Source of the DNA: Candidatus Scalindua japonica
GTDB taxonomy: Bacteria; Planctomycetota; Brocadiia; Brocadiales; Scalinduaceae
Assembly: GCF_002443295.1 (NCBI RefSeq)
Contig: NZ_BAOS01000014.1
Coordinates: 62,001-126,000, forward strand
DNA length: 64,000 nt
Direction of reading: 5' to 3'
The position numbers and the translations under genes are program-made. The notes under the pieces were generated by a model, which worked only from the letters and a program-made list of their open reading frames with translations, had not been told where the DNA came from and did not search any database. The number at the start of each line of letters is the position of its first letter. Position 1 is the first letter of the stretch. Positions 1 through 64,000 of the stretch are shown one piece after another.

Positions 1-717
1 CGAACTACAAATTTTGATCCAGGAGGTTTTGCTGAATATGTTCGAGTACCAGAAATCAATGTGGACAGAGGGATTTTTGTACTTCCTGACAATATGTCAC
101 TGGAAGATGGCACCTTTATAGAACCTTTGGCCTGTGTGGTTCGAGGCCAGAGGGTTGCGCGTATTGAGCCCGGGCAGACTGTAGTTGTGATCGGCAGTGG
201 AATGTCAGGACTTCTTCATATACTGCTTGCTCGATCACTTGGTGCCGGAAAAATAATAGCGACTGACATAAGTGAATACCGAATGGAGATGGCAAAAAAA
301 TTTGGTGCTGATTATGCCATTTCAGCCCATGAAGACCTGCCTTCACATCTGCTCAGTGTAAATAATGGCAGGCTGGCAGATCGTGTGATAGTTACTGCCG
401 GAGCTATCCCTGCATTAAATACCTCCATTAAGTCAGTAGATCGTGCAGGTACCGTGCTTTATTTTGCGCCAGGTGGTCCGAACGATACACTCAACATACC
501 GTTTAATGATTTCTGGAAAAATTGTATTACCTTAATGTCTACCTACGGTGCCAGCCCTCTTGATATTGATGTGGCAATTGAGCTGATTAGTTCACAGCGT
601 GTTCCTGTCAAAGAGATGATTACTCATCGTTTAGGACTTACAGAAACACAACATGGATTTAAACTGGTTAGTGAAGCTAAAGAGTCGATTAAAGTAGTCA
701 TTGAACCTCATAAATGA
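1..717 (+). CDS. Zinc-type MDR alcohol/polyol dehydrogenase, 3' part
   Basis: This is the C-terminal part of a medium-chain dehydrogenase/reductase; the frame is open to the left edge, so the start lies outside the window. It reads GGFAEYVRVPE just before position 61, a typical MDR N-domain segment, then EPLACVVRG and a Rossmann nucleotide-binding loop VVIGSGMSGLL followed by an acidic residue after the second strand (ATDIS), as in NAD(H)-using members. The zinc-binding N-terminal residues are not visible, so zinc dependence is family knowledge. Members oxidise alcohols or polyols or perform threonine dehydrogenase-like reactions; the substrate cannot be told here. The stop lies 55 bases before the next gene on the same strand. 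Confidence 0.85.
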   Translation, partial: RTTNFDPGGFAEYVRVPEINVDRGIFVLPDNMSLEDGTFIEPLACVVRGQRVARIEPGQTVVVIGSGMSGLLHILLARSLGAGKIIATDISEYRMEMAKKFGADYAISAHEDLPSHLLSVNNGRLADRVIVTAGAIPALNTSIKSVDRAGTVLYFAPGGPNDTLNIPFNDFWKNCITLMSTYGASPLDIDVAIELISSQRVPVKEMITHRLGLTETQHGFKLVSEAKESIKVVIEPHK

Positions 718-772
718 GTATCTTCTGATAAATCAAACCTCAAAAGCTTCAAAAAAATCTCACCCAAATACA

Positions 773-1582
773 ATGCATGAACCCGCTCGTTTGTCCACTG
801 ATAAAATAAAACAAAATCTTCGTACAAAAACAATAGGTCAGGAAATAATTATACTTGATCGTACGGCATCTACAATGGACATTGCAAAGAAAATGCTCAA
901 AGAGGGAGTCCCGGAGGGAACAACTATCTTTGCAGAAGAGCAGATTCGGGGAAGAGGACGGTCTGGGAGAGAATGGTCATGCAAAAAAGGGAAAGGTCTG
1001 TTGTTAACTACTGTCTTAAGACCGGTAATCCAACCGGAAAAATCTTACCTTTTGATGGTTTTTACTGCAGTTGCAATTGTAAAAACTATCAGGGACATCT
1101 TCAACTTACCGGTTGAAATTGACTGGCCTAATGACATTGTAATCAACAAAAAGAAATTAGGCGGAATAATTGTAGAAACACAAATTCATACCGGGAAACC
1201 AAGGGACTACATTGTAGGAATAGGTATTAACGTCAACTTACAAAAACATGAACTTCCTGCTCATATAGATCAACCGGCAACATCTCTTACAATTGAAAAA
1301 GAAACATTTATTGACCGTACCAGTTTTGCCAGGGCATTGCTGCAAAACCTCGACTCCTGGTACTTAATATTTAAAGATGAACGTTGTGAGTATATTGTGG
1401 AGAAATGGCAGGAATTTTGTGTAAATATTGGAAAAAAGATCAACGTCTATTATAAAAAAAAGAATTTTGCAGGTATTTTTCTCGGCATTGCGAATAATGG
1501 AGATTTGATATTACTACTAGACAATGGGCACAAGAAAAAATTTAAAGTTGAACATACTGTCATAGAAAACCAAAAAGTATAA
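773..1582 (+). CDS. birA: Biotin--[acetyl-CoA-carboxylase] ligase
   Basis: Biotin protein ligase, which activates biotin with ATP and attaches it to a lysine of biotin carboxyl carrier protein. The catalytic domain shows GRGRSGREW, the biotinyl-AMP loop, then WPNDI and KKLGGIIVET. A short SH3-like C-terminal domain follows. There is no N-terminal helix-turn-helix, so it is the monofunctional type rather than a BirA repressor. The frame is open from a TTG at 701 that overlaps the upstream gene, but the ATG at 773 places the start where the conserved domain begins (269 residues) and is preferred; no strong Shine-Dalgarno sequence is visible at either. It converges on the minus-strand gene at 1634. 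Confidence 0.9.
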   Translation: MHEPARLSTDKIKQNLRTKTIGQEIIILDRTASTMDIAKKMLKEGVPEGTTIFAEEQIRGRGRSGREWSCKKGKGLLLTTVLRPVIQPEKSYLLMVFTAVAIVKTIRDIFNLPVEIDWPNDIVINKKKLGGIIVETQIHTGKPRDYIVGIGINVNLQKHELPAHIDQPATSLTIEKETFIDRTSFARALLQNLDSWYLIFKDERCEYIVEKWQEFCVNIGKKINVYYKKKNFAGIFLGIANNGDLILLLDNGHKKKFKVEHTVIENQKV

Positions 1583-1633
1583 CCTGCAATCTCGGATCAG
1601 ATTTTTGCGTGTACAAAGTTTACTACTATTTTT

Positions 1634-2203
1634 TCACCATACATCATCTAGTTTTGTATCCTCGTAGTTAATTAATCCCTCATCAAGCTGTTTTTCTACA
1701 ATCTGCAGCTTTGTCTCTAATTTATTAATTTGTTTTGTCAAATCTCTATAAACTATGAAACCAAGGATTAATAATAAAACCGTGTACACAATTACAAATG
1801 CCGTTGCGGGGCTGTCTTTTTGTACTGTATCACGAGACTTAGTAGAATAACCATATGCATCCTTACCTAAAACAGTTTTTCGATTTATCTCTGTTATGTC
1901 ACTGGATTCAAAAGTTTCCTCTTGCCGCAGGCGGCTGGATCCCTTTACATTATCAGACCGGTCACTCTTGTTCCTCTCCTGTTTAAGCGTATCTGATACA
2001 TTAATAGGTTCGCATGCCTGCTTTTCCTGTTTTTTTTCATGTTCTACGCCTGTTTTTTGTTTATCATTAACTATTTCCGGAGACTTTTCTGCCTGTTTCT
2101 CCTGACTACCAATATCCCCCTTCTGGCTCTCAGCATTTTCTTTTTTATTTTCTTCCTTTAACCATTTTAAGGGATCCGACCCAAGCACACTTTTCTTTTG
2201 CAT
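1634..2203 (-). CDS. Single-span membrane protein coupled to ParA
   Basis: A 189-residue protein with no family I recognise. The first 125 residues are highly charged and rich in Lys, Glu, Gln and Ser, as in disordered segments. A short motif recurs: VLGSD near residue 6 and VLGKD near residue 111. One strongly hydrophobic span (about 134-152, AFVIVYTVLLLILGFIVY) is followed by a short predicted coiled coil (INKLETKLQIVEKQLDEG) and an acidic tail. The start codon shares one base with the ParA stop (TAATG), which indicates translational coupling. It occupies the place where a ParB would be expected but shows no ParB features. A ParA-positioned membrane adaptor is an inference. Confidence 0.75.
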   Translation of the reverse strand: MQKKSVLGSDPLKWLKEENKKENAESQKGDIGSQEKQAEKSPEIVNDKQKTGVEHEKKQEKQACEPINVSDTLKQERNKSDRSDNVKGSSRLRQEETFESSDITEINRKTVLGKDAYGYSTKSRDTVQKDSPATAFVIVYTVLLLILGFIVYRDLTKQINKLETKLQIVEKQLDEGLINYEDTKLDDVW

Positions 2204-2985
2204 TATGCCGCTCCTTTAAGATACTTTTCCTCTTGAGCAATTATCTCTTTAGTTAATGCCTGATAATCCAGGGCGCCATTGGATTCTGGCGCGTATTCTG
2301 TAATTGGCATACCATGGCTTGTTGATTCTGAGAGTTTAATATTCTTTCTAATATTAGTAGCAAACACCTTATCTTCAAAATATTCTTTGATCTTATCAAG
2401 CACTGCCTGTCCCAATTTTGTTCTGCTATCATACATACAAGGTATTATTCCAGTAATCTCCAACTTACTGTTCAACCGCTTCTTGATAACATCAAATGTT
2501 TGTAATAGCTTGCTTACACCCTGCAAAGCAAAAAACTCGGTTTGTAACGGAATGAAAATTTCATTAGCTACAGTAAGTGCGTTCAGGGTTAGAAGTCCTA
2601 ATGAAGGCGGGCAGTCAATCAAAACATAATCATACATGTCTAACATCTCTTCAATATAGAACTTAACGATTGTTTCTCGCCCTACCGTGTTAACAAGTTC
2701 AACCTCCGCACTTGCAAGATCAATATCAGAAGGTATGATGTCCAGACCACTTACAGATGTTTTTATTAACACTTCAGATGCCTTCTTTTTACCGCACATT
2801 AAATGATAAACAGAAGAGTCTTTCCCTTGCACGTTAACTCCGAAGTGGATACTCAAATTGGCTTGAGGATCTAAGTCGATCAAAAGTACTTTTTTGCCAA
2901 GCGCAGCCAGACACGCTCCGACATTTGCCGTTGAAGTCGTTTTTCCAACACCGCCTTTTTGATTTATGAACGCAATGCTACGCAT
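2203..2985 (-). CDS. parA: ParA/Soj-family partition ATPase
   Basis: A 260-residue ParA-type Walker ATPase. The deviant Walker A KGGVGKTT is at residues 10-17 with the signature lysine of the ParA/MinD superfamily, then DLDPQANLS (switch I) and YVLIDCPPSLG (Walker B region). Members dimerise on ATP, bind DNA non-specifically and position plasmids, chromosomes or protein cargo. The length is normal. It is the first gene of a two-gene minus-strand unit and overlaps the next start by one base. No ParB gene or obvious parS cluster is visible nearby, so cargo positioning is as likely as chromosome segregation. Confidence 0.9.
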   Translation of the reverse strand: MRSIAFINQKGGVGKTTSTANVGACLAALGKKVLLIDLDPQANLSIHFGVNVQGKDSSVYHLMCGKKKASEVLIKTSVSGLDIIPSDIDLASAEVELVNTVGRETIVKFYIEEMLDMYDYVLIDCPPSLGLLTLNALTVANEIFIPLQTEFFALQGVSKLLQTFDVIKKRLNSKLEITGIIPCMYDSRTKLGQAVLDKIKEYFEDKVFATNIRKNIKLSESTSHGMPITEYAPESNGALDYQALTKEIIAQEEKYLKGAA

Positions 2986-3521
2986 TCTGGCCTTCTTATC
3001 TTATATGAAATGTATTCTCTGTGGTATATGTACTATTGAAAATTCTATCCTTAAAAATATAGATGTCAAGCATATTTATATAAAAAGCTCACACTAATTA
3101 TTATATAAAGCCCTGTGATCTCAAATACTTATACATATATTGACAGAAATGTGCCGTTTCTATCCCAATGTTTTTTTCGCGTACATATATTGAAAAAGTA
3201 CTTGTTAGCAATGATTTCCACACCGACTCCAAATTCCTTCCGTCTGAAAAGTATAAATAATTTTACTGATAGTAATGATACATACCGATAAACATTGTAA
3301 ATTGTCCTAAGATTGTTATTGACATATCGATATAAGTTTGTTATTTTTCCTGTTTCAATAATTTTCATTATTATTATCATAATCAAATTTCATCAATATT
3401 ATTTAGATTTAGGCCAGCAATTTTTGTAAAAAAACAACTCCATAAGTACCAGTTTACTGTTTTTTGATTGGTATTTTGAGTAATAGTTAGATTTCTGGTT
3501 GTTTATTAGGGAGGTAAAATA
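2986..3521. other. Intergenic region between parA and the lipid cluster
   Basis: A very AT-rich divergent spacer of about 535 bases. The only sizeable frame is a low-complexity minus-strand reading of about 85 codons, rejected as a gene. It must hold the promoters of both flanking operons. A good ribosome binding site (AGGGAGGT, 3508-3515) ends it. Confidence 0.6.
3319..3347 (+). promoter_or_regulatory. Candidate sigma-70-type promoter of the lipid cluster
   Basis: TTGACA at 3319-3324, a 17-base spacer, then TATTTT at 3342-3347. The -35 is perfect and the -10 matches four of six. It lies about 175 bases before the acyl carrier protein start. In DNA this AT-rich such matches arise by chance, so it is only a candidate. 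Confidence 0.3.
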
Positions 3522-3776
3522 TTGTCTATAGAGAACTTAGAGAAAGATATTACCGCAATTGTAGCAGAAGTAACAGAGTTGGAAGAGAGCGAAATATGGG
3601 AAAAGAGGGATGCTGATTTTTTTAAGGATTTGGAGATTGACTCCTTATTGGCACTGGAAATCCTGGCCCTTATAGAAAAGAAATTTAAAGTCCAAATTCC
3701 AGAAGAAAAACTCGTAGACATTACTTCATTGAATGCAACAATTGAAATGACAAGGTCTACACTTGAAGGAAAATAG
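3522..3776 (+). CDS. Acyl carrier protein
   Basis: An 84-residue acyl carrier protein. The phosphopantetheine attachment serine is Ser41 in EIDSLLALEI, the ACP DSL motif, followed by the acidic helix II/III region. It carries growing acyl chains to the ketosynthase and dehydratase encoded next to it. The start is TTG, fixed by the strong upstream AGGGAGGT with a 6-base spacing; no in-frame ATG fits. As first gene of the cluster and separate from any housekeeping fabD/fabG set, it is probably a dedicated carrier. The sequence differs from the usual housekeeping DSLD motif by having Leu after DSL, as in many specialised ACPs. Confidence 0.9.
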   Translation: MSIENLEKDITAIVAEVTELEESEIWEKRDADFFKDLEIDSLLALEILALIEKKFKVQIPEEKLVDITSLNATIEMTRSTLEGK

Positions 3777-3878
3777 AAATTAGCAAGTATAATGCTTCTT
3801 AATCATCTACATGCCTATCCGCATACGATATTAAAGGACTGGCAGTGACTATCAAAATAGAACGAAAGGTTATTATAA

Positions 3879-4328
3879 ATGTTGAATTTTGAGGAAGTGA
3901 GAGAGTTGGTTCCTCAAAAATACCCCTTCTTATTCATTGATAAAGTTATTGAGCTTCAAAAAGAAAGCAGAATTGTTTGTCTAAAAAATATCACTGGTAA
4001 TGAGTCTTTCTTTTCTGGACACTTTCCTGATTTTGCCATAATGCCGGGAGTTTTAATCGTAGAAGCCCTGGCGCAAGCCTCTATTATCCTTTTCAAAAAG
4101 AGCTTTGATACTGAGCAGAACAAAGATAAAGTCTTTTTGCTAGCTTCCGCCAACGTACGTTTTTCAAAGCCTGTTTTTCCTGGTGATCAGCTTTCTCTGG
4201 AAATTGATATAGAAAAAGTAGTTTCAAGTGCGGCAATAGTTAAGGGAGTTGCTAAAGTGGGAGACAAAGTAGTGACAAAAGCAACTTTGAGCTTTGGTGT
4301 TGCAAATAAAGATTCATTAACAAGTTGA
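3879..4328 (+). CDS. fabZ: FabZ-type 3-hydroxyacyl-ACP dehydratase
   Basis: A 149-residue hotdog-fold dehydratase that removes water from 3-hydroxyacyl-ACP to give trans-2-enoyl-ACP. The FabZ signature is clear: [10 protein letters not shown] near the N terminus, and [21 protein letters not shown] with the catalytic His48 and Glu62. Length is normal. A GAAAGG sequence lies upstream of the ATG. It sits 102 bases after the ACP gene and 31 bases before the first ketosynthase. Because it lies in a dedicated cluster it may not be the main fatty-acid FabZ; working on a polyunsaturated chain is an inference. Confidence 0.92.
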
Positions 4329-4359
4329 AAATATTTGTATTTGTAAAAAGCAGAAATAT

Positions 4360-5580
4360 ATGGAAAAAAGAATTGTAATTACCGGTGTGGGCGTAATTTC
4401 ACCTATAGGAAACAAAAATGATCTGTTCTGGAATGCATTAATTTCAGGTACATCCGGTGTATCTGAAGTTACATCATTTGATACATCTCCTTTTAAAGTA
4501 CATAGAGGATGTTTCGTTAAAGATTTCAATTATAACGATTATATAAATAATGGCTCTAATCGGGAGATTGGCAAAGGTTCTCAATTTGCTATAGCAGCTG
4601 CTAAACTCGCTATTGAAGACTCTAATATTGGCCTAAAAAATATTGACCCCGAAAGAGCGGGTGTTTCAATTGGAACAACAGCAGGTGAAATCCAGATACT
4701 GGAAAAAGTTAACTATATCAGACATGAAAAGGGGGCAGATAGCGTTGACCCAGGCCTCTTCCTGAAACATCCTTGTGTTAATATGCCCTCTAACATATCT
4801 ATTGAATTTGGTTTTAAAGGACCAAGCACAATAATACCTACTGCATGTGCTGCAGGCAACTATGCTATCGGTTATGCATGTGACCTGATAAAATTGGGAA
4901 GAACAGATATAATGTTAGCCGGAGGGTCAGATCCGTTTTCAAAAGTAGCTTTTGTTGGTTTTAGCAGACTAAATGCCATTGCACCAGAAATTTGCCAACC
5001 TTTTGATAAAGACAGAAAAGGCCTGTTAGTCGGAGAAGGTGCAGGAATGCTGGTATTAGAATCCCTGGAAGGAGCACTTGCCAGAAACGCAAATATATAT
5101 GCGGAAATTCTCGGTTATGGCTTGAGCTGCGACGGTTATCACATAACAATCCCGCATCCTGAAGGAAATGGTGTCACTTCGGCAATGGAAAAGGCCTTGA
5201 AGAATGCTAAAATCAAGCCTGAAGATGTTCAGTATATGAGCGCGCATGGCACCGGAACAGTTGCCAACGACAAAGCTGAAACAATATCTATAAAGAAGGT
5301 CTTTGGTGAACATTCAAAAAAGCTGGCTATAAGCTCTATAAAATCAATGCTAGGCCACACAATGGGGGCTGCCAGTGCTATAGAGGCGATAGCGTGCGCT
5401 ATGGCGATAAAAGAGGGTGTTGTGCCTCCAACGATAAACTACGAAACAAAAGACCCTGAGTGTGATTTGGATTTTGTCCCAAATGTTAAACGCGACATGC
5501 AAGTCGATATCGCCATGAATAATGCATACGCTTTTGGTGGTAACAACAGTAGTCTCATACTGAAAAAGTTTAAAGGTTAA
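4360..5580 (+). CDS. fabF: Beta-ketoacyl-ACP synthase, FabF/KS-alpha type, catalytic triad intact
   Basis: A 406-residue condensing enzyme of the KAS II family, which joins malonyl-ACP to an acyl chain with loss of CO2. All three active-site residues are present: Cys163 in PTACAAG, His296 in SAHGTGT and His333 in SMLGHTMG. The glycine-rich C-terminal [12 protein letters not shown] is also typical. Length is normal. It is followed after six bases by a paralogue that lacks the triad, an arrangement seen in KS/chain-length-factor pairs of type II polyketide and aryl polyene systems. The ribosome binding site is weak. The product chain cannot be read from sequence. Confidence 0.93.
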
Positions 5581-5586
5581 TAATAT

Positions 5587-6822
5587 ATGAATAATCGCCT
5601 AGTTATAACAGGAATAAGTATCTTGTCACCAATCGGTGTAAACAAGGAAGAGTTTTGGGATAATCTGACGAATGGTGTTTCCGGAATAAAAGATATCACG
5701 TTATTTGATGTTTCAAAATATAAAAGTAAAAAAGCGGGTGAAATATCTGATTTTGACGCAAAGGCAATTTTAGGTAAAAAGGGTATTCGCCACATAGACA
5801 GAACATCGTTATTGGTATCCTCTGCGGCAAAGCTTGCCATGGATGATGCTAAGATAACCACCGAAATCTACAGTGAGGATGAACTGGGAATAGCAATCGG
5901 ATCAACGTATGGCAGTATTGATAGTATCAGTTCATTCGACCTGGAAGGATTACAGGAAGGGCCGACTTTCGTAAATCCAATGGATTTTCCAAATACGGTC
6001 CTGAATGCACCGGCTAGCAGGGCTTCTATTTTCTGTAATGCGACAGGCTTAAATTCTACCATATCTACTGGAACTGCCAGTGGATTGGATGCTATAATTT
6101 ACGCTTCAGATTTTCTGAAACTGGGCAGAGGCAAGGCAGTGTTAGCTGGCGGAGTTCATGGTTTAACAGCCGATATGTTCTGGGGAGCTTATCGTTCAGG
6201 AATATTGTCAGGAAGCAGTAATAGCGATATTGAACTTTCCGCACCATTTGATAAAAGACGTAATGGCTTCATAATCGGTGAAGCAGCTGCGCTCATAGTG
6301 ATAGAAAGGCTCGAAGACGCATTAGAAAGAAACGCAAAAATCTATGCTGAGATAAAAGGATATGGTTGTACATTTAATCCTGACAAGGCTTCCCAAAATG
6401 AAATAGACACTACTCAAGGAGTAAGATGCATCTCTCTGGCAATGGAAGATGCCGGGATAAAAACCGACGAAGTTTCTTATATTTCGGCATGCGCTAACTC
6501 AAGTGTAACCGGTGACAAAATGGAAGCCAGGATCATTAAAGACTATTTTGGTGATAATACTGGCAAAGTCCCTGTTAGCGCAATTAAGTCAATGACAGGT
6601 GAATGCCTTGACGCATCAGGGTCATTACAGTGTGTTGCAGGCGTATTGGCAATCAATAATGGTGTTATTCCACCAACAATAAACTATCAGGAAATAGATG
6701 AAGAATGTAGCCTGGATTGCGTGCCTGACAAAAGCAGAGAAGCGGAAGTAAAAAACGTGCTAATCAACTCCTTTTCAGACACAGGAAACATTTCATCCAT
6801 AATCATCTCAAAATATTCATAA
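5587..6822 (+). CDS. Ketosynthase-like protein without catalytic residues (chain-length-factor-like)
   Basis: A 411-residue KAS-fold protein that aligns along its whole length with the gene before it, but the three active-site positions are changed: Thr163 replaces Cys (STGTASG), Cys302 replaces the first His (SACANSS) and Glu339 replaces the second His (SMTGECLD). The fold-forming motifs remain (VITGISILSPIG, KLGRGKAVLAGG, APFDKRRNGFIIGEAAAL). It therefore cannot condense in the usual way and most likely forms a heterodimer with the active KS, as KS-beta proteins do; these usually carry Gln at the Cys position, so this one is not a standard CLF. The six-base gap suggests coupled translation. 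A structural or chain-length role is inferred. Confidence 0.85.
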   Translation: MNNRLVITGISILSPIGVNKEEFWDNLTNGVSGIKDITLFDVSKYKSKKAGEISDFDAKAILGKKGIRHIDRTSLLVSSAAKLAMDDAKITTEIYSEDELGIAIGSTYGSIDSISSFDLEGLQEGPTFVNPMDFPNTVLNAPASRASIFCNATGLNSTISTGTASGLDAIIYASDFLKLGRGKAVLAGGVHGLTADMFWGAYRSGILSGSSNSDIELSAPFDKRRNGFIIGEAAALIVIERLEDALERNAKIYAEIKGYGCTFNPDKASQNEIDTTQGVRCISLAMEDAGIKTDEVSYISACANSSVTGDKMEARIIKDYFGDNTGKVPVSAIKSMTGECLDASGSLQCVAGVLAINNGVIPPTINYQEIDEECSLDCVPDKSREAEVKNVLINSFSDTGNISSIIISKYS

Positions 6823-6841
6823 ATCCAATACGGCAGTTTTC

Positions 6842-8275
6842 ATGACCAATTTTTCCCTGAACAAATCTGATATTAAATCCAAGTATGATGTAATTGTAAT
6901 GGGAGCTGGAATTGCAGGTCTAATCTGTGGAACTTTCCTGGCAAAACATGGGAAAAAAACACTTATTATTGAGAAACATAGTATTCCCGGTGGTTACTGT
7001 ACCTCATTTAAGAGAAAAGGTTTTATTTTTGATTCGGCAGTTCACCATATTGGTGGATGTGGAAAATGGAGTGTAGTCGGCAGATGCCTCAAAGAGCTTG
7101 ACATAAATATTAATTTACAGCAGCTTGATCCTATGGACAGCATACATTTCCCTTCGTTCTCAATAGATGTACCTGCTGAGATCGACGACTATATTGATCT
7201 TCTGAAGGAACGGTTTCTATCAGAAAGAGAGAATATATCACTGTTTTTTAAGGAATTTATTAAACTATACAGGGCCACATTCAGTACTGAAAAGCATAAG
7301 ATGCTTATCAAATACCAGAACCTTACTTATAAGGATATGCTGGATAATTTTTTTACAGATGAGCAGCTTAAAATGACACTATCAGCACAGTGGGGATACA
7401 TAGGTTCTCCTCCTCAAGAAGTCTCAGCTATTGGCATGTGTCAAATGCTGATAAACTATTTGAAAGATGGGGCCTATTTTCCTGTTGGAGGCACCCAGAA
7501 TTTCGCTGATACAATCACTCAAAAATTTATTGACTATGGCGGTCACATTATGCTATCTTCTAGCGTCAACAGAATATTTGCAGATAGTAATATTATAAAA
7601 GGAGTTACAACGAAAAAAGGGCTGAAAATTTCTGCTGACAGGTTTGTATCAAACATTGATCCCAAGCAGACTTTTTCCTGCTTATTAGACAAAGGTACCG
7701 TTGATGGATCATATCTTCACAGAATTGAGAATATGAAAGAGAGCACCTCGTTCTTTTTGCTTTACCTTGGTCTTGATAATAAAATAGACTTAAAAGGCTT
7801 AAAAAGAGGTTTTTATCATATTTCAGATAATTTGAGTTTTTCCGGTAATGGTTGGTTTTATATTTCCGTTCCTACGGAAGTTGATTCAAGCCTGGCTCCT
7901 GATAACAAACAGATAATATCTGTTGTTGTTTCCTCACAAGACAATTATGATGAAATAGACGATTGGGCTGTTTACAAAGAAAAAATGAAAAAATATACAA
8001 TAAAATACCTGGAAAACTTTGTACCTGATCTTCAGTATCATATTGAAGTTATTGACGCCGCAACACCTAAGACTTTATATCGTTATACATACAACTCAAA
8101 AGGCGCAGCCTATGGCTGGGCCGTTACCGTAGACCAGACATGGTCAAATAGACTCCCACACACAACACCCTTCAAAAATCTTTTTCTAGCCGGGCACTGG
8201 ACTAATCCGGGACCGGGGATATGCGCGGTTGTATCCTCTGGTTGGAGGGTGGCTAATATGATTTTAAATAATTAG
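6842..8275 (+). CDS. CrtI-family FAD-dependent oxidoreductase (phytoene desaturase-like)
   Basis: A 477-residue flavoprotein of the phytoene desaturase/carotenoid isomerase family. The N-terminal Rossmann motif GAGIAGL (residues 21-27), Glu44 for the FAD ribose and PGGYCTSFKRKG are typical, as is the C-terminal FAD-closing segment LFLAGHWTNPGPGI. Members desaturate, saturate or isomerise long polyene chains in membranes. It sits 19 bases after the inactive ketosynthase and 13 bases before the radical SAM gene, with no phytoene synthase in the window, so an acyl polyene rather than a carotenoid is the likelier substrate. This family is among those proposed for ladderane synthesis in anammox bacteria; no enzyme activity is shown by sequence. 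Confidence 0.88.
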   Translation: MTNFSLNKSDIKSKYDVIVMGAGIAGLICGTFLAKHGKKTLIIEKHSIPGGYCTSFKRKGFIFDSAVHHIGGCGKWSVVGRCLKELDININLQQLDPMDSIHFPSFSIDVPAEIDDYIDLLKERFLSERENISLFFKEFIKLYRATFSTEKHKMLIKYQNLTYKDMLDNFFTDEQLKMTLSAQWGYIGSPPQEVSAIGMCQMLINYLKDGAYFPVGGTQNFADTITQKFIDYGGHIMLSSSVNRIFADSNIIKGVTTKKGLKISADRFVSNIDPKQTFSCLLDKGTVDGSYLHRIENMKESTSFFLLYLGLDNKIDLKGLKRGFYHISDNLSFSGNGWFYISVPTEVDSSLAPDNKQIISVVVSSQDNYDEIDDWAVYKEKMKKYTIKYLENFVPDLQYHIEVIDAATPKTLYRYTYNSKGAAYGWAVTVDQTWSNRLPHTTPFKNLFLAGHWTNPGPGICAVVSSGWRVANMILNN

Positions 8276-8288
8276 GAGGACAACTAAT

Positions 8289-9752
8289 ATGAGAAAAATG
8301 ATGCTGATCAATCCACATCCCCCAGGGAGGCATGGTGAAGAGAGCATAACTGTCATAGTGCAAATGCCTTTGAACCTTGCATACATCGCTGCCCTTACAC
8401 CGGGTGACTGGGAATTTGATGTAATCGATGAAAATATGGAACTGGCCATTGATGACAATGGTGAACTAACATTTGAGCCGGTGGACATGGTTTGTATTAC
8501 TTCTGTTACCTACCAAGTTTCAAGAGCTTATAAAATAGCTGAGGCCTGCAGAAAAAAAGGCATGGCTGTTGTTATGGGCGGTATACACGCTTCAGTCGTA
8601 CCTGAAGAGGCTTCAAAATATGTAGATGCAATTTTTATCGGTGAGGCAGAAACACTGTGGCCACAAGTCATTAAAGATTTTGAAAATGGCGAACTCAAAA
8701 AGAAGTACAATGGCGGCTTACCAGGTCTGTCAGAGATGAAGCATGTTTTCCCGAACAGGGAACTCCTGAAAAAGAAATATGATTACAAGTTTTCATCTAT
8801 TGTTACTACCAAAGGCTGTCCAAATTACTGCGATTTCTGTAGTGTGCCCACCTTTCAGGGCAAAAAATACAGAGAGAGGCCGTTTGAAGATGTTCTGGAC
8901 GAGATGGAAGCAACAGATTATAAGGGACTCATGTTTGCTGAAGACAATTTCTACGGACATAGCAAGAACTCTGCCAACAGGGCGAAAGCGCTGTTTCGTG
9001 GTATGATAGAAAGGGGCGTAAAAAAAGATTGGCTTGGTTTTACTGCTCTCAATATATCAAAGGATGCCGAAGTACTTGATCTCATGGCAAAGAGTGGAAA
9101 TTTTGGATTCCTCTGTGGCATAGAATCAACAAATGAAGCAGTTCTGGAGAAGATGAACAAAACTACTAATTTAAGAATTGGCGCTGATAATTATTACGAT
9201 AGCGTTCAGAAAATCCACGATCATGGCCTTGTCGTTTGGGGTTCAATAGTCCTTGGAGCGGATGGAGACGACAAAGATTCATTCAAAAGAATGACAGATT
9301 TTGTACTGCAAAACAATATTGATGTTCTTACATTTGGCATCAATTGCCCGTTTCCCAAAACCGCACTATATGACAGGCTGGACTCCGAAAAGAGGATATT
9401 CCGCAAAAATTATCCTGAAGATTGGAAATATTATGATACGGCCCATGTAGTTCATAGACTGGTAGATATGACACTGGAGAATTTCATTGACGGTATGCAA
9501 TATATGTATGACAACTTGTATGCTGGTGACAATTTGAGACTGAGATTCAGAAAGTCGCTTAATACCATAGGAAGCACGACTCATGGTAAACGTAATGCTA
9601 TGTTCGGATTCAGAGTTGGTTCTGACTGGATACAGGTATTTGAGCAGGTACTGGAAAACCTTCGTAAACTTTACGATTCAGGTGATTATTACCAGGATTG
9701 GTATAAGAGCAGTGCCGTAACAGTCCCATCAGATAAGGGTGTAGCGGTCTAA
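8289..9752 (+). CDS. B12-binding-domain radical SAM protein
   Basis: A 487-residue radical SAM enzyme. The N-terminal 150 residues look like a cobalamin-binding Rossmann domain (VVMGGIHASVVPEEASKY, with FIGEAE). The 4Fe-4S cluster motif CPNYCDFC follows, with Cys177, Cys181 and Cys184, then the TIM-barrel segments (MFAEDNFYG, FGFLCGIES). A strong ribosome binding site (TAGGAGG) precedes the ATG. It is the last gene of the cluster and is followed by a terminator. Cobalamin-dependent radical SAM enzymes methylate or rearrange unactivated carbons; ring formation on a polyene chain is a proposal for ladderane lipids, not a demonstrated reaction. Confidence 0.9.
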   Translation: MRKMMLINPHPPGRHGEESITVIVQMPLNLAYIAALTPGDWEFDVIDENMELAIDDNGELTFEPVDMVCITSVTYQVSRAYKIAEACRKKGMAVVMGGIHASVVPEEASKYVDAIFIGEAETLWPQVIKDFENGELKKKYNGGLPGLSEMKHVFPNRELLKKKYDYKFSSIVTTKGCPNYCDFCSVPTFQGKKYRERPFEDVLDEMEATDYKGLMFAEDNFYGHSKNSANRAKALFRGMIERGVKKDWLGFTALNISKDAEVLDLMAKSGNFGFLCGIESTNEAVLEKMNKTTNLRIGADNYYDSVQKIHDHGLVVWGSIVLGADGDDKDSFKRMTDFVLQNNIDVLTFGINCPFPKTALYDRLDSEKRIFRKNYPEDWKYYDTAHVVHRLVDMTLENFIDGMQYMYDNLYAGDNLRLRFRKSLNTIGSTTHGKRNAMFGFRVGSDWIQVFEQVLENLRKLYDSGDYYQDWYKSSAVTVPSDKGVAV

Positions 9753-9769
9753 CTTTTTTATTTAAACTC

Positions 9770-9811
9770 AAAAGGCACAGAGAAAGATTTTATTTTTTCT
9801 GTGCCTTTTTT
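9770..9811 (+). terminator. Rho-independent terminator of the lipid cluster
   Basis: Perfect 12-bp stem: AAAAGGCACAGA (9770-9781) pairs with TCTGTGCCTTTT (9798-9809), followed by a T run. It lies 17 bases after the radical SAM stop, so it marks the end of the operon. Confidence 0.88.
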
Positions 9812-10232
9812 AATTCTTCAAATGTGAAAACCAATGCTTATCAATAGCCAGGTATAGCTCACTTAAAATTCATCTTTTATGATCTCGTATCTTTCTATAT
9901 TATCTATCGTCGCGAGACTAGTATTACGTGTTTTTTTCTCACCTCACAATCGTAAAAAATCTATTTTTCTTCCTATAACCAGGAACTAAAGCTAACAAAT
10001 AATTTGTTATAACAACAACTACTTTACATTACACACTGGCTTTTACCAATAAACTAATCGTGAGCAATTTTAAACCTTAGACCGGGACAAATTTTACTTT
10101 ATTTGCCTCTTATTTATTGCAGTATATTGACAAATATTATTTTTAAGGTAGAATTTATGAAACGAAAAAAAACAATAAAAGTATAGTATAGATTTGAATT
10201 ATCGAAGTATTTAGAAAAAGGAAGGTGGACAA
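9812..10232. other. Intergenic region before the secreted protein gene
   Basis: About 420 AT-rich bases with no coding frame I can support. The right end holds the candidate promoter at 10127-10154 and a strong ribosome binding site (AAGGAAGGTGG, 10218-10228). Confidence 0.6.
10127..10154 (+). promoter_or_regulatory. Sigma-70-type promoter
   Basis: TTGACA at 10127-10132, a 16-base spacer and TAGAAT at 10149-10154 (five of six). It lies about 80 bases before the start of the secreted protein gene at 10233. Confidence 0.55.
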
Positions 10233-10727
10233 ATGTTAAATAATATTTTTAGAAAACTTATCATCCCAACGATTGCCTTGTTTGTATTTGTTGTATTAAG
10301 TTTTTTGAATAGCTCAATTAGCAAGGTACAAGCAGTAGATTATATAAAAAAACCATCAGAGACTCATCATCAGTCATTTGAACCGTATGAAAATCGAATT
10401 GTAATCCCTGATCCAAAGCCTACTGGAGTTACTGTAAGAGTTAAGGAAGTAACGACATACGAGGTTGTTGTTGACGAATCAAAAGTAGCAACAAATAATG
10501 TTACCATGGCTGACCTTGACCTTATAGAGTTGAAAGACAAGAAGGAAGTTAATTTCCACCAGGTAGACTGCTATTTCTACGCAAAGGTAAAGCAGACCCA
10601 GTCAAAATCAACAGATTATATATCCAGTACACGATGGAGAGAGGGTGAACAATTCTGGTTATCTGATGGTGGAAAGTATGTTGAGTGGGAACCGTGGTCT
10701 GAATGGTATACAGGAAATAAATGGTAA
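10233..10727 (+). CDS. Secreted protein of unknown function
   Basis: A 164-residue protein with an N-terminal signal peptide: two lysines and arginine near the start, a hydrophobic stretch IIPTIALFVFVVLSFL, and a probable cleavage after KVQA near residue 34. The mature part has a segment VTVRVKEVTTYEVVVDESKV that suggests beta strands, one cysteine, and a Trp-rich end (WEPWSEWYTGNKW). I do not recognise the family. It has its own promoter and a strong ribosome binding site and stands between the lipid-cluster terminator and a convergent minus-strand block, so it is probably a single-gene unit. Confidence 0.75.
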   Translation: MLNNIFRKLIIPTIALFVFVVLSFLNSSISKVQAVDYIKKPSETHHQSFEPYENRIVIPDPKPTGVTVRVKEVTTYEVVVDESKVATNNVTMADLDLIELKDKKEVNFHQVDCYFYAKVKQTQSKSTDYISSTRWREGEQFWLSDGGKYVEWEPWSEWYTGNKW

Positions 10728-10806
10728 TGAATATAATACCCTGATATTGAATTGTTTAAGAATGAAGAGTTTCTAATCAGTAACGAAGTATAAATAAGAA
10801 TACCTG

Positions 10807-10835
10807 ACTGTCCTGAGCAAAATGTTCAGGGCAGT
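10807..10835. terminator. Hairpin, possible terminator
   Basis: ACTGTCCTGA (10807-10816) pairs with TCAGGGCAGT (10826-10835) with one G-T pair and a nine-base loop. Only TTTC follows on the plus strand, so it is a weak terminator candidate for the gene ending at 10727. Confidence 0.4.
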
Positions 10836-10954
10836 TTCACTCATAATCATCACAAACTGATTACATGTATTTATTATGATAACCAGATAGTACCAAACAG
10901 TACAATTCCGAATAGAAAATAAAGCGCATAGAATATAAGTAATCAAACTTCTTA

Positions 10955-11629
10955 TTAATGATCTTGAATTCCTTTCCGCTTTGTCTTGTACAATTCAAAG
11001 GATTCATCTTTTTTTGCAAGCTGGCTGATCTTTCTGTTTGTATACATTAGAGACATGATCCTGCTCATTCCCTTATGTGACATCAAATTAAACGATTCTA
11101 GCTTAACCTCCATATCTTCTTTTATCCACACCATCTTTTTATGCATTTCATCTTCTTCGACGACATCCGGCTCACCATTCCCCTCTATAAAAATTGCTTC
11201 AGTGTTCTTTATATCATCTGCAGCAAATTGCAGGGTATAGTCATTCCAACTACTGAGTATAATGATTTTATATAGTTTGTTTTCATAAAAAAAGAATGTG
11301 AAACGACCGCCAACCGAGTTACGAACAAGCATGGTGACATTATTGTTTACCATCGGTTCAAATTCGAATTTATCAGGAGCAGGAAATTTTTTCTGCACAG
11401 CGCTTACACTTACCCCGAATTCAAGTGGTTGGTTCACTGTTTTTGTATCGGGAGCTGCCCCATCCTCAGGCACGTATCCAAGCTCTGATTTAATGGCCTG
11501 AAGATCCTTAAACAACTCTTGATCTACAGAGGCCTTGTTATCCAAAACTACTTTCTCTGTTGTAGTAGTACAGTTCTGTATTATTACTAATGTAGAAATC
11601 AACGACAAAACGAACCAGACGTTTTTCAT
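10955..11629 (-). CDS. Putative lipoprotein of unknown function
   Basis: A 224-residue protein if started at the ATG at 11629 (MKNVWFVLSL); a TTG at 11638 would add three residues. The hydrophobic N terminus runs to a cysteine at residue 20 (VIIQNC), which resembles a lipobox but with unusual Gln and Asn before the Cys. A threonine-rich linker follows. The rest has FGVSVSAVQKKFPAPDKFEF and GGRFTFFFYENKLYKIII, the pattern of a small repeated fold in which a charged helix precedes beta strands. I do not recognise a named family. It lies downstream of the MoxR gene on the same strand, separated by about 75 bases. Confidence 0.7.
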   Translation of the reverse strand: MKNVWFVLSLISTLVIIQNCTTTTEKVVLDNKASVDQELFKDLQAIKSELGYVPEDGAAPDTKTVNQPLEFGVSVSAVQKKFPAPDKFEFEPMVNNNVTMLVRNSVGGRFTFFFYENKLYKIIILSSWNDYTLQFAADDIKNTEAIFIEGNGEPDVVEEDEMHKKMVWIKEDMEVKLESFNLMSHKGMSRIMSLMYTNRKISQLAKKDESFELYKTKRKGIQDH

Positions 11630-11705
11630 GTTAATCAATAATCCTATTAAGTTAGGTCGTGTTAAAGGATGAGGATTGTTAAAATGGCAATAAAGTTCTG
11701 TGATA

Positions 11706-12698
11706 TCAAGGTACTTCTATATTATCAAAGATCTTTTGTATGACATTTTCAGCCGTCATCTCTTCCGCTTCTGCTTCATAAGTTATGATAACTCTATGTC
11801 GTAGTACGTCCATTCCTATTGATTTTACATCTTGTGGAGTGACATAGCCTCTACCTTTAAGAAAAGCATATGCCTTTGAGGCAATTGCCAGGAAAATGGT
11901 GGCTCGGGGTGATGCACCGTATTCAATAAATTCACTTAAATCGAGGTTGTATTTCTGAGGATCTCTGGTAGCAATTACCAAATCAACTATATAGTCCTTT
12001 ATCTTATCATCAATGTAAATCTGGTCAACTACCGAACGCAGTCGCTTAATATCGCCAGGTTGCAGTACAGAATCCACTTTTATATTAGTATCTGTTAATG
12101 CCATTCTGTCCAGGATTTCACGTTCTTCTCCTTTGTCGGGATAATCTACATTAAGTTTTAACATGAATCTGTCAACCTGTGCTTCCGGCAAAGGATAAGT
12201 ACCTTCCTGCTCAATAGGGTTTTGTGTAGCAAGCACCAGGAAAGGGTCCTCAAGTTTAAACGTCTCATCACCTATCGTTACCTGCTTTTCCTGCATAGCC
12301 TCTAAAAGAGCACTCTGCACCTTAGCGGGTGCCCTGTTTATTTCATCAGCCAGGATAATATTTGAGAAGATAGGTCCTTTTTTCGTAGTAAACTCTCCGG
12401 AACGAGGGTTGTAGATAAGTGTACCTATTAAATCTGCCGGCAGAAGATCAGGTGTAAACTGGAGTCTCTGGTACTGTACCTTAATTGCTTTTGCCAGCGT
12501 CATAACAGAGAGTGTCTTTGCTAATCCGGGAACACCTTCCAGCAGAATATGTCCATTAGCCAGGATCCCAATCAACAATCTCTCTATAAGATGCTTTTGC
12601 CCTACAATCACCTTCCCCATTTCATTGCTCAAACCGGAAAGAACACCACTCTCTTCTTTGATAACATCTGTTATATTTTTAATATCTTTAGATTCCAT
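11706..12698 (-). CDS. MoxR-family AAA+ ATPase
   Basis: A 330-residue AAA+ ATPase of the MoxR type. Walker A is GVPGLAKT (residues 55-62) and Walker B includes Asp118-Glu119 in LADEINRAP; QPNPIE-type sensor I appears as LATQNPIEQEGTYPLPEAQ. A C-terminal lid domain ends the protein. MoxR proteins act as chaperones that insert cofactors or assemble complexes, usually beside DUF58 and von Willebrand-type partner genes. None of these follows directly here; the neighbours are an HtrA protease and an ABC export set. Its substrate is therefore unknown. The ATG start fits the usual length. Confidence 0.92.
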   Translation of the reverse strand: MESKDIKNITDVIKEESGVLSGLSNEMGKVIVGQKHLIERLLIGILANGHILLEGVPGLAKTLSVMTLAKAIKVQYQRLQFTPDLLPADLIGTLIYNPRSGEFTTKKGPIFSNIILADEINRAPAKVQSALLEAMQEKQVTIGDETFKLEDPFLVLATQNPIEQEGTYPLPEAQVDRFMLKLNVDYPDKGEEREILDRMALTDTNIKVDSVLQPGDIKRLRSVVDQIYIDDKIKDYIVDLVIATRDPQKYNLDLSEFIEYGASPRATIFLAIASKAYAFLKGRGYVTPQDVKSIGMDVLRHRVIITYEAEAEEMTAENVIQKIFDNIEVP

Positions 12699-12796
12699 TT
12701 TTAGTAGTCCACTTTTGTTAAAATAATATGCAAATAAACGATTATAAAATATTTGTAAAAGGTTTGCAACATTAAGGAAATTACAAATTATATAAT

Positions 12797-14194
12797 CTAC
12801 CTTGATCTTAACCTTGTATATTTCTGATACTCATCACTACTATCTGAGAAAACAAAGCCTATAGAAACGAAATCTCCTCTCTTGATTTGATTTAACAACA
12901 TTCCCAATTCCTCTAAATTAAAGATCCTATATTGTCCAATGCGAACAAGAACAAATCCAGGCTCAATACCCGCTCTTTCCGCTGGGCTATTGGACTCAAC
13001 TCCTGAGATTAAAACCCCACCCTTCAGCCAGCCAAGCCTGAGACTTTCAGCAATGGAAGATTTCAATTCCTGAACATCCAGTCCAAATTTATCGCTTGCT
13101 AATTGCTCTACAGAAGGCAAAGGTATTTTCTGAAGTTTTACTTTAAGATTTTTTTTAGATTCATTTCTGCTGATCCTGAAAGTGACTATATGATCAATAT
13201 CTTTCTTTAACATATTTTTGTTGAAATCAAACACCTCATTTATAGTTATTGAATCCATTTCAACAAGAACGTCACCAACTTGTATACCAGCATTTTCTGC
13301 GGGACTCTCTTCTTCAACCTTTGTTACCAAAACCCCAATCTTTCCCTCCCCTGTTTCCTCAACTTCGATCCCAAGCCAGATTTTCTTTATTTCCCTGAAA
13401 CTAAAGAGTTCAGATAGTATGTCTTTTACTTCATCTACTGGAATGGCAAACCCAATACCCTGTGCCTGATTTACTATTGCAGTATTTATACCGATAAGAT
13501 CACCGTTTATATTAACCAATGGACCGCCACTATTACCGGGGTTTATTAATGCATCTGTCTGAATTAATCCTTTAAATGCTCCAGCTCCATCTTCCCCCCT
13601 GATCGAAAACGTTCTGTTTTTTGCACTCAATACACCAGTCGTTACAGAATTTTCAAGTCCGAACGGATTACCCAAAGCAATTACTGTTTCTCCTATCATC
13701 AAGTCACTGGAAGTACCCATTTTGATATAATCAAGAGGAGTTGGTGATTCTATCTTCAGTATTGCCAGATCCTCGTGAAAGTCTGAACTAATTAAAGTCG
13801 CATCAAATTTTGATCCATCGGCTAGTGTTACTTTTATAACTGTCGCCCTGTTTATTACATGTTCGTTTGTAATAATATATCCATCTTCGTCTATTATAAC
13901 GCCTGAACCAAGGGGCTGCTCTACACGTTTCTCTGCATGATGGCCAAAGAAATCATTGAAATACTGATCAAAAAAATCATTTCTATAACCAAAGAAGGGG
14001 TCTGCTCTTCTATCAACAAGCAGTCTTTCAGTGCTCAGGTTTGCTACAGAAGAGCCAACTTTCTCTACTGCAGCAACTATAGCATTTCTTCTGGGGAATG
14101 TTTCCTTAGCGTTGATTGTCGCAGGAAGCAATGAGATGAGTAAAAGAATTTTTACTGCGACAAACCATATAAAGGGTTTATATCCTTTTTTCAC
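12797..14194 (-). CDS. HtrA/Deg-family periplasmic serine protease with two PDZ domains
   Basis: A 465-residue S1C protease. A signal peptide (FIWFVAVKILLLISLLPATINA) directs export. The catalytic triad is His112 (TNEHVI), Asp142 (HEDLAIL) and Ser222 (NPGNSGGP). Two PDZ domains follow, at about 275-365 (with AENAGIQVGDVL) and 370-455 (with AERAGIEPGFVL). Deg proteases clear or refold damaged envelope proteins. The start is GTG at 14194; length and signal peptide fit it. It lies between MoxR and the DUF4340 gene on the same strand with 70-100 base gaps, so it may or may not share their transcript. Confidence 0.93.
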   Translation of the reverse strand: MKKGYKPFIWFVAVKILLLISLLPATINAKETFPRRNAIVAAVEKVGSSVANLSTERLLVDRRADPFFGYRNDFFDQYFNDFFGHHAEKRVEQPLGSGVIIDEDGYIITNEHVINRATVIKVTLADGSKFDATLISSDFHEDLAILKIESPTPLDYIKMGTSSDLMIGETVIALGNPFGLENSVTTGVLSAKNRTFSIRGEDGAGAFKGLIQTDALINPGNSGGPLVNINGDLIGINTAIVNQAQGIGFAIPVDEVKDILSELFSFREIKKIWLGIEVEETGEGKIGVLVTKVEEESPAENAGIQVGDVLVEMDSITINEVFDFNKNMLKKDIDHIVTFRISRNESKKNLKVKLQKIPLPSVEQLASDKFGLDVQELKSSIAESLRLGWLKGGVLISGVESNSPAERAGIEPGFVLVRIGQYRIFNLEELGMLLNQIKRGDFVSIGFVFSDSSDEYQKYTRLRSR

Positions 14195-14264
14195 GTTTGT
14201 AAAAATCCATTATTTGATGCTAATCAAAACAGTATACAATGTTTGAAAATCTTATGAGTATATT

Positions 14265-16568
14265 TTACTTAATTGCCCTTACTACACTAGCTTGTATAAG
14301 ATCATCAATCTTGTTTTTATCCATCAGATAGACAAAGTTTGTGTCTGATCCGGTTACAAAATAATTAGTACCGGCTTCGTTGCCCACCAGCAATGTCGCG
14401 TCAGCTCCTTCAAATCCGATGGCAACATTGAATTGTGGATCATCAAGTCCATATTTTGACAAATTCTCGTTAGAATACTGGACTATTGACTCTGCCCTTA
14501 ATAATTTCATAGAAGAAATAATTCGATCTGCTAAATTATTACTCAATAGCATAACTTCAGGTTCAATCATTTGCCAGATATGTTCTTCATTTTTCTGAAA
14601 GAGAAGCTTCTTTTCAGGATGTGTGATTTTAATAGACTTAGCATTTGCGGAATCGAAGGCAAATAGTGTCCTGTCAACAAGCTCAATACTGTAATCCCTG
14701 ACATCAGTCCACCCTACCTGGAAAATCATATCCTCACTATCTACCTTAGCATAGTAGTTTGATTTCTCTTTATCAGGTTCAATCTTGTTGCCTATCAGGA
14801 GCGTTTTTGTTTTCAATTTTTTTGGTTTTACCAAGTCTTCTTTCTGACTTATTACTTCATTTTTGTGTGCAGCAGCACCTGTGTCTTCAAATGTAATTGA
14901 TACTTTTATCAGAGGATTATCAAATCCATAATCACCAGGATTTTCTGCTGAGAGAGCAACTATTTTATCAGCCAACAGGAACGAGAGGTTCCATACCACT
15001 TGATTTATAGAGTCAAGTTCCGCCTCCATTTTTACCGGACTTGTCATCTCCCACTTTGGTCTGTGCATTGTAGACCCTTCCGCCGTCTCACACACGAGCG
15101 TTTTACCATCCCTGTAGATAACCAGTTTCTGGGCATTTTCTTTTGGAAACTCCATAACTAATTTATCTCTGAACGCAAGGTACCCCGCCCTGGCAACATC
15201 ATAGAAATTTTCTGTTGGAACAGAGTAGACAGCATCTTCTCCGTCCCGTTTCACATAACAGAGTCCACCATTTTCATCAACATTACCTATCAAAAACTTC
15301 ACCGTTTCGCCCTCTCCGATTCTTCTGAATACTGAAACTTCAATAGCTGAGTCTGCTAATCCATACTTCTCATAGTTTGCACCACTATCGTCCACATATT
15401 GCTGTATCTGTAAATCTTTTATTTTCTCTACGAATTCTCTTACCGTGTCTCTGTCTGCCAGAATTAGTTTCGGAGATTTAATCATCCAGTCATATTGCAC
15501 TGTCTTTTCCATAACAAGCTCTTTATCTGGTGCCTTTATATCAACCTTTTCTATTCCGTATGTGCCTATTGAATCAAATCTCAAGAGCTGTTTATCTCGC
15601 AAATCGTTTAGTTCAAGATCAAGATCACGCAGTATAACATCATGTACAAAGAAAATAGAACTTTCTCCGTCCAGCTTCGCGTAAATTTTCGCATCCAGAC
15701 TATGTCCTAAATGAAGAGTTTGTACATCTTCTGTCGTACCAATACTGATAGTAAACACAGGTTTATCCAAACCGTAGTTGATAATATCTTCTTCGCTGTC
15801 AGATACAAAATCTGCTTTGTTAATCTTTAGATTCTTCAATTCATTAAGAATATCCTTAATTCTTTCCGAATCAGCACGGTCTGAAAGTGGTTGTGTTATC
15901 CACCATAGTTGTTCAGCCTTGGAACAAACTACCGGCTCACTCCTGTCATTCTCAAGCCTCACTCTTTCTACTGAATGCTTATCAAACTCAAAAGCCCACT
16001 TATTCCTTAGATCATTTATATCTTTGTCTATTTTCTCCAGAAATTTAGCGTTAACGACCGAGACATCCTTATCACCTCCTGCAGTAATATAGACGGTATC
16101 TTGCCCGGCAGCTAATCTATCTCCAATGTTAACAGTATACTTAGTAATATCCCCGGTAGTTCCACCAACAATTGTTCCTTTTTTAAGCCAGAGGTTTATA
16201 ATAAGATCCGGATTCTCAAGACCATATTCTTTCATGTTGAAGTTTGAAATTTCACTTTCAGTAATAGTACCGACTTTTCTCAGGAATTCAAATTGCGAAA
16301 GAATCTCTGCCACTTCAGCCTTGTCAGCTCTCAGTTGCAGGGGTTCTAACATCCTCCAACTCTCATTGTCCGTACTCTCAAGGACTATAGTAGTGTCCCC
16401 TTTTTTCATTTCGATTTTATTGATCTGGCCTGGTTTGTAATCCGGCAGGACCATTTGCTGTCTCTGTACCCATACATCTGTTCTGTACTGTTTTCTGTCA
16501 TAGAGAAATATATAAGCAGCGCCAATGGCTGCAACAATTAAGAGTATTATTGTAGTTTTAAACTTCAT
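14265..16568 (-). CDS. DUF4340 repeat protein of an ABC-2/gliding-type system
   Basis: A 767-residue protein with one N-terminal membrane anchor (TTIILLIVAAIGAAYIFLY) and a long extracytoplasmic part. Several internal copies of the DUF4340 unit are visible, each with a segment like YGLDKPVFTISIG, YGLADSAIEVSVF, YGFDNPLIKVSIT or YGLDDPQFNVAIG followed by a glycine-containing strand (LLVGNEAG, FLIGNVDEN, LLIGNKIEP). In many genomes this family is encoded directly after Gldg-family and ABC-2 permease genes, as here, 22 bases downstream. The role is not known; an accessory subunit facing the periplasm or paryphoplasm is inferred. A GGAGG lies 12 bases before the ATG. Confidence 0.85.
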   Translation of the reverse strand: MKFKTTIILLIVAAIGAAYIFLYDRKQYRTDVWVQRQQMVLPDYKPGQINKIEMKKGDTTIVLESTDNESWRMLEPLQLRADKAEVAEILSQFEFLRKVGTITESEISNFNMKEYGLENPDLIINLWLKKGTIVGGTTGDITKYTVNIGDRLAAGQDTVYITAGGDKDVSVVNAKFLEKIDKDINDLRNKWAFEFDKHSVERVRLENDRSEPVVCSKAEQLWWITQPLSDRADSERIKDILNELKNLKINKADFVSDSEEDIINYGLDKPVFTISIGTTEDVQTLHLGHSLDAKIYAKLDGESSIFFVHDVILRDLDLELNDLRDKQLLRFDSIGTYGIEKVDIKAPDKELVMEKTVQYDWMIKSPKLILADRDTVREFVEKIKDLQIQQYVDDSGANYEKYGLADSAIEVSVFRRIGEGETVKFLIGNVDENGGLCYVKRDGEDAVYSVPTENFYDVARAGYLAFRDKLVMEFPKENAQKLVIYRDGKTLVCETAEGSTMHRPKWEMTSPVKMEAELDSINQVVWNLSFLLADKIVALSAENPGDYGFDNPLIKVSITFEDTGAAAHKNEVISQKEDLVKPKKLKTKTLLIGNKIEPDKEKSNYYAKVDSEDMIFQVGWTDVRDYSIELVDRTLFAFDSANAKSIKITHPEKKLLFQKNEEHIWQMIEPEVMLLSNNLADRIISSMKLLRAESIVQYSNENLSKYGLDDPQFNVAIGFEGADATLLVGNEAGTNYFVTGSDTNFVYLMDKNKIDDLIQASVVRAIK

Positions 16569-16590
16569 AGTTAATTAAAGCCTCCGATTA

Positions 16591-18177
16591 TTATCTTCTT
16601 CTTCTCCACCAGACGAAGCCGCCAATTATTATTCCTATAGATGGGAGTCCTGCAATAGATAGCCAGAATATTGCGGATAGTTGTCCCGGTTTGACAATTG
16701 CTCTTCTGACGTCAGGAGCCTTAGCTGAGATCCCCAGCTCCTTTTCTCTTCTAGCCAGCCAGCTTATAGCATTAAGAACAAGATCCTGATTTCCAGGGTT
16801 GTCAGAAAACGCGTTTGCGGCAAAATCTGTATCACCGAAGACAACAACACGCGGACCCTTCTTACCAATATCGACAAAAGCCTGTGTTGCGTGTGGAGGT
16901 GCGGTAGGATCAGCTTTCGCTTCTCTTAGCTCCGATGCCACTGCTAAAATAATCGGAGAACTGATATCCGAGTCTTCATCATATTTCGGTCTTTTTTTAC
17001 CAACAATCTCAGTTTCACCCCAGCTTTGATCAGGAGCCTGTATAATCCCTTTTGCAGCAAATGCCATTGTATCGCTCATTGGGGCGATATTAAGTACGCT
17101 TGAACCATAAAAAACTGTGGTCAATTTTTTGATGTCGTTTGTTATCTCATGATCTAAATATTTCTCATCACTGATATACACCTCAACAACGGTCTGCATA
17201 CCAAAAAGAGGCATATTCACTTTGTTATAAACAACAGCATCATCCCTTACTACTACGCCATATTCTCCAAGCAACGCATTTAATCCGGATGATTTATTGA
17301 CACCTACAGCTGGTTCGAGCATTACGATTAACTTACCGTTCTTAAGTTCACCTTTATCGTTCATGAGCCTTGCTGAAGTTCCAAGGTAGTCACGAATATA
17401 GTTTGTCTCCTGTGTTGAGAAGCTTTTTGTCGGACCCGCAATAAAGAGTATATCACAATTTTCAGGTACTCGTTTCTGTTTTAATAGATCAAGAGGAAGA
17501 ACATTGTAATTGGCACGTTTAATAGCGCTTGCAAGATTTCCCAGTCCAGCTCGTTCAAAATCACCATAATCTCTCTCTCCATGACCCTTGGTGAAGTAAA
17601 CGTTTGTCTGCTTATCTCGTGTTACGTTTAAGACTGCTGATGTAAAGATTTCTTCTCCCTTGAATTTGAAAGGAAACTCTCTCTCAATCACCTCGGATTG
17701 TTGCACATGTTTGCTTTTATCACCACAGGTGAAAATTACAGAATTGATTTGCAACTGCTCCAAGTCCATCTTCATCTTCTCTGCCAACTCTGTTATTTTA
17801 GTGCGATCTGTTAAAGGATTCAGGAGTGTAACAGTGATCTTATCTGATAGGTACTTGTATTCTTCAAGTATATCTATGACCTGCCCGTAAAAGCGATAGT
17901 CCTGTTTTTTTACAAGAAGCGAGGTGATAAAAACAGGTTGATCCAGGTTTTTCAGGATCTTCTTCGTTTTCGCAGTTAAAGAATACTTCCCGGACGCAGT
18001 AAAGTCACATCTGTAATAATGTCTATCGTTAATATAGCTGACAAAGACGAATATAGCTATAGCGATAAGTATCATAAAAATAACATTAGCCCCGATCAGG
18101 GTTTTTTGTTTTTTTATATTTTTTGAGCCCTCTGAAGTTGCTACTTCTTTATTATTCAATGACTTTTCTACCTCCAT
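16591..18177 (-). CDS. Gldg-family ABC transporter auxiliary protein
   Basis: A 528-residue protein with one N-terminal span (about 30-48, IFMILIAIAIFVFVSYI), a large soluble part and one C-terminal span ending in WWRRRR. The soluble part has YSLTAKTKKILKNLDQPV and VNVYFTKGHGERDY, features of the GldG/ABC_transp_aux family (DUF4350/IFT52-like fold). It overlaps the permease gene by ten bases and precedes the DUF4340 gene, making a four-gene export set. In Bacteroidetes GldF and GldG take part in gliding; outside that phylum the substrate is unknown. The name is by family, not proof of motility. Confidence 0.85.
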   Translation of the reverse strand: MEVEKSLNNKEVATSEGSKNIKKQKTLIGANVIFMILIAIAIFVFVSYINDRHYYRCDFTASGKYSLTAKTKKILKNLDQPVFITSLLVKKQDYRFYGQVIDILEEYKYLSDKITVTLLNPLTDRTKITELAEKMKMDLEQLQINSVIFTCGDKSKHVQQSEVIEREFPFKFKGEEIFTSAVLNVTRDKQTNVYFTKGHGERDYGDFERAGLGNLASAIKRANYNVLPLDLLKQKRVPENCDILFIAGPTKSFSTQETNYIRDYLGTSARLMNDKGELKNGKLIVMLEPAVGVNKSSGLNALLGEYGVVVRDDAVVYNKVNMPLFGMQTVVEVYISDEKYLDHEITNDIKKLTTVFYGSSVLNIAPMSDTMAFAAKGIIQAPDQSWGETEIVGKKRPKYDEDSDISSPIILAVASELREAKADPTAPPHATQAFVDIGKKGPRVVVFGDTDFAANAFSDNPGNQDLVLNAISWLARREKELGISAKAPDVRRAIVKPGQLSAIFWLSIAGLPSIGIIIGGFVWWRRRR

Positions 18178-18878
18178 TTTCTACTCTCAACATTTCGTAC
18201 TGTTATAAACAAAAGTAATGCCGTAAAACTTAAATAGTATATTACATCCCTGGTATCCACAATACCTTTTGTAAAGGATGACCAATGGTCATAAGTTCCA
18301 ATATATCTCAGGGCTTCGTAAAACCAGCCATCACCGTAAGTACTTAGAAAACCAATTACCCAGAGAATTATTAATGAAACTATGCCTATAACTGCAGCAA
18401 CAACCTGATTCTTCGTTAACGATGATACAAGTAAGCCAATAGATACAAAAAGTCCACCCATAAGTATCAGCCCAATATAGCTCGAAAATATTGGCCCGAA
18501 GTCCGGGTTTCCAAATATAGACAGGAATAATACATATATCCATGTAGGAAGGATCATCACAGTGTACAGGCTTAAGGCTGCAAGAAATTTACCAAACACT
18601 ACATCAAAATCTGTTACCGGAGAAGTCATGAGAGTCTCCATAGTTCCTGACTTAGACTCATCCGAAAAAAGTTTCATAGTAATCACGGGTGTAAGCAACA
18701 GAAGAAAAAATTGAATTGAATCCAGGCTTCCCTTAAGGGAAGCTTCCTGCCAGAATTGTAAATTTCCCGCAAAAAAGAACCCGGATGCAATAAGGAATAC
18801 AGAAATCACTACGTATGCAATAGGTGAATAGAAGTAAGATAAAATTTCTCGTTGAAATATAGTAGTTACGTTACGCAT
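18168..18878 (-). CDS. ABC-2 type permease (GldF-like)
   Basis: A 236-residue membrane protein with six predicted spans. SPIAYVVISVFLIASGFFF at the N terminus and MKLFSDESKSGTMETLMTSP are typical of the ABC-2 permease family that pairs with NatA/GldA ATPases. The start overlaps the ATPase stop by one base (TGATG) and the end overlaps the next gene by ten bases, so the three are translated as a unit. It forms the channel of the exporter. Confidence 0.9.
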   Translation of the reverse strand: MRNVTTIFQREILSYFYSPIAYVVISVFLIASGFFFAGNLQFWQEASLKGSLDSIQFFLLLLTPVITMKLFSDESKSGTMETLMTSPVTDFDVVFGKFLAALSLYTVMILPTWIYVLFLSIFGNPDFGPIFSSYIGLILMGGLFVSIGLLVSSLTKNQVVAAVIGIVSLIILWVIGFLSTYGDGWFYEALRYIGTYDHWSSFTKGIVDTRDVIYYLSFTALLLFITVRNVESRKWR

Positions 18879-19822
18879 CAGCCACTCCCCCCCTCTTCCC
18901 TTGTTGTAATTTGATGAAAGATTTCCTCTAAGGTAATGGTCTGTCGTTTCATTTCTCTCAGTATGTAATTATCTTTGACAATACAATTAAAAACATCTTC
19001 CCTTATATCTTTTTCACCAGTTCCATCTACATAAAATTCATTTGCGTCACCCTTTTCCTTGAACGTAACAGATTGTACGCTGTCAATGCTGGACAGGCTG
19101 TTTTTTATCTTTGCCCCATCTCCTTTTATCTCTAAAACGAGATTCGACCCTGTCTTTAACTGCTTCATAAGATTTGCCGGTGTATCCATTGCTACTATTT
19201 TACCCTTATTGATTATCATGATCCTGTCACAAACCATTTCAACTTCAGGAAGAATATGTGTTGACAGCAAAACCGTATGCTTCTGCCCCAAACCCTTTAT
19301 AACGCCCCTGATCTGCCTGATCTGGTTTGGATCAAGCCCAATAGTAGGTTCGTCAAGAATCAAAATTTTCGGATCATGGATTAATGTATCCGCAAGACCT
19401 ACCCTCTGTCTGTACCCTTTTGATAATGTACCTATGATCTGGTTTTGCACATCTGTTATTCCAGTCACATCGAGACAATATTCTATTTTTTTCCTTCTTT
19501 CCCTTCTGGGTATATTCTTAAGCTTGGCACGAAACATCAGATATTCGCTCGCTCTCATGTCCAGATAGAGCGGAACATTTTCAGGTAAATATCCAATCTG
19601 TTGACGCACATTCAGTGAATCCGTAAACACATCGTAACCTGCTACAGTTGCAGAACCAGCAGTCGCCGGCATAAAGCAGGTCAATATTCGCATAGTAGTC
19701 GTTTTACCGGCCCCGTTTGGACCAAGCAGACCGACTATTTCGTTTTCTTTTACATGGAAAGAAATATTGTCTACTGCGTTGATATTTACATACCGCTTTA
19801 CTAAATTATTTACTTTTATCAT
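18878..19822 (-). CDS. ABC transporter ATP-binding protein (GldA-like)
   Basis: A 314-residue ABC ATPase. Walker A GPNGAGKT is at residues 34-41, the signature LSKGYRQ at 133-139, and Walker B ILILDEPT at 153-160, followed by the H-loop in LLSTHILPEVE. A C-terminal extension of about 90 residues with beta strands (VLEIKGDG, SVTFKEKGDANEFYVDG) is usual in this ABC-2 subfamily. It is the first gene of the set and is coupled to the permease. It powers export of an unknown substrate. Confidence 0.94.
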   Translation of the reverse strand: MIKVNNLVKRYVNINAVDNISFHVKENEIVGLLGPNGAGKTTTMRILTCFMPATAGSATVAGYDVFTDSLNVRQQIGYLPENVPLYLDMRASEYLMFRAKLKNIPRRERRKKIEYCLDVTGITDVQNQIIGTLSKGYRQRVGLADTLIHDPKILILDEPTIGLDPNQIRQIRGVIKGLGQKHTVLLSTHILPEVEMVCDRIMIINKGKIVAMDTPANLMKQLKTGSNLVLEIKGDGAKIKNSLSSIDSVQSVTFKEKGDANEFYVDGTGEKDIREDVFNCIVKDNYILREMKRQTITLEEIFHQITTREEGGSG

Positions 19823-19898
19823 GTGGGGGTTCTCCAGACTATACTATAAATTTTACAAGCTTTTATTCATTAACAATACTTTGAGAAAATAAGTTCCC

Positions 19899-20102
19899 TT
19901 ATTTTTCTTCTGTTACAACATCCTCAGTAATGCTAAGATTACCGCTCGCAAATTCTTCAAACGCAGTTTTAACGGGGTCACTCGAATCCGTCTCAATAAG
20001 AGCCGGTGCGCCATCAATCAATTGCCTAACTCTTTTGATTAAGATGGCAGTCATGTGGAAGGTACCATAGTCTTCTGCAGGTTTATCTGAGTTATCGGTC
20101 AT
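19899..20102 (-). CDS. rpoZ: DNA-directed RNA polymerase omega subunit
   Basis: A 67-residue protein with the omega pattern: MTAILIKRVRQLIDGAPALI followed by DPVKTAFEEFASGNLSI. Omega binds the beta-prime subunit and helps assemble RNA polymerase. It is short, like planctomycete omegas, and begins with an acidic extension. It lies 76 bases upstream of the ABC ATPase on the same strand, with no gmk beside it, unlike in many other bacteria. Confidence 0.82.
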   Translation of the reverse strand: MTDNSDKPAEDYGTFHMTAILIKRVRQLIDGAPALIETDSSDPVKTAFEEFASGNLSITEDVVTEEK

Positions 20103-20416
20103 GTTGTAGAAATGTAGAAATAATTAAAACCATTATTTTTACCATTTTTTTCGATTTCGTCAAGAAAAAACTCCACACATTATTAATTTAATCTTTCTAG
20201 ACAGGTTTTCTTTATTCATATATTGTATACTTATATCTTGACTTTACGGTTTTACAGAAGTATTTTATGTTAACTATACTAAAACAGACAAGAGGTGTTG
20301 CGTACATGTGAGTTCGCAAATCAGCTTCTTTAACTTTCAGTGAAATATTTTGAAGTGTAATGGCTAATAAAAGTTGGAAAGGCTTGAATAATTAAATCTA
20401 AAATGGAGAGTTTGAT
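20103..20416. other. Divergent intergenic region
   Basis: About 310 AT-rich bases between rpoZ (minus) and the cNMP-binding protein (plus). TTGACT at 20238-20243 with TATTTT 17 bases later (20261-20266) is a weak promoter candidate for the plus-strand gene. No coding frame is supported. Confidence 0.4.
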
Positions 20417-20824
20417 ATGGGTTTAGCGGGTTCAGCGTTCAAGGATGTTGGAAAAGAGTTCCCAAAAGGAACAGTATTGTTCAAAGAAGGTGACGAAGGC
20501 AAACAAATGTACCTGATAAATTCGGGTGAAGTTAAATTGAGCAGAAAAACTCCGCAAGGAGATGTGGTCCTGGCCAGATTAGGATTCGGCGAATTCTTTG
20601 GAGAAATGTCAGTTATCACAAACAAGCCAAGGACCGATACGGCTGAAGCTGTAACTGATTGCAGACTTAATGTCATAACTAAAGATGTTTTAGAAACATT
20701 AGTAGCCGGAAAGCCTCTAGTCGCATTGAGCATTCTGAAAAAACTGATGTTCAGGCTTGAAAGCGCATATGATCTGATTGAAGATCTTTATGTAAAGCAC
20801 ATTAAACTGGATAAAGGAAAATAG
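20417..20824 (+). CDS. Stand-alone cyclic nucleotide-binding domain protein
   Basis: A 135-residue protein made of a single cNMP-binding beta-barrel and a C-terminal helix. The phosphate-binding cassette is well kept: FGEMSVITNKPRTDTAEAV with Glu63 and Arg72 (the residues that contact the cyclic nucleotide phosphate and ribose in CAP-type domains). There is no helix-turn-helix, so it is not a CRP regulator; it may act through a partner protein. A GGAG lies ten bases before the ATG. Of the cNMP-domain proteins in this window it is the only one with an intact binding cassette, so it is the best candidate for a real ligand-binding sensor. Confidence 0.88.
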   Translation: MGLAGSAFKDVGKEFPKGTVLFKEGDEGKQMYLINSGEVKLSRKTPQGDVVLARLGFGEFFGEMSVITNKPRTDTAEAVTDCRLNVITKDVLETLVAGKPLVALSILKKLMFRLESAYDLIEDLYVKHIKLDKGK

Positions 20825-20927
20825 CATACGTTGTGGAGAATTCTTTCAAATCTGAATACAAGCCAGTCACGAAAGACATGATAAAAACAAACCAGAACAG
20901 CCAGATCCATTCATTCTGCTAAATCGA

Positions 20928-22067
20928 TTATCCGAACTTATCTTCCTTGAACTGCTGCTGGATCTCCTCCACTTCCATACGGTTAAAGATTATAGCATCA
21001 ACACAATCCCTATCCAATCTTTCACCTGACATCTCCTTAAGTATTGCAAATGCCTCGTCGTTACTCCATGCTTTTTTATAAGCACGATCACTGGTTAAAG
21101 CATCAAATACATCTGCCACGGCAACTATACGCGCCTCTAATGGAATATCTGTCCCTTTCTTCCCTTCGGGGTAACCGGTACCGTTTATCGCTTCATGATG
21201 ATACTCGGCAATATTACGCAACACACTGACATGGTCAAAATGGCCAAGTCCAAAATTACTGATCAGATCATCGATAATTTCCCGGCCTCTCCGCGCGTGT
21301 GTACGCATAATCTCCATTTCCTCTAAAGTAAGCTTTCCAGGCTTTTGCAAAATGCTGTCAGGGATCCCTACTTTGCCAATATCATGTAGTGTCGAAAAAG
21401 AGAGGATGTGCTCAATATAAGAATCATCCAGATTATATTTATGTGCCAGGCAGATAGCAATTAACCGGGAATAACGTGACATGCGGTTCAGGTGGCTGCC
21501 TGTCTCAGTATCACGTACATGGGTAAAATGTTCTGATGTCTTAACAGCCGCTGTCAGTGCATGCGCCGCCTCCATCTCGTTAATTACAAGAAGCGAAACC
21601 ATATGGCCCACTATGTCCAATTTATGGAGTACATCATCGGTAAAAATATCTGCCTTTTGGGAATTAAAAAAGATAAAACCGGAGAACACACCATTATCAA
21701 AGAATGGCATCGTATAACTGGCCGCAAAACCTTCACGACCAAGACGTTTAAGATGCCCAAATTCGTTATCCTCAAACGTAACCATATTATTGATAACACG
21801 GGGGTTCCCTTTTTCGAGCACTTTTTTCAACGAAGGAAGTTCCTCCAGATGCACCTCACAATGCTGCCATGACGTGGAATCATCACCGCTATCAAGATAA
21901 GACTTGAGTAGTGTAGTTGCCGGATCATAAATGGTAATAGCGATCCGCGCCAGGAATGGGAAAAACTGTTTAATCGCTTCATGCGTACATACCAGTTTCT
22001 CCTTCAAAGTAAGATTATGATTGAGTGAATCCAGGATATCTTTGTGTACAAAACTTGTATTAGTCAT
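20928..22067 (-). CDS. GAF/HD-GYP domain phosphodiesterase
   Basis: A 379-residue protein from the ATG at 22067; the frame is open further upstream to 22166 but without domain content, and AGGAAGG lies 16 bases before this ATG. Residues 20-160 look like a GAF sensor domain (ending DVLHKLDIVGHMVSLLVIN). Then comes a complete HD-GYP domain: HDIGKVGIPDSILQKPG, HHEAINGTGYPEG and VADVFDALTSDRAY. HD-GYP enzymes hydrolyse cyclic di-GMP, using two or three metal ions. The HD and GYP residues are all present, so activity is likely. It has no membrane span and no close operon partner. Confidence 0.9.
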   Translation of the reverse strand: MTNTSFVHKDILDSLNHNLTLKEKLVCTHEAIKQFFPFLARIAITIYDPATTLLKSYLDSGDDSTSWQHCEVHLEELPSLKKVLEKGNPRVINNMVTFEDNEFGHLKRLGREGFAASYTMPFFDNGVFSGFIFFNSQKADIFTDDVLHKLDIVGHMVSLLVINEMEAAHALTAAVKTSEHFTHVRDTETGSHLNRMSRYSRLIAICLAHKYNLDDSYIEHILSFSTLHDIGKVGIPDSILQKPGKLTLEEMEIMRTHARRGREIIDDLISNFGLGHFDHVSVLRNIAEYHHEAINGTGYPEGKKGTDIPLEARIVAVADVFDALTSDRAYKKAWSNDEAFAILKEMSGERLDRDCVDAIIFNRMEVEEIQQQFKEDKFG

Positions 22068-22167
22068 AATGTTTACAAAACAACCTTCCTGTAAAAAAAT
22101 AGTGTATGAATACAATCTTACGAACAATTCCACACTAAAATAGCAAAAATTAATTGGAAGCCACAAC

Positions 22168-23050
22168 TTTAGAGATTACATTATTATACCTAATGATTAA
22201 CCACTTTTGACCTTGAATGGTTACCAGAGAATTATTCTGTTTACTATCGTATTATAATCAAAATGTATCAAATTTCAAACGTTTTTTATGTGCCTTTTAT
22301 TCCTTTATCATCTTATCGTCATTTTCTCAAAAAACTTTAGAAAAATATTAAATACTCACTCGACAAAGCATGTTGGTTGTACCATTAACCACTGTCCTGG
22401 TTAACATTGTAGAGGCTGAGTCATAATTGTCATCCCGAACTTGTTTCGAGACCTGTTATGTTGCTAAACTATTGTAAACTTCAGATTCTCCGTTTTTACC
22501 TTTTGATTTTTTACATCTCTCCTCAATTTTTATTTAATATTCAAAGTTCATCCTGGTCACCCCGTTATCCCGGTTGAATTATTTTTTAATAATCTCCCGA
22601 ATATGCTAGAATAAAATTTTCTTTTGTACTTTAGTTTAGAATAAAGGAAAGTGCCAACTGCTTTATTTATCATTACTGTTTTTTGTTTTTATTTTTTCTG
22701 TTTAGAATTTGAGGAAAATCTTATCATGGATCCATACCCTCGTTAACAGATAAACAAAAGGTATTACGGGACAAATTGCACAAATATATTACAAAATCAG
22801 CCTTGATATCGGTGACCTTAATGAAAACGTTGTCGTATGGCTTACAGGTTCAAAATTAGCTTGAATTTTCAGACTGAGGAGCATAACATTGGTATTTTGA
22901 TAAGACTTAAGTTCAAGAAGAATTCAATGTTAAACTCTTTATTGTCCTACCTCCTATTCTCCTGATCGGTAATGTAGATATAAGCACAGTATGTTTGTAT
23001 TGTATTTTTCATAAATTTTAGTCCATTCAATAAAAAAATAAAGTGAAATT
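22168..23050. other. Long intergenic region
   Basis: About 880 bases with no supported gene on either strand. It contains a fragment near 22430-22455 reading CATCCCGAACTTGTTTCGAG, with imperfect inverted symmetry like the small palindromic repeats common between genes of many bacteria. The rest is AT-rich and featureless by eye. Confidence 0.55.
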
Positions 23051-24778
23051 ATGAAAGCAGAATCCCACTCAATCCGAAAAAATGTAAATCAGATTATCCT
23101 CTCTATGTTGATATCCTCCGGCTTCCTTCTTTCAGCCCTGGTATTTCTGCAAAATATCTCATTAGCAAAGCAGACTCCGGAATCAAAAATTGTATCACTT
23201 AAAGCTCATGGCAAACTGAAAAAAGCTATGGACTCAATTGATAAATACATTGGCAGTTGCAGAACGAATGAGACTTACAGCTGGGGATACAATGAAAAAG
23301 GATGTATTTTCACATTAATGGGAGAATATACTAAAGCCATCTACGCTTATCAGGAGTCTTTACGGTTCAGTGAGGGAGCATCTGATGACTTTATTACCCT
23401 GATGAATATGGGCAACCTTCAACACTCTCTCGGAGATTATTCGGATGCTATTTCATATTACGATGAGGCCATTATCAGAATGGACAGGAATGATCCCAGG
23501 GTACATTGGCTTAAGATGCATGTTGCATGGTCCGGATTTTATCTCTCACGGGGTGATACTATGACATTAAAACAAGTTTACAAAGAAACTAAACCGACAC
23601 TCCATATAATAGAAAACAAACTCAACTCATTTAATAAAGGAAAAGCATATTCCCTGGCATCAAAAATTGCCTATCAATTGGGCAAATATAACAATGCGAT
23701 AAAGTTGTCTAAAAAATACGCGAAAAAAAACCGTGATTCCGCAATGTTAAACTTAGCAGCAAACTTACTCTACTTAAAGAGGGAAGAAGAAGCAAATAGG
23801 GTTTTCCGTAAAGTTAATCTGAGAGATGTAGATAAAGCATTGCTTGCGCTATGGTATTGGTTGAATGGTGATGAAAAGCAGGCAAAAATCAACCTGGAAG
23901 GGTATTCTAATGATGCCGAAAAGGAAAAAGCATGGAAGCTCATACGTAACGACGAAATATTGCCTTACGATATGTGGAAAGAGGCAAGGAAGCAGAAATG
24001 GTTTATAGCAATGATTGGGCCCCTTACAACTGAATATTCGAATGCCTCTACTTATCGAAACAATCTGGGAGCAGCATGGAAAGCAAAGGGGAACTACGAC
24101 AAGGCGATTGAATACTACGAGAAGGCGCTTAAATCTGATCTGAAGACATTCGGCGAAGATCATCCGAATGTTGCAACCTACCGAAACAATCTGGGAGCAA
24201 CATGGAAAGCAAAAGGAGAATATGATAAGGCAATTGATTTCTACGAGATGGCATTGGATTCAGACCTAAAGAACTTTGGCGAAAACCATCCAAAAGTCGC
24301 AACCCGCTGGAACAATCTTGGAGAGGCATTGCGGGCAAAAGGAGAATACGACAAGGCAATTGGATATTATGAGAAAGCACTGAACTCAGACTTAAAATCA
24401 TTTGGTGAAAATCATCCAAATATTGCCTCCTACAGAAACAACCTGGGAGTAGCCTGGAACGCAAAAGGAGAACACGACAAGGCAATTGATTATTTTGAGA
24501 AAGCGTTGAAGTCCGATCTGAAAACCTTTGGTGAAAATCACTCAAATGTTGCCACTTATAGAAATAACCTTGGAACTGCCTTGAATGCAAAAGGAGAATA
24601 CTCCAAGGCAATTGAATACCTTGAGAAATCCTTATCCGTTATTCAAGTGAGGTTGGGTAGTGATCACCCCTACACAAAAACATTAAAAACCAATCTACGT
24701 CTAGCAAAAGAAGAAAAACCGGAGCAAGAAGGTGAGCTGAAACATACTACCGCACCTACAAGCATCAAAAAAAATTAA
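23051..24778 (+). CDS. Exported tetratricopeptide-repeat protein (NPHP3-type repeats)
   Basis: A 575-residue protein with an N-terminal hydrophobic signal or anchor (QIILSMLISSGFLLSALVFL, followed by SLAK). Degenerate TPRs occupy residues 50-300. Residues 335-544 hold five tandem 42-residue repeats of the kinesin-light-chain/nephrocystin-3 type, each with NNLG...AKG.YDKAI.YYEKAL and ending in a GE.HP..A motif. The longer 42-residue unit is what marks this subtype. Such proteins are scaffolds for protein contacts. It is flanked by long spacers and reads as a single gene. Confidence 0.85.
   Translation: MKAESHSIRKNVNQIILSMLISSGFLLSALVFLQNISLAKQTPESKIVSLKAHGKLKKAMDSIDKYIGSCRTNETYSWGYNEKGCIFTLMGEYTKAIYAYQESLRFSEGASDDFITLMNMGNLQHSLGDYSDAISYYDEAIIRMDRNDPRVHWLKMHVAWSGFYLSRGDTMTLKQVYKETKPTLHIIENKLNSFNKGKAYSLASKIAYQLGKYNNAIKLSKKYAKKNRDSAMLNLAANLLYLKREEEANRVFRKVNLRDVDKALLALWYWLNGDEKQAKINLEGYSNDAEKEKAWKLIRNDEILPYDMWKEARKQKWFIAMIGPLTTEYSNASTYRNNLGAAWKAKGNYDKAIEYYEKALKSDLKTFGEDHPNVATYRNNLGATWKAKGEYDKAIDFYEMALDSDLKNFGENHPKVATRWNNLGEALRAKGEYDKAIGYYEKALNSDLKSFGENHPNIASYRNNLGVAWNAKGEHDKAIDYFEKALKSDLKTFGENHSNVATYRNNLGTALNAKGEYSKAIEYLEKSLSVIQVRLGSDHPYTKTLKTNLRLAKEEKPEQEGELKHTTAPTSIKKN
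24053..24682 (+). repeat. Five tandem 126-base coding repeats
   Basis: Five in-frame units of 126 bases (42 codons each) with the same start YRNNLG or RWNNLG. The first four are closest to one another; the fifth diverges in its second half. The high similarity suggests recent unit duplication. Confidence 0.85.
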
Positions 24779-24885
24779 TTTTGCAATGGATTACTTTGTA
24801 CATAAAAATGAGTATTTTGTGTCACCGCATCCTTCAGGTTGCATAATTTATCAAAATTCTCAATTCAGGTTAAACAACCCAAAAC

Positions 24886-26730
24886 ATGGAAATACTGAAT
24901 AGCACTACAGCACAGCATATCCTCATCGCATTTATTATAGGTATTATCAGTGCTTTCTCTTTACCGCTTGGCACTATTACTTCTGCATTCTGGAAACCAG
25001 GAGATCGAGCCATTGCGTTTTTAATGGCCTTTGGAGGAGGAGCCCTTTTAGCCGCGTTAACGATTGATTTAGTAGGATCTGCTCTTGAAAAAGGTCATTT
25101 TCATATTCTGGCATTAGGATGTATTATTGGAAGTTTTCTTTTCATCGGGTTAAACCATATCATCAATGACCATGGAGGGTTTTTACGGAAAGCCTCCACA
25201 ACCCTATATTACATTCGCCGGAAAGGAAGAAAACGTTTTAAACGAATTCTTTCTCATGTGCGACGTATCGATTTATTTAACAATCTACCAGACGATGAAG
25301 TTGAAAAATTAGCATCTTGCTTAATTAGACAAGAATATCCTGAGGGAGCAATGATTTATCAAAACAGTGATCCCAGTAATTACCTATTTATTATTGAAAA
25401 TGGCAAGGTCAATCTTCTTGACCCTGAAAATGAAATGACCCCTATTTGCAATTTGGAGAGAAATGATGTCTTTGGAGGTATGGCTTTTTTCACGGATTCT
25501 CCTCATGCTACAGGAGCTGTTGCCGCCACACATACCAGTATATGGCTGTTACCAAAGAATGAGTTTGAAAAACTTGTTCGAAACACACCAGATCTTTCTG
25601 AAAAATTAAGAAAATTCTTAACAGGAGATGAGGTCACCGAATATTTGACCAAACACCAGAACATGTCTTTAGAAATTTCAGAAAAACACTCAAACAGAAT
25701 GATTCAGCACTACTGGGGGAAAGAACTGTCACAAAATGAAGAGCAGAAAACAGAAACAGAGTTTAAGACAATAATAGAAGGGATTAATCGTGTCCCTATT
25801 TTTCAAAAACTACCATCAGAAGAAGTTAATAAAATTGCACCACTCTTCTTTCGTAAACAACATCATAAAGGGTACACATTTTTTCATCAAGACGAACAAG
25901 CTGAGAGGTTGTACATTATTGAACGTGGAGAAGTAGAGATGATCGACCGTGAAAGTAAAACGAGGATGTTTATAACCTTAACTGATTATGATGCTTTTGG
26001 TGCCATGTCTTTCTTAACAGGAGCGCAGCACACAATGACTGCAGTAGCAGGTAAAGACACTACTGTCTGGGTTCTGCAAAAGCAGGATTTTGAGCGTTTA
26101 CTGGAAATATGTCCTCAATTTACACGTGCAGTCGAGGACTATATTAAACAGGGTGAGGTTTCAGGCTATTTAACCATGAAACAACACTTCGATACCAACC
26201 AGGCTGCCCAGTGGACACATAAAGCGGTAAAAAACATGGAATCCGGAAAGCACATCCCATCTGCCAGGGAAATGATAGAAACTGCCAAAGAGCATACTGG
26301 GGCACCAATCGCGATCTGGCTTGGTATTTTCCTGGACGGTATCCCGGAGTCGTTAGTAATTGGCGCGTACATGATCCATTCAAGCCACATCAGCCTATCA
26401 TTAATAGCTGGATTATTTCTTTCCAATTATCCTGAGGCATTATCGAGTTCCGTGGGAATGCGACAACAAGGTATGTCCTTTAAACGGGTATTGATAATGT
26501 GGACTTCTTTGATGATTTTTACGGGTATTGGCGCTGCTTTTGGAAACATGTTTTTCGCTAATGCCCCCGCAATGCTCTTTTCATTTATTGAGGGAATCGC
26601 CGCCGGTGCCATGTTGACCATGATAGCAGAAACCATGCTGCCGGAAGCTTACTTTAAAGGAGGCTCTATCGTTGGTATTTCCACCTTACTGGGATTTCTC
26701 ACTCCAATTTATTTCAAAACAATGGAATAA
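24886..26730 (+). CDS. ZIP-like metal transporter with two inserted cNMP-binding domains
   Basis: A 614-residue protein. Residues 1-100 contain three predicted spans (ILIAFIIGIISAFSLPL, AFLMAFGGGALLAALTI, ILALGCIIGSFLFIGL). Two cNMP-binding barrels follow at about 126-245 and 300-420. Residues 470-614 hold five further spans with WLGIFLDGIPESLVIGAYM, NYPEALSSSVG and GIAAGAMLTMIAETMLPEA, which match ZIP/GufA signature helices (the DGIPE and AAGAM...E regions). ZIP proteins move zinc and related metals into the cytosol. Both cNMP cassettes lack the canonical arginine (PHATG and AQHTM), so the domains may bind something else or only dimerise. Metal identity is unknown. Confidence 0.8.
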   Translation: MEILNSTTAQHILIAFIIGIISAFSLPLGTITSAFWKPGDRAIAFLMAFGGGALLAALTIDLVGSALEKGHFHILALGCIIGSFLFIGLNHIINDHGGFLRKASTTLYYIRRKGRKRFKRILSHVRRIDLFNNLPDDEVEKLASCLIRQEYPEGAMIYQNSDPSNYLFIIENGKVNLLDPENEMTPICNLERNDVFGGMAFFTDSPHATGAVAATHTSIWLLPKNEFEKLVRNTPDLSEKLRKFLTGDEVTEYLTKHQNMSLEISEKHSNRMIQHYWGKELSQNEEQKTETEFKTIIEGINRVPIFQKLPSEEVNKIAPLFFRKQHHKGYTFFHQDEQAERLYIIERGEVEMIDRESKTRMFITLTDYDAFGAMSFLTGAQHTMTAVAGKDTTVWVLQKQDFERLLEICPQFTRAVEDYIKQGEVSGYLTMKQHFDTNQAAQWTHKAVKNMESGKHIPSAREMIETAKEHTGAPIAIWLGIFLDGIPESLVIGAYMIHSSHISLSLIAGLFLSNYPEALSSSVGMRQQGMSFKRVLIMWTSLMIFTGIGAAFGNMFFANAPAMLFSFIEGIAAGAMLTMIAETMLPEAYFKGGSIVGISTLLGFLTPIYFKTME

Positions 26731-26769
26731 AGATAACGACGGCATTGCAGAATCAACACACAATAACCC

Positions 26770-26787
26770 AAAAGGGTCACCCCTTTT
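26770..26787 (+). terminator. Short hairpin after the transporter gene
   Basis: AAAAGGG (26770-26776) pairs with CCCTTTT (26781-26787) around a TCAC loop, some 40 bases after the stop. The T run is only four long, so this is a weak terminator candidate. Confidence 0.4.
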
Positions 26788-26931
26788 CTCTGGGAGAAGC
26801 TTTCTCAGCGAACACAAAGAAAATATCGATGCAAACGAGGAGAGAACCGAATAAACAAAGTCAGGCCCGCCACACAGTACGTCGGTAAATGTCTACAATG
26901 TAAGTATGTGGTGAAGGCAACATACATTATG

Positions 26932-28875
26932 TTAATCCATCAAACAGCTTGCCGGACAAGCCAGAAGAACAGAGTGTGGTGAAAGGCCCGCCCAATAAAC
27001 CGTCCAGTAAACAAAAGACTGTGCCGTTGCTGATACACCAAGGAACACAGGCATTAATGGTTGTCCTCCAGGAATGACACCAGAAATTGCAGCACCAGCA
27101 CCAAATGACAAATTACTCAAAAATTCATGAGACGCAAGATAGCCAAAGTTTAAATCAGTAGTACCAAAATCATGAATACGCCTTGGTGGTATTAAACCGC
27201 TAGGGTCAATTAGTATAACCGGATTATTTTGTACATACGCATAGAGGTTAAGATCACCACCTGCAAATCCTATTGGGTCTTCACTGATAAATCTCCCCGT
27301 TTCAGAATCGTAGTACCTTGTCGTTACTCTGGGTGGCGGTGTGTATCCACCATCTACCCTTTCCACGTATGACAATATTTTAGCGCAAATCCTAACGTTT
27401 TGAACATTATCAATCATTTGGTCAACAAGCCACTTATGTGACAATGACATTGCCATCCACCCTTGTAAATCATCCCGGTTTTTTAGTAAGTCAAGAGATA
27501 TAAACAGCTCAACAATAGCTGGCGAGGCATCCACCGGCAAACGAAGCCCCAACCCCGGGTCTCCATTATTTACCTGGTTGATACGCATATCATAATTATG
27601 CGTCCACCCATAAACCAATACGCTGTCCTGTAGATTAAGAGCGCTGTTATAAGAGCGACGAAATGACAATCCCGTCGGCGCCTGTCCTCCTGAAGATATA
27701 TCAGTATGGTCAAATAGATATGCCCCTGTAGCCAAATCAACCGGTTCGATACTTGTCGGGTTTGATAAATAACCACTCTGGCTTAAATCAATACCATCAC
27801 CTTCATAGCTTTCGACCAGTTCAGGATAATAATTGTATACATTACCAGGCACAGCGTTAAATCCGCCGGCGTAATCACCGCTTATTATCATTCCTATTGA
27901 TAGATTCAATCCATTTTTCCATTTAGAAATATACCCGGTACCCTCCCATGTTCCGAAACCTATATTCAATTTACCATCACCGGGAAGAATAATCTTTCGA
28001 CCAGCGTTGACAAGAGATTGTAATTCAACGATCTGCCCGGCCGAATAATTTACAATTTGAGACTGCACAGAAGCAAAATTACTGCTGTTAGCGTAAAACA
28101 CCTTCTTGCCTTGAATATTAGTGGCATTTAACAGCTTAATGGTAGACACTCCGGGATGATCAGAACCCAGTTTCTGCTCTAAGACACAGTGTTCAAAAGA
28201 ACTGGCAAGTGACCCGCTTATAAAAAAGTGGGCCTCTCTATCACTATCTCCTTCAAGAGTATTGCGACGTGAGAGAATGCTCACCGTAGTTGTTTTAATA
28301 TCAATATAATAACCTGCTTCCTGGGCCATACGTCCAACATTGTGATGCCGTATAACAACTGTCCCGGCTAATTCACTTAGAACCCGATCCGTCAGACTTA
28401 CCTGCTTCATCCATGTCAGCCCCATAACATTAAGAGATTCCCCCAGTACATGCTCGGCAGTATCAGGTTCACCTAAGTACAGTTGTTTACTTAATAATTT
28501 TTGTCTCTTATCCAATAGCCCGTTTGAAGCGCCCCCATAATTTGAAATGATCGCGTAAGTTGCCCCACTTTCATTATCATACGTAGAACTTTCATCTATA
28601 TAAGTGCCTCCATTGGTCGCGTAGGGGTGGTCAATATATATAATCATATCGTACTTATTGCCTAAAGTTGTCGGTGTACCTGACGCAATCAACGCACCCT
28701 CCAAACGCAGTTCGGGATGATTATCTCCCGATGCATAGGTAATAGTCAAACGTTTCGCTCCAATCGCAGGAATTTCTAAAGTATGATCAATACCAACATG
28801 TTCTATACGCAGGGAAGCAATATGAGTGGACGGAATGTCAGTCCATGTCACAATATTGCTAATTGTATGTGGTAA
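26932..28875 (-). pseudogene. RHS-repeat protein remnant, 5'-truncated and internally deleted
   Basis: The frame ends in an RHS core C terminus: TTRYYDSETGRFISEDPIGF, then LNLYAYVQNNPVILIDPSGL and a unique tail of about 85 residues, as in polymorphic toxin or surface proteins. The middle has DLATGAYLFDHTDISSGG and SYNSALNLQ..YGWTHNYDMRI, the region that normally comes before long YD repeats. Here PPPRVTT is joined directly to RYYDSETG (about 27325-27340), so the YD repeats are missing. A GTG at 28851 can start a 639-residue frame, but the frame continues upstream to 28914 in sense-like sequence (VGLTLPHTISNIVTW) before a stop and enters the IS end. There is no signal peptide. It is best read as a decayed remnant. 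Confidence 0.75.
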
Positions 28876-28899
28876 AGTTAACCCGACTTTCGCTATTCG
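28876..28899 (+). repeat. Inverted repeat, left copy
   Basis: Starts AGTTAACCCGACTTTCGC and ends TATTCG. It pairs with 30922-30945 in reverse complement with two mismatches. Probable left end of the insertion sequence. Confidence 0.6.
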
Positions 28900-28973
28900 A
28901 GGTATTTTGACGATCTAAGTCTTTATAAATCAACAAAAACACCCTAAAGTCTACACTACAAGTTGCAATCTCT

Positions 28974-30755
28974 CTACTTCACGATAGCCTCCAAATTAGA
29001 TGTAATTTTCGGTGGTGGTTGTTTGGGCAAATTAAATTTCATTTGACTCAGTAACATTTTGTGTTCCTTTTCAGGTTGTGTATATCGAGTCAATACGAGC
29101 TGCTTTCCATCAGTAGTCGGAAAATGTACATCAAGCATTTGCATCTTCTTAAACTTTTCTATTACGGCCCTTGGTGTTAGTCCTGGAGCTAACCACTTTA
29201 ACCTCTGCTTAAGCGTAACATTTAAACAATAGGCCTGAAACGCAACAAAAATATGTGCCTCTATTCTTGTGTCTTTCTGATGATGAATTGGACGTATTAA
29301 CAAGTCACCTTTCATCTCTTTAAACGCCTGCTCTACTTCTCCCAATAACATATACTGCTTCCAAAGTAGCCCAGGATCTGTAGCCGTCAAATTAGATCGA
29401 AGCAAATACTTTCCTTCCTTTCTCATCACTTTGCGAAGCTTGTCTTTGTCCAAGCTGAAGGTAAATGTCTCTTTGTTAACTACTTCCTTTGCATCAGGCA
29501 AATTGATCTTTACCAACGAGTATGCTCGTCCCGCTTCTTTCTTGGCCGCCCCTATCTTTAATAGCAATTTGTCTCTGCTGTTGCTCTGATCCTGCAACTG
29601 CTTTAACCTCTCCAATAGTTTCCTTAGCCTACGTCTACGCATAGCCCTCTCTTTGTTTACACGGTCTGCACTCTCCACCAATACATACAGCTCTCCATCA
29701 TCCTTGAGTAACTTTACTTTTACTTTGTCTCGGACTTCTTCCCACGGTTTGTCTAAAAACTTTTTTTCAAGCTTGGTCAATCTACCCTTGGGAGTACCTA
29801 TGAGATATTTTATCGGATACTCTGAACCTTTCATCTTCTCTATTGTTTCATCCGTTGGAATCCCTCTATCCATCAACCACGTACGATTTGATTTCCCATA
29901 TTGCCCTTCAACCTTTTGCAAAAACATTTCAAGCGTGTTGGAGTCTTTCGTATTGCCTGGCATCACTTCATACGCCAAAGGGAAGCCCTCTGGAGTTACA
30001 ATAAGAGCTATCACTACCTGTACGCAGTCTGACCTCTTATCTCTACTATATCCAAACTTCCGTAGTCCTGCACCAGGTGGGTCACATTCAAAATATGTAC
30101 TGGTCAGATCATAAAGTAAAATGTCAAACCTGGCATTGAACATGTTATGCCATCTCTGCCTGAGAAATGAGAAAAGATCTTCTTTATGCTCAACGAGTTT
30201 GTCGAGACAACGATACAATTTATCCTTTTGGACTAAACCATAGTCTTCGCCTAATAGATCTGCCATGGCACTTTGTTCATACCACAATCTATGTAAACGC
30301 CACTCACTTCCGGGGTCTATTAATCGATAGGCAGTGAGTGTCTTAAAAACATTTAGCCAGCGTGTTCCTTTTCTACCAGGTAATAGTTTGCCTGACCAGA
30401 ACTGATCTAGTTCTAAGAGATCCCATAGCTCGCAAAACAACCAGCACGCTCCCCACTGACGAGGGTTTTTAATTTGTAATTCATTTAATTTTACATGTAT
30501 CGCATTCTGAGTTTCGTTGTGTGAAGGAGAGAGTGTGTCTTGAGGGAAAAGATGCATTTGCCTGGGTTGTTCTTGCCCGTCTTCAAATACCTCTATTGCT
30601 TTACGCCATGTGTCTTGTTGGTTATCACTTATTTCGCCAAGGTAGAGAACTTGGCGTTGGACAATACGACCAGAGCTTGTTCGCTTGTTTTCGACTATGT
30701 TCCAGTACCTATGGTTCTTACCATTTTTAAATCGTTCGTTGCATCTTAGAAACAT
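28974..30755 (-). CDS. IS1634-family transposase
   Basis: A 593-residue DDE transposase of the IS4 superfamily. The three catalytic carboxylates are visible in order: Asp in LLYDLTSTYFE, Asp in WLMDRGIPTD and Glu in GEVEQAFKEMKGDLLIRPIH, the YREK-like region of IS1634-type enzymes. Other family features are FGYSRDKRSDCVQV and GFPLAYEVMPGNTKDS. The frame is complete, so the element may still be active. The start ATG at 30755 gives MFLRCNERFKNGKNHRYW, a normal N terminus for the family. Confidence 0.93.
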   Translation of the reverse strand: MFLRCNERFKNGKNHRYWNIVENKRTSSGRIVQRQVLYLGEISDNQQDTWRKAIEVFEDGQEQPRQMHLFPQDTLSPSHNETQNAIHVKLNELQIKNPRQWGACWLFCELWDLLELDQFWSGKLLPGRKGTRWLNVFKTLTAYRLIDPGSEWRLHRLWYEQSAMADLLGEDYGLVQKDKLYRCLDKLVEHKEDLFSFLRQRWHNMFNARFDILLYDLTSTYFECDPPGAGLRKFGYSRDKRSDCVQVVIALIVTPEGFPLAYEVMPGNTKDSNTLEMFLQKVEGQYGKSNRTWLMDRGIPTDETIEKMKGSEYPIKYLIGTPKGRLTKLEKKFLDKPWEEVRDKVKVKLLKDDGELYVLVESADRVNKERAMRRRRLRKLLERLKQLQDQSNSRDKLLLKIGAAKKEAGRAYSLVKINLPDAKEVVNKETFTFSLDKDKLRKVMRKEGKYLLRSNLTATDPGLLWKQYMLLGEVEQAFKEMKGDLLIRPIHHQKDTRIEAHIFVAFQAYCLNVTLKQRLKWLAPGLTPRAVIEKFKKMQMLDVHFPTTDGKQLVLTRYTQPEKEHKMLLSQMKFNLPKQPPPKITSNLEAIVK

Positions 30756-30921
30756 GATGAGGGTATTATTGCAGAAAGGAATTAAGAAAAAAAGGGGGTA
30801 GGTCTACACTACAACGGGTTTTTGCCTGTTTTGGGACTTCTTGAAAAGCTGGATCCTTTATTTACATGGACTTACGTTTTGGTAAACTCAAAAATTTTCC
30901 AAAATTTCTTAAATTTAGTCG

Positions 30922-30945
30922 CGAATAGCGAAGGTTGGGTTAACT
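30922..30945 (-). repeat. Inverted repeat, right copy
   Basis: On the plus strand starts CGAATAGCGAAGG and ends TTGGGTTAACT. Reverse complement of the repeat at 28876-28899 with 22 of 24 matches. Probable right end of the insertion sequence. Confidence 0.6.
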
Positions 30946-31121
30946 GAAGCTGAATGTCTGTTAGTTTTTTCTGGATGATTTCGTTGCCCCCTATGATCCC
31001 TTTGACACTGGCATTAGGGTATGACAAAAGCGGTATCCACAAAAACCTAACTGGACGTTTCTGATTAAGGTTAAATATAAAAGAAAGAAGTATGTTCAAG
31101 TCTGAAACATAGCCACTAAAC

Positions 31122-31149
31122 TTGCGTTTTAAAATTAATAGAATATAAT
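31122..31149 (+). promoter_or_regulatory. Candidate promoter of the small hypothetical gene
   Basis: TTGCGT (31122-31127), 16 bases, TATAAT (31144-31149, perfect -10). It lies about 50 bases before the start at 31202. Confidence 0.5.
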
Positions 31150-31201
31150 AAGCTTATATTGAATAGGCTGAAGAAATATCAAATGAAAAGGAGAGAAAAA
31201 A

Positions 31202-31492
31202 ATGGAAACTATCTATGAAGGGCATTGGTACCATTCACATGAGAATTCGATCTCGTTAAGGCAGTGCGGACTATACAAAGATAAGATGGAGCATCCAGGT
31301 CACACGTATGATGACGATATTACGGACGCAAGTCATATTGACGATCGTGTTGCGGATAAAGGAAACGAGAGAGTCATAAGCGGCAATGAAATAACCGTGA
31401 GTATCCAGGAGTTTTTAGAAGTTGGAATGAAGTATAAAATAAGTATTGATGTTAGAGATGACTCGTACAATCTTCGGATTGAGAACACCTGA
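31202..31492 (+). CDS. Small hypothetical protein, His/Asp-rich
   Basis: A 96-residue protein preceded by a good ribosome binding site (AAAAGGAGAG) and a candidate promoter, which support it being real. It starts METIYEGHWYHSHENSISL and has a His/Asp-rich middle (HPGHTYDDDITDASHIDDR), then beta-strand-like ends (KYKISIDVRDDSYNLRIEN). There are two cysteines' worth of residues at most and no signal peptide. I do not recognise the family. It stands alone between the IS element and the convergent uspA gene. Confidence 0.6.
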   Translation: METIYEGHWYHSHENSISLRQCGLYKDKMEHPGHTYDDDITDASHIDDRVADKGNERVISGNEITVSIQEFLEVGMKYKISIDVRDDSYNLRIENT

Positions 31493-31577
31493 GCAAGCAA
31501 TTATCACTTACAGTTACTTTGTCAGAAGAAGACCACACGGAGAGTATATATTCTATGAATATTAAATCTTGATCTAT

Positions 31578-32036
31578 TTACATTTTTGCCGGAACAATCA
31601 TGACGGGACATGGAGAGCTGCGTACTACACGTTCAGCAACACTTCCTAAAAAGAAATGTTTTACTCCGGTCCTTCCATGAGTTGACATTACGATCAAACT
31701 AACATTGCTACTTTTTGCAAATTGAATAATTTCATGATAGACAGATTTCTTTGGTTTAATAACAACCGTTTCAACGGGCAAACCGGCAAATTGTTGTTCC
31801 GCAATTTGCCGGATTTTCTCTGAAGCTTGTTTATATGCCTTTTCCAACACTCCCTTTTTGTCCTGAATTGCCAATCCATATTCAAATTTAATATCTGCAG
31901 GCGGGACAACATCAATTATTTTCAACAAGGTAATTTTACTCTGCTCATTTCCTGAAAGCTTGAACTGCTCCTTCGCATAATCAAATGCGGATCCAGCCTC
32001 TTCTGAAAAATCTGTTGTCACTAGAATATGTTTCAT
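31578..32036 (-). CDS. uspA: Universal stress protein, UspA family
   Basis: A 152-residue Usp domain protein. MKHILVTTDFSEEAGSAFDY is the usual first strand and loop, and STHGRTGVKHFFLGSVAERV is the C-terminal nucleotide-binding motif (G-2x-G-9x-G-S) of the ATP-binding subgroup, ending SSPCPVMIVP. These proteins help cells survive stress; the exact partner is unknown. A strong GGAGGAG precedes the ATG. It is convergent with the small gene upstream and lies about 160 bases downstream of porB. Confidence 0.92.
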   Translation of the reverse strand: MKHILVTTDFSEEAGSAFDYAKEQFKLSGNEQSKITLLKIIDVVPPADIKFEYGLAIQDKKGVLEKAYKQASEKIRQIAEQQFAGLPVETVVIKPKKSVYHEIIQFAKSSNVSLIVMSTHGRTGVKHFFLGSVAERVVRSSPCPVMIVPAKM

Positions 32037-32195
32037 CTTTTTTTCTCCTCCAATGTTCTACAAGTTATCGTTCAATATCGTACTTATCCTATAATAATAT
32101 TCTTCTTTGTCAAGACAGATATGAATGGAAAAACTGTTCTTATTCAATAAATTGGCAAACGTTAACCCTCTCCTTGCGAATGAAGGGATTAATGT

Positions 32196-33131
32196 TTATT
32201 TACCATTATTTGGATAACACTTCCAATAATCATCAACATCTTTCTGGATAGTGTTTATCACACCCACCTGTTTGACCGGCTCAAACAGGTGATCATATCT
32301 GTTTTGTGTTTTGAGGTACTCCTCTACCGGTTTAAATTCTGGTACTACCGTGTGCTCAACAACTCCATCAACCGCCTCTTTAAGCGGCCATATACCAGTC
32401 TGTACCGCCAACTTCCCAACTTCTACAGATTTTGAAGCACCATAAGACCATCCCGGAGGGCAAGGTGAAAAAGTAATGAAAAGTTTTGGGCCTTTTATCA
32501 TGGAAGCCTTTTCAAATTTGCTTGAGAGATCTGTAGAGTGTGATGGTGAAATAGTAGCAATATAAGGAGGCTTTTGTGATCTCCATATTTCAAACAGGTC
32601 TTTTTTCCTCTGGATAGTGCCTTCAGGGTTAGACTTGCCTGGAAAAGATGTATTTGTCTTTGAACCAAACGGTGTAGCGCTCGACATCTGAAAGCCGGTA
32701 TTAGAAAACGCCTCATTATCATAACAGAAATAATAAAAATCCAATCCTCTATGTATTGCCGCAGAAGTGGATTGCAACCCTATGTCATTTGCCGTACCAT
32801 CTCCCGTGAGGACAACAACCTTCAAGTCTTCATCATCTCTGAGTTTTCCTTTTTTGATAAGTATATCCAGTGCGTCCCTTATACCCTGGGCCCCTGCCGG
32901 CGCGCAGGCCATCGCGGTATACATCCATGATGATTCGAAAGGTGAATAAGGATAAACGGAAAGCAGTGTGAAGCAGCCGGCAGCGTTTACAATAACGACA
33001 TTCCTGCCCAGGACCTTATGTGCTAACCTTAACGCTAAAAGCCCACCACAACCAGCACATAAGGGTGTTCCAGGTGCAATATGCTCTTCCGTAGAGATAT
33101 CCTTGTAATTTTTATAATGCCTGGTTTCCAT
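32196..33131 (-). CDS. porB: 2-oxoacid (pyruvate):ferredoxin oxidoreductase, beta subunit
   Basis: A 311-residue TPP-binding subunit. GDGTANDIGLQS is the thiamine pyrophosphate and Mg motif. Iron-sulfur ligands are Cys25 and Cys28 (PLCAGCGG), Cys53 (NAAGC) and the cysteine of FSPCPPGW. The enzyme interconverts pyruvate plus CoA with acetyl-CoA, CO2 and reduced ferredoxin. The alpha gene ends 254 bases upstream, with a strong palindrome between, which is unusual for subunits of one enzyme. Pyruvate is the likely substrate because of the adjacent acetyl-CoA synthetase genes, but other 2-oxoacids cannot be excluded. Confidence 0.9.
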   Translation of the reverse strand: METRHYKNYKDISTEEHIAPGTPLCAGCGGLLALRLAHKVLGRNVVIVNAAGCFTLLSVYPYSPFESSWMYTAMACAPAGAQGIRDALDILIKKGKLRDDEDLKVVVLTGDGTANDIGLQSTSAAIHRGLDFYYFCYDNEAFSNTGFQMSSATPFGSKTNTSFPGKSNPEGTIQRKKDLFEIWRSQKPPYIATISPSHSTDLSSKFEKASMIKGPKLFITFSPCPPGWSYGASKSVEVGKLAVQTGIWPLKEAVDGVVEHTVVPEFKPVEEYLKTQNRYDHLFEPVKQVGVINTIQKDVDDYWKCYPNNGK

Positions 33132-33297
33132 GTTAATAAAACCTAAATTGATCGATTACTGTACAAAGTTGTAAGGACTGTTTCCCAAACAGCCTTTATT
33201 GTGCCGCCAGTCTGGGAAACTAGCCCTACAATTAATAATTCTACTGTGTTGCCTTTTAGATAAAATACCTGGGTAAAGAATGCTTAAATTATTGTAT

Positions 33298-33355
33298 TCA
33301 CTCCTCTCTTTCGAGAGGACTCCAGCTCTGGAATCCTCTCGAAAGAGAGGAGTGA
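33298..33355. repeat. Long palindromic intergenic repeat
   Basis: Two arms of about 28 bases, TCACTCCTCTCTTTCGAGAG... and ...CTCTCGAAAGAGAGGAGTGA, pair almost perfectly around a few-base loop. A further half copy lies at 35599-35622. It sits between porA and porB on their transcript and could stabilise or attenuate it. Confidence 0.8.
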
Positions 33356-33385
33356 CATCAGATCAGGACAAACATCCGCTTGACT

Positions 33386-34609
33386 TTATATCTTCCCCGC
33401 AATTTTCTGTAATTTGTCTATTTGACGCAAATCTTTTTCAGTATAAAGCAGTTGAGTTTCAGGAATTATTCCGGTTTCTACACTTTTTTTCATTTCATCA
33501 ATTATGTAACGGAATTCCACCAGACTGATATCTTTACCACCCAACCCTCCAATAAAAGAGAGTAGTACATCAGGCCGTTGTTTTTCGTGATATAGAGTCT
33601 CTGATATATCATTAAAGAAGATCCCGCCTGACCCCGGACTGATATTCTGATCAATAACTGCCACTGCTTTCTTACCATTCAGGAATAATCTGAGTTCTGT
33701 CTTTGGAAAAGGTCTGATAAGCCTCAACCTCAGAAGCCCAACCCTTAAACCTTTTTCCCTGAAACTCTTTACTGCCGCCTTACCTTTAATGGCAAAAGAG
33801 TTACTCATTACCAGAACATATTCAGCACCTTCCATCATAAACGCCTCAACGGCCGGATACGATCTGCCAAATATCTCTTTAAAATCATTTGCAACCTCTT
33901 TATATACCTCTATGGCATTTAAGGAAGCTAAATGCAGTTGATACTTGAAGTACGAATAGGCACTCCCTCCCAGCACAGCTACTCCTTGTGCCATAGGCTT
34001 TGATGCCTTAAAGAATGCGTGCTTTGGGTGATATTCAGGTAGAAATTTCCTTATTTCATTGCTATCATGTATTAACACAGGCTCTCTGGTAAACGAAAGA
34101 TAAAACCCGTCCATATTAATCAAAACAGGCAAGAGCACCCTTTCATCTTCTGAAATTCTGTATGCCATTAATATCGTGTCCAGAATTTCCTGGCAGGTTT
34201 CTACATGTATTTGAATAATGCCGGTATCCCTTGCAGAGAGTATATCATTATGGTCTGGTTCCAATGTGATTGGAGCTGAAATCGCACGTGACACATTAAT
34301 GAGAACCAGAGGCACGCGCCATCCGGCAATATTATACAGCATTTCGAAACCATACAATAAGCCCTGGCTGGATGTTGCAGAGAACACCCTTGCACCGGTA
34401 GCGGCGGCAGTACCCGCAGCAGTTATCATTGAGTGCTCAGAATCCATATTAGTAAATTTTGCATTCATCACTCCATTATTTATCCACTTAGAAAGCGATT
34501 CTATTATCTCTGTCTGAGGAGTGATGGGAAAAGCCGGTACATAATCAACCTCTGCGAGTCTGGCCCCCCATGCTGCAGCGAGATTCCCGGTTAACATCTC
34601 TTTTACCAT
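33386..34609 (-). CDS. porA: 2-oxoacid (pyruvate):ferredoxin oxidoreductase, alpha subunit
   Basis: A 407-residue subunit carrying the pyrimidine-side domain. FPITPQTEIIE is the YPITPST-like motif, and MDSEHSMITAAGTAAATGAR and ATSSQGLLYGFEMLY are typical of PorA. Arg and Thr of the substrate pocket cannot be verified by eye. It overlaps the gamma/delta gene by seven bases, so the two are coupled. The next gene in the path (porB) is 254 bases further on. Confidence 0.93.
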   Translation of the reverse strand: MVKEMLTGNLAAAWGARLAEVDYVPAFPITPQTEIIESLSKWINNGVMNAKFTNMDSEHSMITAAGTAAATGARVFSATSSQGLLYGFEMLYNIAGWRVPLVLINVSRAISAPITLEPDHNDILSARDTGIIQIHVETCQEILDTILMAYRISEDERVLLPVLINMDGFYLSFTREPVLIHDSNEIRKFLPEYHPKHAFFKASKPMAQGVAVLGGSAYSYFKYQLHLASLNAIEVYKEVANDFKEIFGRSYPAVEAFMMEGAEYVLVMSNSFAIKGKAAVKSFREKGLRVGLLRLRLIRPFPKTELRLFLNGKKAVAVIDQNISPGSGGIFFNDISETLYHEKQRPDVLLSFIGGLGGKDISLVEFRYIIDEMKKSVETGIIPETQLLYTEKDLRQIDKLQKIAGKI

Positions 34610-35529
34610 GCCCTTACCTCACGTTCTTTTGTAATAACCTTTTTTGGACATTCGTCCATACAGGTAAAACAACCTTTGCAGTTGTCGTAATCAATATGAG
34701 GATAACCGGATTCATCAAGAGAGATACAGCTATGAGGACAGTGAACAAAGCACGCTCGGCACCTGGAACACCTGTCATGATCAATAACGGGTTTGAAAAA
34801 TCTCCAATTACCGGTTTTTTTCATAATTGTATTTCCACTCTCATATACTCTGGCTGACCCAACTCTGGCATCAGCATATTCCAACTGTACTACTTTATTT
34901 TCATTTTCTTCCTCTGAAAATTTTAAATCAGGAGAAGAGATGGACGGTGTGTTGTCAAAGCAGGTAAGAGCAGCCTGGACATTTTTATCAATAACCTCTT
35001 TTTTCAGGTTTATATCAGTCAACTCTTTGATGACGGCCTCTTGTAAATAATCTCTTGAAATAATTCCTGTCAATTTACATGCTGAAGCTGCCGCAACGCT
35101 GCTGAGAACTGGTTTGTTTATAATCTTCAGCGCAATATCTGTTATATCAACTACAGCAATTTTTCCACTTACCTGATACGTATCTTTAACATGTGAAGCT
35201 GTATAGTGGGTGTTAACAAATGTTATTGTACCATCCCAAGTTCCCTGTAACACATTTGCCGCACTATCTTTCAGTAATGTTTCATCTGCTATAATATTGA
35301 TATCAGGATTAACAATTATACCCCTCTCCAGTATGGGATTATCAGAGAGTCTCGTAAAAGCAATAATCGGAGCCCCTCTTCTCTCCGCACCATATACGGG
35401 AAAATCCTGGGCAAAATATCCCCCGATAAATGATGCAGTACCTACTATCCTGCTGGCAGTCTTCATACCCTGCCCACCTCTACCGTGAAATCTTATATTC
35501 TTTAGAATTGTATTTTTGTTTTGTACCAT
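34603..35529 (-). CDS. porG: 2-oxoacid:ferredoxin oxidoreductase, fused gamma-delta subunit
   Basis: A 308-residue fusion. Residues 10-190 are the gamma domain (IRFHGRGGQGMKTASRIVG, DFPVYGAERRGAPI). The C-terminal 75 residues are a two-cluster ferredoxin (delta) with CSRCRACFVHCP and CKGCFTCMDECP. The delta clusters pass electrons to ferredoxin. The ATG at 35529 (MVQNKNTIL) is preferred over the longer frame to 35586, which would read through a hairpin repeat. Gamma-delta fusions are known in this family. It overlaps porA by seven bases. Confidence 0.9.
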   Translation of the reverse strand: MVQNKNTILKNIRFHGRGGQGMKTASRIVGTASFIGGYFAQDFPVYGAERRGAPIIAFTRLSDNPILERGIIVNPDINIIADETLLKDSAANVLQGTWDGTITFVNTHYTASHVKDTYQVSGKIAVVDITDIALKIINKPVLSSVAAASACKLTGIISRDYLQEAVIKELTDINLKKEVIDKNVQAALTCFDNTPSISSPDLKFSEEENENKVVQLEYADARVGSARVYESGNTIMKKTGNWRFFKPVIDHDRCSRCRACFVHCPHSCISLDESGYPHIDYDNCKGCFTCMDECPKKVITKEREVRAW

Positions 35530-35557
35530 TAGTATTTTAACAATATACGAACAGCAC

Positions 35558-35575
35558 GGACAAGTGAATTTGTCC
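35558..35575. repeat. Small hairpin GGACAA...TTGTCC
   Basis: GGACAA (35558-35563) pairs with TTGTCC (35570-35575) around GTGAAT. The flanking sequence resembles the hairpin at 53133-53162, suggesting a dispersed family. Confidence 0.55.
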
Positions 35576-35598
35576 ACGTCGTCCATGTGTATCCAAGA

Positions 35599-35622
35599 CT
35601 GGAATCCTCTCGAAAGAGAGGA
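35599..35622 (+). repeat. Half copy of the palindromic repeat
   Basis: CTGGAATCCTCTCGAAAGAG then AGGA, the same 24 bases as in the right arm of the palindrome at 33298-33355. Between the acetyl-CoA synthetase beta gene and porG. Confidence 0.75.
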
Positions 35623-35674
35623 CTATTGTCAGGACCAAATTATTTTTTCTCTCCATACAGTATCAGTTAGCTTT

Positions 35675-36391
35675 CTATTTCAAGATAACCCTTGCATCAA
35701 CAGCTTTAACGGATTTTTCATAAGCAAATAACGGGTTAAGTTCCACTTCCTTTATAATACTACAGTTTGTTACTAACTCAGAAATACTAATAATTGTTTT
35801 AGCCACTTGTCCTATATCAATTTTCCTGGCACCTCTATAGCCCGACAGAACAGGATACGCTTTAATCCCATTTATCATCTCAAGTGCTTCAGCTTCAGTT
35901 ACCGGTGCAATCCTGAAGGATACATCTTTATAGAGTTCTACAAACACTCCTCCCAGACCAAACATTACTGCCGGACCAAACTGTTCATCACAAATGCCGC
36001 CTACGATTAGTTGAGTTGCCTCAGGTATCTGTTTTTGTAAGAAAACCCCCTCTACCTCGGCATCTGGCACGTTTTTTTTCAGATTATCTATAGCCTTATA
36101 ATAATTCATCTCCACTTCCTCTACATTTTTTAGATCAATAAACACACCTCCAACATCACTCTTATGCTGTGCGTCTTGTGAAGCGATCTTCAAAACAAGA
36201 GGAAATCCGATTTCCTTAGATACTGCCACCGCATCTTCAACAGTTTTAACTAAGGCGTAATCAGGCACATCAATCCCATACAACTCAACCATCGCCAGAG
36301 ATTCATCAGGAAGTGCGGCTATTCTGCCAGAAGCCACGATCTTATCTACAATCTTTTCCACTTCACGGTTTTTTGAAGTTTCAACAACCAT
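35675..36391 (-). CDS. ADP-forming acetyl-CoA synthetase, beta (ATP-grasp) subunit
   Basis: A 238-residue ATP-grasp subunit. PLVLKIASQDAQHKSDVGGV, GVFLQKQIPEATQLIVGG and FGPAVMFGLGGVFVELYKDV match the ACD beta subunit. With the alpha subunit it turns acetyl-CoA, ADP and phosphate into acetate, CoA and ATP, or the reverse. It overlaps the alpha gene by 11 bases. The separate alpha and beta genes resemble the archaeal arrangement; many bacteria have them fused. Confidence 0.9.
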   Translation of the reverse strand: MVVETSKNREVEKIVDKIVASGRIAALPDESLAMVELYGIDVPDYALVKTVEDAVAVSKEIGFPLVLKIASQDAQHKSDVGGVFIDLKNVEEVEMNYYKAIDNLKKNVPDAEVEGVFLQKQIPEATQLIVGGICDEQFGPAVMFGLGGVFVELYKDVSFRIAPVTEAEALEMINGIKAYPVLSGYRGARKIDIGQVAKTIISISELVTNCSIIKEVELNPLFAYEKSVKAVDARVILK

Positions 36392-37757
36392 CCATTTTTC
36401 CTCTCTCTACCAGAACATTCATAGCTTTCACCGCCCTTTCAGGTGACATGAATACGGGGATATTTTTTGATTCAAATTTTTCTTTGGTTTTCTTAGTATA
36501 GACGCTTTTAATTGTACAAACGACAACTGGTTTTCCTGATTCCTTTGCTCTTTCTGAAATAACATCAACCACACCTTCCGTCATGGCAGGTGGAGGCATT
36601 AACGGGATTATTATCGCGGCATCATAAAAATCATTGTCTACGAATGCTGTTTTCAACGCAATCCCGAAGTCTTTATCGCCGGCACTCCCGGTAAGGTCAA
36701 TTGGATTATTAAAGATGAAAAACTCTGGAAAATGTTCAGAAAGATACTCTCTGATCCCGGGAGGAGTTTGCGCAAGATTCAGTCCCGTATCACTACACAT
36801 ATCTGAAACTGCGACTCCAAATCCTCCTCCATTGGTTATTACTAGAATCTTATTTCCCCTTGCCGGTTTTTGCATCAGGAGCACTTTACAAGCGTCAAGA
36901 AACTCTTCAAGATTGTAAACCTCCAGAACTCCTGATTTTCTAAATGCAGCTTTGTAAATTTCATACCTACCGGCAATAGCTCCAGTGTGAGACCTTGCCG
37001 CGTTAATCCCCGATTCTTGTCTACCGACCTTCAATACAACTATATGCTTATAGCAGGAGCAGAGCCTGGATGCACGGATAAACCTTCTTCCATCATCAAC
37101 AGATTCCATATAGATCCCTATTACACGCGTAGAGTCATCTCCGGTTAAATACTCGATCAACTCTGATTCTCCAACGTCAACACGGTTGCCGTAACTTACA
37201 AATTTAGATACTCCAATACCTTCAAGATATAACATATCCAGCATGGAAGCAGCATATGATCCACTTTGAGACAAAATGCTCAGATGCCCTCTTGAAGGAC
37301 GTTTTATCTTTGACCAGGGAAGAAAGAATGTACTGAAATTTGAGTAATTGTTCAGAACACCCAAGCAGTTAGGGCCAATTATTCGAATATTATTTTCCCT
37401 GCAAATTTTTTTTATTTCGGCTTCGAGAACTATCCCTCTCTTTCCTGTCTCAGCAAATCCACCACTTATAATCACCACATTATTAATTTTTCTCTCTATA
37501 TGCTGGCTGAGAATTTCAGGAATATGTTCGGAAGAGATTGTAATTATTGAAAGATCTATGTTATCTTCATAATCAAGAATTGAAGGACAACACTTGAGAC
37601 CAAACACTTTTTCGTAATGAGGATTTACAGGGACAATCGTCCCTTTGTAACCCATTTCAAATAGGTTATTAAAAATTGCGGATGTGATATTCAGTTCATT
37701 CTCTGTCGCTCCAATTATCGCTATAGACTGAGGATTGAAAAACTTATCTAAACTCAT
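36381..37757 (-). CDS. ADP-forming acetyl-CoA synthetase, alpha (CoA-binding) subunit
   Basis: A 458-residue CoA-binding and ligase subunit. FFNPQSIAIIGATENE starts the CoA-binding Rossmann domain; IIGPNCLGVLN and ILSQSGSYAASMLDML follow; ARSHTGAIAGRYEIYKAAF contains the histidine that is phosphorylated in the family. The start at 37757 (MSLDKFF) has GGAAG nine bases before it; a longer frame to 37799 lacks such support. It is the first gene of a unit with the beta subunit, followed by the por genes, linking acetyl-CoA energetics with pyruvate. Confidence 0.9.
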   Translation of the reverse strand: MSLDKFFNPQSIAIIGATENELNITSAIFNNLFEMGYKGTIVPVNPHYEKVFGLKCCPSILDYEDNIDLSIITISSEHIPEILSQHIERKINNVVIISGGFAETGKRGIVLEAEIKKICRENNIRIIGPNCLGVLNNYSNFSTFFLPWSKIKRPSRGHLSILSQSGSYAASMLDMLYLEGIGVSKFVSYGNRVDVGESELIEYLTGDDSTRVIGIYMESVDDGRRFIRASRLCSCYKHIVVLKVGRQESGINAARSHTGAIAGRYEIYKAAFRKSGVLEVYNLEEFLDACKVLLMQKPARGNKILVITNGGGFGVAVSDMCSDTGLNLAQTPPGIREYLSEHFPEFFIFNNPIDLTGSAGDKDFGIALKTAFVDNDFYDAAIIIPLMPPPAMTEGVVDVISERAKESGKPVVVCTIKSVYTKKTKEKFESKNIPVFMSPERAVKAMNVLVERGKMDGC

Positions 37758-37944
37758 TTTGTAAACGCTTCCGCTCTCTTTATCGTGTACCCTGAGCACT
37801 CCATATCTCTCTAAATGTCAGAGCATCTAAAGGTTAAAGCGATGAGTTACAGCAGACAAAAAGAAACCATGCCTCCTTTAACCCATAGCCTTTTCCTCAT
37901 CTTACCCGTAACCCGCAAAAGGAGAAAAACATAATAAATCGTTA

Positions 37945-38292
37945 TCAATCCATATCATCAACATCCTTGTCCGCACAATCAATACAGCGGTCTGCAAAAG
38001 GGATTGCTTTGAGCCTTTCCGGGGAGATATTCTTTTTACATAATGTACAAATCCCATATTCATTTCGTTCAATGCGCTCAAGTGCCGCATCTATTTTTTC
38101 TAATTCTGAACGTGCAAGGCCGCCTAGAGCTTCCAATACATCATCATTCTCGCGCTCCAATGCCTGCTCTCCGGAATCGGGATCCGGCGCGCCATTAGTA
38201 TGCAGTATATCTTGATCTACCTTGTTCAAGCGACCCTTTATTTCATCGCGCCTATCAATAAGTTTCCTGCGAATCTGATCATATTTCTTCAT
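37945..38292 (-). CDS. DksA/TraR-family C4 zinc-finger protein
   Basis: A 115-residue protein with an N-terminal coiled coil (KKYDQIRRKLIDRRDEIKGR) and a C4 zinc finger: Cys82, Cys85, Cys103 and Cys106 in ICTLCKKNISP and DRCIDC. DksA-type proteins reach into the RNA polymerase secondary channel and work with ppGpp. It lacks the two aspartates at a recognisable coiled-coil tip of E. coli DksA as far as I can tell (the tip has NGAPDPDS), so the role may differ. It is a single gene on the minus strand. Confidence 0.88.
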   Translation of the reverse strand: MKKYDQIRRKLIDRRDEIKGRLNKVDQDILHTNGAPDPDSGEQALERENDDVLEALGGLARSELEKIDAALERIERNEYGICTLCKKNISPERLKAIPFADRCIDCADKDVDDMD

Positions 38293-38448
38293 GTTAACCT
38301 CCCACTCGTTATCTTTTTCTGAGAATATATTTTGCAGTTAGATGCTGAAAATATATATTAATGATATCTACTTCTCTTTCACACTGATTCTCTTTCCTCA
38401 CAAATATTATATCAAAGTTCGGAATTAATTGTTACCTATTTAAAGAAG

Positions 38449-39582
38449 CTACATACATAACCTGGCTATCAATTGATCTACTATGAGAGTTGGTGATAGA
38501 CGGCTGGTTTTACATAACAAGTCGGCTTCAAGCATATACTTCCATTTTTCAGGCATTTCCTCCTCTTTAAAATTCCGAGCCTGCTTTATCATTTTATCAA
38601 CAAATGGCCGATTTACAGTAGTTTTTTCTAAAACATCATTTTTATTTCCACCCTTGTCAAGGACCCTGATAATTTTCCATAAATCTTTCATTCTTTTATG
38701 TGCTGAAATTACGATAGTAATCGCAATTGATTTTGGATCAAACGTGATAGTTTTACGCTCGTTCTCCATACCAATATTAAAAATATTTTCTGCCATTTTT
38801 ACAGCGGAGATACTGTTTTTCATACCAATAGCATCAAGCAGGTTGAAAAGTTTCTCTCTATGGCCAACCCCCGAGAACATTTTAATATCTTCTATGGAAA
38901 TTTCCTTCCTGTCACCGACAAAAATTGATAATGCATCCAGTTGCCTATCAATAATTGCAAGGCTGTTTCCTGTCCTTTCCATGAGGCAAAATGCAGATTT
39001 CAGGTTCATAGTTTTATCATAATTCCCGGCATGCATAACAATCCATTTCGTTAATTCACTGTCATACTCCGGTTTCTTTGTTTCCCATGGCGCAGGTCTG
39101 TCAAACAGTTGGCCACATTCAATGAGAATACCTTGTTTGCTGTTCATAGCTTTCGCTATTCTCGTTCTTTTATCTATTGACAAAACTTCTAAAACCAGGC
39201 AGTTAATTCTAAAAGGATTTTTAATGTATTCAGAAATTCTTTCCTGATATTTAACCAGGAGGTTGTCAGCATTCTCAACTATTAACAGCTTATGCTTTCC
39301 AAACATAGGAGCAGTTTTTGCTTCATCGATAATATCATTAAACAAAGTAGAAATTTTAACGTTTTGTGCAGCACCACCCTGGGACTGATTGACGGTAAAA
39401 TTACTGCCCGTGTCTTTACCATTAAATTCGATCAAACCTTCTTTGACTCCTCCATCCATAAAAAATCGTCTTTTGATCCCGGACAAAGCCTGTTTTTTTT
39501 GGAAATACTCGTTTCCACTTATTAGATAAACAGGTAAGTTACTTGTTTTATTATACTTGTGTATAAAATCGGTAAATTTCAT
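38449..39582 (-). CDS. holA: DNA polymerase III delta subunit
   Basis: A 377-residue clamp-loader subunit. The start LPVYLISGNEYFQKKQAL is the usual first strand of HolA, and YQERISEYIKNPFRINCLVLEV and FSGVGHREKLFNLLDAIGMK match the AAA-like and collar parts. The protein opens the sliding clamp ring with gamma and delta-prime. There is no intact Walker A, as is normal for delta. The frame is intact and of normal length. Confidence 0.82.
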   Translation of the reverse strand: MKFTDFIHKYNKTSNLPVYLISGNEYFQKKQALSGIKRRFFMDGGVKEGLIEFNGKDTGSNFTVNQSQGGAAQNVKISTLFNDIIDEAKTAPMFGKHKLLIVENADNLLVKYQERISEYIKNPFRINCLVLEVLSIDKRTRIAKAMNSKQGILIECGQLFDRPAPWETKKPEYDSELTKWIVMHAGNYDKTMNLKSAFCLMERTGNSLAIIDRQLDALSIFVGDRKEISIEDIKMFSGVGHREKLFNLLDAIGMKNSISAVKMAENIFNIGMENERKTITFDPKSIAITIVISAHKRMKDLWKIIRVLDKGGNKNDVLEKTTVNRPFVDKMIKQARNFKEEEMPEKWKYMLEADLLCKTSRLSPTLIVDQLIARLCM

Positions 39583-39778
39583 AGCAATATTCTAAAAAGT
39601 TTATATTCTGAAACATTATGGTAAATGTATTGTCAAAATATTCAATTAAAAAATCAGCTTTTTTTCTCAAAGATATTGACATAATTAAACTTATGTGTAT
39701 AATTAGCTGCAATTTGATACCCAGATTTATAGTCAAATACGGTTTTTGAGAATTATAATTGTTTTGGAGTAATGGAAT

Positions 39779-40126
39779 ATGACCACAATAACAAAAAGAG
39801 AACTAGCAGAGGCTATCTCTCAAAAATTAGGAAGTCCGCAAATAGTTACTAAACAAACAATTCAACTTTTCCTAGAATTATGTACCGAAGAACTTGTAAA
39901 AGGCAATCGATTAGAATTCAGGGACTTTGGTATTCTTACTACAGTCGAAAGAGGGTCCAGAATTGGAAGAAACCCCAAAACCGGCACAACCGTAGATGTA
40001 CCTCCAAAAAGAGTTGTAAGGTTCAAATCAGGAAGACTTCTAAAAGAGAAGGTCCAAAAGAAAGAGAGTTTCGCTCAGAAGGTACCAACAGACTCCGGCA
40101 ACGATGTTACTACTCAGGGCCAGTAA
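39779..40126 (+). CDS. HU/IHF-family DNA-binding protein
   Basis: A 115-residue histone-like protein. ITKRELAEAISQKLGSP is the dimerisation helix; FRDFGILTTVERGSRIG and RNPKTGTTVDVPPKRVVRFK form the DNA-bending arm with the HU signature RNPKTG. A basic tail of about 25 residues beyond the usual 90 is present. GGAG is 10 bases before the ATG. It overlaps the tail of the convergent minus-strand gene by 13 bases. Confidence 0.92.
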   Translation: MTTITKRELAEAISQKLGSPQIVTKQTIQLFLELCTEELVKGNRLEFRDFGILTTVERGSRIGRNPKTGTTVDVPPKRVVRFKSGRLLKEKVQKKESFAQKVPTDSGNDVTTQGQ

Positions 40127-40707
40127 TTAATATCCGGCTGCGCTCCCTTAAATTTATCAACATGATTTCTGTGTGAATTGTCTTTTGAAAAACCATGTTC
40201 TTCAAGTATCCATTTACTCCCTGATCTTTTATAAGTAATTTTGTAGGAATAATCAGACAATCGCCATCTCCAAAAGAAAAAATGTGACAATCCTGTCATA
40301 AAAATATTTATTTTCTGCGCATATGGATCAATGTCTTCAAATACTGCAATACCCATCCTGGTAACTCCCGGATCGTATTCCCCTTTCATCTTGTCCGGAC
40401 TTAAATACTTCTCTCCATCTTCGGAAACTTGTTCTGCAATTTTTGGTATATATTTTGCTTCATAAAATTTATCTGTGTCAGTTGACAATATAGTTGATAC
40501 AGGTATCAAAATCTTCTGATCAATAGTATTACGTATTGAGTATACCCATATCAAATATTTTTTCTCGTTTTCAGAACTCTCATTGAACTTAAAATATTCG
40601 GGAACACTCCAGCCAAAATCCACTTGTGATGCATCCGATGTCGCAGGAAACAATATGACAACATTAAGAAACAACATAAAACACAAATACTTGAATTTTT
40701 TCATCAA
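40114..40707 (-). CDS. Exported protein of unknown function
   Basis: A 197-residue protein with a signal peptide (KKFKYLCFMLFLNVVILFP, cleavage near DAS). The mature part begins VDFGWSVPEYFKFNESS and contains FFFWRWRLSDYSYKITYKRS. It has no motif I recognise. It converges with the HU gene, overlapping its last 13 bases. The function is unknown. Confidence 0.65.
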   Translation of the reverse strand: MMKKFKYLCFMLFLNVVILFPATSDASQVDFGWSVPEYFKFNESSENEKKYLIWVYSIRNTIDQKILIPVSTILSTDTDKFYEAKYIPKIAEQVSEDGEKYLSPDKMKGEYDPGVTRMGIAVFEDIDPYAQKINIFMTGLSHFFFWRWRLSDYSYKITYKRSGSKWILEEHGFSKDNSHRNHVDKFKGAQPDINYWP

Positions 40708-40724
40708 TAAACCCCCAACCTGGC

Positions 40725-40979
40725 TTAGCCAGAATTAAATATTTTATATTTAAGCTTTACTATCTTATCAGTTGTTTCATCTGAAATTGATACATTGCTT
40801 TTCCTTGCAAACATTTTCATCGTTTCCCTGTCAGTTATACCTTCCATAAGGTAAATATCCAGATCAGAAGCAGATATATCTATCGTTGACAATGCTTCTT
40901 GCCACGATTTGATGTGATACTGCATTCCATAGACGACAACTCCGTCCATATCAAAAATCAGCGTATTAATGTTTTTCAT
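40725..40979 (-). pseudogene. N-terminal fragment of a HAD-family phosphatase/mutase
   Basis: An 84-residue reading frame that begins with the HAD motif I, INTLIFDMDGVVV (nucleophile DxD), and MHxKSW-like YHIKSWQEAL, as in beta-phosphoglucomutase-type enzymes. Motifs II to IV, usually in the next 120 residues, are missing; the frame ends after KYKIFNSG near a small hairpin (CTGGCTTAGCCAG, 40720-40732). It overlaps the FHA/protease gene by 14 bases. Most likely a truncated remnant; a cap-free small protein is possible but unlikely. Confidence 0.65.
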
Positions 40980-42312
40980 CTTCTATTAACTCCAGCGCAT
41001 ACTTTATAGGAACACCAAAGTTTGCACCGCTGAAACCACGAAAAATCCCATAATTTACAGCAACCACTTCTCCTTTATTATTAAAAAGCGGCCCACCACT
41101 ACCCCCAACAGTTGTCTGTGCATCATATATAATTCTTTTTCTTAAAACATCGCTAATGTGTCCCTGAGTTGCTATAGGCTTTATCAAACCATGATTAGAT
41201 AGCTCCTGGGCCGCTTCCAGAAAAGACATTTTAGATATTTCCAGTGCAATTTCCGGATCACTTTTTGCGCAAAGAGCATTTATACCGGCCGGATAACCTA
41301 ACAGGACAACAGGTTCTCCCTCTATTGCCTCCTTATCACTTAATTCTATATCAAATTCAGGTAATTCAATTCCTTCAGGGTCAAAACTTACAAGAGCAAC
41401 ATCGACAATATCAGAAACTTTTTCTACTTTAAGTGGAACAGGGTCTTTCACCTCAGGAAAGAAAGCCCTGAACACCTCAAGTTTTGGTATAAAGCCTGGT
41501 TCAAGAGGAATAGCATGTGCCGCCTGCCGCCACCAAGGCTCAGCAATATGACGATTTGTCAGGATCTTTCCATTACCTATCATAAATCCGGTTCCTGTAA
41601 GTTGATTGGTCAGTAGACGCCCATCCCGCCACGATTTTAACGGCTTACCCGTTTTTTCATCAACTAAAGAAAAAGAACACTGAATTAAACAAACACCCTT
41701 ACTGAAATCTTTTATTATTTTTTCGCCTATAGCACTCTCAAATTCAAGGAGTTCTACTCTTTTTGTTGTTTCTGTCAGACCGGAGAATATGTTATAGATT
41801 AATGTAACAATACCAATAAAGGTGAGCAAGAAGAGAAAGACAGTAACAAGTTTAAATTTTGCTGACGATTGTGTAAACGCCTCTGTCAATAGACTCTGAA
41901 AAAAAGCCGTCGCCGTAACAAGCGTTCTCCCCTTCTGTGGTTCTCTGGCGATATCCATGGAATCCGCCAGTATTTCACTCAATGGCTTACATACATCTCC
42001 CACCTCCTCTTTTATCCTGAAACGTGCTCTTGGCCCGTTGTTACCAAATTCAATAAGGTCACCATCATGAATAACAACCTCCTTTATCTGCCTGTTATTC
42101 ACAAACGTACCTTCAGCACTGTCTAAATCCTTCAGGACATAATCACACTCCTGTAAAATTATTTCCGCATGAAAAGGTGATGTGTTTTTGTCTATAGATT
42201 GATCAAAATTGAGGTTGCACATAGGGCCTGTTCCAACACTGATTTTTGAATCAGTAAAGGATTCTGTCTTACCTCTTTTACTTCCCGACAGATGAACAAA
42301 GATAGCCTTCAT
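40966..42312 (-). CDS. FHA-domain membrane-anchored trypsin-like serine protease
   Basis: A 448-residue protein. Residues 1-105 form an FHA phosphothreonine-binding domain (KISVGTGPMCNLNF, SPFHAEIILQE, EGTFVNNRQI). A membrane span at about 157-178 (LVTVFLFLLTFIGIVTLIY) separates it from a trypsin-like domain with His255 (TNRHIAEPWW), Asp304 (VDVALVSFD) and Ser405 (GGSGGPLF). The cytosolic FHA faces signalling kinases and the protease lies on the other side of the membrane. It overlaps the next upstream gene by four bases. A link between Ser/Thr phosphorylation and proteolysis is inferred. Confidence 0.88.
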   Translation of the reverse strand: MKAIFVHLSGSKRGKTESFTDSKISVGTGPMCNLNFDQSIDKNTSPFHAEIILQECDYVLKDLDSAEGTFVNNRQIKEVVIHDGDLIEFGNNGPRARFRIKEEVGDVCKPLSEILADSMDIAREPQKGRTLVTATAFFQSLLTEAFTQSSAKFKLVTVFLFLLTFIGIVTLIYNIFSGLTETTKRVELLEFESAIGEKIIKDFSKGVCLIQCSFSLVDEKTGKPLKSWRDGRLLTNQLTGTGFMIGNGKILTNRHIAEPWWRQAAHAIPLEPGFIPKLEVFRAFFPEVKDPVPLKVEKVSDIVDVALVSFDPEGIELPEFDIELSDKEAIEGEPVVLLGYPAGINALCAKSDPEIALEISKMSFLEAAQELSNHGLIKPIATQGHISDVLRKRIIYDAQTTVGGSGGPLFNNKGEVVAVNYGIFRGFSGANFGVPIKYALELIEDEKH

Positions 42313-42881
42313 GTGTTATTGTGAACAAAATGATTGTATATAATATCAGCAAAAGCACTTAGTCCCTTCATATCTTTGCCCAATTTTGATATCTTGTTTC
42401 CAAGCGCTTCCCTGTTTCTAAAGTTCTTTGAAACGTATTCGGCTACGAAAGTCTGAGCTGAAATAAAATTAAGATCAATCCCCTGATCATCAGAGCTTTC
42501 TGATATTTTATATGCAACCAGATCAGTAATTGTCTTTAATGTAATATCTTTTTTACTGCTTATATTGTTTTTGACTGTTTCAAAATCCAGATGGTCACTG
42601 GATATAAAAGACTGATATATCATCTCAGCAAAGGTTTCAATTCCCTTAAGCCCACCATCTAATATTGTTAACTTTTCGCGAAATTCATCAAGGGTACTGT
42701 AATTTTCTGAAATATATTCTGCCGTTATTTGCTCTGCTTTAGTAATATTATTTTCAGGACCACTGTCATAAGGACCCTTTGATATTTTTAACGCTACTAT
42801 ATCAGTTATGGGTTTTAATGTAACATCTTTAACATTTCGTATATGATCTACAATTGTTTCCACATCCAGTTTCTTGTCCAT
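42309..42881 (-). CDS. Protein of two tandem homologous domains, unknown family
   Basis: A 190-residue protein made of two copies of a roughly 90-residue domain. Copy one runs from VETIVDHIRNVKDVTLKPIT to GLKGIETFAEMIYQSFI; copy two from FETVKNNISSKKDITLKTIT to MKGLSAFADIIYNHFV. Both are helical-looking. There is no signal peptide. The stop overlaps the start of the FHA/protease gene by four bases (ATGA-type), so the two are translated together. I do not recognise the domain. Confidence 0.7.
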   Translation of the reverse strand: MDKKLDVETIVDHIRNVKDVTLKPITDIVALKISKGPYDSGPENNITKAEQITAEYISENYSTLDEFREKLTILDGGLKGIETFAEMIYQSFISSDHLDFETVKNNISSKKDITLKTITDLVAYKISESSDDQGIDLNFISAQTFVAEYVSKNFRNREALGNKISKLGKDMKGLSAFADIIYNHFVHNNT

Positions 42882-43070
42882 TTAAGTGCATTATACTAAC
42901 GCATAAATATAAATCAACTCTGATATATAACACTCGGTTTAATCGGCAAATATCCAGATAGTTCAGCTTTAATGACGATATATGAGAATGGAAATAAAAG
43001 CGAACCAATCAAGAACGCTCGATAAGAAAAAAAACAATGGTTTTGGTGGGGACATGTTTATGTGAAATGA

Positions 43071-43117
43071 TTAAAAAAATAAAGGCTTCAGGGTTAATTT
43101 AAACCCTGAAGCCTTTA
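43071..43117 (-). terminator. Rho-independent terminator of the small secreted gene
   Basis: A perfect 16-bp stem, TAAAGGCTTCAGGGTT (43080-43095) with AACCCTGAAGCCTTTA (43102-43117), followed on the minus strand by a T run (ATTTTTTTAA). It terminates the gene at 43145-43516. Confidence 0.9.
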
Positions 43118-43144
43118 GTAGTTCTTACTAACGATAAGTTTCAA

Positions 43145-43516
43145 TCAATGACTGCCGGTAGCTGGACGACCTGCAGCACCTAATTCAAATGTCACCTGTA
43201 CAATTTCACCTGCTTTAACCCTGACTTGTTTGGTAGCTGTATTGTCATGGTGATCAGCAACTGTAACGGTATGGAAGCCATTGTCAACTGATAAAATTGT
43301 GTTTCCGCTATAACCGGTAGTACCAGAATTATCTCCTACACTTACCTCAGCTCCTTTAATTGGCGCACCCATTGCTGTTACCATAACAATGACTGTTCCT
43401 CCCTGAGTAGGAGGCCACTCACCACCCCTATCATAAGCAGAGCTAACATTGCTCAAGCAGAAAATTAACCCAGCTGCTATCAGCGATACAAAAGCAAATT
43501 TCATTTTACTAAGCAT
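43145..43516 (-). CDS. Small secreted protein with carboxypeptidase-regulatory-like (Ig-like) fold
   Basis: A 123-residue protein with a signal peptide (KFAFVSLIAAGLIFCLSNVSSA, cleavage after SSA). The mature part has GTVIVMVTAMGAPIKGAEVSV and GTTGYSGNTILSVDNGFHTVTV, the pattern of carboxypeptidase-regulatory-like (PEGA/CarboxypepD_reg) domains with a gapped loop. GGAG lies seven bases before the ATG, which supports this start. It has its own terminator. The role is probably structural or adhesive, but this is inference. Confidence 0.75.
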   Translation of the reverse strand: MLSKMKFAFVSLIAAGLIFCLSNVSSAYDRGGEWPPTQGGTVIVMVTAMGAPIKGAEVSVGDNSGTTGYSGNTILSVDNGFHTVTVADHHDNTATKQVRVKAGEIVQVTFELGAAGRPATGSH

Positions 43517-43908
43517 TCCCTTCTCCTTTCAAAATTAAAAAATAAAAACACGCAACATTGCAGTAAATCTTCTCTTCATTACAAGAAAACGTGGCTAAAA
43601 CACCCACCTCTTATCGATGAGATGTTTTGTTAGCCTGAAAAACAAATTAGATCAAGGGATTATACATTAAAACTTGTTTTCGTCAAGTGATTTTCTGTTT
43701 TTTGGTTTGAGACAGCTAACCCTTTTCTCTTAATTTAGTTATAAATATTTGCGTATATTAATTGACTAATTATACAATAATAACAAATATTATTATTTTT
43801 TTTCATAATGTATTAATGTAGTATAGTAGTCACATAACTAATACAATCATAATCGTCTAATATAAAACAACTTATACCACCTTACAAGCCAAAATTCATT
43901 GATTTGCC
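43517..43908. other. Intergenic region before the large redox-sensor gene
   Basis: About 390 AT-rich bases between divergent genes. TTGACT at 43762-43767 is a possible -35 but no clear -10 follows. No coding frame is supported. Confidence 0.5.
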
Positions 43909-46900
43909 ATGCAAAATAGAGAAATAACGGAAGAGAAGAGTTTCTATAAACATAAAAGAGATTTTCTTAAGGGTTACGCACCTTTTTCCTTATTGTCAAA
44001 CAATTTATTAAAGAAGATTGTATCTAAAATCCAGATCCAGAATTATGGGACAGGTCAGACTATATGTGAAAGAGGACAGAAGGGTAATTGCCTGTTTATC
44101 ATCCATACCGGGACCGTGGTAGAAACGTTGGTTGATAACAGTGGAGAAGAGATTACCGTCGCAATACTCAACAAAGGAGATTGTTTTGGTGCAATCCCTT
44201 TCCTTACCGATGAATCATACCTGGCAACCAGAAAGGCAAAGGAAGAGGTTGAACTCTTCGTACTTCACGATTATGACATCCAGGAACTGATTCTGAAGAA
44301 CCCTGTTCTAAGTATACATTTAAGTAGAATTGTCTCTGAAAGGATAAAATCCTTCTTTGATTTCTTTGAAAAGGAAAAGATAAAAATAGTTGAAGTCATT
44401 GAAGGTGAATCTGAAAAAGAGAGAAAACTGGAAATAATTAATAGAGTAACCAGGCTATTCCATTCATCGGAAGATATTAACAGGACACTCTTTTTTGTTG
44501 TCAAGGCAGTTAACAGAGAAATGAAAGCCGATGCCTGTTCTATTTATCTCGTAGACCCGGTTTCTTATGAACTTGTACTGGAAGCTGCAGTTGGCTTTGA
44601 TGAAAAAGTAATTACAAATGTGAGAATGCGATTGGATAAAGGTGAAGGGATTACCGGATGGGTAGTAGAGCATGGAGAACCTGTCGCTCTTGAAGATATC
44701 CATGCGGACCCAAGGGTGAAGTTTATTACTGAAATCCATGAGGACCGATTTTCATCGCTATTGTCTGTACCGTTAGGTGATAAAAAAAACGTTATAGGCG
44801 CGATTAATATACAGACTGTAGACAGAAGAAAGTACACGTATGATGATATAAGAGGATTGACGATTATGGCAAATCACATTGCCCTTGCAATCTCCCATGC
44901 ACGCCTTAAAAGGAGGATACAGATTGTAGAAGGAGTAAGCGACAGAAACGTTTCAGATAAATCGGGTTTTGTAGGTAAGGGTAAGTATATTGACAAAATA
45001 AATGCGTTCGTTGATTTAATGGCTTCTGGTGACGGACCGGTATTAATAGGTGGTGAAGATGGAACTGGTAATGTGCCGATGTCAAAGATTATTCATTATA
45101 AGAGCAAACGTTATAAAGGCCCTTTTGTAGAGATTGATTGTAGAAATATTGACAGTGCATCATGGGGAGAAGAACTGTTTGGATATGAAAAAAATACTAA
45201 AGTAATTTGCAGTGATGGCCTGACAAAAAATAATTTACAGAACGATTTTTCCCCTCAGAAAGATATTGAAACAGGAAGCCTGGTAACACGTCTGGGATTT
45301 ATTGAGCTGGCTGATTCAGGAACTATTTTTTTAAATCATGTTGATAGATTGAATCAGGCGAACCAGATTAAATTACTGAATTATCTACAGGAAGGTAAAT
45401 TTAATCGTGTCAACGGAAATGATACTATTTTTTCAAACGCGAGAATTATTTCATCTGTTTCTCAAAATATCGCTTCATATTTAGAGGAAGGAAGATTTGA
45501 TAAGAGTCTATATAAAATACTAAATAAAAATTATTACCAATTAAAGGCTCTTAGAGACCAGAAACGCAGTATTCCCATGCTTACCAAAGATTTTATTGAA
45601 AATATCAGTCGTGAATTGCATAAAGACGTAAAGGGTATAGCTGACAATGCTATGGGAAGATTGATGAGTTATGATTGGCCCGGTAATGTAAAAGAACTTG
45701 AGAATGTATTAAGGCGCGCAGTAATTCTGGCAAAAGGTGATGTAATTACGTCAGAACAGATTTTTTTCGGTATACCGATGGGAGAAAAAAAATGGTCATA
45801 TGATATTCTTTCATTTGATACGGTTAAAAGTTTCCTGAAAAGCAGACTTTATCCATCAGGCCTTCAGATTTTAAGTTCTATTTTTCTTGTAATTACACTT
45901 CTGATGCTTTTTCTGGGACACAAAAACGGGCTGTTAAATCCTGTAAATATATTATTCTGGTCAGCCGGAATATTTGGCATGTACATGATAACTTTTGTTT
46001 CCGGAAGATTTTTATGCGGAATATGTCCTTTTGCTGCCACAGGTGATTTGATTAAGCGATTTATATGTTTTAATCGGCAAATACCAAAGATAATGGTTTC
46101 ATACGGAAGGTATTTTACCATTGGACTCATAATATCAATCTTCTGGTTTGAAGGTGTCACATCAATTCAACACTCTTCGACATTAACGGCATACTTAATT
46201 GTATTTATTCTCTCAGGAGCTATTATTTCAGGCATTCTCTTTGAAAGAAGAGCATGGTGCAGGTATCTTTGCCCACTGGGTGGCCTGTTTGGCATTTATT
46301 CACTTACATCAATAACCTCTTTGAAGGCAAATAGAAGTGTCTGTCTGAACCAATGTGAAACTCACGATTGTTATCTGGGAACACAATTAACAAAAGGCTG
46401 TCCAATGTATTTACATCCTTATGGACTGGAGAATGGTAAAGATTGTGTTTTATGTATGAATTGTTATAAAAACTGCAGTCACGGTTCTATAAAGGTCAAT
46501 TTCCAGGTACCCGGAAACGATATAGGCAACATGTCCAACAGGTCATTGTCTGAATCTTTACTGTGTTTGTCAATGTTGGGGATTTTGTTAGTTGAGTATG
46601 GGAGCCTTCTCAGTATAGAGTCTCAGCTCTTTCAATCTTTATCTCGCCTTATCGGAATCAATCAAACCATACTTTACACGTTGATATTCATCTCTGTATC
46701 TTTTCTATCGTCCGGTTCTATCGTTTTTCTCGATTATGTATCTAATGGGTTCTCGTTTGACAATGTGAAAGCAAGAATTATAGACTTCGGATACTCTGCA
46801 ATTCCACTCGCACTTATGGGACATCTTGCCTTTTACTGGAACAAAATTAAAGCGGATTTCCGAAAGCTGATGGAGTTAACCGGTATATACCAACCGGTAA

Positions 46901-47106
46901 GGGTTGAAAATGAAGTTTTAATTGCAGAAAAAATAGAGGGTATCTCAGCTATTGAATTATTATTTATTTTTGCAGGTTTTTTTGGAAGTGTTTATATTTT
47001 CTATCTTCTATCAAAAAAGACAAAACATGCTTTGACAATATCGACCACGACCAGTTATTTATCTGTATTCGCTGTCTTTGCATTTACATATATATGTTTA
47101 TTGTAG
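43909..47106 (+). CDS. Fusion of cNMP, GAF, degenerate sigma-54 AAA and membrane polyferredoxin domains
   Basis: A 1065-residue protein. Residues about 20-150 form a cNMP-type barrel (cassette CFGAIPFLTDESYLAT, without the usual arginine), 175-335 a GAF domain, and 355-600 a sigma-54 AAA-like domain. That domain is degenerate: Walker A reads GGEDGTGN with Asn388 for Lys, Walker B has Asn476-His477 (IFLNHVD) for the acidic pair, and the GAFTGA motif is absent. No DNA-binding HTH follows. Residues 650-1065 hold several membrane spans with CGICPF (Cys703, 706), CRYLCPLGG (784, 788), a four-Cys set at 812-831 and CVLCMNCYKNC (846-856), as in NapH/NosR polyferredoxins. It is probably a membrane redox sensor or electron-transfer protein; transcription activation is unlikely. 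Confidence 0.85.
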   Translation: MQNREITEEKSFYKHKRDFLKGYAPFSLLSNNLLKKIVSKIQIQNYGTGQTICERGQKGNCLFIIHTGTVVETLVDNSGEEITVAILNKGDCFGAIPFLTDESYLATRKAKEEVELFVLHDYDIQELILKNPVLSIHLSRIVSERIKSFFDFFEKEKIKIVEVIEGESEKERKLEIINRVTRLFHSSEDINRTLFFVVKAVNREMKADACSIYLVDPVSYELVLEAAVGFDEKVITNVRMRLDKGEGITGWVVEHGEPVALEDIHADPRVKFITEIHEDRFSSLLSVPLGDKKNVIGAINIQTVDRRKYTYDDIRGLTIMANHIALAISHARLKRRIQIVEGVSDRNVSDKSGFVGKGKYIDKINAFVDLMASGDGPVLIGGEDGTGNVPMSKIIHYKSKRYKGPFVEIDCRNIDSASWGEELFGYEKNTKVICSDGLTKNNLQNDFSPQKDIETGSLVTRLGFIELADSGTIFLNHVDRLNQANQIKLLNYLQEGKFNRVNGNDTIFSNARIISSVSQNIASYLEEGRFDKSLYKILNKNYYQLKALRDQKRSIPMLTKDFIENISRELHKDVKGIADNAMGRLMSYDWPGNVKELENVLRRAVILAKGDVITSEQIFFGIPMGEKKWSYDILSFDTVKSFLKSRLYPSGLQILSSIFLVITLLMLFLGHKNGLLNPVNILFWSAGIFGMYMITFVSGRFLCGICPFAATGDLIKRFICFNRQIPKIMVSYGRYFTIGLIISIFWFEGVTSIQHSSTLTAYLIVFILSGAIISGILFERRAWCRYLCPLGGLFGIYSLTSITSLKANRSVCLNQCETHDCYLGTQLTKGCPMYLHPYGLENGKDCVLCMNCYKNCSHGSIKVNFQVPGNDIGNMSNRSLSESLLCLSMLGILLVEYGSLLSIESQLFQSLSRLIGINQTILYTLIFISVSFLSSGSIVFLDYVSNGFSFDNVKARIIDFGYSAIPLALMGHLAFYWNKIKADFRKLMELTGIYQPVRVENEVLIAEKIEGISAIELLFIFAGFFGSVYIFYLLSKKTKHALTISTTTSYLSVFAVFAFTYICLL

Positions 47107-47168
47107 AACACAAGTTACGGTTGTATTCTGTAGTTTTGAAATTGTTGAGTTTTCTGTTTCAGTTCACA

Positions 47169-48167
47169 TTATTCAGCTAAAGATGAGGGGTTATACAGTT
47201 TAGACTTATTATGCGAATCTTTTGGACCTAAAAAACATATGAACTCTTTCAGCAATTCCTTATTAAAAAAATTTTCCTTTTTACTTTTCATCTCTGCCAG
47301 CGCCGCAAAAGGAGTCATCGCATCTGCGTAACCCTTGTTGCTAGTCATTGCATCATACGCATCAACTATTCGTGATATACTGCCAAATAAATGGATATCA
47401 CCTTCTCCAATTCCATAAGGATACCCTGTACCATCATGATTTTCATGATGTTGAATAACTACTTTTAATGACAGTCCATCAATATTACCCCTCTGTTCTA
47501 AAAGCTCAAGTCCCGCTTTAGGATGCCTCCTTATTACATCCAACTCTTCTCGGGTAAGTTTATTGCTATTGTTGATAACATCAGGAGAGATGGTTGCCAT
47601 TCCTATATCATGCAACAACAAACCTGTACCAAGGCAATCCAATTCATGCGGCTTTAAGGAAAGATATTTACCAAAAAGTAAGCCAATCACCGACACATTA
47701 ATAGAATGTGTATATAACTGGTAATTTTGGGAAGTGACTGTAAATAAACTGTAAAATGTGTTTTCATCTTGCACGATGTGTTGGACTGTATTACTTACCC
47801 ACTCAGACGCCCTTTCGATATTTTGGCCGGACTTTGGGTCGTCCAAAATCTCCTTTGTAATATTCTCAGCAACCTGATAGAGAACTCCGGATTTTTCTAA
47901 AGAGTCCTTACTACTGTCTTCAATGATTTGTTTAAGGTTTTTTTCCTGATATCTGAGATATTTATCAGTGTCTTTTGTAGAAATATAAAGCCTTTGTATA
48001 TTCCTGTTTAATAATTCCCCTTTTCTCTGCTGGCTAAATTGCTCGTTTCCACGGCAGAATAAAATATATTGCGAGCGTCCTCTGATATCACTTCTTAAAA
48101 AAAGATCAAACTCTATCTTTGTATTTTCAATTAAAGTATTTTTTGTTATGGCTATATATTCATTCAT
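47169..48167 (-). CDS. HD-GYP domain protein (downstream copy)
   Basis: A 332-residue protein with an HD-GYP domain: LLLHDIGMATISPDVINN, HHENHDGTGYPYGIGEG and RIVDAYDAMTSNKGYADAM, so the metal and c-di-GMP residues are kept. The N-terminal 100 residues are a shared domain (KIEFDLFLRSDIRGRSQYIL). It is closely similar over its length to the next gene upstream (48327), showing a tandem duplication. Two genes with the same signals suggest a dosage or specialisation event. They lie on the strand opposite the large sensor gene. Confidence 0.88.
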   Translation of the reverse strand: MNEYIAITKNTLIENTKIEFDLFLRSDIRGRSQYILFCRGNEQFSQQRKGELLNRNIQRLYISTKDTDKYLRYQEKNLKQIIEDSSKDSLEKSGVLYQVAENITKEILDDPKSGQNIERASEWVSNTVQHIVQDENTFYSLFTVTSQNYQLYTHSINVSVIGLLFGKYLSLKPHELDCLGTGLLLHDIGMATISPDVINNSNKLTREELDVIRRHPKAGLELLEQRGNIDGLSLKVVIQHHENHDGTGYPYGIGEGDIHLFGSISRIVDAYDAMTSNKGYADAMTPFAALAEMKSKKENFFNKELLKEFICFLGPKDSHNKSKLYNPSSLAE

Positions 48168-48326
48168 TATCGAAGAAATGTAGATTTCCAGGCAAAAAAA
48201 TTAATTCATTTTTTAATTTAAATTTCTACTTGAAACCAAAAAGTACGTTTATCTCTTTTGTGTTTTTTTATTGTCACAGTATCGTTTGTAAGACGGTATA
48301 CAAATTGTTCGAATAGGCTATTTTAC

Positions 48327-49328
48327 TTAGGACGTATTCATCTGCAATATATTATCATCTCTGGGTTTTTTGCGAGGATCTTTAAGCCCAAGAAAGCAGA
48401 TAAACTCTTTCAACAATTCATCGTCAAAGCAGCCCTGCATCTCTTTTTTAATTTCTGCCAGTGTCGCAAATGGCTTCATTGCGGACGCATATGGTCGGTT
48501 GGATGTCATTGCATCATATGAGTCAACTATACGGGAAATATGACCAAATAGATGAATTTCATTACCTCCGATTCCATAAGGATATCCTGTACCATCATTA
48601 TTTTCGTGGTGTTGAACAACAATTTTCAGTGACGCACCATCAATATTTATGAATTGATCTAAAATGTTCAGTCCCAATTTAGGGTGTTTTTTTATTATAC
48701 CGAATTCTTGACTCGTAAGATTTCTACGATTATTTATTATCTCTGATGGGATTTTTGTCTTACCAATATCATGTAGAAGCAGGCCCGTTCCCAGATTTTT
48801 CAATTCCTTAGAATCTAAAGCAAGATATTTTCCAAAAAGTAATCCGATTACTGAGGTATTAATAGAATGTGTATAAATATGATAATCACGAGAGGTAACT
48901 TCAAACAAGCTGGAGAACGTGTTTTCATTTTGAATAATGTGGGTAATGGTGTTACCGACCCAGGCAGAAGCCCGTTTGACTGTCTGGGTTGGTATTGGAT
49001 CTGCCATGATATCACGAGTTAAATTTTTTGCAACTTGATAAAGTGCTCCTGATTTTTGTAAAGAACTTTTACTGCTATCCGTAACGATTTGGTTAAGATT
49101 TTGTTCCTGGTATATTAAGTATTTGTCTGTGTCTTCTGAGGAGATATAGAATTGTTCTACCTTTTTGTTTAATAACTCTTCTCTCAACTGAGGGCTGAAG
49201 AGTTGGTTTCCTCGGCAGAATAAGATATATCTTGAGCGGCCGTTAAAATCATTTCTCAAAAACAAATCAAACTCTATCTTAGTGCCTTCAACTAAAGCAT
49301 TTTTTGTTATGGCTATGTATTCACTCAT
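48327..49328 (-). CDS. HD-GYP domain protein (upstream copy)
   Basis: A 333-residue paralogue of the gene at 47169, with HDIGKTKIPSEIINNRRNL, HHENNDGTGYPYGIGGN and RIVDSYDAMTSNRPYASAM. The HD, GYP and metal-ligand residues are complete; this copy keeps HDIGK, while the other has HDIGM. Predicted cyclic di-GMP phosphodiesterase. The N-terminal domain is of a kind not named by me. The spacer between the two is about 160 bases, AT-rich. Confidence 0.88.
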   Translation of the reverse strand: MSEYIAITKNALVEGTKIEFDLFLRNDFNGRSRYILFCRGNQLFSPQLREELLNKKVEQFYISSEDTDKYLIYQEQNLNQIVTDSSKSSLQKSGALYQVAKNLTRDIMADPIPTQTVKRASAWVGNTITHIIQNENTFSSLFEVTSRDYHIYTHSINTSVIGLLFGKYLALDSKELKNLGTGLLLHDIGKTKIPSEIINNRRNLTSQEFGIIKKHPKLGLNILDQFINIDGASLKIVVQHHENNDGTGYPYGIGGNEIHLFGHISRIVDSYDAMTSNRPYASAMKPFATLAEIKKEMQGCFDDELLKEFICFLGLKDPRKKPRDDNILQMNTS

Positions 49329-50009
49329 TCAGAATTTGTAGAACTTTCTTGATATAGATACTAATTCAAAGGTATTAGTACATTTGGAATAAGAGAACAT
49401 TTTATATCGTTTATTTTTGTTTATAATACTTCTTACAAGATTTTTTCTCTGTTTGTTTGCCAACAAGAGTCATTGTCGCTAATTTCATGCCTATCGCATA
49501 AAACATACAAACAACAGACTAAAAGAAACAAGCAATTTGCTATAAGTATCAATATTGCAAATATTTGTCTTTAATACATGGCCGCAAGAATTTTTCAGGT
49601 GACAACTCAATTCATTCTATATTATTTTATAGAATTGTTTATATTTACAACATTTTTTAAAAACCTTTTACTTTGCTCTTATTATACCGATACACATTTA
49701 TGCAAACATCTTAAGTATTTGTGTGTACCAGGAGTGTCAAGGTTAGCTAATATTGTACCCAAACGATTGATAAATATAGTAAACAAATAGTACAGAGAAA
49801 TGTTTGTGGCAAGCACCAACATACTAACGTCTTATCCACTGAGTGTGTTTTGTGGATTTTGTTAAAAGACAGTTATTACTGTTTCAACTTGTCATTAATA
49901 TTGTTAATAATACCCAGCGTTTTTGGGGTAATTATTTTTTGTCGTGCATATTCAGGCAGGTTAAATCAAAAATGAATGGATATGTTGAGTTTTACAAAAA
50001 AAGCTATTA
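49329..50009. other. Long AT-rich intergenic region
   Basis: About 680 bases with no gene I can support. Plus-strand frames here (for example 49578-49790) have no recognisable product and no ribosome binding site. Promoters of the HD-GYP gene are expected here. Confidence 0.5.
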
Positions 50010-50243
50010 CTATTTTTTTGTCTTATTGATTGCGTCTCTTATCATACTTTTAGTTGGAAAATCCACTTTTTTCCCATCTACACAATAATGACGACTTCTC
50101 AAACCATAATTTTTAATGGCTTGCATATTCGGTTCTAAATCTCTTCCATTGATTCTCACTGTGGGAGAACCGATAAAATGTAATCGTCTTGCATCTTCCG
50201 GTGTTTCCAGAATAAACAAACTAATATCTGCATCAATGCCCTC
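50010..50243 (-). pseudogene. C-terminal remnant of a thioredoxin-like protein
   Basis: The frame reads EGIDADISLFILETPEDARR then LHFIGSPTVRINGRDLEP and YGLRSRHYCVDGKKV. This matches the end of a thioredoxin-like family whose members start with a CxxC-containing strand of about 25 residues, missing here. The segment follows the TAA of the gene at 50244 in the same frame, with no intervening start codon of quality; a TTG at 50219 gives only 69 residues. It looks like a fusion of a degraded gene to the end of another. Confidence 0.6.
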
Positions 50244-50795
50244 TTAATCAATAACCTCCTGGATATTATCTGTAATAGATGACAGGTCTGGACTGCCATC
50301 AATAACGAAAACTCCAATATTGACAATATTTCTTGGAGTTTGTGTTATCGTAACCGTTATTTCATCACTGTTGTCTCTGAACCCTTCCCCGAACTTACCA
50401 ATTAAGTCATCATTCATGGATAGATATAAATAATTACCCTCATCACCGGGTAAAACATACGCAGATCCTGACAGGCCCATTGAGAGGACCATATCATCAT
50501 TAATTTTGCCAAGAAGCATACCGATGTTCTCTCCAGGCAAAGAATAACTTTCTAAAGCAGGAACAGGTATTCCATCTGCAGTATGTCCATCGGGAAACAT
50601 TGTTGAATTAAAACTCCAGTAATCATCCTCTTTTACTTCCCAATTTATAATATGGTTTTTTTTCAGGATGATATCTGTCATTTGCCATGCCTGGTCTGCA
50701 TGGACTACAACGATTTCCGCAGAAACATCTTTTGGTCCATTTACTATAAATATTACCAGGATAGTAAAGGCTATGATATGAACGAATTTATTCAT
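50244..50795 (-). CDS. Secreted LecA-like (PA-IL type) protein
   Basis: A 183-residue protein with a signal peptide (FVHIIAFTILVIFIVNG, cleavage after VSA). The mature part begins IVVVHADQAWQMTDIILKKN and contains ALESYSLPGENIGMLLGKI and GNYLYLSMNDDLIGKFGEGF with DNSDEITVTI. These fit the galactose-binding PA-IL/LecA-like domain found in many secreted bacterial proteins (WQDTG, GxPxGxLIGRIG, LxLGxND, DNSGxFxV). Carbohydrate binding is therefore likely but not proven. The ATG at 50795 is preferred to a TTG at 50810. Confidence 0.7.
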   Translation of the reverse strand: MNKFVHIIAFTILVIFIVNGPKDVSAEIVVVHADQAWQMTDIILKKNHIINWEVKEDDYWSFNSTMFPDGHTADGIPVPALESYSLPGENIGMLLGKINDDMVLSMGLSGSAYVLPGDEGNYLYLSMNDDLIGKFGEGFRDNSDEITVTITQTPRNIVNIGVFVIDGSPDLSSITDNIQEVID

Positions 50796-50898
50796 TTTTT
50801 TTAATAACAATATATAGAAGTATTGAAAGGTTCCATTATACTACTGAAACAGATTATGTCAACTTACACGGATAAATGCGGTGTACAGTGGAAAACTT

Positions 50899-52227
50899 TT
50901 ATATATCTTTTAAGAGTTTATTGGCAGAAGATTTTTCAATTGTATCATTAAACGTGTCCAGAGTACTTGTTAATATCTTTAACTCCCTGTTTTGTGCGAC
51001 AGGTATATCGTTAGTCCCGTTTTTATCCAGAGCATCAATTACGTGCTTTATGGTAAGCAAAGTAATGGTACATGCAGGCTGGTATGCAAACTCCTGGTCC
51101 TCTTCAATATTGGTTTCAACGGCAATCCCACACTCAACTAATTCATAGAGAATCTGATGTACCAACCGAATGGGTATTTCCAGGGTATGAGAAATCTTGC
51201 TTGCGGTCAAAGGTTTGACTTCATCAGAAAAATTCTTTATTATTAAGTGAGTTATCTGTAACGCAAGTAATCTCTTGTATGAGAGACTTACACGTGAACA
51301 GTCAGGTTCAAACTCATATGTGTCTATATTCTGAAGAGCAAAAGAAATTTCTGCTCCAAAAAGGACGATCAACCAGCTAATCTGTAACCAGATTAAAAAG
51401 AGAGGTAATGCGGCAAAGCTTCCATAAATAGCATTATACTGCGCTACACCAACCTGAGAGTAGATATAGCCCCATTGCGCTACTTGATAAGCTACCGCCG
51501 CAATCGCACCTGCTATCACACCATACAGGAACCTGACCTTTGTGTTAGGCATAAAGATATAAATAAAAGTAAAAGCCCCACAGATTGCGCAGTAAGGAAG
51601 TAGTTTAAACGAAAGAAATATCAGAGGACTGAAGAATCCTAAAAAGGCAAACCGCTCAGTTATAAGAGTAATCTGGGTAATCAAAAATACTGTTATACCA
51701 CTTGATACAATGATAAGAACAGGGCAAATCAGCATTATAGATATGTAATCTGTTATCTTCCTGACGGTACTTCGTGATTTCTTAATTCCCCAGATGTCAT
51801 TAAATGAATGCTCAATATTGCTTAACAATTTAATTACTATCCAGAAAAGTACTGCCAGACCTATACCGGCCACCATCCCTCCTTTAGTTTGTTCGAGAAG
51901 AGAACGGGCAAATCCCATAACCTGCACAAGCACCTCTTCCTGACCTGGAAATTTTTTCAAGAGTTGATTTTCCAGGGCCTGATCAGAACCAAACCCTTTC
52001 GCTATACCAAATATCAGAGCAACTACAGGAACAATTGAGAGCAGTGAGTAGAAGGTTAGAGCAGATGCTCTTAAAGTACATTTATCTTCATAAAATCCAC
52101 GAAATGCCAGTATCACAACTCTAAGCTGCGTAATCAAGAATATTTTCTTACGAGGATGGTCTTGTAGGCGAATTCTCCATATGTCAGTTGTGACATAATC
52201 AATAATTTCTGATAACATAGTTTTCAT
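50899..52227 (-). CDS. YihY/BrkB-family membrane protein
   Basis: A 442-residue protein, six predicted spans (for example ALTFYSLLSIVPVVALIFGIA, IGLAVLFWIVIKLLSNIEHSF, and IPLFLIWLQISWLIVLFGAE in the C-terminal part). FNDIWGIKKSRS and IYGSFAALPLFLIWLQI are typical of this family, formerly misnamed ribonuclease BN. The last 120 residues form a winged-helix-like domain (LEIPIRLVHQILYELVECGI), as in longer members. Its function is not established; older BrkB work linked it to serum resistance. The ATG at 52227 has GGTGAGG 11 bases before it. Confidence 0.85.
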   Translation of the reverse strand: MKTMLSEIIDYVTTDIWRIRLQDHPRKKIFLITQLRVVILAFRGFYEDKCTLRASALTFYSLLSIVPVVALIFGIAKGFGSDQALENQLLKKFPGQEEVLVQVMGFARSLLEQTKGGMVAGIGLAVLFWIVIKLLSNIEHSFNDIWGIKKSRSTVRKITDYISIMLICPVLIIVSSGITVFLITQITLITERFAFLGFFSPLIFLSFKLLPYCAICGAFTFIYIFMPNTKVRFLYGVIAGAIAAVAYQVAQWGYIYSQVGVAQYNAIYGSFAALPLFLIWLQISWLIVLFGAEISFALQNIDTYEFEPDCSRVSLSYKRLLALQITHLIIKNFSDEVKPLTASKISHTLEIPIRLVHQILYELVECGIAVETNIEEDQEFAYQPACTITLLTIKHVIDALDKNGTNDIPVAQNRELKILTSTLDTFNDTIEKSSANKLLKDI

Positions 52228-52374
52228 ATGATAAGAAACCTCACCAGATAACATATTGCGGCATAGCCACCCGCCTGAATAAAGAAGTCGGCCAGAAAAT
52301 CAATTTTGAAACATCTTGATGTATTCTTGCTGGCAGGCAAGAAAAGTGCTTAACATAATAAAAAATTCTTCCAT

Positions 52375-52440
52375 AACTTTAGCTCACTTCAAACTTCATA
52401 CCAGACTACGTTATTCACGCGGGTAAACGTTTTTAACTTA
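52375..52440 (+). repeat. 66-base direct repeat, first copy
   Basis: Starts AACTTTAGCTCACTTCAAAC and ends TTTTTAACTTA. About 51 of 66 positions match the second copy at 52540-52605. Confidence 0.65.
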
Positions 52441-52539
52441 TTTTGCTTATTCTATAGTATGGTGAAATGAGTTGTCAACCGTTATAATTAACAGTTCAAA
52501 CGAGTGACTAAAGGAAAAAAAAGATTTGTTTTCTACCAC

Positions 52540-52605
52540 AACTTTAGCCCACTTCAAACTTTCTGCCCGATTTCGTCATTCAGGCGAGTAGGTGCTTTTA
52601 ACTTT
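52540..52605 (+). repeat. 66-base direct repeat, second copy
   Basis: Starts AACTTTAGCCCACTTCAAAC. Copy of 52375-52440, 165 bases downstream, just before the YjbQ start. Confidence 0.65.
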
Positions 52606-52629
52606 TATAGTATAAAGGAGTGTGTTGAA

Positions 52630-53049
52630 ATGAAAAGCTATCGAAAAGAGTTATCGTTTAACGTTACAAAGAGAAGGGAGTTTATAAACATTACTCCTGA
52701 AGTAAATTCCTGTCTCAAACAGAGCGGTATACGAGAAGGGCTCGTCCTGGTTAATGCCATGCATATTACCGCTTCTGTCTTTATAAATGACGATGAATCC
52801 GGCCTTCATTACGATTATGAGGAGTGGCTGGAAAAGCTGGCGCCTCACGAGCCACTTTCACAATACCGTCATAACAATACGGGAGAGGATAATGGAGACG
52901 CGCACCTCAAGCGTCAGGTTATGGGTCGTGAAGTCGTTGTCGCCATCACCGAAGGCAGATTAGACTTTGGGCCATGGGAACAGATATTCTATGGAGAGTT
53001 TGATGGCAGACGGAGAAAGAGGGTCCTGGTGAAAATTATTGGTGAATAA
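52630..53049 (+). CDS. YjbQ-family (UPF0047) protein
   Basis: A 139-residue protein of the secondary thiamine-phosphate synthase-like family. [20 protein letters not shown], and [20 protein letters not shown] are typical. Ends with [15 protein letters not shown]. Members have a beta-barrel and weak thiamine phosphate synthase activity in some species; the physiological role is uncertain. A longer frame from 52504 is rejected: ATG at 52630 has AAAGGAG nine bases upstream and gives the standard family length. Confidence 0.88.
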
Positions 53050-53132
53050 AAATTTGTGTTTGCAAATTGGTTATTGAATATCTCTGTGGACATCCTGTTA
53101 TTCAAAAACCATTTTAAAATATTACGTAAAGG

Positions 53133-53162
53133 CAGCATGGACAAACTTGTTTGTCCATGCTG
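53133..53162. terminator. Perfect hairpin between convergent genes
   Basis: CAGCATGGACAAA (53133-53145) pairs perfectly with TTTGTCCATGCTG (53150-53162) around CTTG. It lies between the converging yjbQ and sulP genes, so it could stop both, but no T run follows. Related in sequence to the hairpin at 35558. Confidence 0.5.
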
Positions 53163-53179
53163 TTCATCCTGACAGTTTC

Positions 53180-54739
53180 TTACGGCTCGGTCTCCGGCAG
53201 CGCCAGACTCAACCGTTCATGACTTTGTACCATGCGGAATTGTGGTTTTTTGATAACATTTACACCGACAAATACTTCCATACTTTTCAGGAAGCTTCGG
53301 CATTCATCGCTGAGATGTTTCAGGTGTAGCCGTTTACCTATATTAAAATATCGATCTGAGAGTGATTTGATCGCTTCAAGCCCTGACTGGTCGCACACCT
53401 TTGAATGCCTGAAATCTATGACTACATTATCCGGGTCCTTATGCGGATCAAAAGATTCAAGAAATTTTCGCACTGATCCGAAAAACAATGGACCAGACAG
53501 TCCATATACACATAACCTTGGCGTTTCTACGAGTAAATTCAGTTGGATAGTCTTTCCGCTTTTCCACGCAAAAACCAACGCGGAAACGATAACACCCGCA
53601 GCCACCGCAATCGCAAGATCGGTAAACACCGTTACACCCGAGACGAGGACTAATACGAACGCGTCGGCACGTGGCATCTTGTGAACAATACGGATGCATG
53701 ACCATTCGAAAGTACTCAAAACAACCATAAACATAACCCCTACCAATGCGGCAAGTGGGATCATTTCAATATACTTCGACCCAAATAGAATACACAAAAG
53801 AAGAAAAATCGCGGCAGAAATACCGGATAACCTGCCCCGACCACCGGAATTTACATTTATCATGCTTTGTCCTATCATGGCACATCCTCCCATTGTACCA
53901 AAGAAACCTGCAACTACATTTGCGATACCCTGTCCAAAGCACTCCCTGTTGCTCTGTCCGCGAGTCTCTGTTATTTCATCCACCAGTGACAATGTCATCA
54001 GAGACTCCAGAAGACCAATTGCCGCAAGAATAAGGGAATAGGGCCAGATGACACTCAGAGTATGCCAGTTCAGAGGAATCATGGGAATGTGAAATTGTGG
54101 CAACCCTCCGGCAACAGATGCCATGTCTTTTACCTGAAGCGTATCTACATTAAATCCAATCACTACTGCAGAAATCACTAAAATAGCAATCAGTGGTGCT
54201 GGGACCGCGCGTGTCAACCGAGGTAGAAAATGAATGATAACCATTGTCGCTACAACCAGCCCTATCATAAGATATAACGTTTCGCCCTGCATCCATGCCA
54301 ACACATTCCCTTCACCGGACAACTTAAAATGTCTCAACTGAGAGAGAAAAATTACAATCGCAAGACCATTGACAAACCCCAGCATAACAGGATGAGGCAC
54401 CAGACTGATATACTTACCCAGACGTAAAATCCCCGCGGTTATCTGAATAATTCCCATCAATACAACCGCCGCAAATAGATATTCAACTCCGTTCTTCGCG
54501 ACAAGTTCAATCATCACTACAGCCAGAGCACCTGTAGCGCCTGAGATCATCCCCGGCCTGCCTCCGCCTACTGCAGTGATAAGCCCTACTATGAAGGCCG
54601 CATATAAACCGACCAGAGGATCGACGCCGGCAACAAAGGAAAACGCAACCGCCTCCGGTACTAATGCCAGCGCGACAGTAAGACCGGACAGCAAATCGTC
54701 CTTTATATTAACTTGTCTTTGAATATAGACGTTAAACAT
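53180..54739 (-). CDS. SulP-family anion transporter with STAS domain
   Basis: A 519-residue transporter. About ten to eleven spans occupy residues 15-400, with SGATGALAVVMIELVAKNG and GIANVVAGFFGTMGGCAMIG, typical of SulP. The C-terminal STAS domain (residues 425-505) has NVVIDFRHSKVCDQSGLEAI. SulP proteins move sulfate, bicarbonate or other anions by symport; the substrate here is unknown. No carbonic anhydrase gene is adjacent. The ATG fits the normal length. Confidence 0.92.
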   Translation of the reverse strand: MFNVYIQRQVNIKDDLLSGLTVALALVPEAVAFSFVAGVDPLVGLYAAFIVGLITAVGGGRPGMISGATGALAVVMIELVAKNGVEYLFAAVVLMGIIQITAGILRLGKYISLVPHPVMLGFVNGLAIVIFLSQLRHFKLSGEGNVLAWMQGETLYLMIGLVVATMVIIHFLPRLTRAVPAPLIAILVISAVVIGFNVDTLQVKDMASVAGGLPQFHIPMIPLNWHTLSVIWPYSLILAAIGLLESLMTLSLVDEITETRGQSNRECFGQGIANVVAGFFGTMGGCAMIGQSMINVNSGGRGRLSGISAAIFLLLCILFGSKYIEMIPLAALVGVMFMVVLSTFEWSCIRIVHKMPRADAFVLVLVSGVTVFTDLAIAVAAGVIVSALVFAWKSGKTIQLNLLVETPRLCVYGLSGPLFFGSVRKFLESFDPHKDPDNVVIDFRHSKVCDQSGLEAIKSLSDRYFNIGKRLHLKHLSDECRSFLKSMEVFVGVNVIKKPQFRMVQSHERLSLALPETEP

Positions 54740-55005
54740 GGTATTACAAATATAATAATACTATTATCTTAAAGGAAATACAGATGTGTTATGCATACAA
54801 AAAAACAGAGGAGAGTGAAGTGCCCTTTACATAAGTCACCAAATCTGATAGACAGAAAAAAATTTCTAAGTTATAAAACGCCCTGTGCCTGAATAGGAAT
54901 AAGGTGGAAAAAGTTCTTACTGCATTTATGCACACAAAGAAACAAAATGCAATTTTATGGTATTTAAATTTTCGTGTCAACAGTAATATTCCATTGCCCC
55001 TGAAA
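54740..55005. other. Intergenic region
   Basis: About 265 bases with no supported gene; it separates the divergent sulP and the broken surface-protein gene. Confidence 0.5.
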
Positions 55006-55087
55006 ATCAGAATACACCAACGACTTATCATTATTCCTTTCTTTTATTTTCTTTGCAACCTGGAGCTTACAGTCCGATGCGTGGGGA

Positions 55088-55744
55088 GTGTCTGTAAGTA
55101 AAACAATGGCTACGGATGTTAGCACCCGTTCATTCTCAGTTGTATGGATGGCTGATGGACCATTTATACCTCAACTTGAGGTGTTTTCAGACCCGGACGG
55201 TCTTAATCCCATCTCAGTTTCTGTCACAAATGTCAGTCAAAACTACCCTCCCGCGGAAGACCTGGGGGTACTCAAAGTTACCGTCACCGGGCTTACTTCC
55301 GGCACAACATATTATTACCGCACGACAACCACTTCTAAAGGAGGTGGTAATGATCGTGTGTATCCGGTCACCACTCCTCTGCCTTCTGTGACAACAGAAA
55401 TCCTGGTCAAAAGGACAATTACGTCGGGTGAGGACGAGGTGCCATTTACAAACGATCTGTTAACAATAGATGTATTTCAGGAAGACGGTGTTACAATCGC
55501 TGACGGGGCGCTGATAGTGTTGGACATCGCCGGCGCTGATTATCCAATTTCTGCCTTCGTTGGAATGGGTACTCTCTCCCCGGCAACTATACTTGATTTA
55601 AATAATGTATTCGATAAAAATGCTCATGAGAGCATGGATCTGAAAGGTAATGAAAGTACAGCATTGAGACTGATTGGGGGGGGGCCCTGGGTAATACATA
55701 TATTTCCATTAATATCCCTGTTGAAAGTGGTAAAGCGGAAGTAG
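55088..55744 (+). pseudogene. Surface protein, fragment 1 (Fn3-like)
   Basis: First frame: VSVSKTMATDVSTRSFSVVW, then TVTGLTSGTTYYYRTTT, an Fn3-like domain, then a region ending at NESTALRLIGG. The frame leaves the true sequence at the nine-G run and ends in an unrelated tail. The GTG at 55088 is not a convincing start. Confidence 0.65.
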
Positions 55745-55764
55745 TCTCCTCTGACGTCACATCT

Positions 55765-57150
55765 ATGGCATTGAAAACAGATACAGATGGTGACGGCGTC
55801 ACTGATGGTATAGACATTAATCCATGCAAGGGTGGCAATATTATTGATTGCGATGATAACTGTAAAGACATACCCAATCCCACCCAGGAAGATCTGGATA
55901 ATGATGGTGTTGGTGATGTGTGTGAAATAATTATTGTGCCTGATGTTATTGGCCTTTCTGAAGCTGATGCGGAAGCTGCTATTACAGGAGTTGGGCTTAT
56001 AGTTGGTGCCAAAACACCTGGGCTAAATGAAAACGAAAAATATGATAAAGTTGTTAGTCAAAATCCCGCACCCGGAACAGAAGTGTTTGGCAGTACCCAG
56101 GTTGATATCGAATTTTCAGTAGTATTAATCATAGTTGTTCCTGATGTAACAGGAATGGAACAGGGTGAGGCGGAAGAGACCATTACTGGCAGTGATCTCA
56201 CAGTGGGAACAGTAACTATTGGATACAGTGAAGTAGTCCCGAAAGACCATGTGATCAGCCAGTATCCTCTTGCGGGAACTATTGCGGAGGTGGGCGATAC
56301 TGTTAGTCTTGTTATTTCTGCTGTCTCTGAGATAAGGACAGTACCTTTACTGGAAGGACAGTGTCAGATCGATGCGATTGAGACAATATTATCAGAAGCT
56401 GAGCTTGTTTTGGGAACAATAGATACGCAATATTCAGATACCGTTCCTGCTGATTGCGTGATATCTCAGGACCCGGGACCTGGTACTGAGGTTACAGTTG
56501 GCTCAGAAGTACATATAACGATTTCCATCGGCCAGGCGCCTGTTGCTGTGCCGGTAGTAACTGAGTTGACACTCTCAGAGGCACAAGAAGTAATTAATGC
56601 AGCGAGGCTTGTAATTGGAAGTGTAAGTACTGCAATGAGTAATACCATACCTGTTGGTCAAATTATGGGACAGACCCCCGTTGGTGGAACTGAAGTTACG
56701 GTAGGTAGCGCTGTGGATCTGGTAATCTCTTATGATACCAATTATGAAGATGGTAAAGGGTGGCGGCGTAAGGGGTTTGATCCTGGCGGTACATCTAATT
56801 ATCCGTTTGATGCCAGTCCAAACCCTGGTGGGTTAAACCTGCTATGGCAAAAACCAGATCTGAACAACTCTGTTGTTCTGACATCAGATCTAAATGGTGA
56901 TGAGGTCCTTGATATTGTTGCTTCGGATGGTACGGTACTGGTTGCTTATGACGGTCAAGGAATTGAATTATGGAAGCAACAGACTTCACCACGTCTCTGC
57001 TATATTGGAGATATTGATGGTGATTTGCAGCCAGAGGTCTTTGTCACTTATAAAGATAATGAAAATCATCTCAAAGTGACATATACAATTCGGATGGAAC
57101 ATTTGATAAGACCCTGGATAGAGGACAAAGCGGATTTGATAGCTATATGA
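55765..57150 (+). pseudogene. Surface protein, fragment 2 (TSP3 and four PASTA domains)
   Basis: Second frame: TSP3-like calcium repeat (DGDGVTDGIDI, DLDNDGVGDVC), then four PASTA domains that each start VPDVIG, VPDVTG, VPLLEG or VPVVTE and end with a PxxGT-V-GS motif, then a VCBS/FG-GAP unit. True sequence continues upstream in this frame to 55684. PASTA domains often bind cell-wall fragments or mediate contacts. The frame drifts off after KVTY near 57082. Confidence 0.7.
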
Positions 57151-57575
57151 TTGTATTAACCCATTACGTTGATTATTTAATCGTGGGTTACGGATCTGGA
57201 TTAAGTTTGTCACCTCGTGGTGTAGGTATTCTCAGATACAGTTCGGGAGAAGAGGACTCGTACTTTGCAACAGGTGGTGGTGGTATATGGAGTACATTTG
57301 GTTGTGGTCCTACTGACAATGATGGCAAGCTTAAGATAGCGCTGCCATGGGGAACTCCACACAACGGCGCATTTGTAAATAGGACTACAGACCTTGATTT
57401 GTTCGGTATACTTGTTGAAGCTGATATTACTTCCAGTCCCGCAACCATTAATTCACAATTTATTAAACAGATAAGTACGTGGAATCAATTAACTAACCCC
57501 AATGGGTACAATTCAGCGATGATGCCTGACCTTAACGGTGACGGTTTTGCGGAGGTACTGTTTAGAGGGGCATGA
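57147..57575 (+). pseudogene. Surface protein, fragment 3 (FG-GAP region)
   Basis: Third frame, which really begins at about 57084 (YNSDGTFDKTLDRGQSGF) and continues MIVLTHYVDYLIVGYGSGLS to DLNGDGFAEVLFRG. It ends at the GGGG tract at 57567-57570. Confidence 0.65.
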
Positions 57576-58368
57576 CTCGGTATACTACACGGGTATACAA
57601 CATTTATATAACGTTTCTACTACTGGTGAGATGCTTTCCTCCTGGCAAGGGTCAGCCAACGGATGGTTCCCTCTCGGGACTGTTATAAATGACATCAATA
57701 ATGATGGCATTAAGGAGATAGCGATGTCTGCTTATGATAGTGAAACTGTATCAATAATTGATAGTTCCTCTTTTACGACAACAGTTGAAGAATATGGGAT
57801 TGGGAGGGTCATTGGTTCTACAGATTTTGATGGAGACGGTAAAGATGAAATAATTGTTCACCAATCCAGCTCAGGTGATATCAGGGTGCTTAATGGAGAA
57901 GATCTGTCTGAGATCGGCAAATGGAATGTGGGAGAATTCTTTCCAATGAAATCTAACACTGATTTTCTTAACAGGTTCGCAATTTCTGATGTTACAGGTA
58001 ACGGTAAGCTGGAACTTATTATTGGTTCTAATAACGGGATTTATGCTTTAGAGTCATCATCTGTAATGCCTGACCTGCCTCCTATCCAGGACCTGCGCGC
58101 GAGGGCTAAATCCGGCAAGGTCCAAATTCTCTGGACGCCGGTACCAGGAGCGGAACACTATATGATATACAGGAAGAATGGCAACGAAGATTATGAACTG
58201 ATCAAGGATGAGCATTTTACCGACTATTGTGCCTATGTAGACATCAACCTTACAAATGGGGTTGAATATTGTTACAAAGTATTATATGTAAATGATAAAG
58301 GTCAGAAATCATTGGTTTCCAATGAGACATGTGCCACACCAGGAGCAAGAAGAAGACGAAGAAGATAA
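57538..58368 (+). pseudogene. Surface protein, fragment 4 (FG-GAP and Fn3, poly-Arg end)
   Basis: Fourth frame, correct from HDSVYYTGIQHLYNV (about 57571). It has DINNDGIKEIAMS and DFDGDGKDEIIVH repeats, then an Fn3 domain (PPIQDLRARAKSGKVQILWT) and the end GARRRRRR. Confidence 0.65.
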
Positions 58369-58462
58369 GCATTACAATGTGATCTGAAAAGAGTAGGTCA
58401 AATCTTTCAAAATGTCAAATAATACTCTATGTAAGAAATAGACAGGAAAGGAGAAATTAAAA

Positions 58463-58549
58463 ATGCAGATGGATTCAGATGCTTATAAAGATTGGCTGAG
58501 TTGTAAAAAAGACATTTATGATGAGGTCTTTAAAGATGAAGTTAAATAG
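58463..58549 (+). CDS. Very small ORF, possible antitoxin remnant
   Basis: A 28-codon frame (MQMDSDAYKDWLSCKKDIYD...) with a good ribosome binding site (AAAGGAG) 10 bases before the ATG. It overlaps the next small frame by 14 bases, an arrangement seen in toxin-antitoxin operons. Too short to identify. Confidence 0.35.
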   Translation: MQMDSDAYKDWLSCKKDIYDEVFKDEVK

Positions 58550-58676
58550 AGGAAATATAGTCATCTGTAAAGTCCCAATGCCATCAGAAAAATTGAAGGA
58601 GTTCAAACTAAGACCCGGCCTGATTATTTCAAAAGATCTGAACAATAAAAAACCCTGCCCCCTCTATAAATTTTGA
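58536..58676 (+). pseudogene. PemK/MazF-type toxin, N-terminal fragment
   Basis: A 46-residue frame starting MKLNRGNIVICKVPMPSEKL and continuing KLRPGLIISKDLNN, which resembles the first strands of PemK/MazF endoribonucleases (RGDIVLVxxP, KxRPaLVIS). The rest of the domain, about 60 residues, is missing. It overlaps the tiny upstream frame. A truncated toxin gene is the best reading. Confidence 0.55.
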
Positions 58677-58684
58677 GATATTTC

Positions 58685-58712
58685 TTGACATGCAATCCTG
58701 AAGGTATATACT
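58685..58712 (+). promoter_or_regulatory. Promoter of the VapBC pair
   Basis: TTGACA (58685-58690, perfect), 16 bases, TATACT (58707-58712, five of six). About 35 bases before the VapB start. Confidence 0.7.
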
Positions 58713-58722
58713 GGTTGGTATA
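58707..58722. promoter_or_regulatory. Possible VapB operator
   Basis: TATACTGGTTGGTATA: the arms TATAC and GTATA are inverted and overlap the -10, a usual place for autoregulation by an antitoxin. Inference. Confidence 0.45.
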
Positions 58723-58747
58723 TTACAAATCCAAGGGAATATACATT

Positions 58748-58996
58748 ATGAAAACCGCAAAACTATTTATGAATGGACGAAGTCAGGCCGTAAGACTTCC
58801 CAAATCCTGTCGATTAGATGGAACGGAGGTGTTTATTAAGAAAACAGCCGAAGGGATACTCCTGATTCCAAAAGACCAATCAGTATGGGAAACCTGGGAG
58901 CAAAATCTTCAAAAATATAATGACTCTTTTATGGAAGAAAGAAATCAACCAACCAGCCAGCAAAAAAGAAAAGAGATAGATGCGTTATTTGATTGA
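58748..58996 (+). CDS. vapB: VapB-type antitoxin (AbrB/SpoVT swapped-hairpin)
   Basis: An 82-residue antitoxin. The start KTAKLFMNGRSQAVRLPKSC is the typical AbrB-like DNA-binding hairpin of VapB, and a C-terminal acidic tail (KRKEIDALFD) wraps the toxin. The ATG at 58748 is preferred over the longer frame that starts at 58673. It overlaps the toxin gene by 17 bases. Confidence 0.9.
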   Translation: MKTAKLFMNGRSQAVRLPKSCRLDGTEVFIKKTAEGILLIPKDQSVWETWEQNLQKYNDSFMEERNQPTSQQKRKEIDALFD

Positions 58997-59381
58997 TACT
59001 AATATTTGTATTTATCTCATGAACCAAAGGCCACTCCACTTGATTCAAAAATTAAAACAATTTCCTATTGGAGATATAGGAATTTCATCAATTACACTTG
59101 CAGAACTCCAATATGGTGTATCAAAGAGCAAAAAGAAAGAAAAAAATCAAACCCGATTAAATGAATTTCTCATTCCATTTGAAATATTGCCTTTTGATGA
59201 AAGGCATACCATTACTTATGGTGAAATACGTTCTCAACTTGAGAAGACAGGAAAAATTATTGGCCCGTTGGATTTATTGATAGCAGCACATTCTTTAACC
59301 GAACAGCTAGTGTTAATTACAAATAACGATAAAGAATTTAAACGGGTAAAAGGACTAAATATAGAAAATTGGACAAAATAA
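58980..59381 (+). CDS. vapC: VapC-type PIN-domain toxin
   Basis: A 133-residue PIN ribonuclease. RYLIDTNICIYLMNQ gives the first acidic residue (Asp6); SSITLAELQYG, GPLDLLIAAHS and ITNNDKEF carry the others that hold the metal. It overlaps VapB by 17 bases. VapC cuts tRNA or other RNA and is held inactive by VapB. Confidence 0.92.
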   Translation: MRYLIDTNICIYLMNQRPLHLIQKLKQFPIGDIGISSITLAELQYGVSKSKKKEKNQTRLNEFLIPFEILPFDERHTITYGEIRSQLEKTGKIIGPLDLLIAAHSLTEQLVLITNNDKEFKRVKGLNIENWTK

Positions 59382-59514
59382 CAAAGAGACACTAAAATAA
59401 CTAGTCCACCTTAAAAACGTGAAATAGTGTTCCATAGCACACATTACATCTAAGATAATATTCTCGCAAAATCCACAAGAACAATAACGTCTTTACTTTT
59501 TTACGAATGTATCG

Positions 59515-59523
59515 CCCCCCCCC
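59515..59523. repeat. Homopolymer of nine C (nine G on the minus strand)
   Basis: Nine C on the plus strand. On the minus strand the stop TAG of the methyltransferase runs straight into it (GTATAGGGG...), sharing one G. It is the second such tract in an AT-rich window; the first is at 55676-55684. Confidence 0.9.
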
Positions 59524-60761
59524 TATACTTCCGGAATCTGAATATACACGTGTCCCATGCGCCACAGGCTCAGGAGGAAGTTGCGGATAAAAAGAGTCAG
59601 GTTTTCTTCCGTCTCTCTTACTCCACAATTTGATACGATTTCCTTAACGGTATTTTTGCCGTTAAACAGATGAAATATTCCTGTCTGACTTTCGTTGAGT
59701 GAAACCGGTGGATAAGGCTTACGAGTGATCATGGCAGGTTTGTCTGCCGCAGGATCAGCAGCGGTAAATTCATGTATACGCTGGTGAGGAATAATATCAG
59801 GAAACCGTGGTCCGTCAAAGTCAATGATGTATGATTCAGGCAGGACCTCTTTTTTACCGACATAAAACAGATGCATTCGGATCTGGCTGTGAAGAAGCTC
59901 CATTACCTTCCAGATATCTTCTTCCGGCAAGGATTGTATTCGTGAGAAAAGAGGGCTGCTCTCCGGAATCTGACCTTCAGGATAGTAATCATATCTGTTA
60001 ATCCAGCCTCGAAATACCATCCCCCCATGTTCAACAAATTCCAGGCAATCCTGGACGGTATACGGCCTGTCCATCCCATGCAGAAAAGAGTCTACTATTC
60101 CGGCATCAAACCTCATGTCGCTGTTATTATCTATGTAGTGATGTGCGAGATGTTGCGGATGCAGATCCTGCAAGGCCTGCTTAACCGACTGAACATCTTC
60201 ATCTCCCTGTTCAAATCCCAGCTGGTGAAAAAGAGATTGAAGCATATACGTTCCGGCACGGCCGTAAAGACCATAAAGCATAAGCGCCATGACGCCATCA
60301 GGCTTCAGAACGCTTTTAAGTGAAGCAAGACCGGCCTGTGGGTCCGGCAGGTGATGCAGCACACCGGAGGATTCTATAAAATCAAATTCCTGACCAAGTT
60401 CAGATACCGATTCTATACGCATCTGATGCAGAGTCAGGTTAGTTAAACCATGCTTCTCTTTGAGAAACTCTTCATGTTTCAGACTGGCAGTGCTGAGATC
60501 AATTCCTGTAACAGTAGATCTCGGATGTTCATAAGCAAATCTTGCCGCCGCATTGGCACCACAACCCGCTATAAGAATATCAAGCTTTTTGTTGTAACGT
60601 TTTAAATAGCTACCGTCAGGCCAATACATCAAATGTACCATTCGGACACTTGTAGCATCAGCCCTTCCCTTAGCCCTCTCTTCTGCCAGATCTTTGACAG
60701 GTTCCGGATAGACCCACTTTTCGTACTGGCTGGCAACAATGTCCTTGTTATGTTCTTCCAT
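59523..60761 (-). CDS. Class I SAM-dependent methyltransferase
   Basis: A 412-residue methyltransferase. DILIAGCGANAAARFAYEHP is SAM motif I, then VTGIDLSTASLKHEEF, and SSGVLHHLPDP with VLKPDGVMALMLYG. A C-terminal part of about 200 residues follows, ending with a winged-helix-like segment (SQTGIFHLFNGKNTVKEIV). The start ATG at 60761 has AAAGG eight bases upstream, while the frame continues upstream to 60809 within the RND gene. The substrate is unknown. It overlaps the upstream RND gene by 14 bases, so the two may be coupled. Confidence 0.85.
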   Translation of the reverse strand: MEEHNKDIVASQYEKWVYPEPVKDLAEERAKGRADATSVRMVHLMYWPDGSYLKRYNKKLDILIAGCGANAAARFAYEHPRSTVTGIDLSTASLKHEEFLKEKHGLTNLTLHQMRIESVSELGQEFDFIESSGVLHHLPDPQAGLASLKSVLKPDGVMALMLYGLYGRAGTYMLQSLFHQLGFEQGDEDVQSVKQALQDLHPQHLAHHYIDNNSDMRFDAGIVDSFLHGMDRPYTVQDCLEFVEHGGMVFRGWINRYDYYPEGQIPESSPLFSRIQSLPEEDIWKVMELLHSQIRMHLFYVGKKEVLPESYIIDFDGPRFPDIIPHQRIHEFTAADPAADKPAMITRKPYPPVSLNESQTGIFHLFNGKNTVKEIVSNCGVRETEENLTLFIRNFLLSLWRMGHVYIQIPEV

Positions 60762-63700
60762 ACAATTGACCTTTCCAGACCGACTCCTTAATCTTTTCAA
60801 CAATGTCATATACTACGGGTATCAGTATGAGGGTAAGGAGTGTGGAGAAAAGTAATCCACCTATTACTGTAATACCCATAGGCATCCTGAGCTCCGCACC
60901 TTCTCCCATACCCAACGCCAATGGCAGTAACCCAAGTATGGTAGTGGTGGTCGTCATCATTATCGGACGTAGCCGTATCTTGCCCCCCTCGATAATAGCT
61001 TCACGTCTTGGCATTCCCTCATTGATGCGGGAGTTAATGCAATCAACAAGAATAATCGCATTATTTACAACAATACCTGCCAGCATAACAACGCCTATCA
61101 ATACTATGACGCTTACCGGTTTTGCAGTTATAAACAATGCCATTGCCACACCAACCATGGCAAATGGTATAGTAAACAATATTACTAAAGGATTAAGGAG
61201 TGATTCAAATTGTGACGCCATTACGATATAAACCAGAAATACTGCAAGGAGTATTGCAAAGGTCATGCTGGAAAATGCCACAAGCATCTCACGGCTCTGA
61301 CCACTTACACATATCTCATAACCATCAGGAGTCCTTATATTCAAAATCTTATCCTCTATGTCAGTTACTGAGCTACGCAAATCCCTGCCAACAAGATTTG
61401 CGGACACTATGGCAACGCGTTCCTGATTAAGACGTCTTATTTCACCTGGGCTTTTCTTAACAGTAATAGCTGCAACTGAAGCCAGAAGAATTGGCCTCTC
61501 ACCTTCAGGGTTTACTACTAAATTTTCCAAATCTTCTACACTTCCAATATCTTTTTTCCTGGCACGTACCCGGATATCAATCTTTCTGTCTCTTTTAGAA
61601 AATTCTGTGCTGACATTGCCAAGAACAGTATCACGGACATTATTGGCAATTGTGTTTAAATTTAATCCAAGTTGTGACAGTTTTTGTCTGTCAAAAATAA
61701 TTTGAACTTCCGGTATCCCCTCCTCTATCGTAGACTTAATATCCGCAAGCCCTTCTACCTCTTCCATTTCATCCATAACCGATTCTGATAACCTTTCAAT
61801 TACATTAAGGTTATAACCCTTTATCTCGACTTCAATCGGCGTTGCATAACTGAAATAGGTCGGTCGCAGGAATTTATACTCGACTGCCGGAAGCGGCTTC
61901 AACCTTTCTCTCAATCTGGCCATTACATCTTCCTCCAACCTGCGATTAGATTTCTCTCTCAAACTTATATTAATTTCTCCAACATTCTCCCTCTCCTCTG
62001 CTATAGTCCCACCCGCTTGACTGGTCGATCCGGATATCGTGTATATTTTCTCTATCTCCGGATCATTACTTACTACTTCTTCAATCTCCTTAACGGCAAT
62101 CAACGTAGCGGCGAGTGGAGTGCCGGTTGGTTTTCGAATATTGATAGAAAACTCACCCTGGCTCAGTTCCGGTATAAGCTCCTTGCCCAGATTTATAAAC
62201 AGCCACCACGAACCACAAAGTATTGAAAACGCAACAACAAGCACTGATAATTTATTTGATAGCGCAAAACCCAGGATCACCGGATAAGCCTTTGTAACCC
62301 TGCTGAAAACAGCGTCAAACACGAAGATCAATGGGTAGAGTAGTATATGAAGAATTTTTGATGGCAGGGAAGAGCCGCCCACAGCAGAATCTTGTTGTTC
62401 TTTTTTTTGAACACCTTCACTCCTTCTTCGCCTGATACTCACGGATGACAGCGTCGGAATCAGCGTAATAGCAACAATAAGTGAGATCAGGAGTGAGTAG
62501 GTAACGGTGAGCGCCTGATCATTGAACAATTGACCGGCTATACCTTTAACAAAAATTATGGGAATAAAGACACATATAGTTGTAAGAGTAGAAGCAATTA
62601 CGGCCCTGCCAACTTCACTCGCACCCTTCCTGGCAGATTCAATTGAATTCTGCCCACTTTTATGATACCTGTCTATACTTTCCAGTACAACTATCGCATT
62701 ATCCACAAGCATCCCGATGCCAAGAGCCAGACCACCTAATGACATTATATTCAACGATACTCCGGATATATACATGAAGAAGAATGTAGATATAATGGAA
62801 ATAGGAATTGCAAGTCCGATAATCAACGTACTTTTGATACTTCTGAGAAATAAGAAGAGGACTATTACGGCCAAAACACCACCCCAGAGAGCGGTGGAAA
62901 TTACCTCTTTTATTGAACTTTCAATAAATTTGGATTGGTCGAATGTTATATCCAATCTAATTGAATCTGAAAACTTTCTCAGCTTTTTTTCTATTCCACC
63001 CAAACGCCCCTTAACTAATCTAGCTACTGTCACTGTATTTGCGTCAGCTTCCTTAAATATAGCAACTTCAACGCTCTCTTTTCCGTTTACTCTGGTTATC
63101 ACATCACGTTCTTTATGACTTTTGCTTACACTTCCAATATCTTTTACCTTAATAGCAACACTGTCTTTAAAATCGATGACAATCTCATTTATCTCTTCCA
63201 CCTGCCTGAACTCATTAAATGTCCTTACGATATATTCAACCTCCCCCTCCTTAATGTTCCCGGCGGTAAGGTTGATATTCTCTTCACTGAGACGCTCAAC
63301 AACCTGTGAAATCGGTATACCCAGGTTTGCTAACCTGGACCTCTCCAGGTCAACATGTATCTCCTCTTCAAGCCCACCACTCACTCTTACAGCAGCAACA
63401 CCACCGACACTCTCTGCTCCTGTTATTCCACTCTCTACCGACAAACCCTCTAGTACCGGTTTGAGTTCATCTTCGGCCAGAATACGAAGTAAAATGAGGT
63501 CCTCACCACCATAAAGAGATAGCCTCATAACAGGGTCAAGAGATGGGTCAAAACGCATAAGTACAGGTCTTTCGGCATCGTCAGGCAAGTCTATCAGATC
63601 CAACTTCTCACGTACATCCATCGAAGCAAAGTCCATATTGGTTTTCCACGCGAACTCAACTACCACTTCAGAGACATCCGACCTGGATCTGGAACTTACA

Positions 63701-63936
63701 CGTACAACATCCGAAATCACACTCACCGCGTCTTCAATCGGCTTTGAAATAATATTCTCAATTTCACTGGGGGCCGCTCCGAGATACTCGGTGCGCACTG
63801 TAAGTGTCGGGTATGAAATATCCGGCAGCAGGTTTATTGGCAGTCGCTTATAAGATATTAATCCGAAGATAACGAGAGTGGTCATCAACATTACAACAGT
63901 AACCCGTCTTGTTATTGAAAATTCAACAATCTTCAT
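60748..63936 (-). CDS. RND-family efflux pump inner-membrane subunit
   Basis: A 1062-residue HAE-1/MdtB-like RND permease with two homologous halves. Its start, SITRRVTVVMLMTTLVIFGLISY, and the motifs GGLALGIGMLVDNAIVVLES (fourth span) and GVVMLAGIVVNNAIILVDCI (tenth span) are typical. It uses the proton gradient to expel lipids, drugs or other compounds through a periplasmic adaptor. The N-terminal periplasmic domain reads LPDISYPTLTVRTEYLGAAP. It probably shares a transcript with the methyltransferase. The adaptor gene should lie just right of the window. Confidence 0.92.
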   Translation of the reverse strand: MKIVEFSITRRVTVVMLMTTLVIFGLISYKRLPINLLPDISYPTLTVRTEYLGAAPSEIENIISKPIEDAVSVISDVVRVSSRSRSDVSEVVVEFAWKTNMDFASMDVREKLDLIDLPDDAERPVLMRFDPSLDPVMRLSLYGGEDLILLRILAEDELKPVLEGLSVESGITGAESVGGVAAVRVSGGLEEEIHVDLERSRLANLGIPISQVVERLSEENINLTAGNIKEGEVEYIVRTFNEFRQVEEINEIVIDFKDSVAIKVKDIGSVSKSHKERDVITRVNGKESVEVAIFKEADANTVTVARLVKGRLGGIEKKLRKFSDSIRLDITFDQSKFIESSIKEVISTALWGGVLAVIVLFLFLRSIKSTLIIGLAIPISIISTFFFMYISGVSLNIMSLGGLALGIGMLVDNAIVVLESIDRYHKSGQNSIESARKGASEVGRAVIASTLTTICVFIPIIFVKGIAGQLFNDQALTVTYSLLISLIVAITLIPTLSSVSIRRRRSEGVQKKEQQDSAVGGSSLPSKILHILLYPLIFVFDAVFSRVTKAYPVILGFALSNKLSVLVVAFSILCGSWWLFINLGKELIPELSQGEFSINIRKPTGTPLAATLIAVKEIEEVVSNDPEIEKIYTISGSTSQAGGTIAEERENVGEINISLREKSNRRLEEDVMARLRERLKPLPAVEYKFLRPTYFSYATPIEVEIKGYNLNVIERLSESVMDEMEEVEGLADIKSTIEEGIPEVQIIFDRQKLSQLGLNLNTIANNVRDTVLGNVSTEFSKRDRKIDIRVRARKKDIGSVEDLENLVVNPEGERPILLASVAAITVKKSPGEIRRLNQERVAIVSANLVGRDLRSSVTDIEDKILNIRTPDGYEICVSGQSREMLVAFSSMTFAILLAVFLVYIVMASQFESLLNPLVILFTIPFAMVGVAMALFITAKPVSVIVLIGVVMLAGIVVNNAIILVDCINSRINEGMPRREAIIEGGKIRLRPIMMTTTTTILGLLPLALGMGEGAELRMPMGITVIGGLLFSTLLTLILIPVVYDIVEKIKESVWKGQLYGRT

Positions 63937-63960
63937 GTCTTACAACCGTTCCTCTCAATG

Positions 63961-63999
63961 TTAGTAAACAGAAAAACCCTTAAGCTCCGATGACATGAA
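63961..63999 (-). CDS. 3' end of an upstream gene, perhaps the RND adaptor
   Basis: The minus strand is open from the right edge to a TAA at 63961, reading FMSSELKGFSVY. This could be the C terminus of the adaptor gene usually upstream of the RND subunit. Another frame is open to a TGA that overlaps the RND start. Too short to decide. Confidence 0.25.
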   Translation of the reverse strand, partial: FMSSELKGFSVY

Positions 64000-64000
64000 A

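Follow-up and report, generated by a model that had tools for sequence, protein, structure and literature searches.

The window, a 64,000-nucleotide stretch of the Candidatus Scalindua japonica genome, contains at 43909–47106 on the forward strand an intact open reading frame of 1065 amino acids with no internal stops. Pfam searches of the encoded protein detected cNMP_binding (aa 44–130, 1e-16), GAF_2 (aa 188–328, 8e-17), Sigma54_activat (8e-29), AAA_lid_14 (aa 549–619), and Fer4_5 (aa 761–797). These matches, found in a single frame, agree with an initial annotation that had described cNMP-type, GAF, and sigma-54-like AAA domains fused to a polyferredoxin. The helix-turn-helix (HTH) domain reported there as missing gave no Pfam match, and the C-terminus consists of membrane helices. 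The AlphaFold2 model of the protein had a mean pLDDT of 74.6. The features of the gene are as follows.

43909..47106 (+): whole gene, cNMP-binding fold, GAF, pseudo sigma-54 AAA, lid, and membrane polyferredoxin (open reading frame, Pfam, orthologues)
44038..44298 (+): cNMP-binding-fold domain, aa 44–130 (Pfam)
44470..44892 (+): GAF domain, aa 188–328 (Pfam)
44971..45528 (+): sigma-54-type AAA core, aa 355–540, catalytically degenerate (Pfam, predicted fold, family alignment)
45052..45072 (+): Walker A, GEDGTGN, aa 382–388; Lys in the orthologues (alignment)
45193..45285 (+): fast-evolving insert, aa 429–459, replacing the GAFTGA loop (alignment, dN/dS, pLDDT)
45322..45339 (+): degenerate Walker B, TIFLNH, aa 472–477 (family alignment)
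45553..45765 (+): AAA lid, aa 549–619, strongly constrained, sensor II Arg replaced (Pfam, dN/dS, family alignment)
45841..46539 (+): NapH-like membrane core with four transmembrane (TM) helices, CX2CP at 703–707, CX3CP at 784–789, and two ferredoxin-type Cys motifs at 812–831 and 846–856, predicted on the cytoplasmic side (Pfam, predicted structure)
46342..46476 (+): ferredoxin-like segment with eight cysteines, a candidate for two [4Fe-4S] clusters (Cys motifs)
46546..47103 (+): C-terminal membrane helices, aa 880–1065, additional to NapH (predicted structure, comparison)

Nine further genomes, from the same genus or a sister genus, contain full-length orthologues that are 68–81% identical, and one more orthologue was cut at a contig edge. 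The orthologue of genome G014 (L059, 255–3118) was broken into several frames, which points to a pseudogene or to errors in assembling that MAG. A profile search for the fusion, covering the named genomes, 392 Planctomycetota genomes, and the phyla of three other matches, brought the family to 73 distinct relatives from at least seven phyla. Within Planctomycetota, fusions occurred in Scalindua and Anammoxibacter types and in three other families; the other Brocadiales families sampled had ordinary activators only, with no fusion at the search level used. Fusions were found in 15 of 297 Desulfobacterota genomes sampled, 6 of 198 Nitrospirota genomes, and 3 of 247 Acidobacteriota genomes, and also in Nitrospinota, Tectomicrobia, and Armatimonadota. 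The cultured bacterium Desulfosediminicola flagellatus carries two copies. The window's own genome carries a second fusion gene, of subfamily B1 (G000 contig C38). In quick tree searches, the AAA domains of the fusions grouped together in a single clade, apart from the 21 ordinary activators included (SH-aLRT 100). We regard this result as supportive and not as proof, since degenerate domains that evolve fast may be drawn together in such trees. In the full tree, also a quick search, the window protein fell among the Nitrospinota and Nitrospirota fusions of the cNMP+GAF type (SH-aLRT 99). The domain order, placed outside textbook families by the initial annotation, corresponded to no named family in the libraries searched, and a keyword search of the open-access literature returned background papers only and no description of the architecture, absence not being proven thereby. 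The family appears to be undescribed.

The AAA part of the AlphaFold2 model showed an activator-like fold close to that of active-state NtrC1 (1ny6, target-normalised TM 0.91). Its Walker A reads GEDGTG-N388 and its Walker B FLN476-H477, and the GAFTGA site is occupied by a variable insert of about 30 residues (aa 429–459), which is disordered in the model (pLDDT <50). The change of the Walker A lysine to Asn388, noted in the initial annotation, is present in the window protein; as a family feature it does not hold, since the orthologues have lysine, as do 55 of the 73 relatives. The codon is AAT in the window genome, to which the change is private, and AAA or AAG in nine aligned orthologues; a tenth, N-truncated orthologue also has lysine. 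The remaining losses that had been noted reach across the family. In the orthologues, the Walker B Glu is replaced by His throughout, and the Asp is retained or replaced by Asn. None of the 73 distinct relatives had an intact Walker B Asp-Glu pair, the two arginine fingers, or GAFTGA, the last being present in 6/6 controls. The sensor II Arg was lost in nearly all members, and HTH matches were zero among the fusions scanned. About 1200 genomes were searched for a relative with both an intact Walker motif and an HTH, and none was found; relatives with a good Walker A exist there, none of them with the Walker B Asp-Glu, GAFTGA, or an HTH. As read from the alignment, the degeneration of GAFTGA, the Walker B acidic pair, the arginine fingers, and mostly the sensor II Arg is a property of the family and not a quirk of the window protein. 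The position of the catalytic Glu was taken by Asn (35) or His (28) in 63 of the 73 fusions, a pattern that indicates a consistent choice rather than random decay.

On comparing orthologue pairs, dN/dS was about 0.06–0.14 for the AAA core without the insert, 0.03–0.11 for the lid, and 0.14–0.80 for the insert. These values place the AAA domain and lid under purifying selection in the orthologues. The earlier proposal that a former activator module, having lost its ATPase and sigma-54 functions, became a structural or regulatory arm of a membrane redox protein is supported.

The twelve cysteines reported after the AAA domain were located in the membrane part at 703, 706, 784, 788, 812, 816, 821, 831, 846, 849, 852, and 856. 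They form CX2CP (703/706), CX3CP (784/788), CX3CX4CX9CP (812–831), and CX2CX2CX3C (846–856) motifs. Wherever the sequence of a family member extends over this region, all twelve are kept (71 of 71), so the pattern goes beyond chance. From the helix limits and the positive-inside pattern, we infer that the cysteine segments lie on the cytoplasmic side. Searches with the membrane half against the PDB gave no convincing match, with Foldseek E values above 0.3 and VIA Z scores of at most 7.0, to unrelated helical bundles, and a profile search reached ferredoxin segments only. The NapH family was absent among the matches listed for the window protein. The same cysteines occur in standalone polyferredoxins (L094, 7953–9326; L095, 1643–3019), of which L095 matches TIGR02163 NapH/MauN at 5e-17; the best standalone relative reached 62 of the 213 bits of the curated NapH cut-off (TIGR02163/NF007013). 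The C-terminal helix bundle (aa 880–1065) is also present in standalone homologues from Bacillota and Chloroflexota. The C-terminal helices of L094 and L095 contain a GHLxHN motif, which might bind haem.

The input domains varied among the fusions: cNMP, cNMP+GAF, cNMP+2 GAF, FHA+cNMP, and HisKA+receiver without cNMP. The last is represented by a planctomycete form (L149, 1006–4077, −) in which HisKA and receiver domains precede the pseudo-AAA and polyferredoxin; a HATPase domain was not reported for it. In a simple motif test, the Glu and Arg that hold the cyclic nucleotide were both present in 17 relatives, and a cyclic nucleotide is a likely ligand in several relatives. The phosphate-binding cassette of the window protein (FGAI..YLAT) has neither residue, and the Glu is missing throughout its GAF clade. 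Because the cNMP pocket is degenerate there, the GAF domain would be the likelier input of the window protein. Subfamily B1 has a pocket without the Arg, though its linkage to cyclases is the tightest.

The neighbouring genes often matched the input, as with class III nucleotidyl cyclases and, beside the FHA types, a Ser/Thr kinase. A CHASE2-class III cyclase lay directly upstream on the same strand in 6/6 subfamily-B1 loci, and that of the window's own genome was found at L040, 8061–10460 (G000 contig C38). Cyclases adjoined the fusion or lay within two genes of it in another three lineages, each of which has a canonical cNMP pocket; in L196 and L085 the adjoining cyclase is divergent. At L217 (929–6081, −), the fusion, a PAS-TM-NapC/NirT-like multihaem cytochrome with five CXXCH, and a class III cyclase follow each other on one strand with gaps of <20 bases. 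The ten fusion-bearing genomes counted had one to five cyclase genes each, and the four independent cyclase-linked lineages observed compare with about 0.2 expected on a rough estimate (P about 1e-4). Three genomes of the FHA clade, forming one lineage, have a Ser/Thr kinase gene just downstream. B2 loci were divergent to Rieske/cytochrome b-like genes, named by eye from the sequence, in two genomes. Broad clustering of neighbours returned mainly lineage-specific or housekeeping genes, together with regulator and signalling families that recurred at up to nine loci. No electron acceptor is conserved across the family.

Neither a redox gene nor a cyclase gene adjoins the window gene itself. Its flank is a conserved divergent block consisting of a small probable secreted protein (43148–43516, −), a 190-aa protein with an internal repeat (42312–42881, −), and an FHA-TM-trypsin-like protease (40969–42312, −). 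The protease is divergent to the fusion across Scalindua-type genomes, and the other two stand beside the fusion where the flank is kept. On the other side, tandem HD-GYP-like genes (47172–48167 and 48330–49328, −), putative c-di-GMP phosphodiesterases named by eye, are convergent to the fusion, as at several orthologue loci.

Comparison with known systems indicates that the fusion is built from two familiar kinds of protein, a sigma-54-type activator and a NapH-like membrane module. Sigma-54 enhancer-binding proteins of the NtrC/NifA type share the order input, AAA, and lid, and are the best matches of the AAA part in both sequence and predicted structure. In contrast to them, the fusion has no HTH, Walker B acidic pair, arginine fingers, or sensor II Arg, and its C-terminal half is a membrane redox domain. 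TyrR, HupR, DhaR, and VpsR are activator homologues without GAFTGA (PMC3162934); the available portion of that paper describes no such homologue with a membrane redox domain. NapH, NosR, and PceC (RdhC) share with the window protein the four-TM core and two CX2-3CP motifs, and NapH and NosR also have two ferredoxin-type Cys motifs (PMC5928378). According to the literature summarised in that paper, NapH-type modules are thought to draw electrons from menaquinol by way of their four-TM core, the CX3CP motifs are required for this transfer, and NosR contains about eight Fe (PMC5928378). The window protein differs from this group in its CX2CP first motif, its extra C-terminal TM bundle, its cytoplasmic sensory and AAA half, and a score far below the curated NapH cut-off; an FMN domain was not found in it. 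With CRP/FNR-type regulators the fusions share the cNMP_binding fold; part of the relatives have the canonical pocket, and a cyclase gene adjoins some. The CRP HTH is absent, and in the window clade the pocket is missing both its Glu and its Arg. FleQ and VpsR are AAA proteins with a link to c-di-GMP, and they share with the window protein a sigma-54-type AAA used without ordinary sigma-54 activation; the two HD-GYP genes convergent to the window gene are a further parallel. The likeness of the proteins is one of fold, and the window protein differs in having no HTH and in possessing a membrane domain.

The initial annotation proposed a membrane redox or gas sensor. Nothing in the analysis points to gas sensing, and the word "sensor" probably reverses the true direction. 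The N-terminal domains differ between members, whereas the polyferredoxin and its cysteines stay fixed, and signal-making enzymes lie next door, so that the polyferredoxin is better read as the output. Moreover, a receiver domain takes input, and the invariant polyferredoxin is therefore the natural output. Against this reading, the window gene has neither a redox nor a cyclase neighbour, its cNMP pocket is without Glu and Arg and that of B1 without the Arg, the family shares no conserved electron acceptor, and invariant cysteines would also be expected of a redox sensor. We consider it an even proposition that the fusions constitute an undescribed family of signal-controlled membrane polyferredoxins, with an activator chassis, a NapH-like redox output, and an activity set by signals.

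From the architecture, the patterns of loss and conservation, the selection on the domains, the varied inputs, and the neighbours, we infer the following arrangement of clusters, oligomerisation, gating, and electron path. In an ancestral sigma-54 activator (input-AAA-HTH), the DNA-binding output would have been replaced by a membrane module of the NapH type, with two CX2-3CP motifs and probably two [4Fe-4S] clusters on the cytoplasmic face. The AAA domain would have lost hydrolysis along with sensor II, the arginine fingers, and the Walker B Glu, and sigma-54 contact along with GAFTGA, while staying folded and constrained; it probably works as an oligomerisation switch, with or without bound nucleotide, that links the input to the membrane. 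The input would be a second-messenger or phospho-signal, a cyclic nucleotide in several relatives and probably a GAF ligand in the clade of the window protein. As its output, the protein would pass electrons between the quinone pool and an acceptor, either cytoplasmic or part of a partner, along a path that the input opens or closes. That second messengers or phosphorylation directly open or close a membrane quinol/ferredoxin path through a non-hydrolysing AAA ring, with transcription unchanged, is a tentative proposal to which we give somewhat less than even weight.

Information may instead run in the opposite direction, the polyferredoxin reading the quinone/ferredoxin pool and the cytoplasmic half signalling to the cyclase or kinase, or poisoning sigma-54 activator rings as a membrane-tethered anti-activator that enters the rings of ordinary sigma-54 activators; we think this less likely, but it is the main rival. 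The AAA domain retains the activator fold, the loss of both arginine fingers and the Walker B Glu would yield a poisonous ring subunit, and the cyclase and kinase neighbours could equally be downstream partners. Of 18 fusion-bearing genomes, 17 have sigma-54, and of six checked for intact activators, five have many; being found so widely, sigma-54 does not separate the models. The domains at the N-terminus (cNMP, GAF, FHA, receiver), however, are normally signal receivers, the cytoplasmic half retains no constant effector domain that could carry an output, and the fusions branch well apart from the activators that they would have to join.

A polyferredoxin that is always on as a quinol-linked carrier, with AAA and inputs serving mainly as a scaffold for oligomer size or placement, is improbable. 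It would accommodate the loss of catalytic residues in all members, the degenerate cNMP pocket of many, and the existence of standalone polyferredoxins with the same cysteines. It is at odds with the repeated swaps of input domains, the matching signal genes beside them, and an AAA domain and lid constrained as much as the rest. A decaying gene or an artificial two-gene fusion, the latter raised in the initial annotation and both suggested by the private Asn388 and the broken G014 relative, can hardly be entertained, since the frame and the twelve cysteines are conserved. Nine other genomes have an intact orthologue and further phyla have related fusions, which excludes an assembly fusion or frame artefact, and domain dN/dS well below 1 and a loss pattern common to the family rule out recent pseudogenisation of the AAA domain.

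To return to the signal-controlled polyferredoxin, annotation pipelines likely call such fusions sigma-54 transcription regulators, wrongly, as judged from the family matches. The family offers a natural series of sigma-54-type AAA domains in which hydrolysis appears lost and constraint kept, and which could be used to ask what rings do without ATP turnover. It spans anammox bacteria, sulfate reducers, and Nitrospirota/Nitrospinota, in which redox balance decides growth. If the proposed mechanism is true, cyclic-nucleotide, GAF-ligand, Ser/Thr-kinase, or two-component signals would be coupled directly to a membrane electron carrier in these bacteria, bypassing gene expression.
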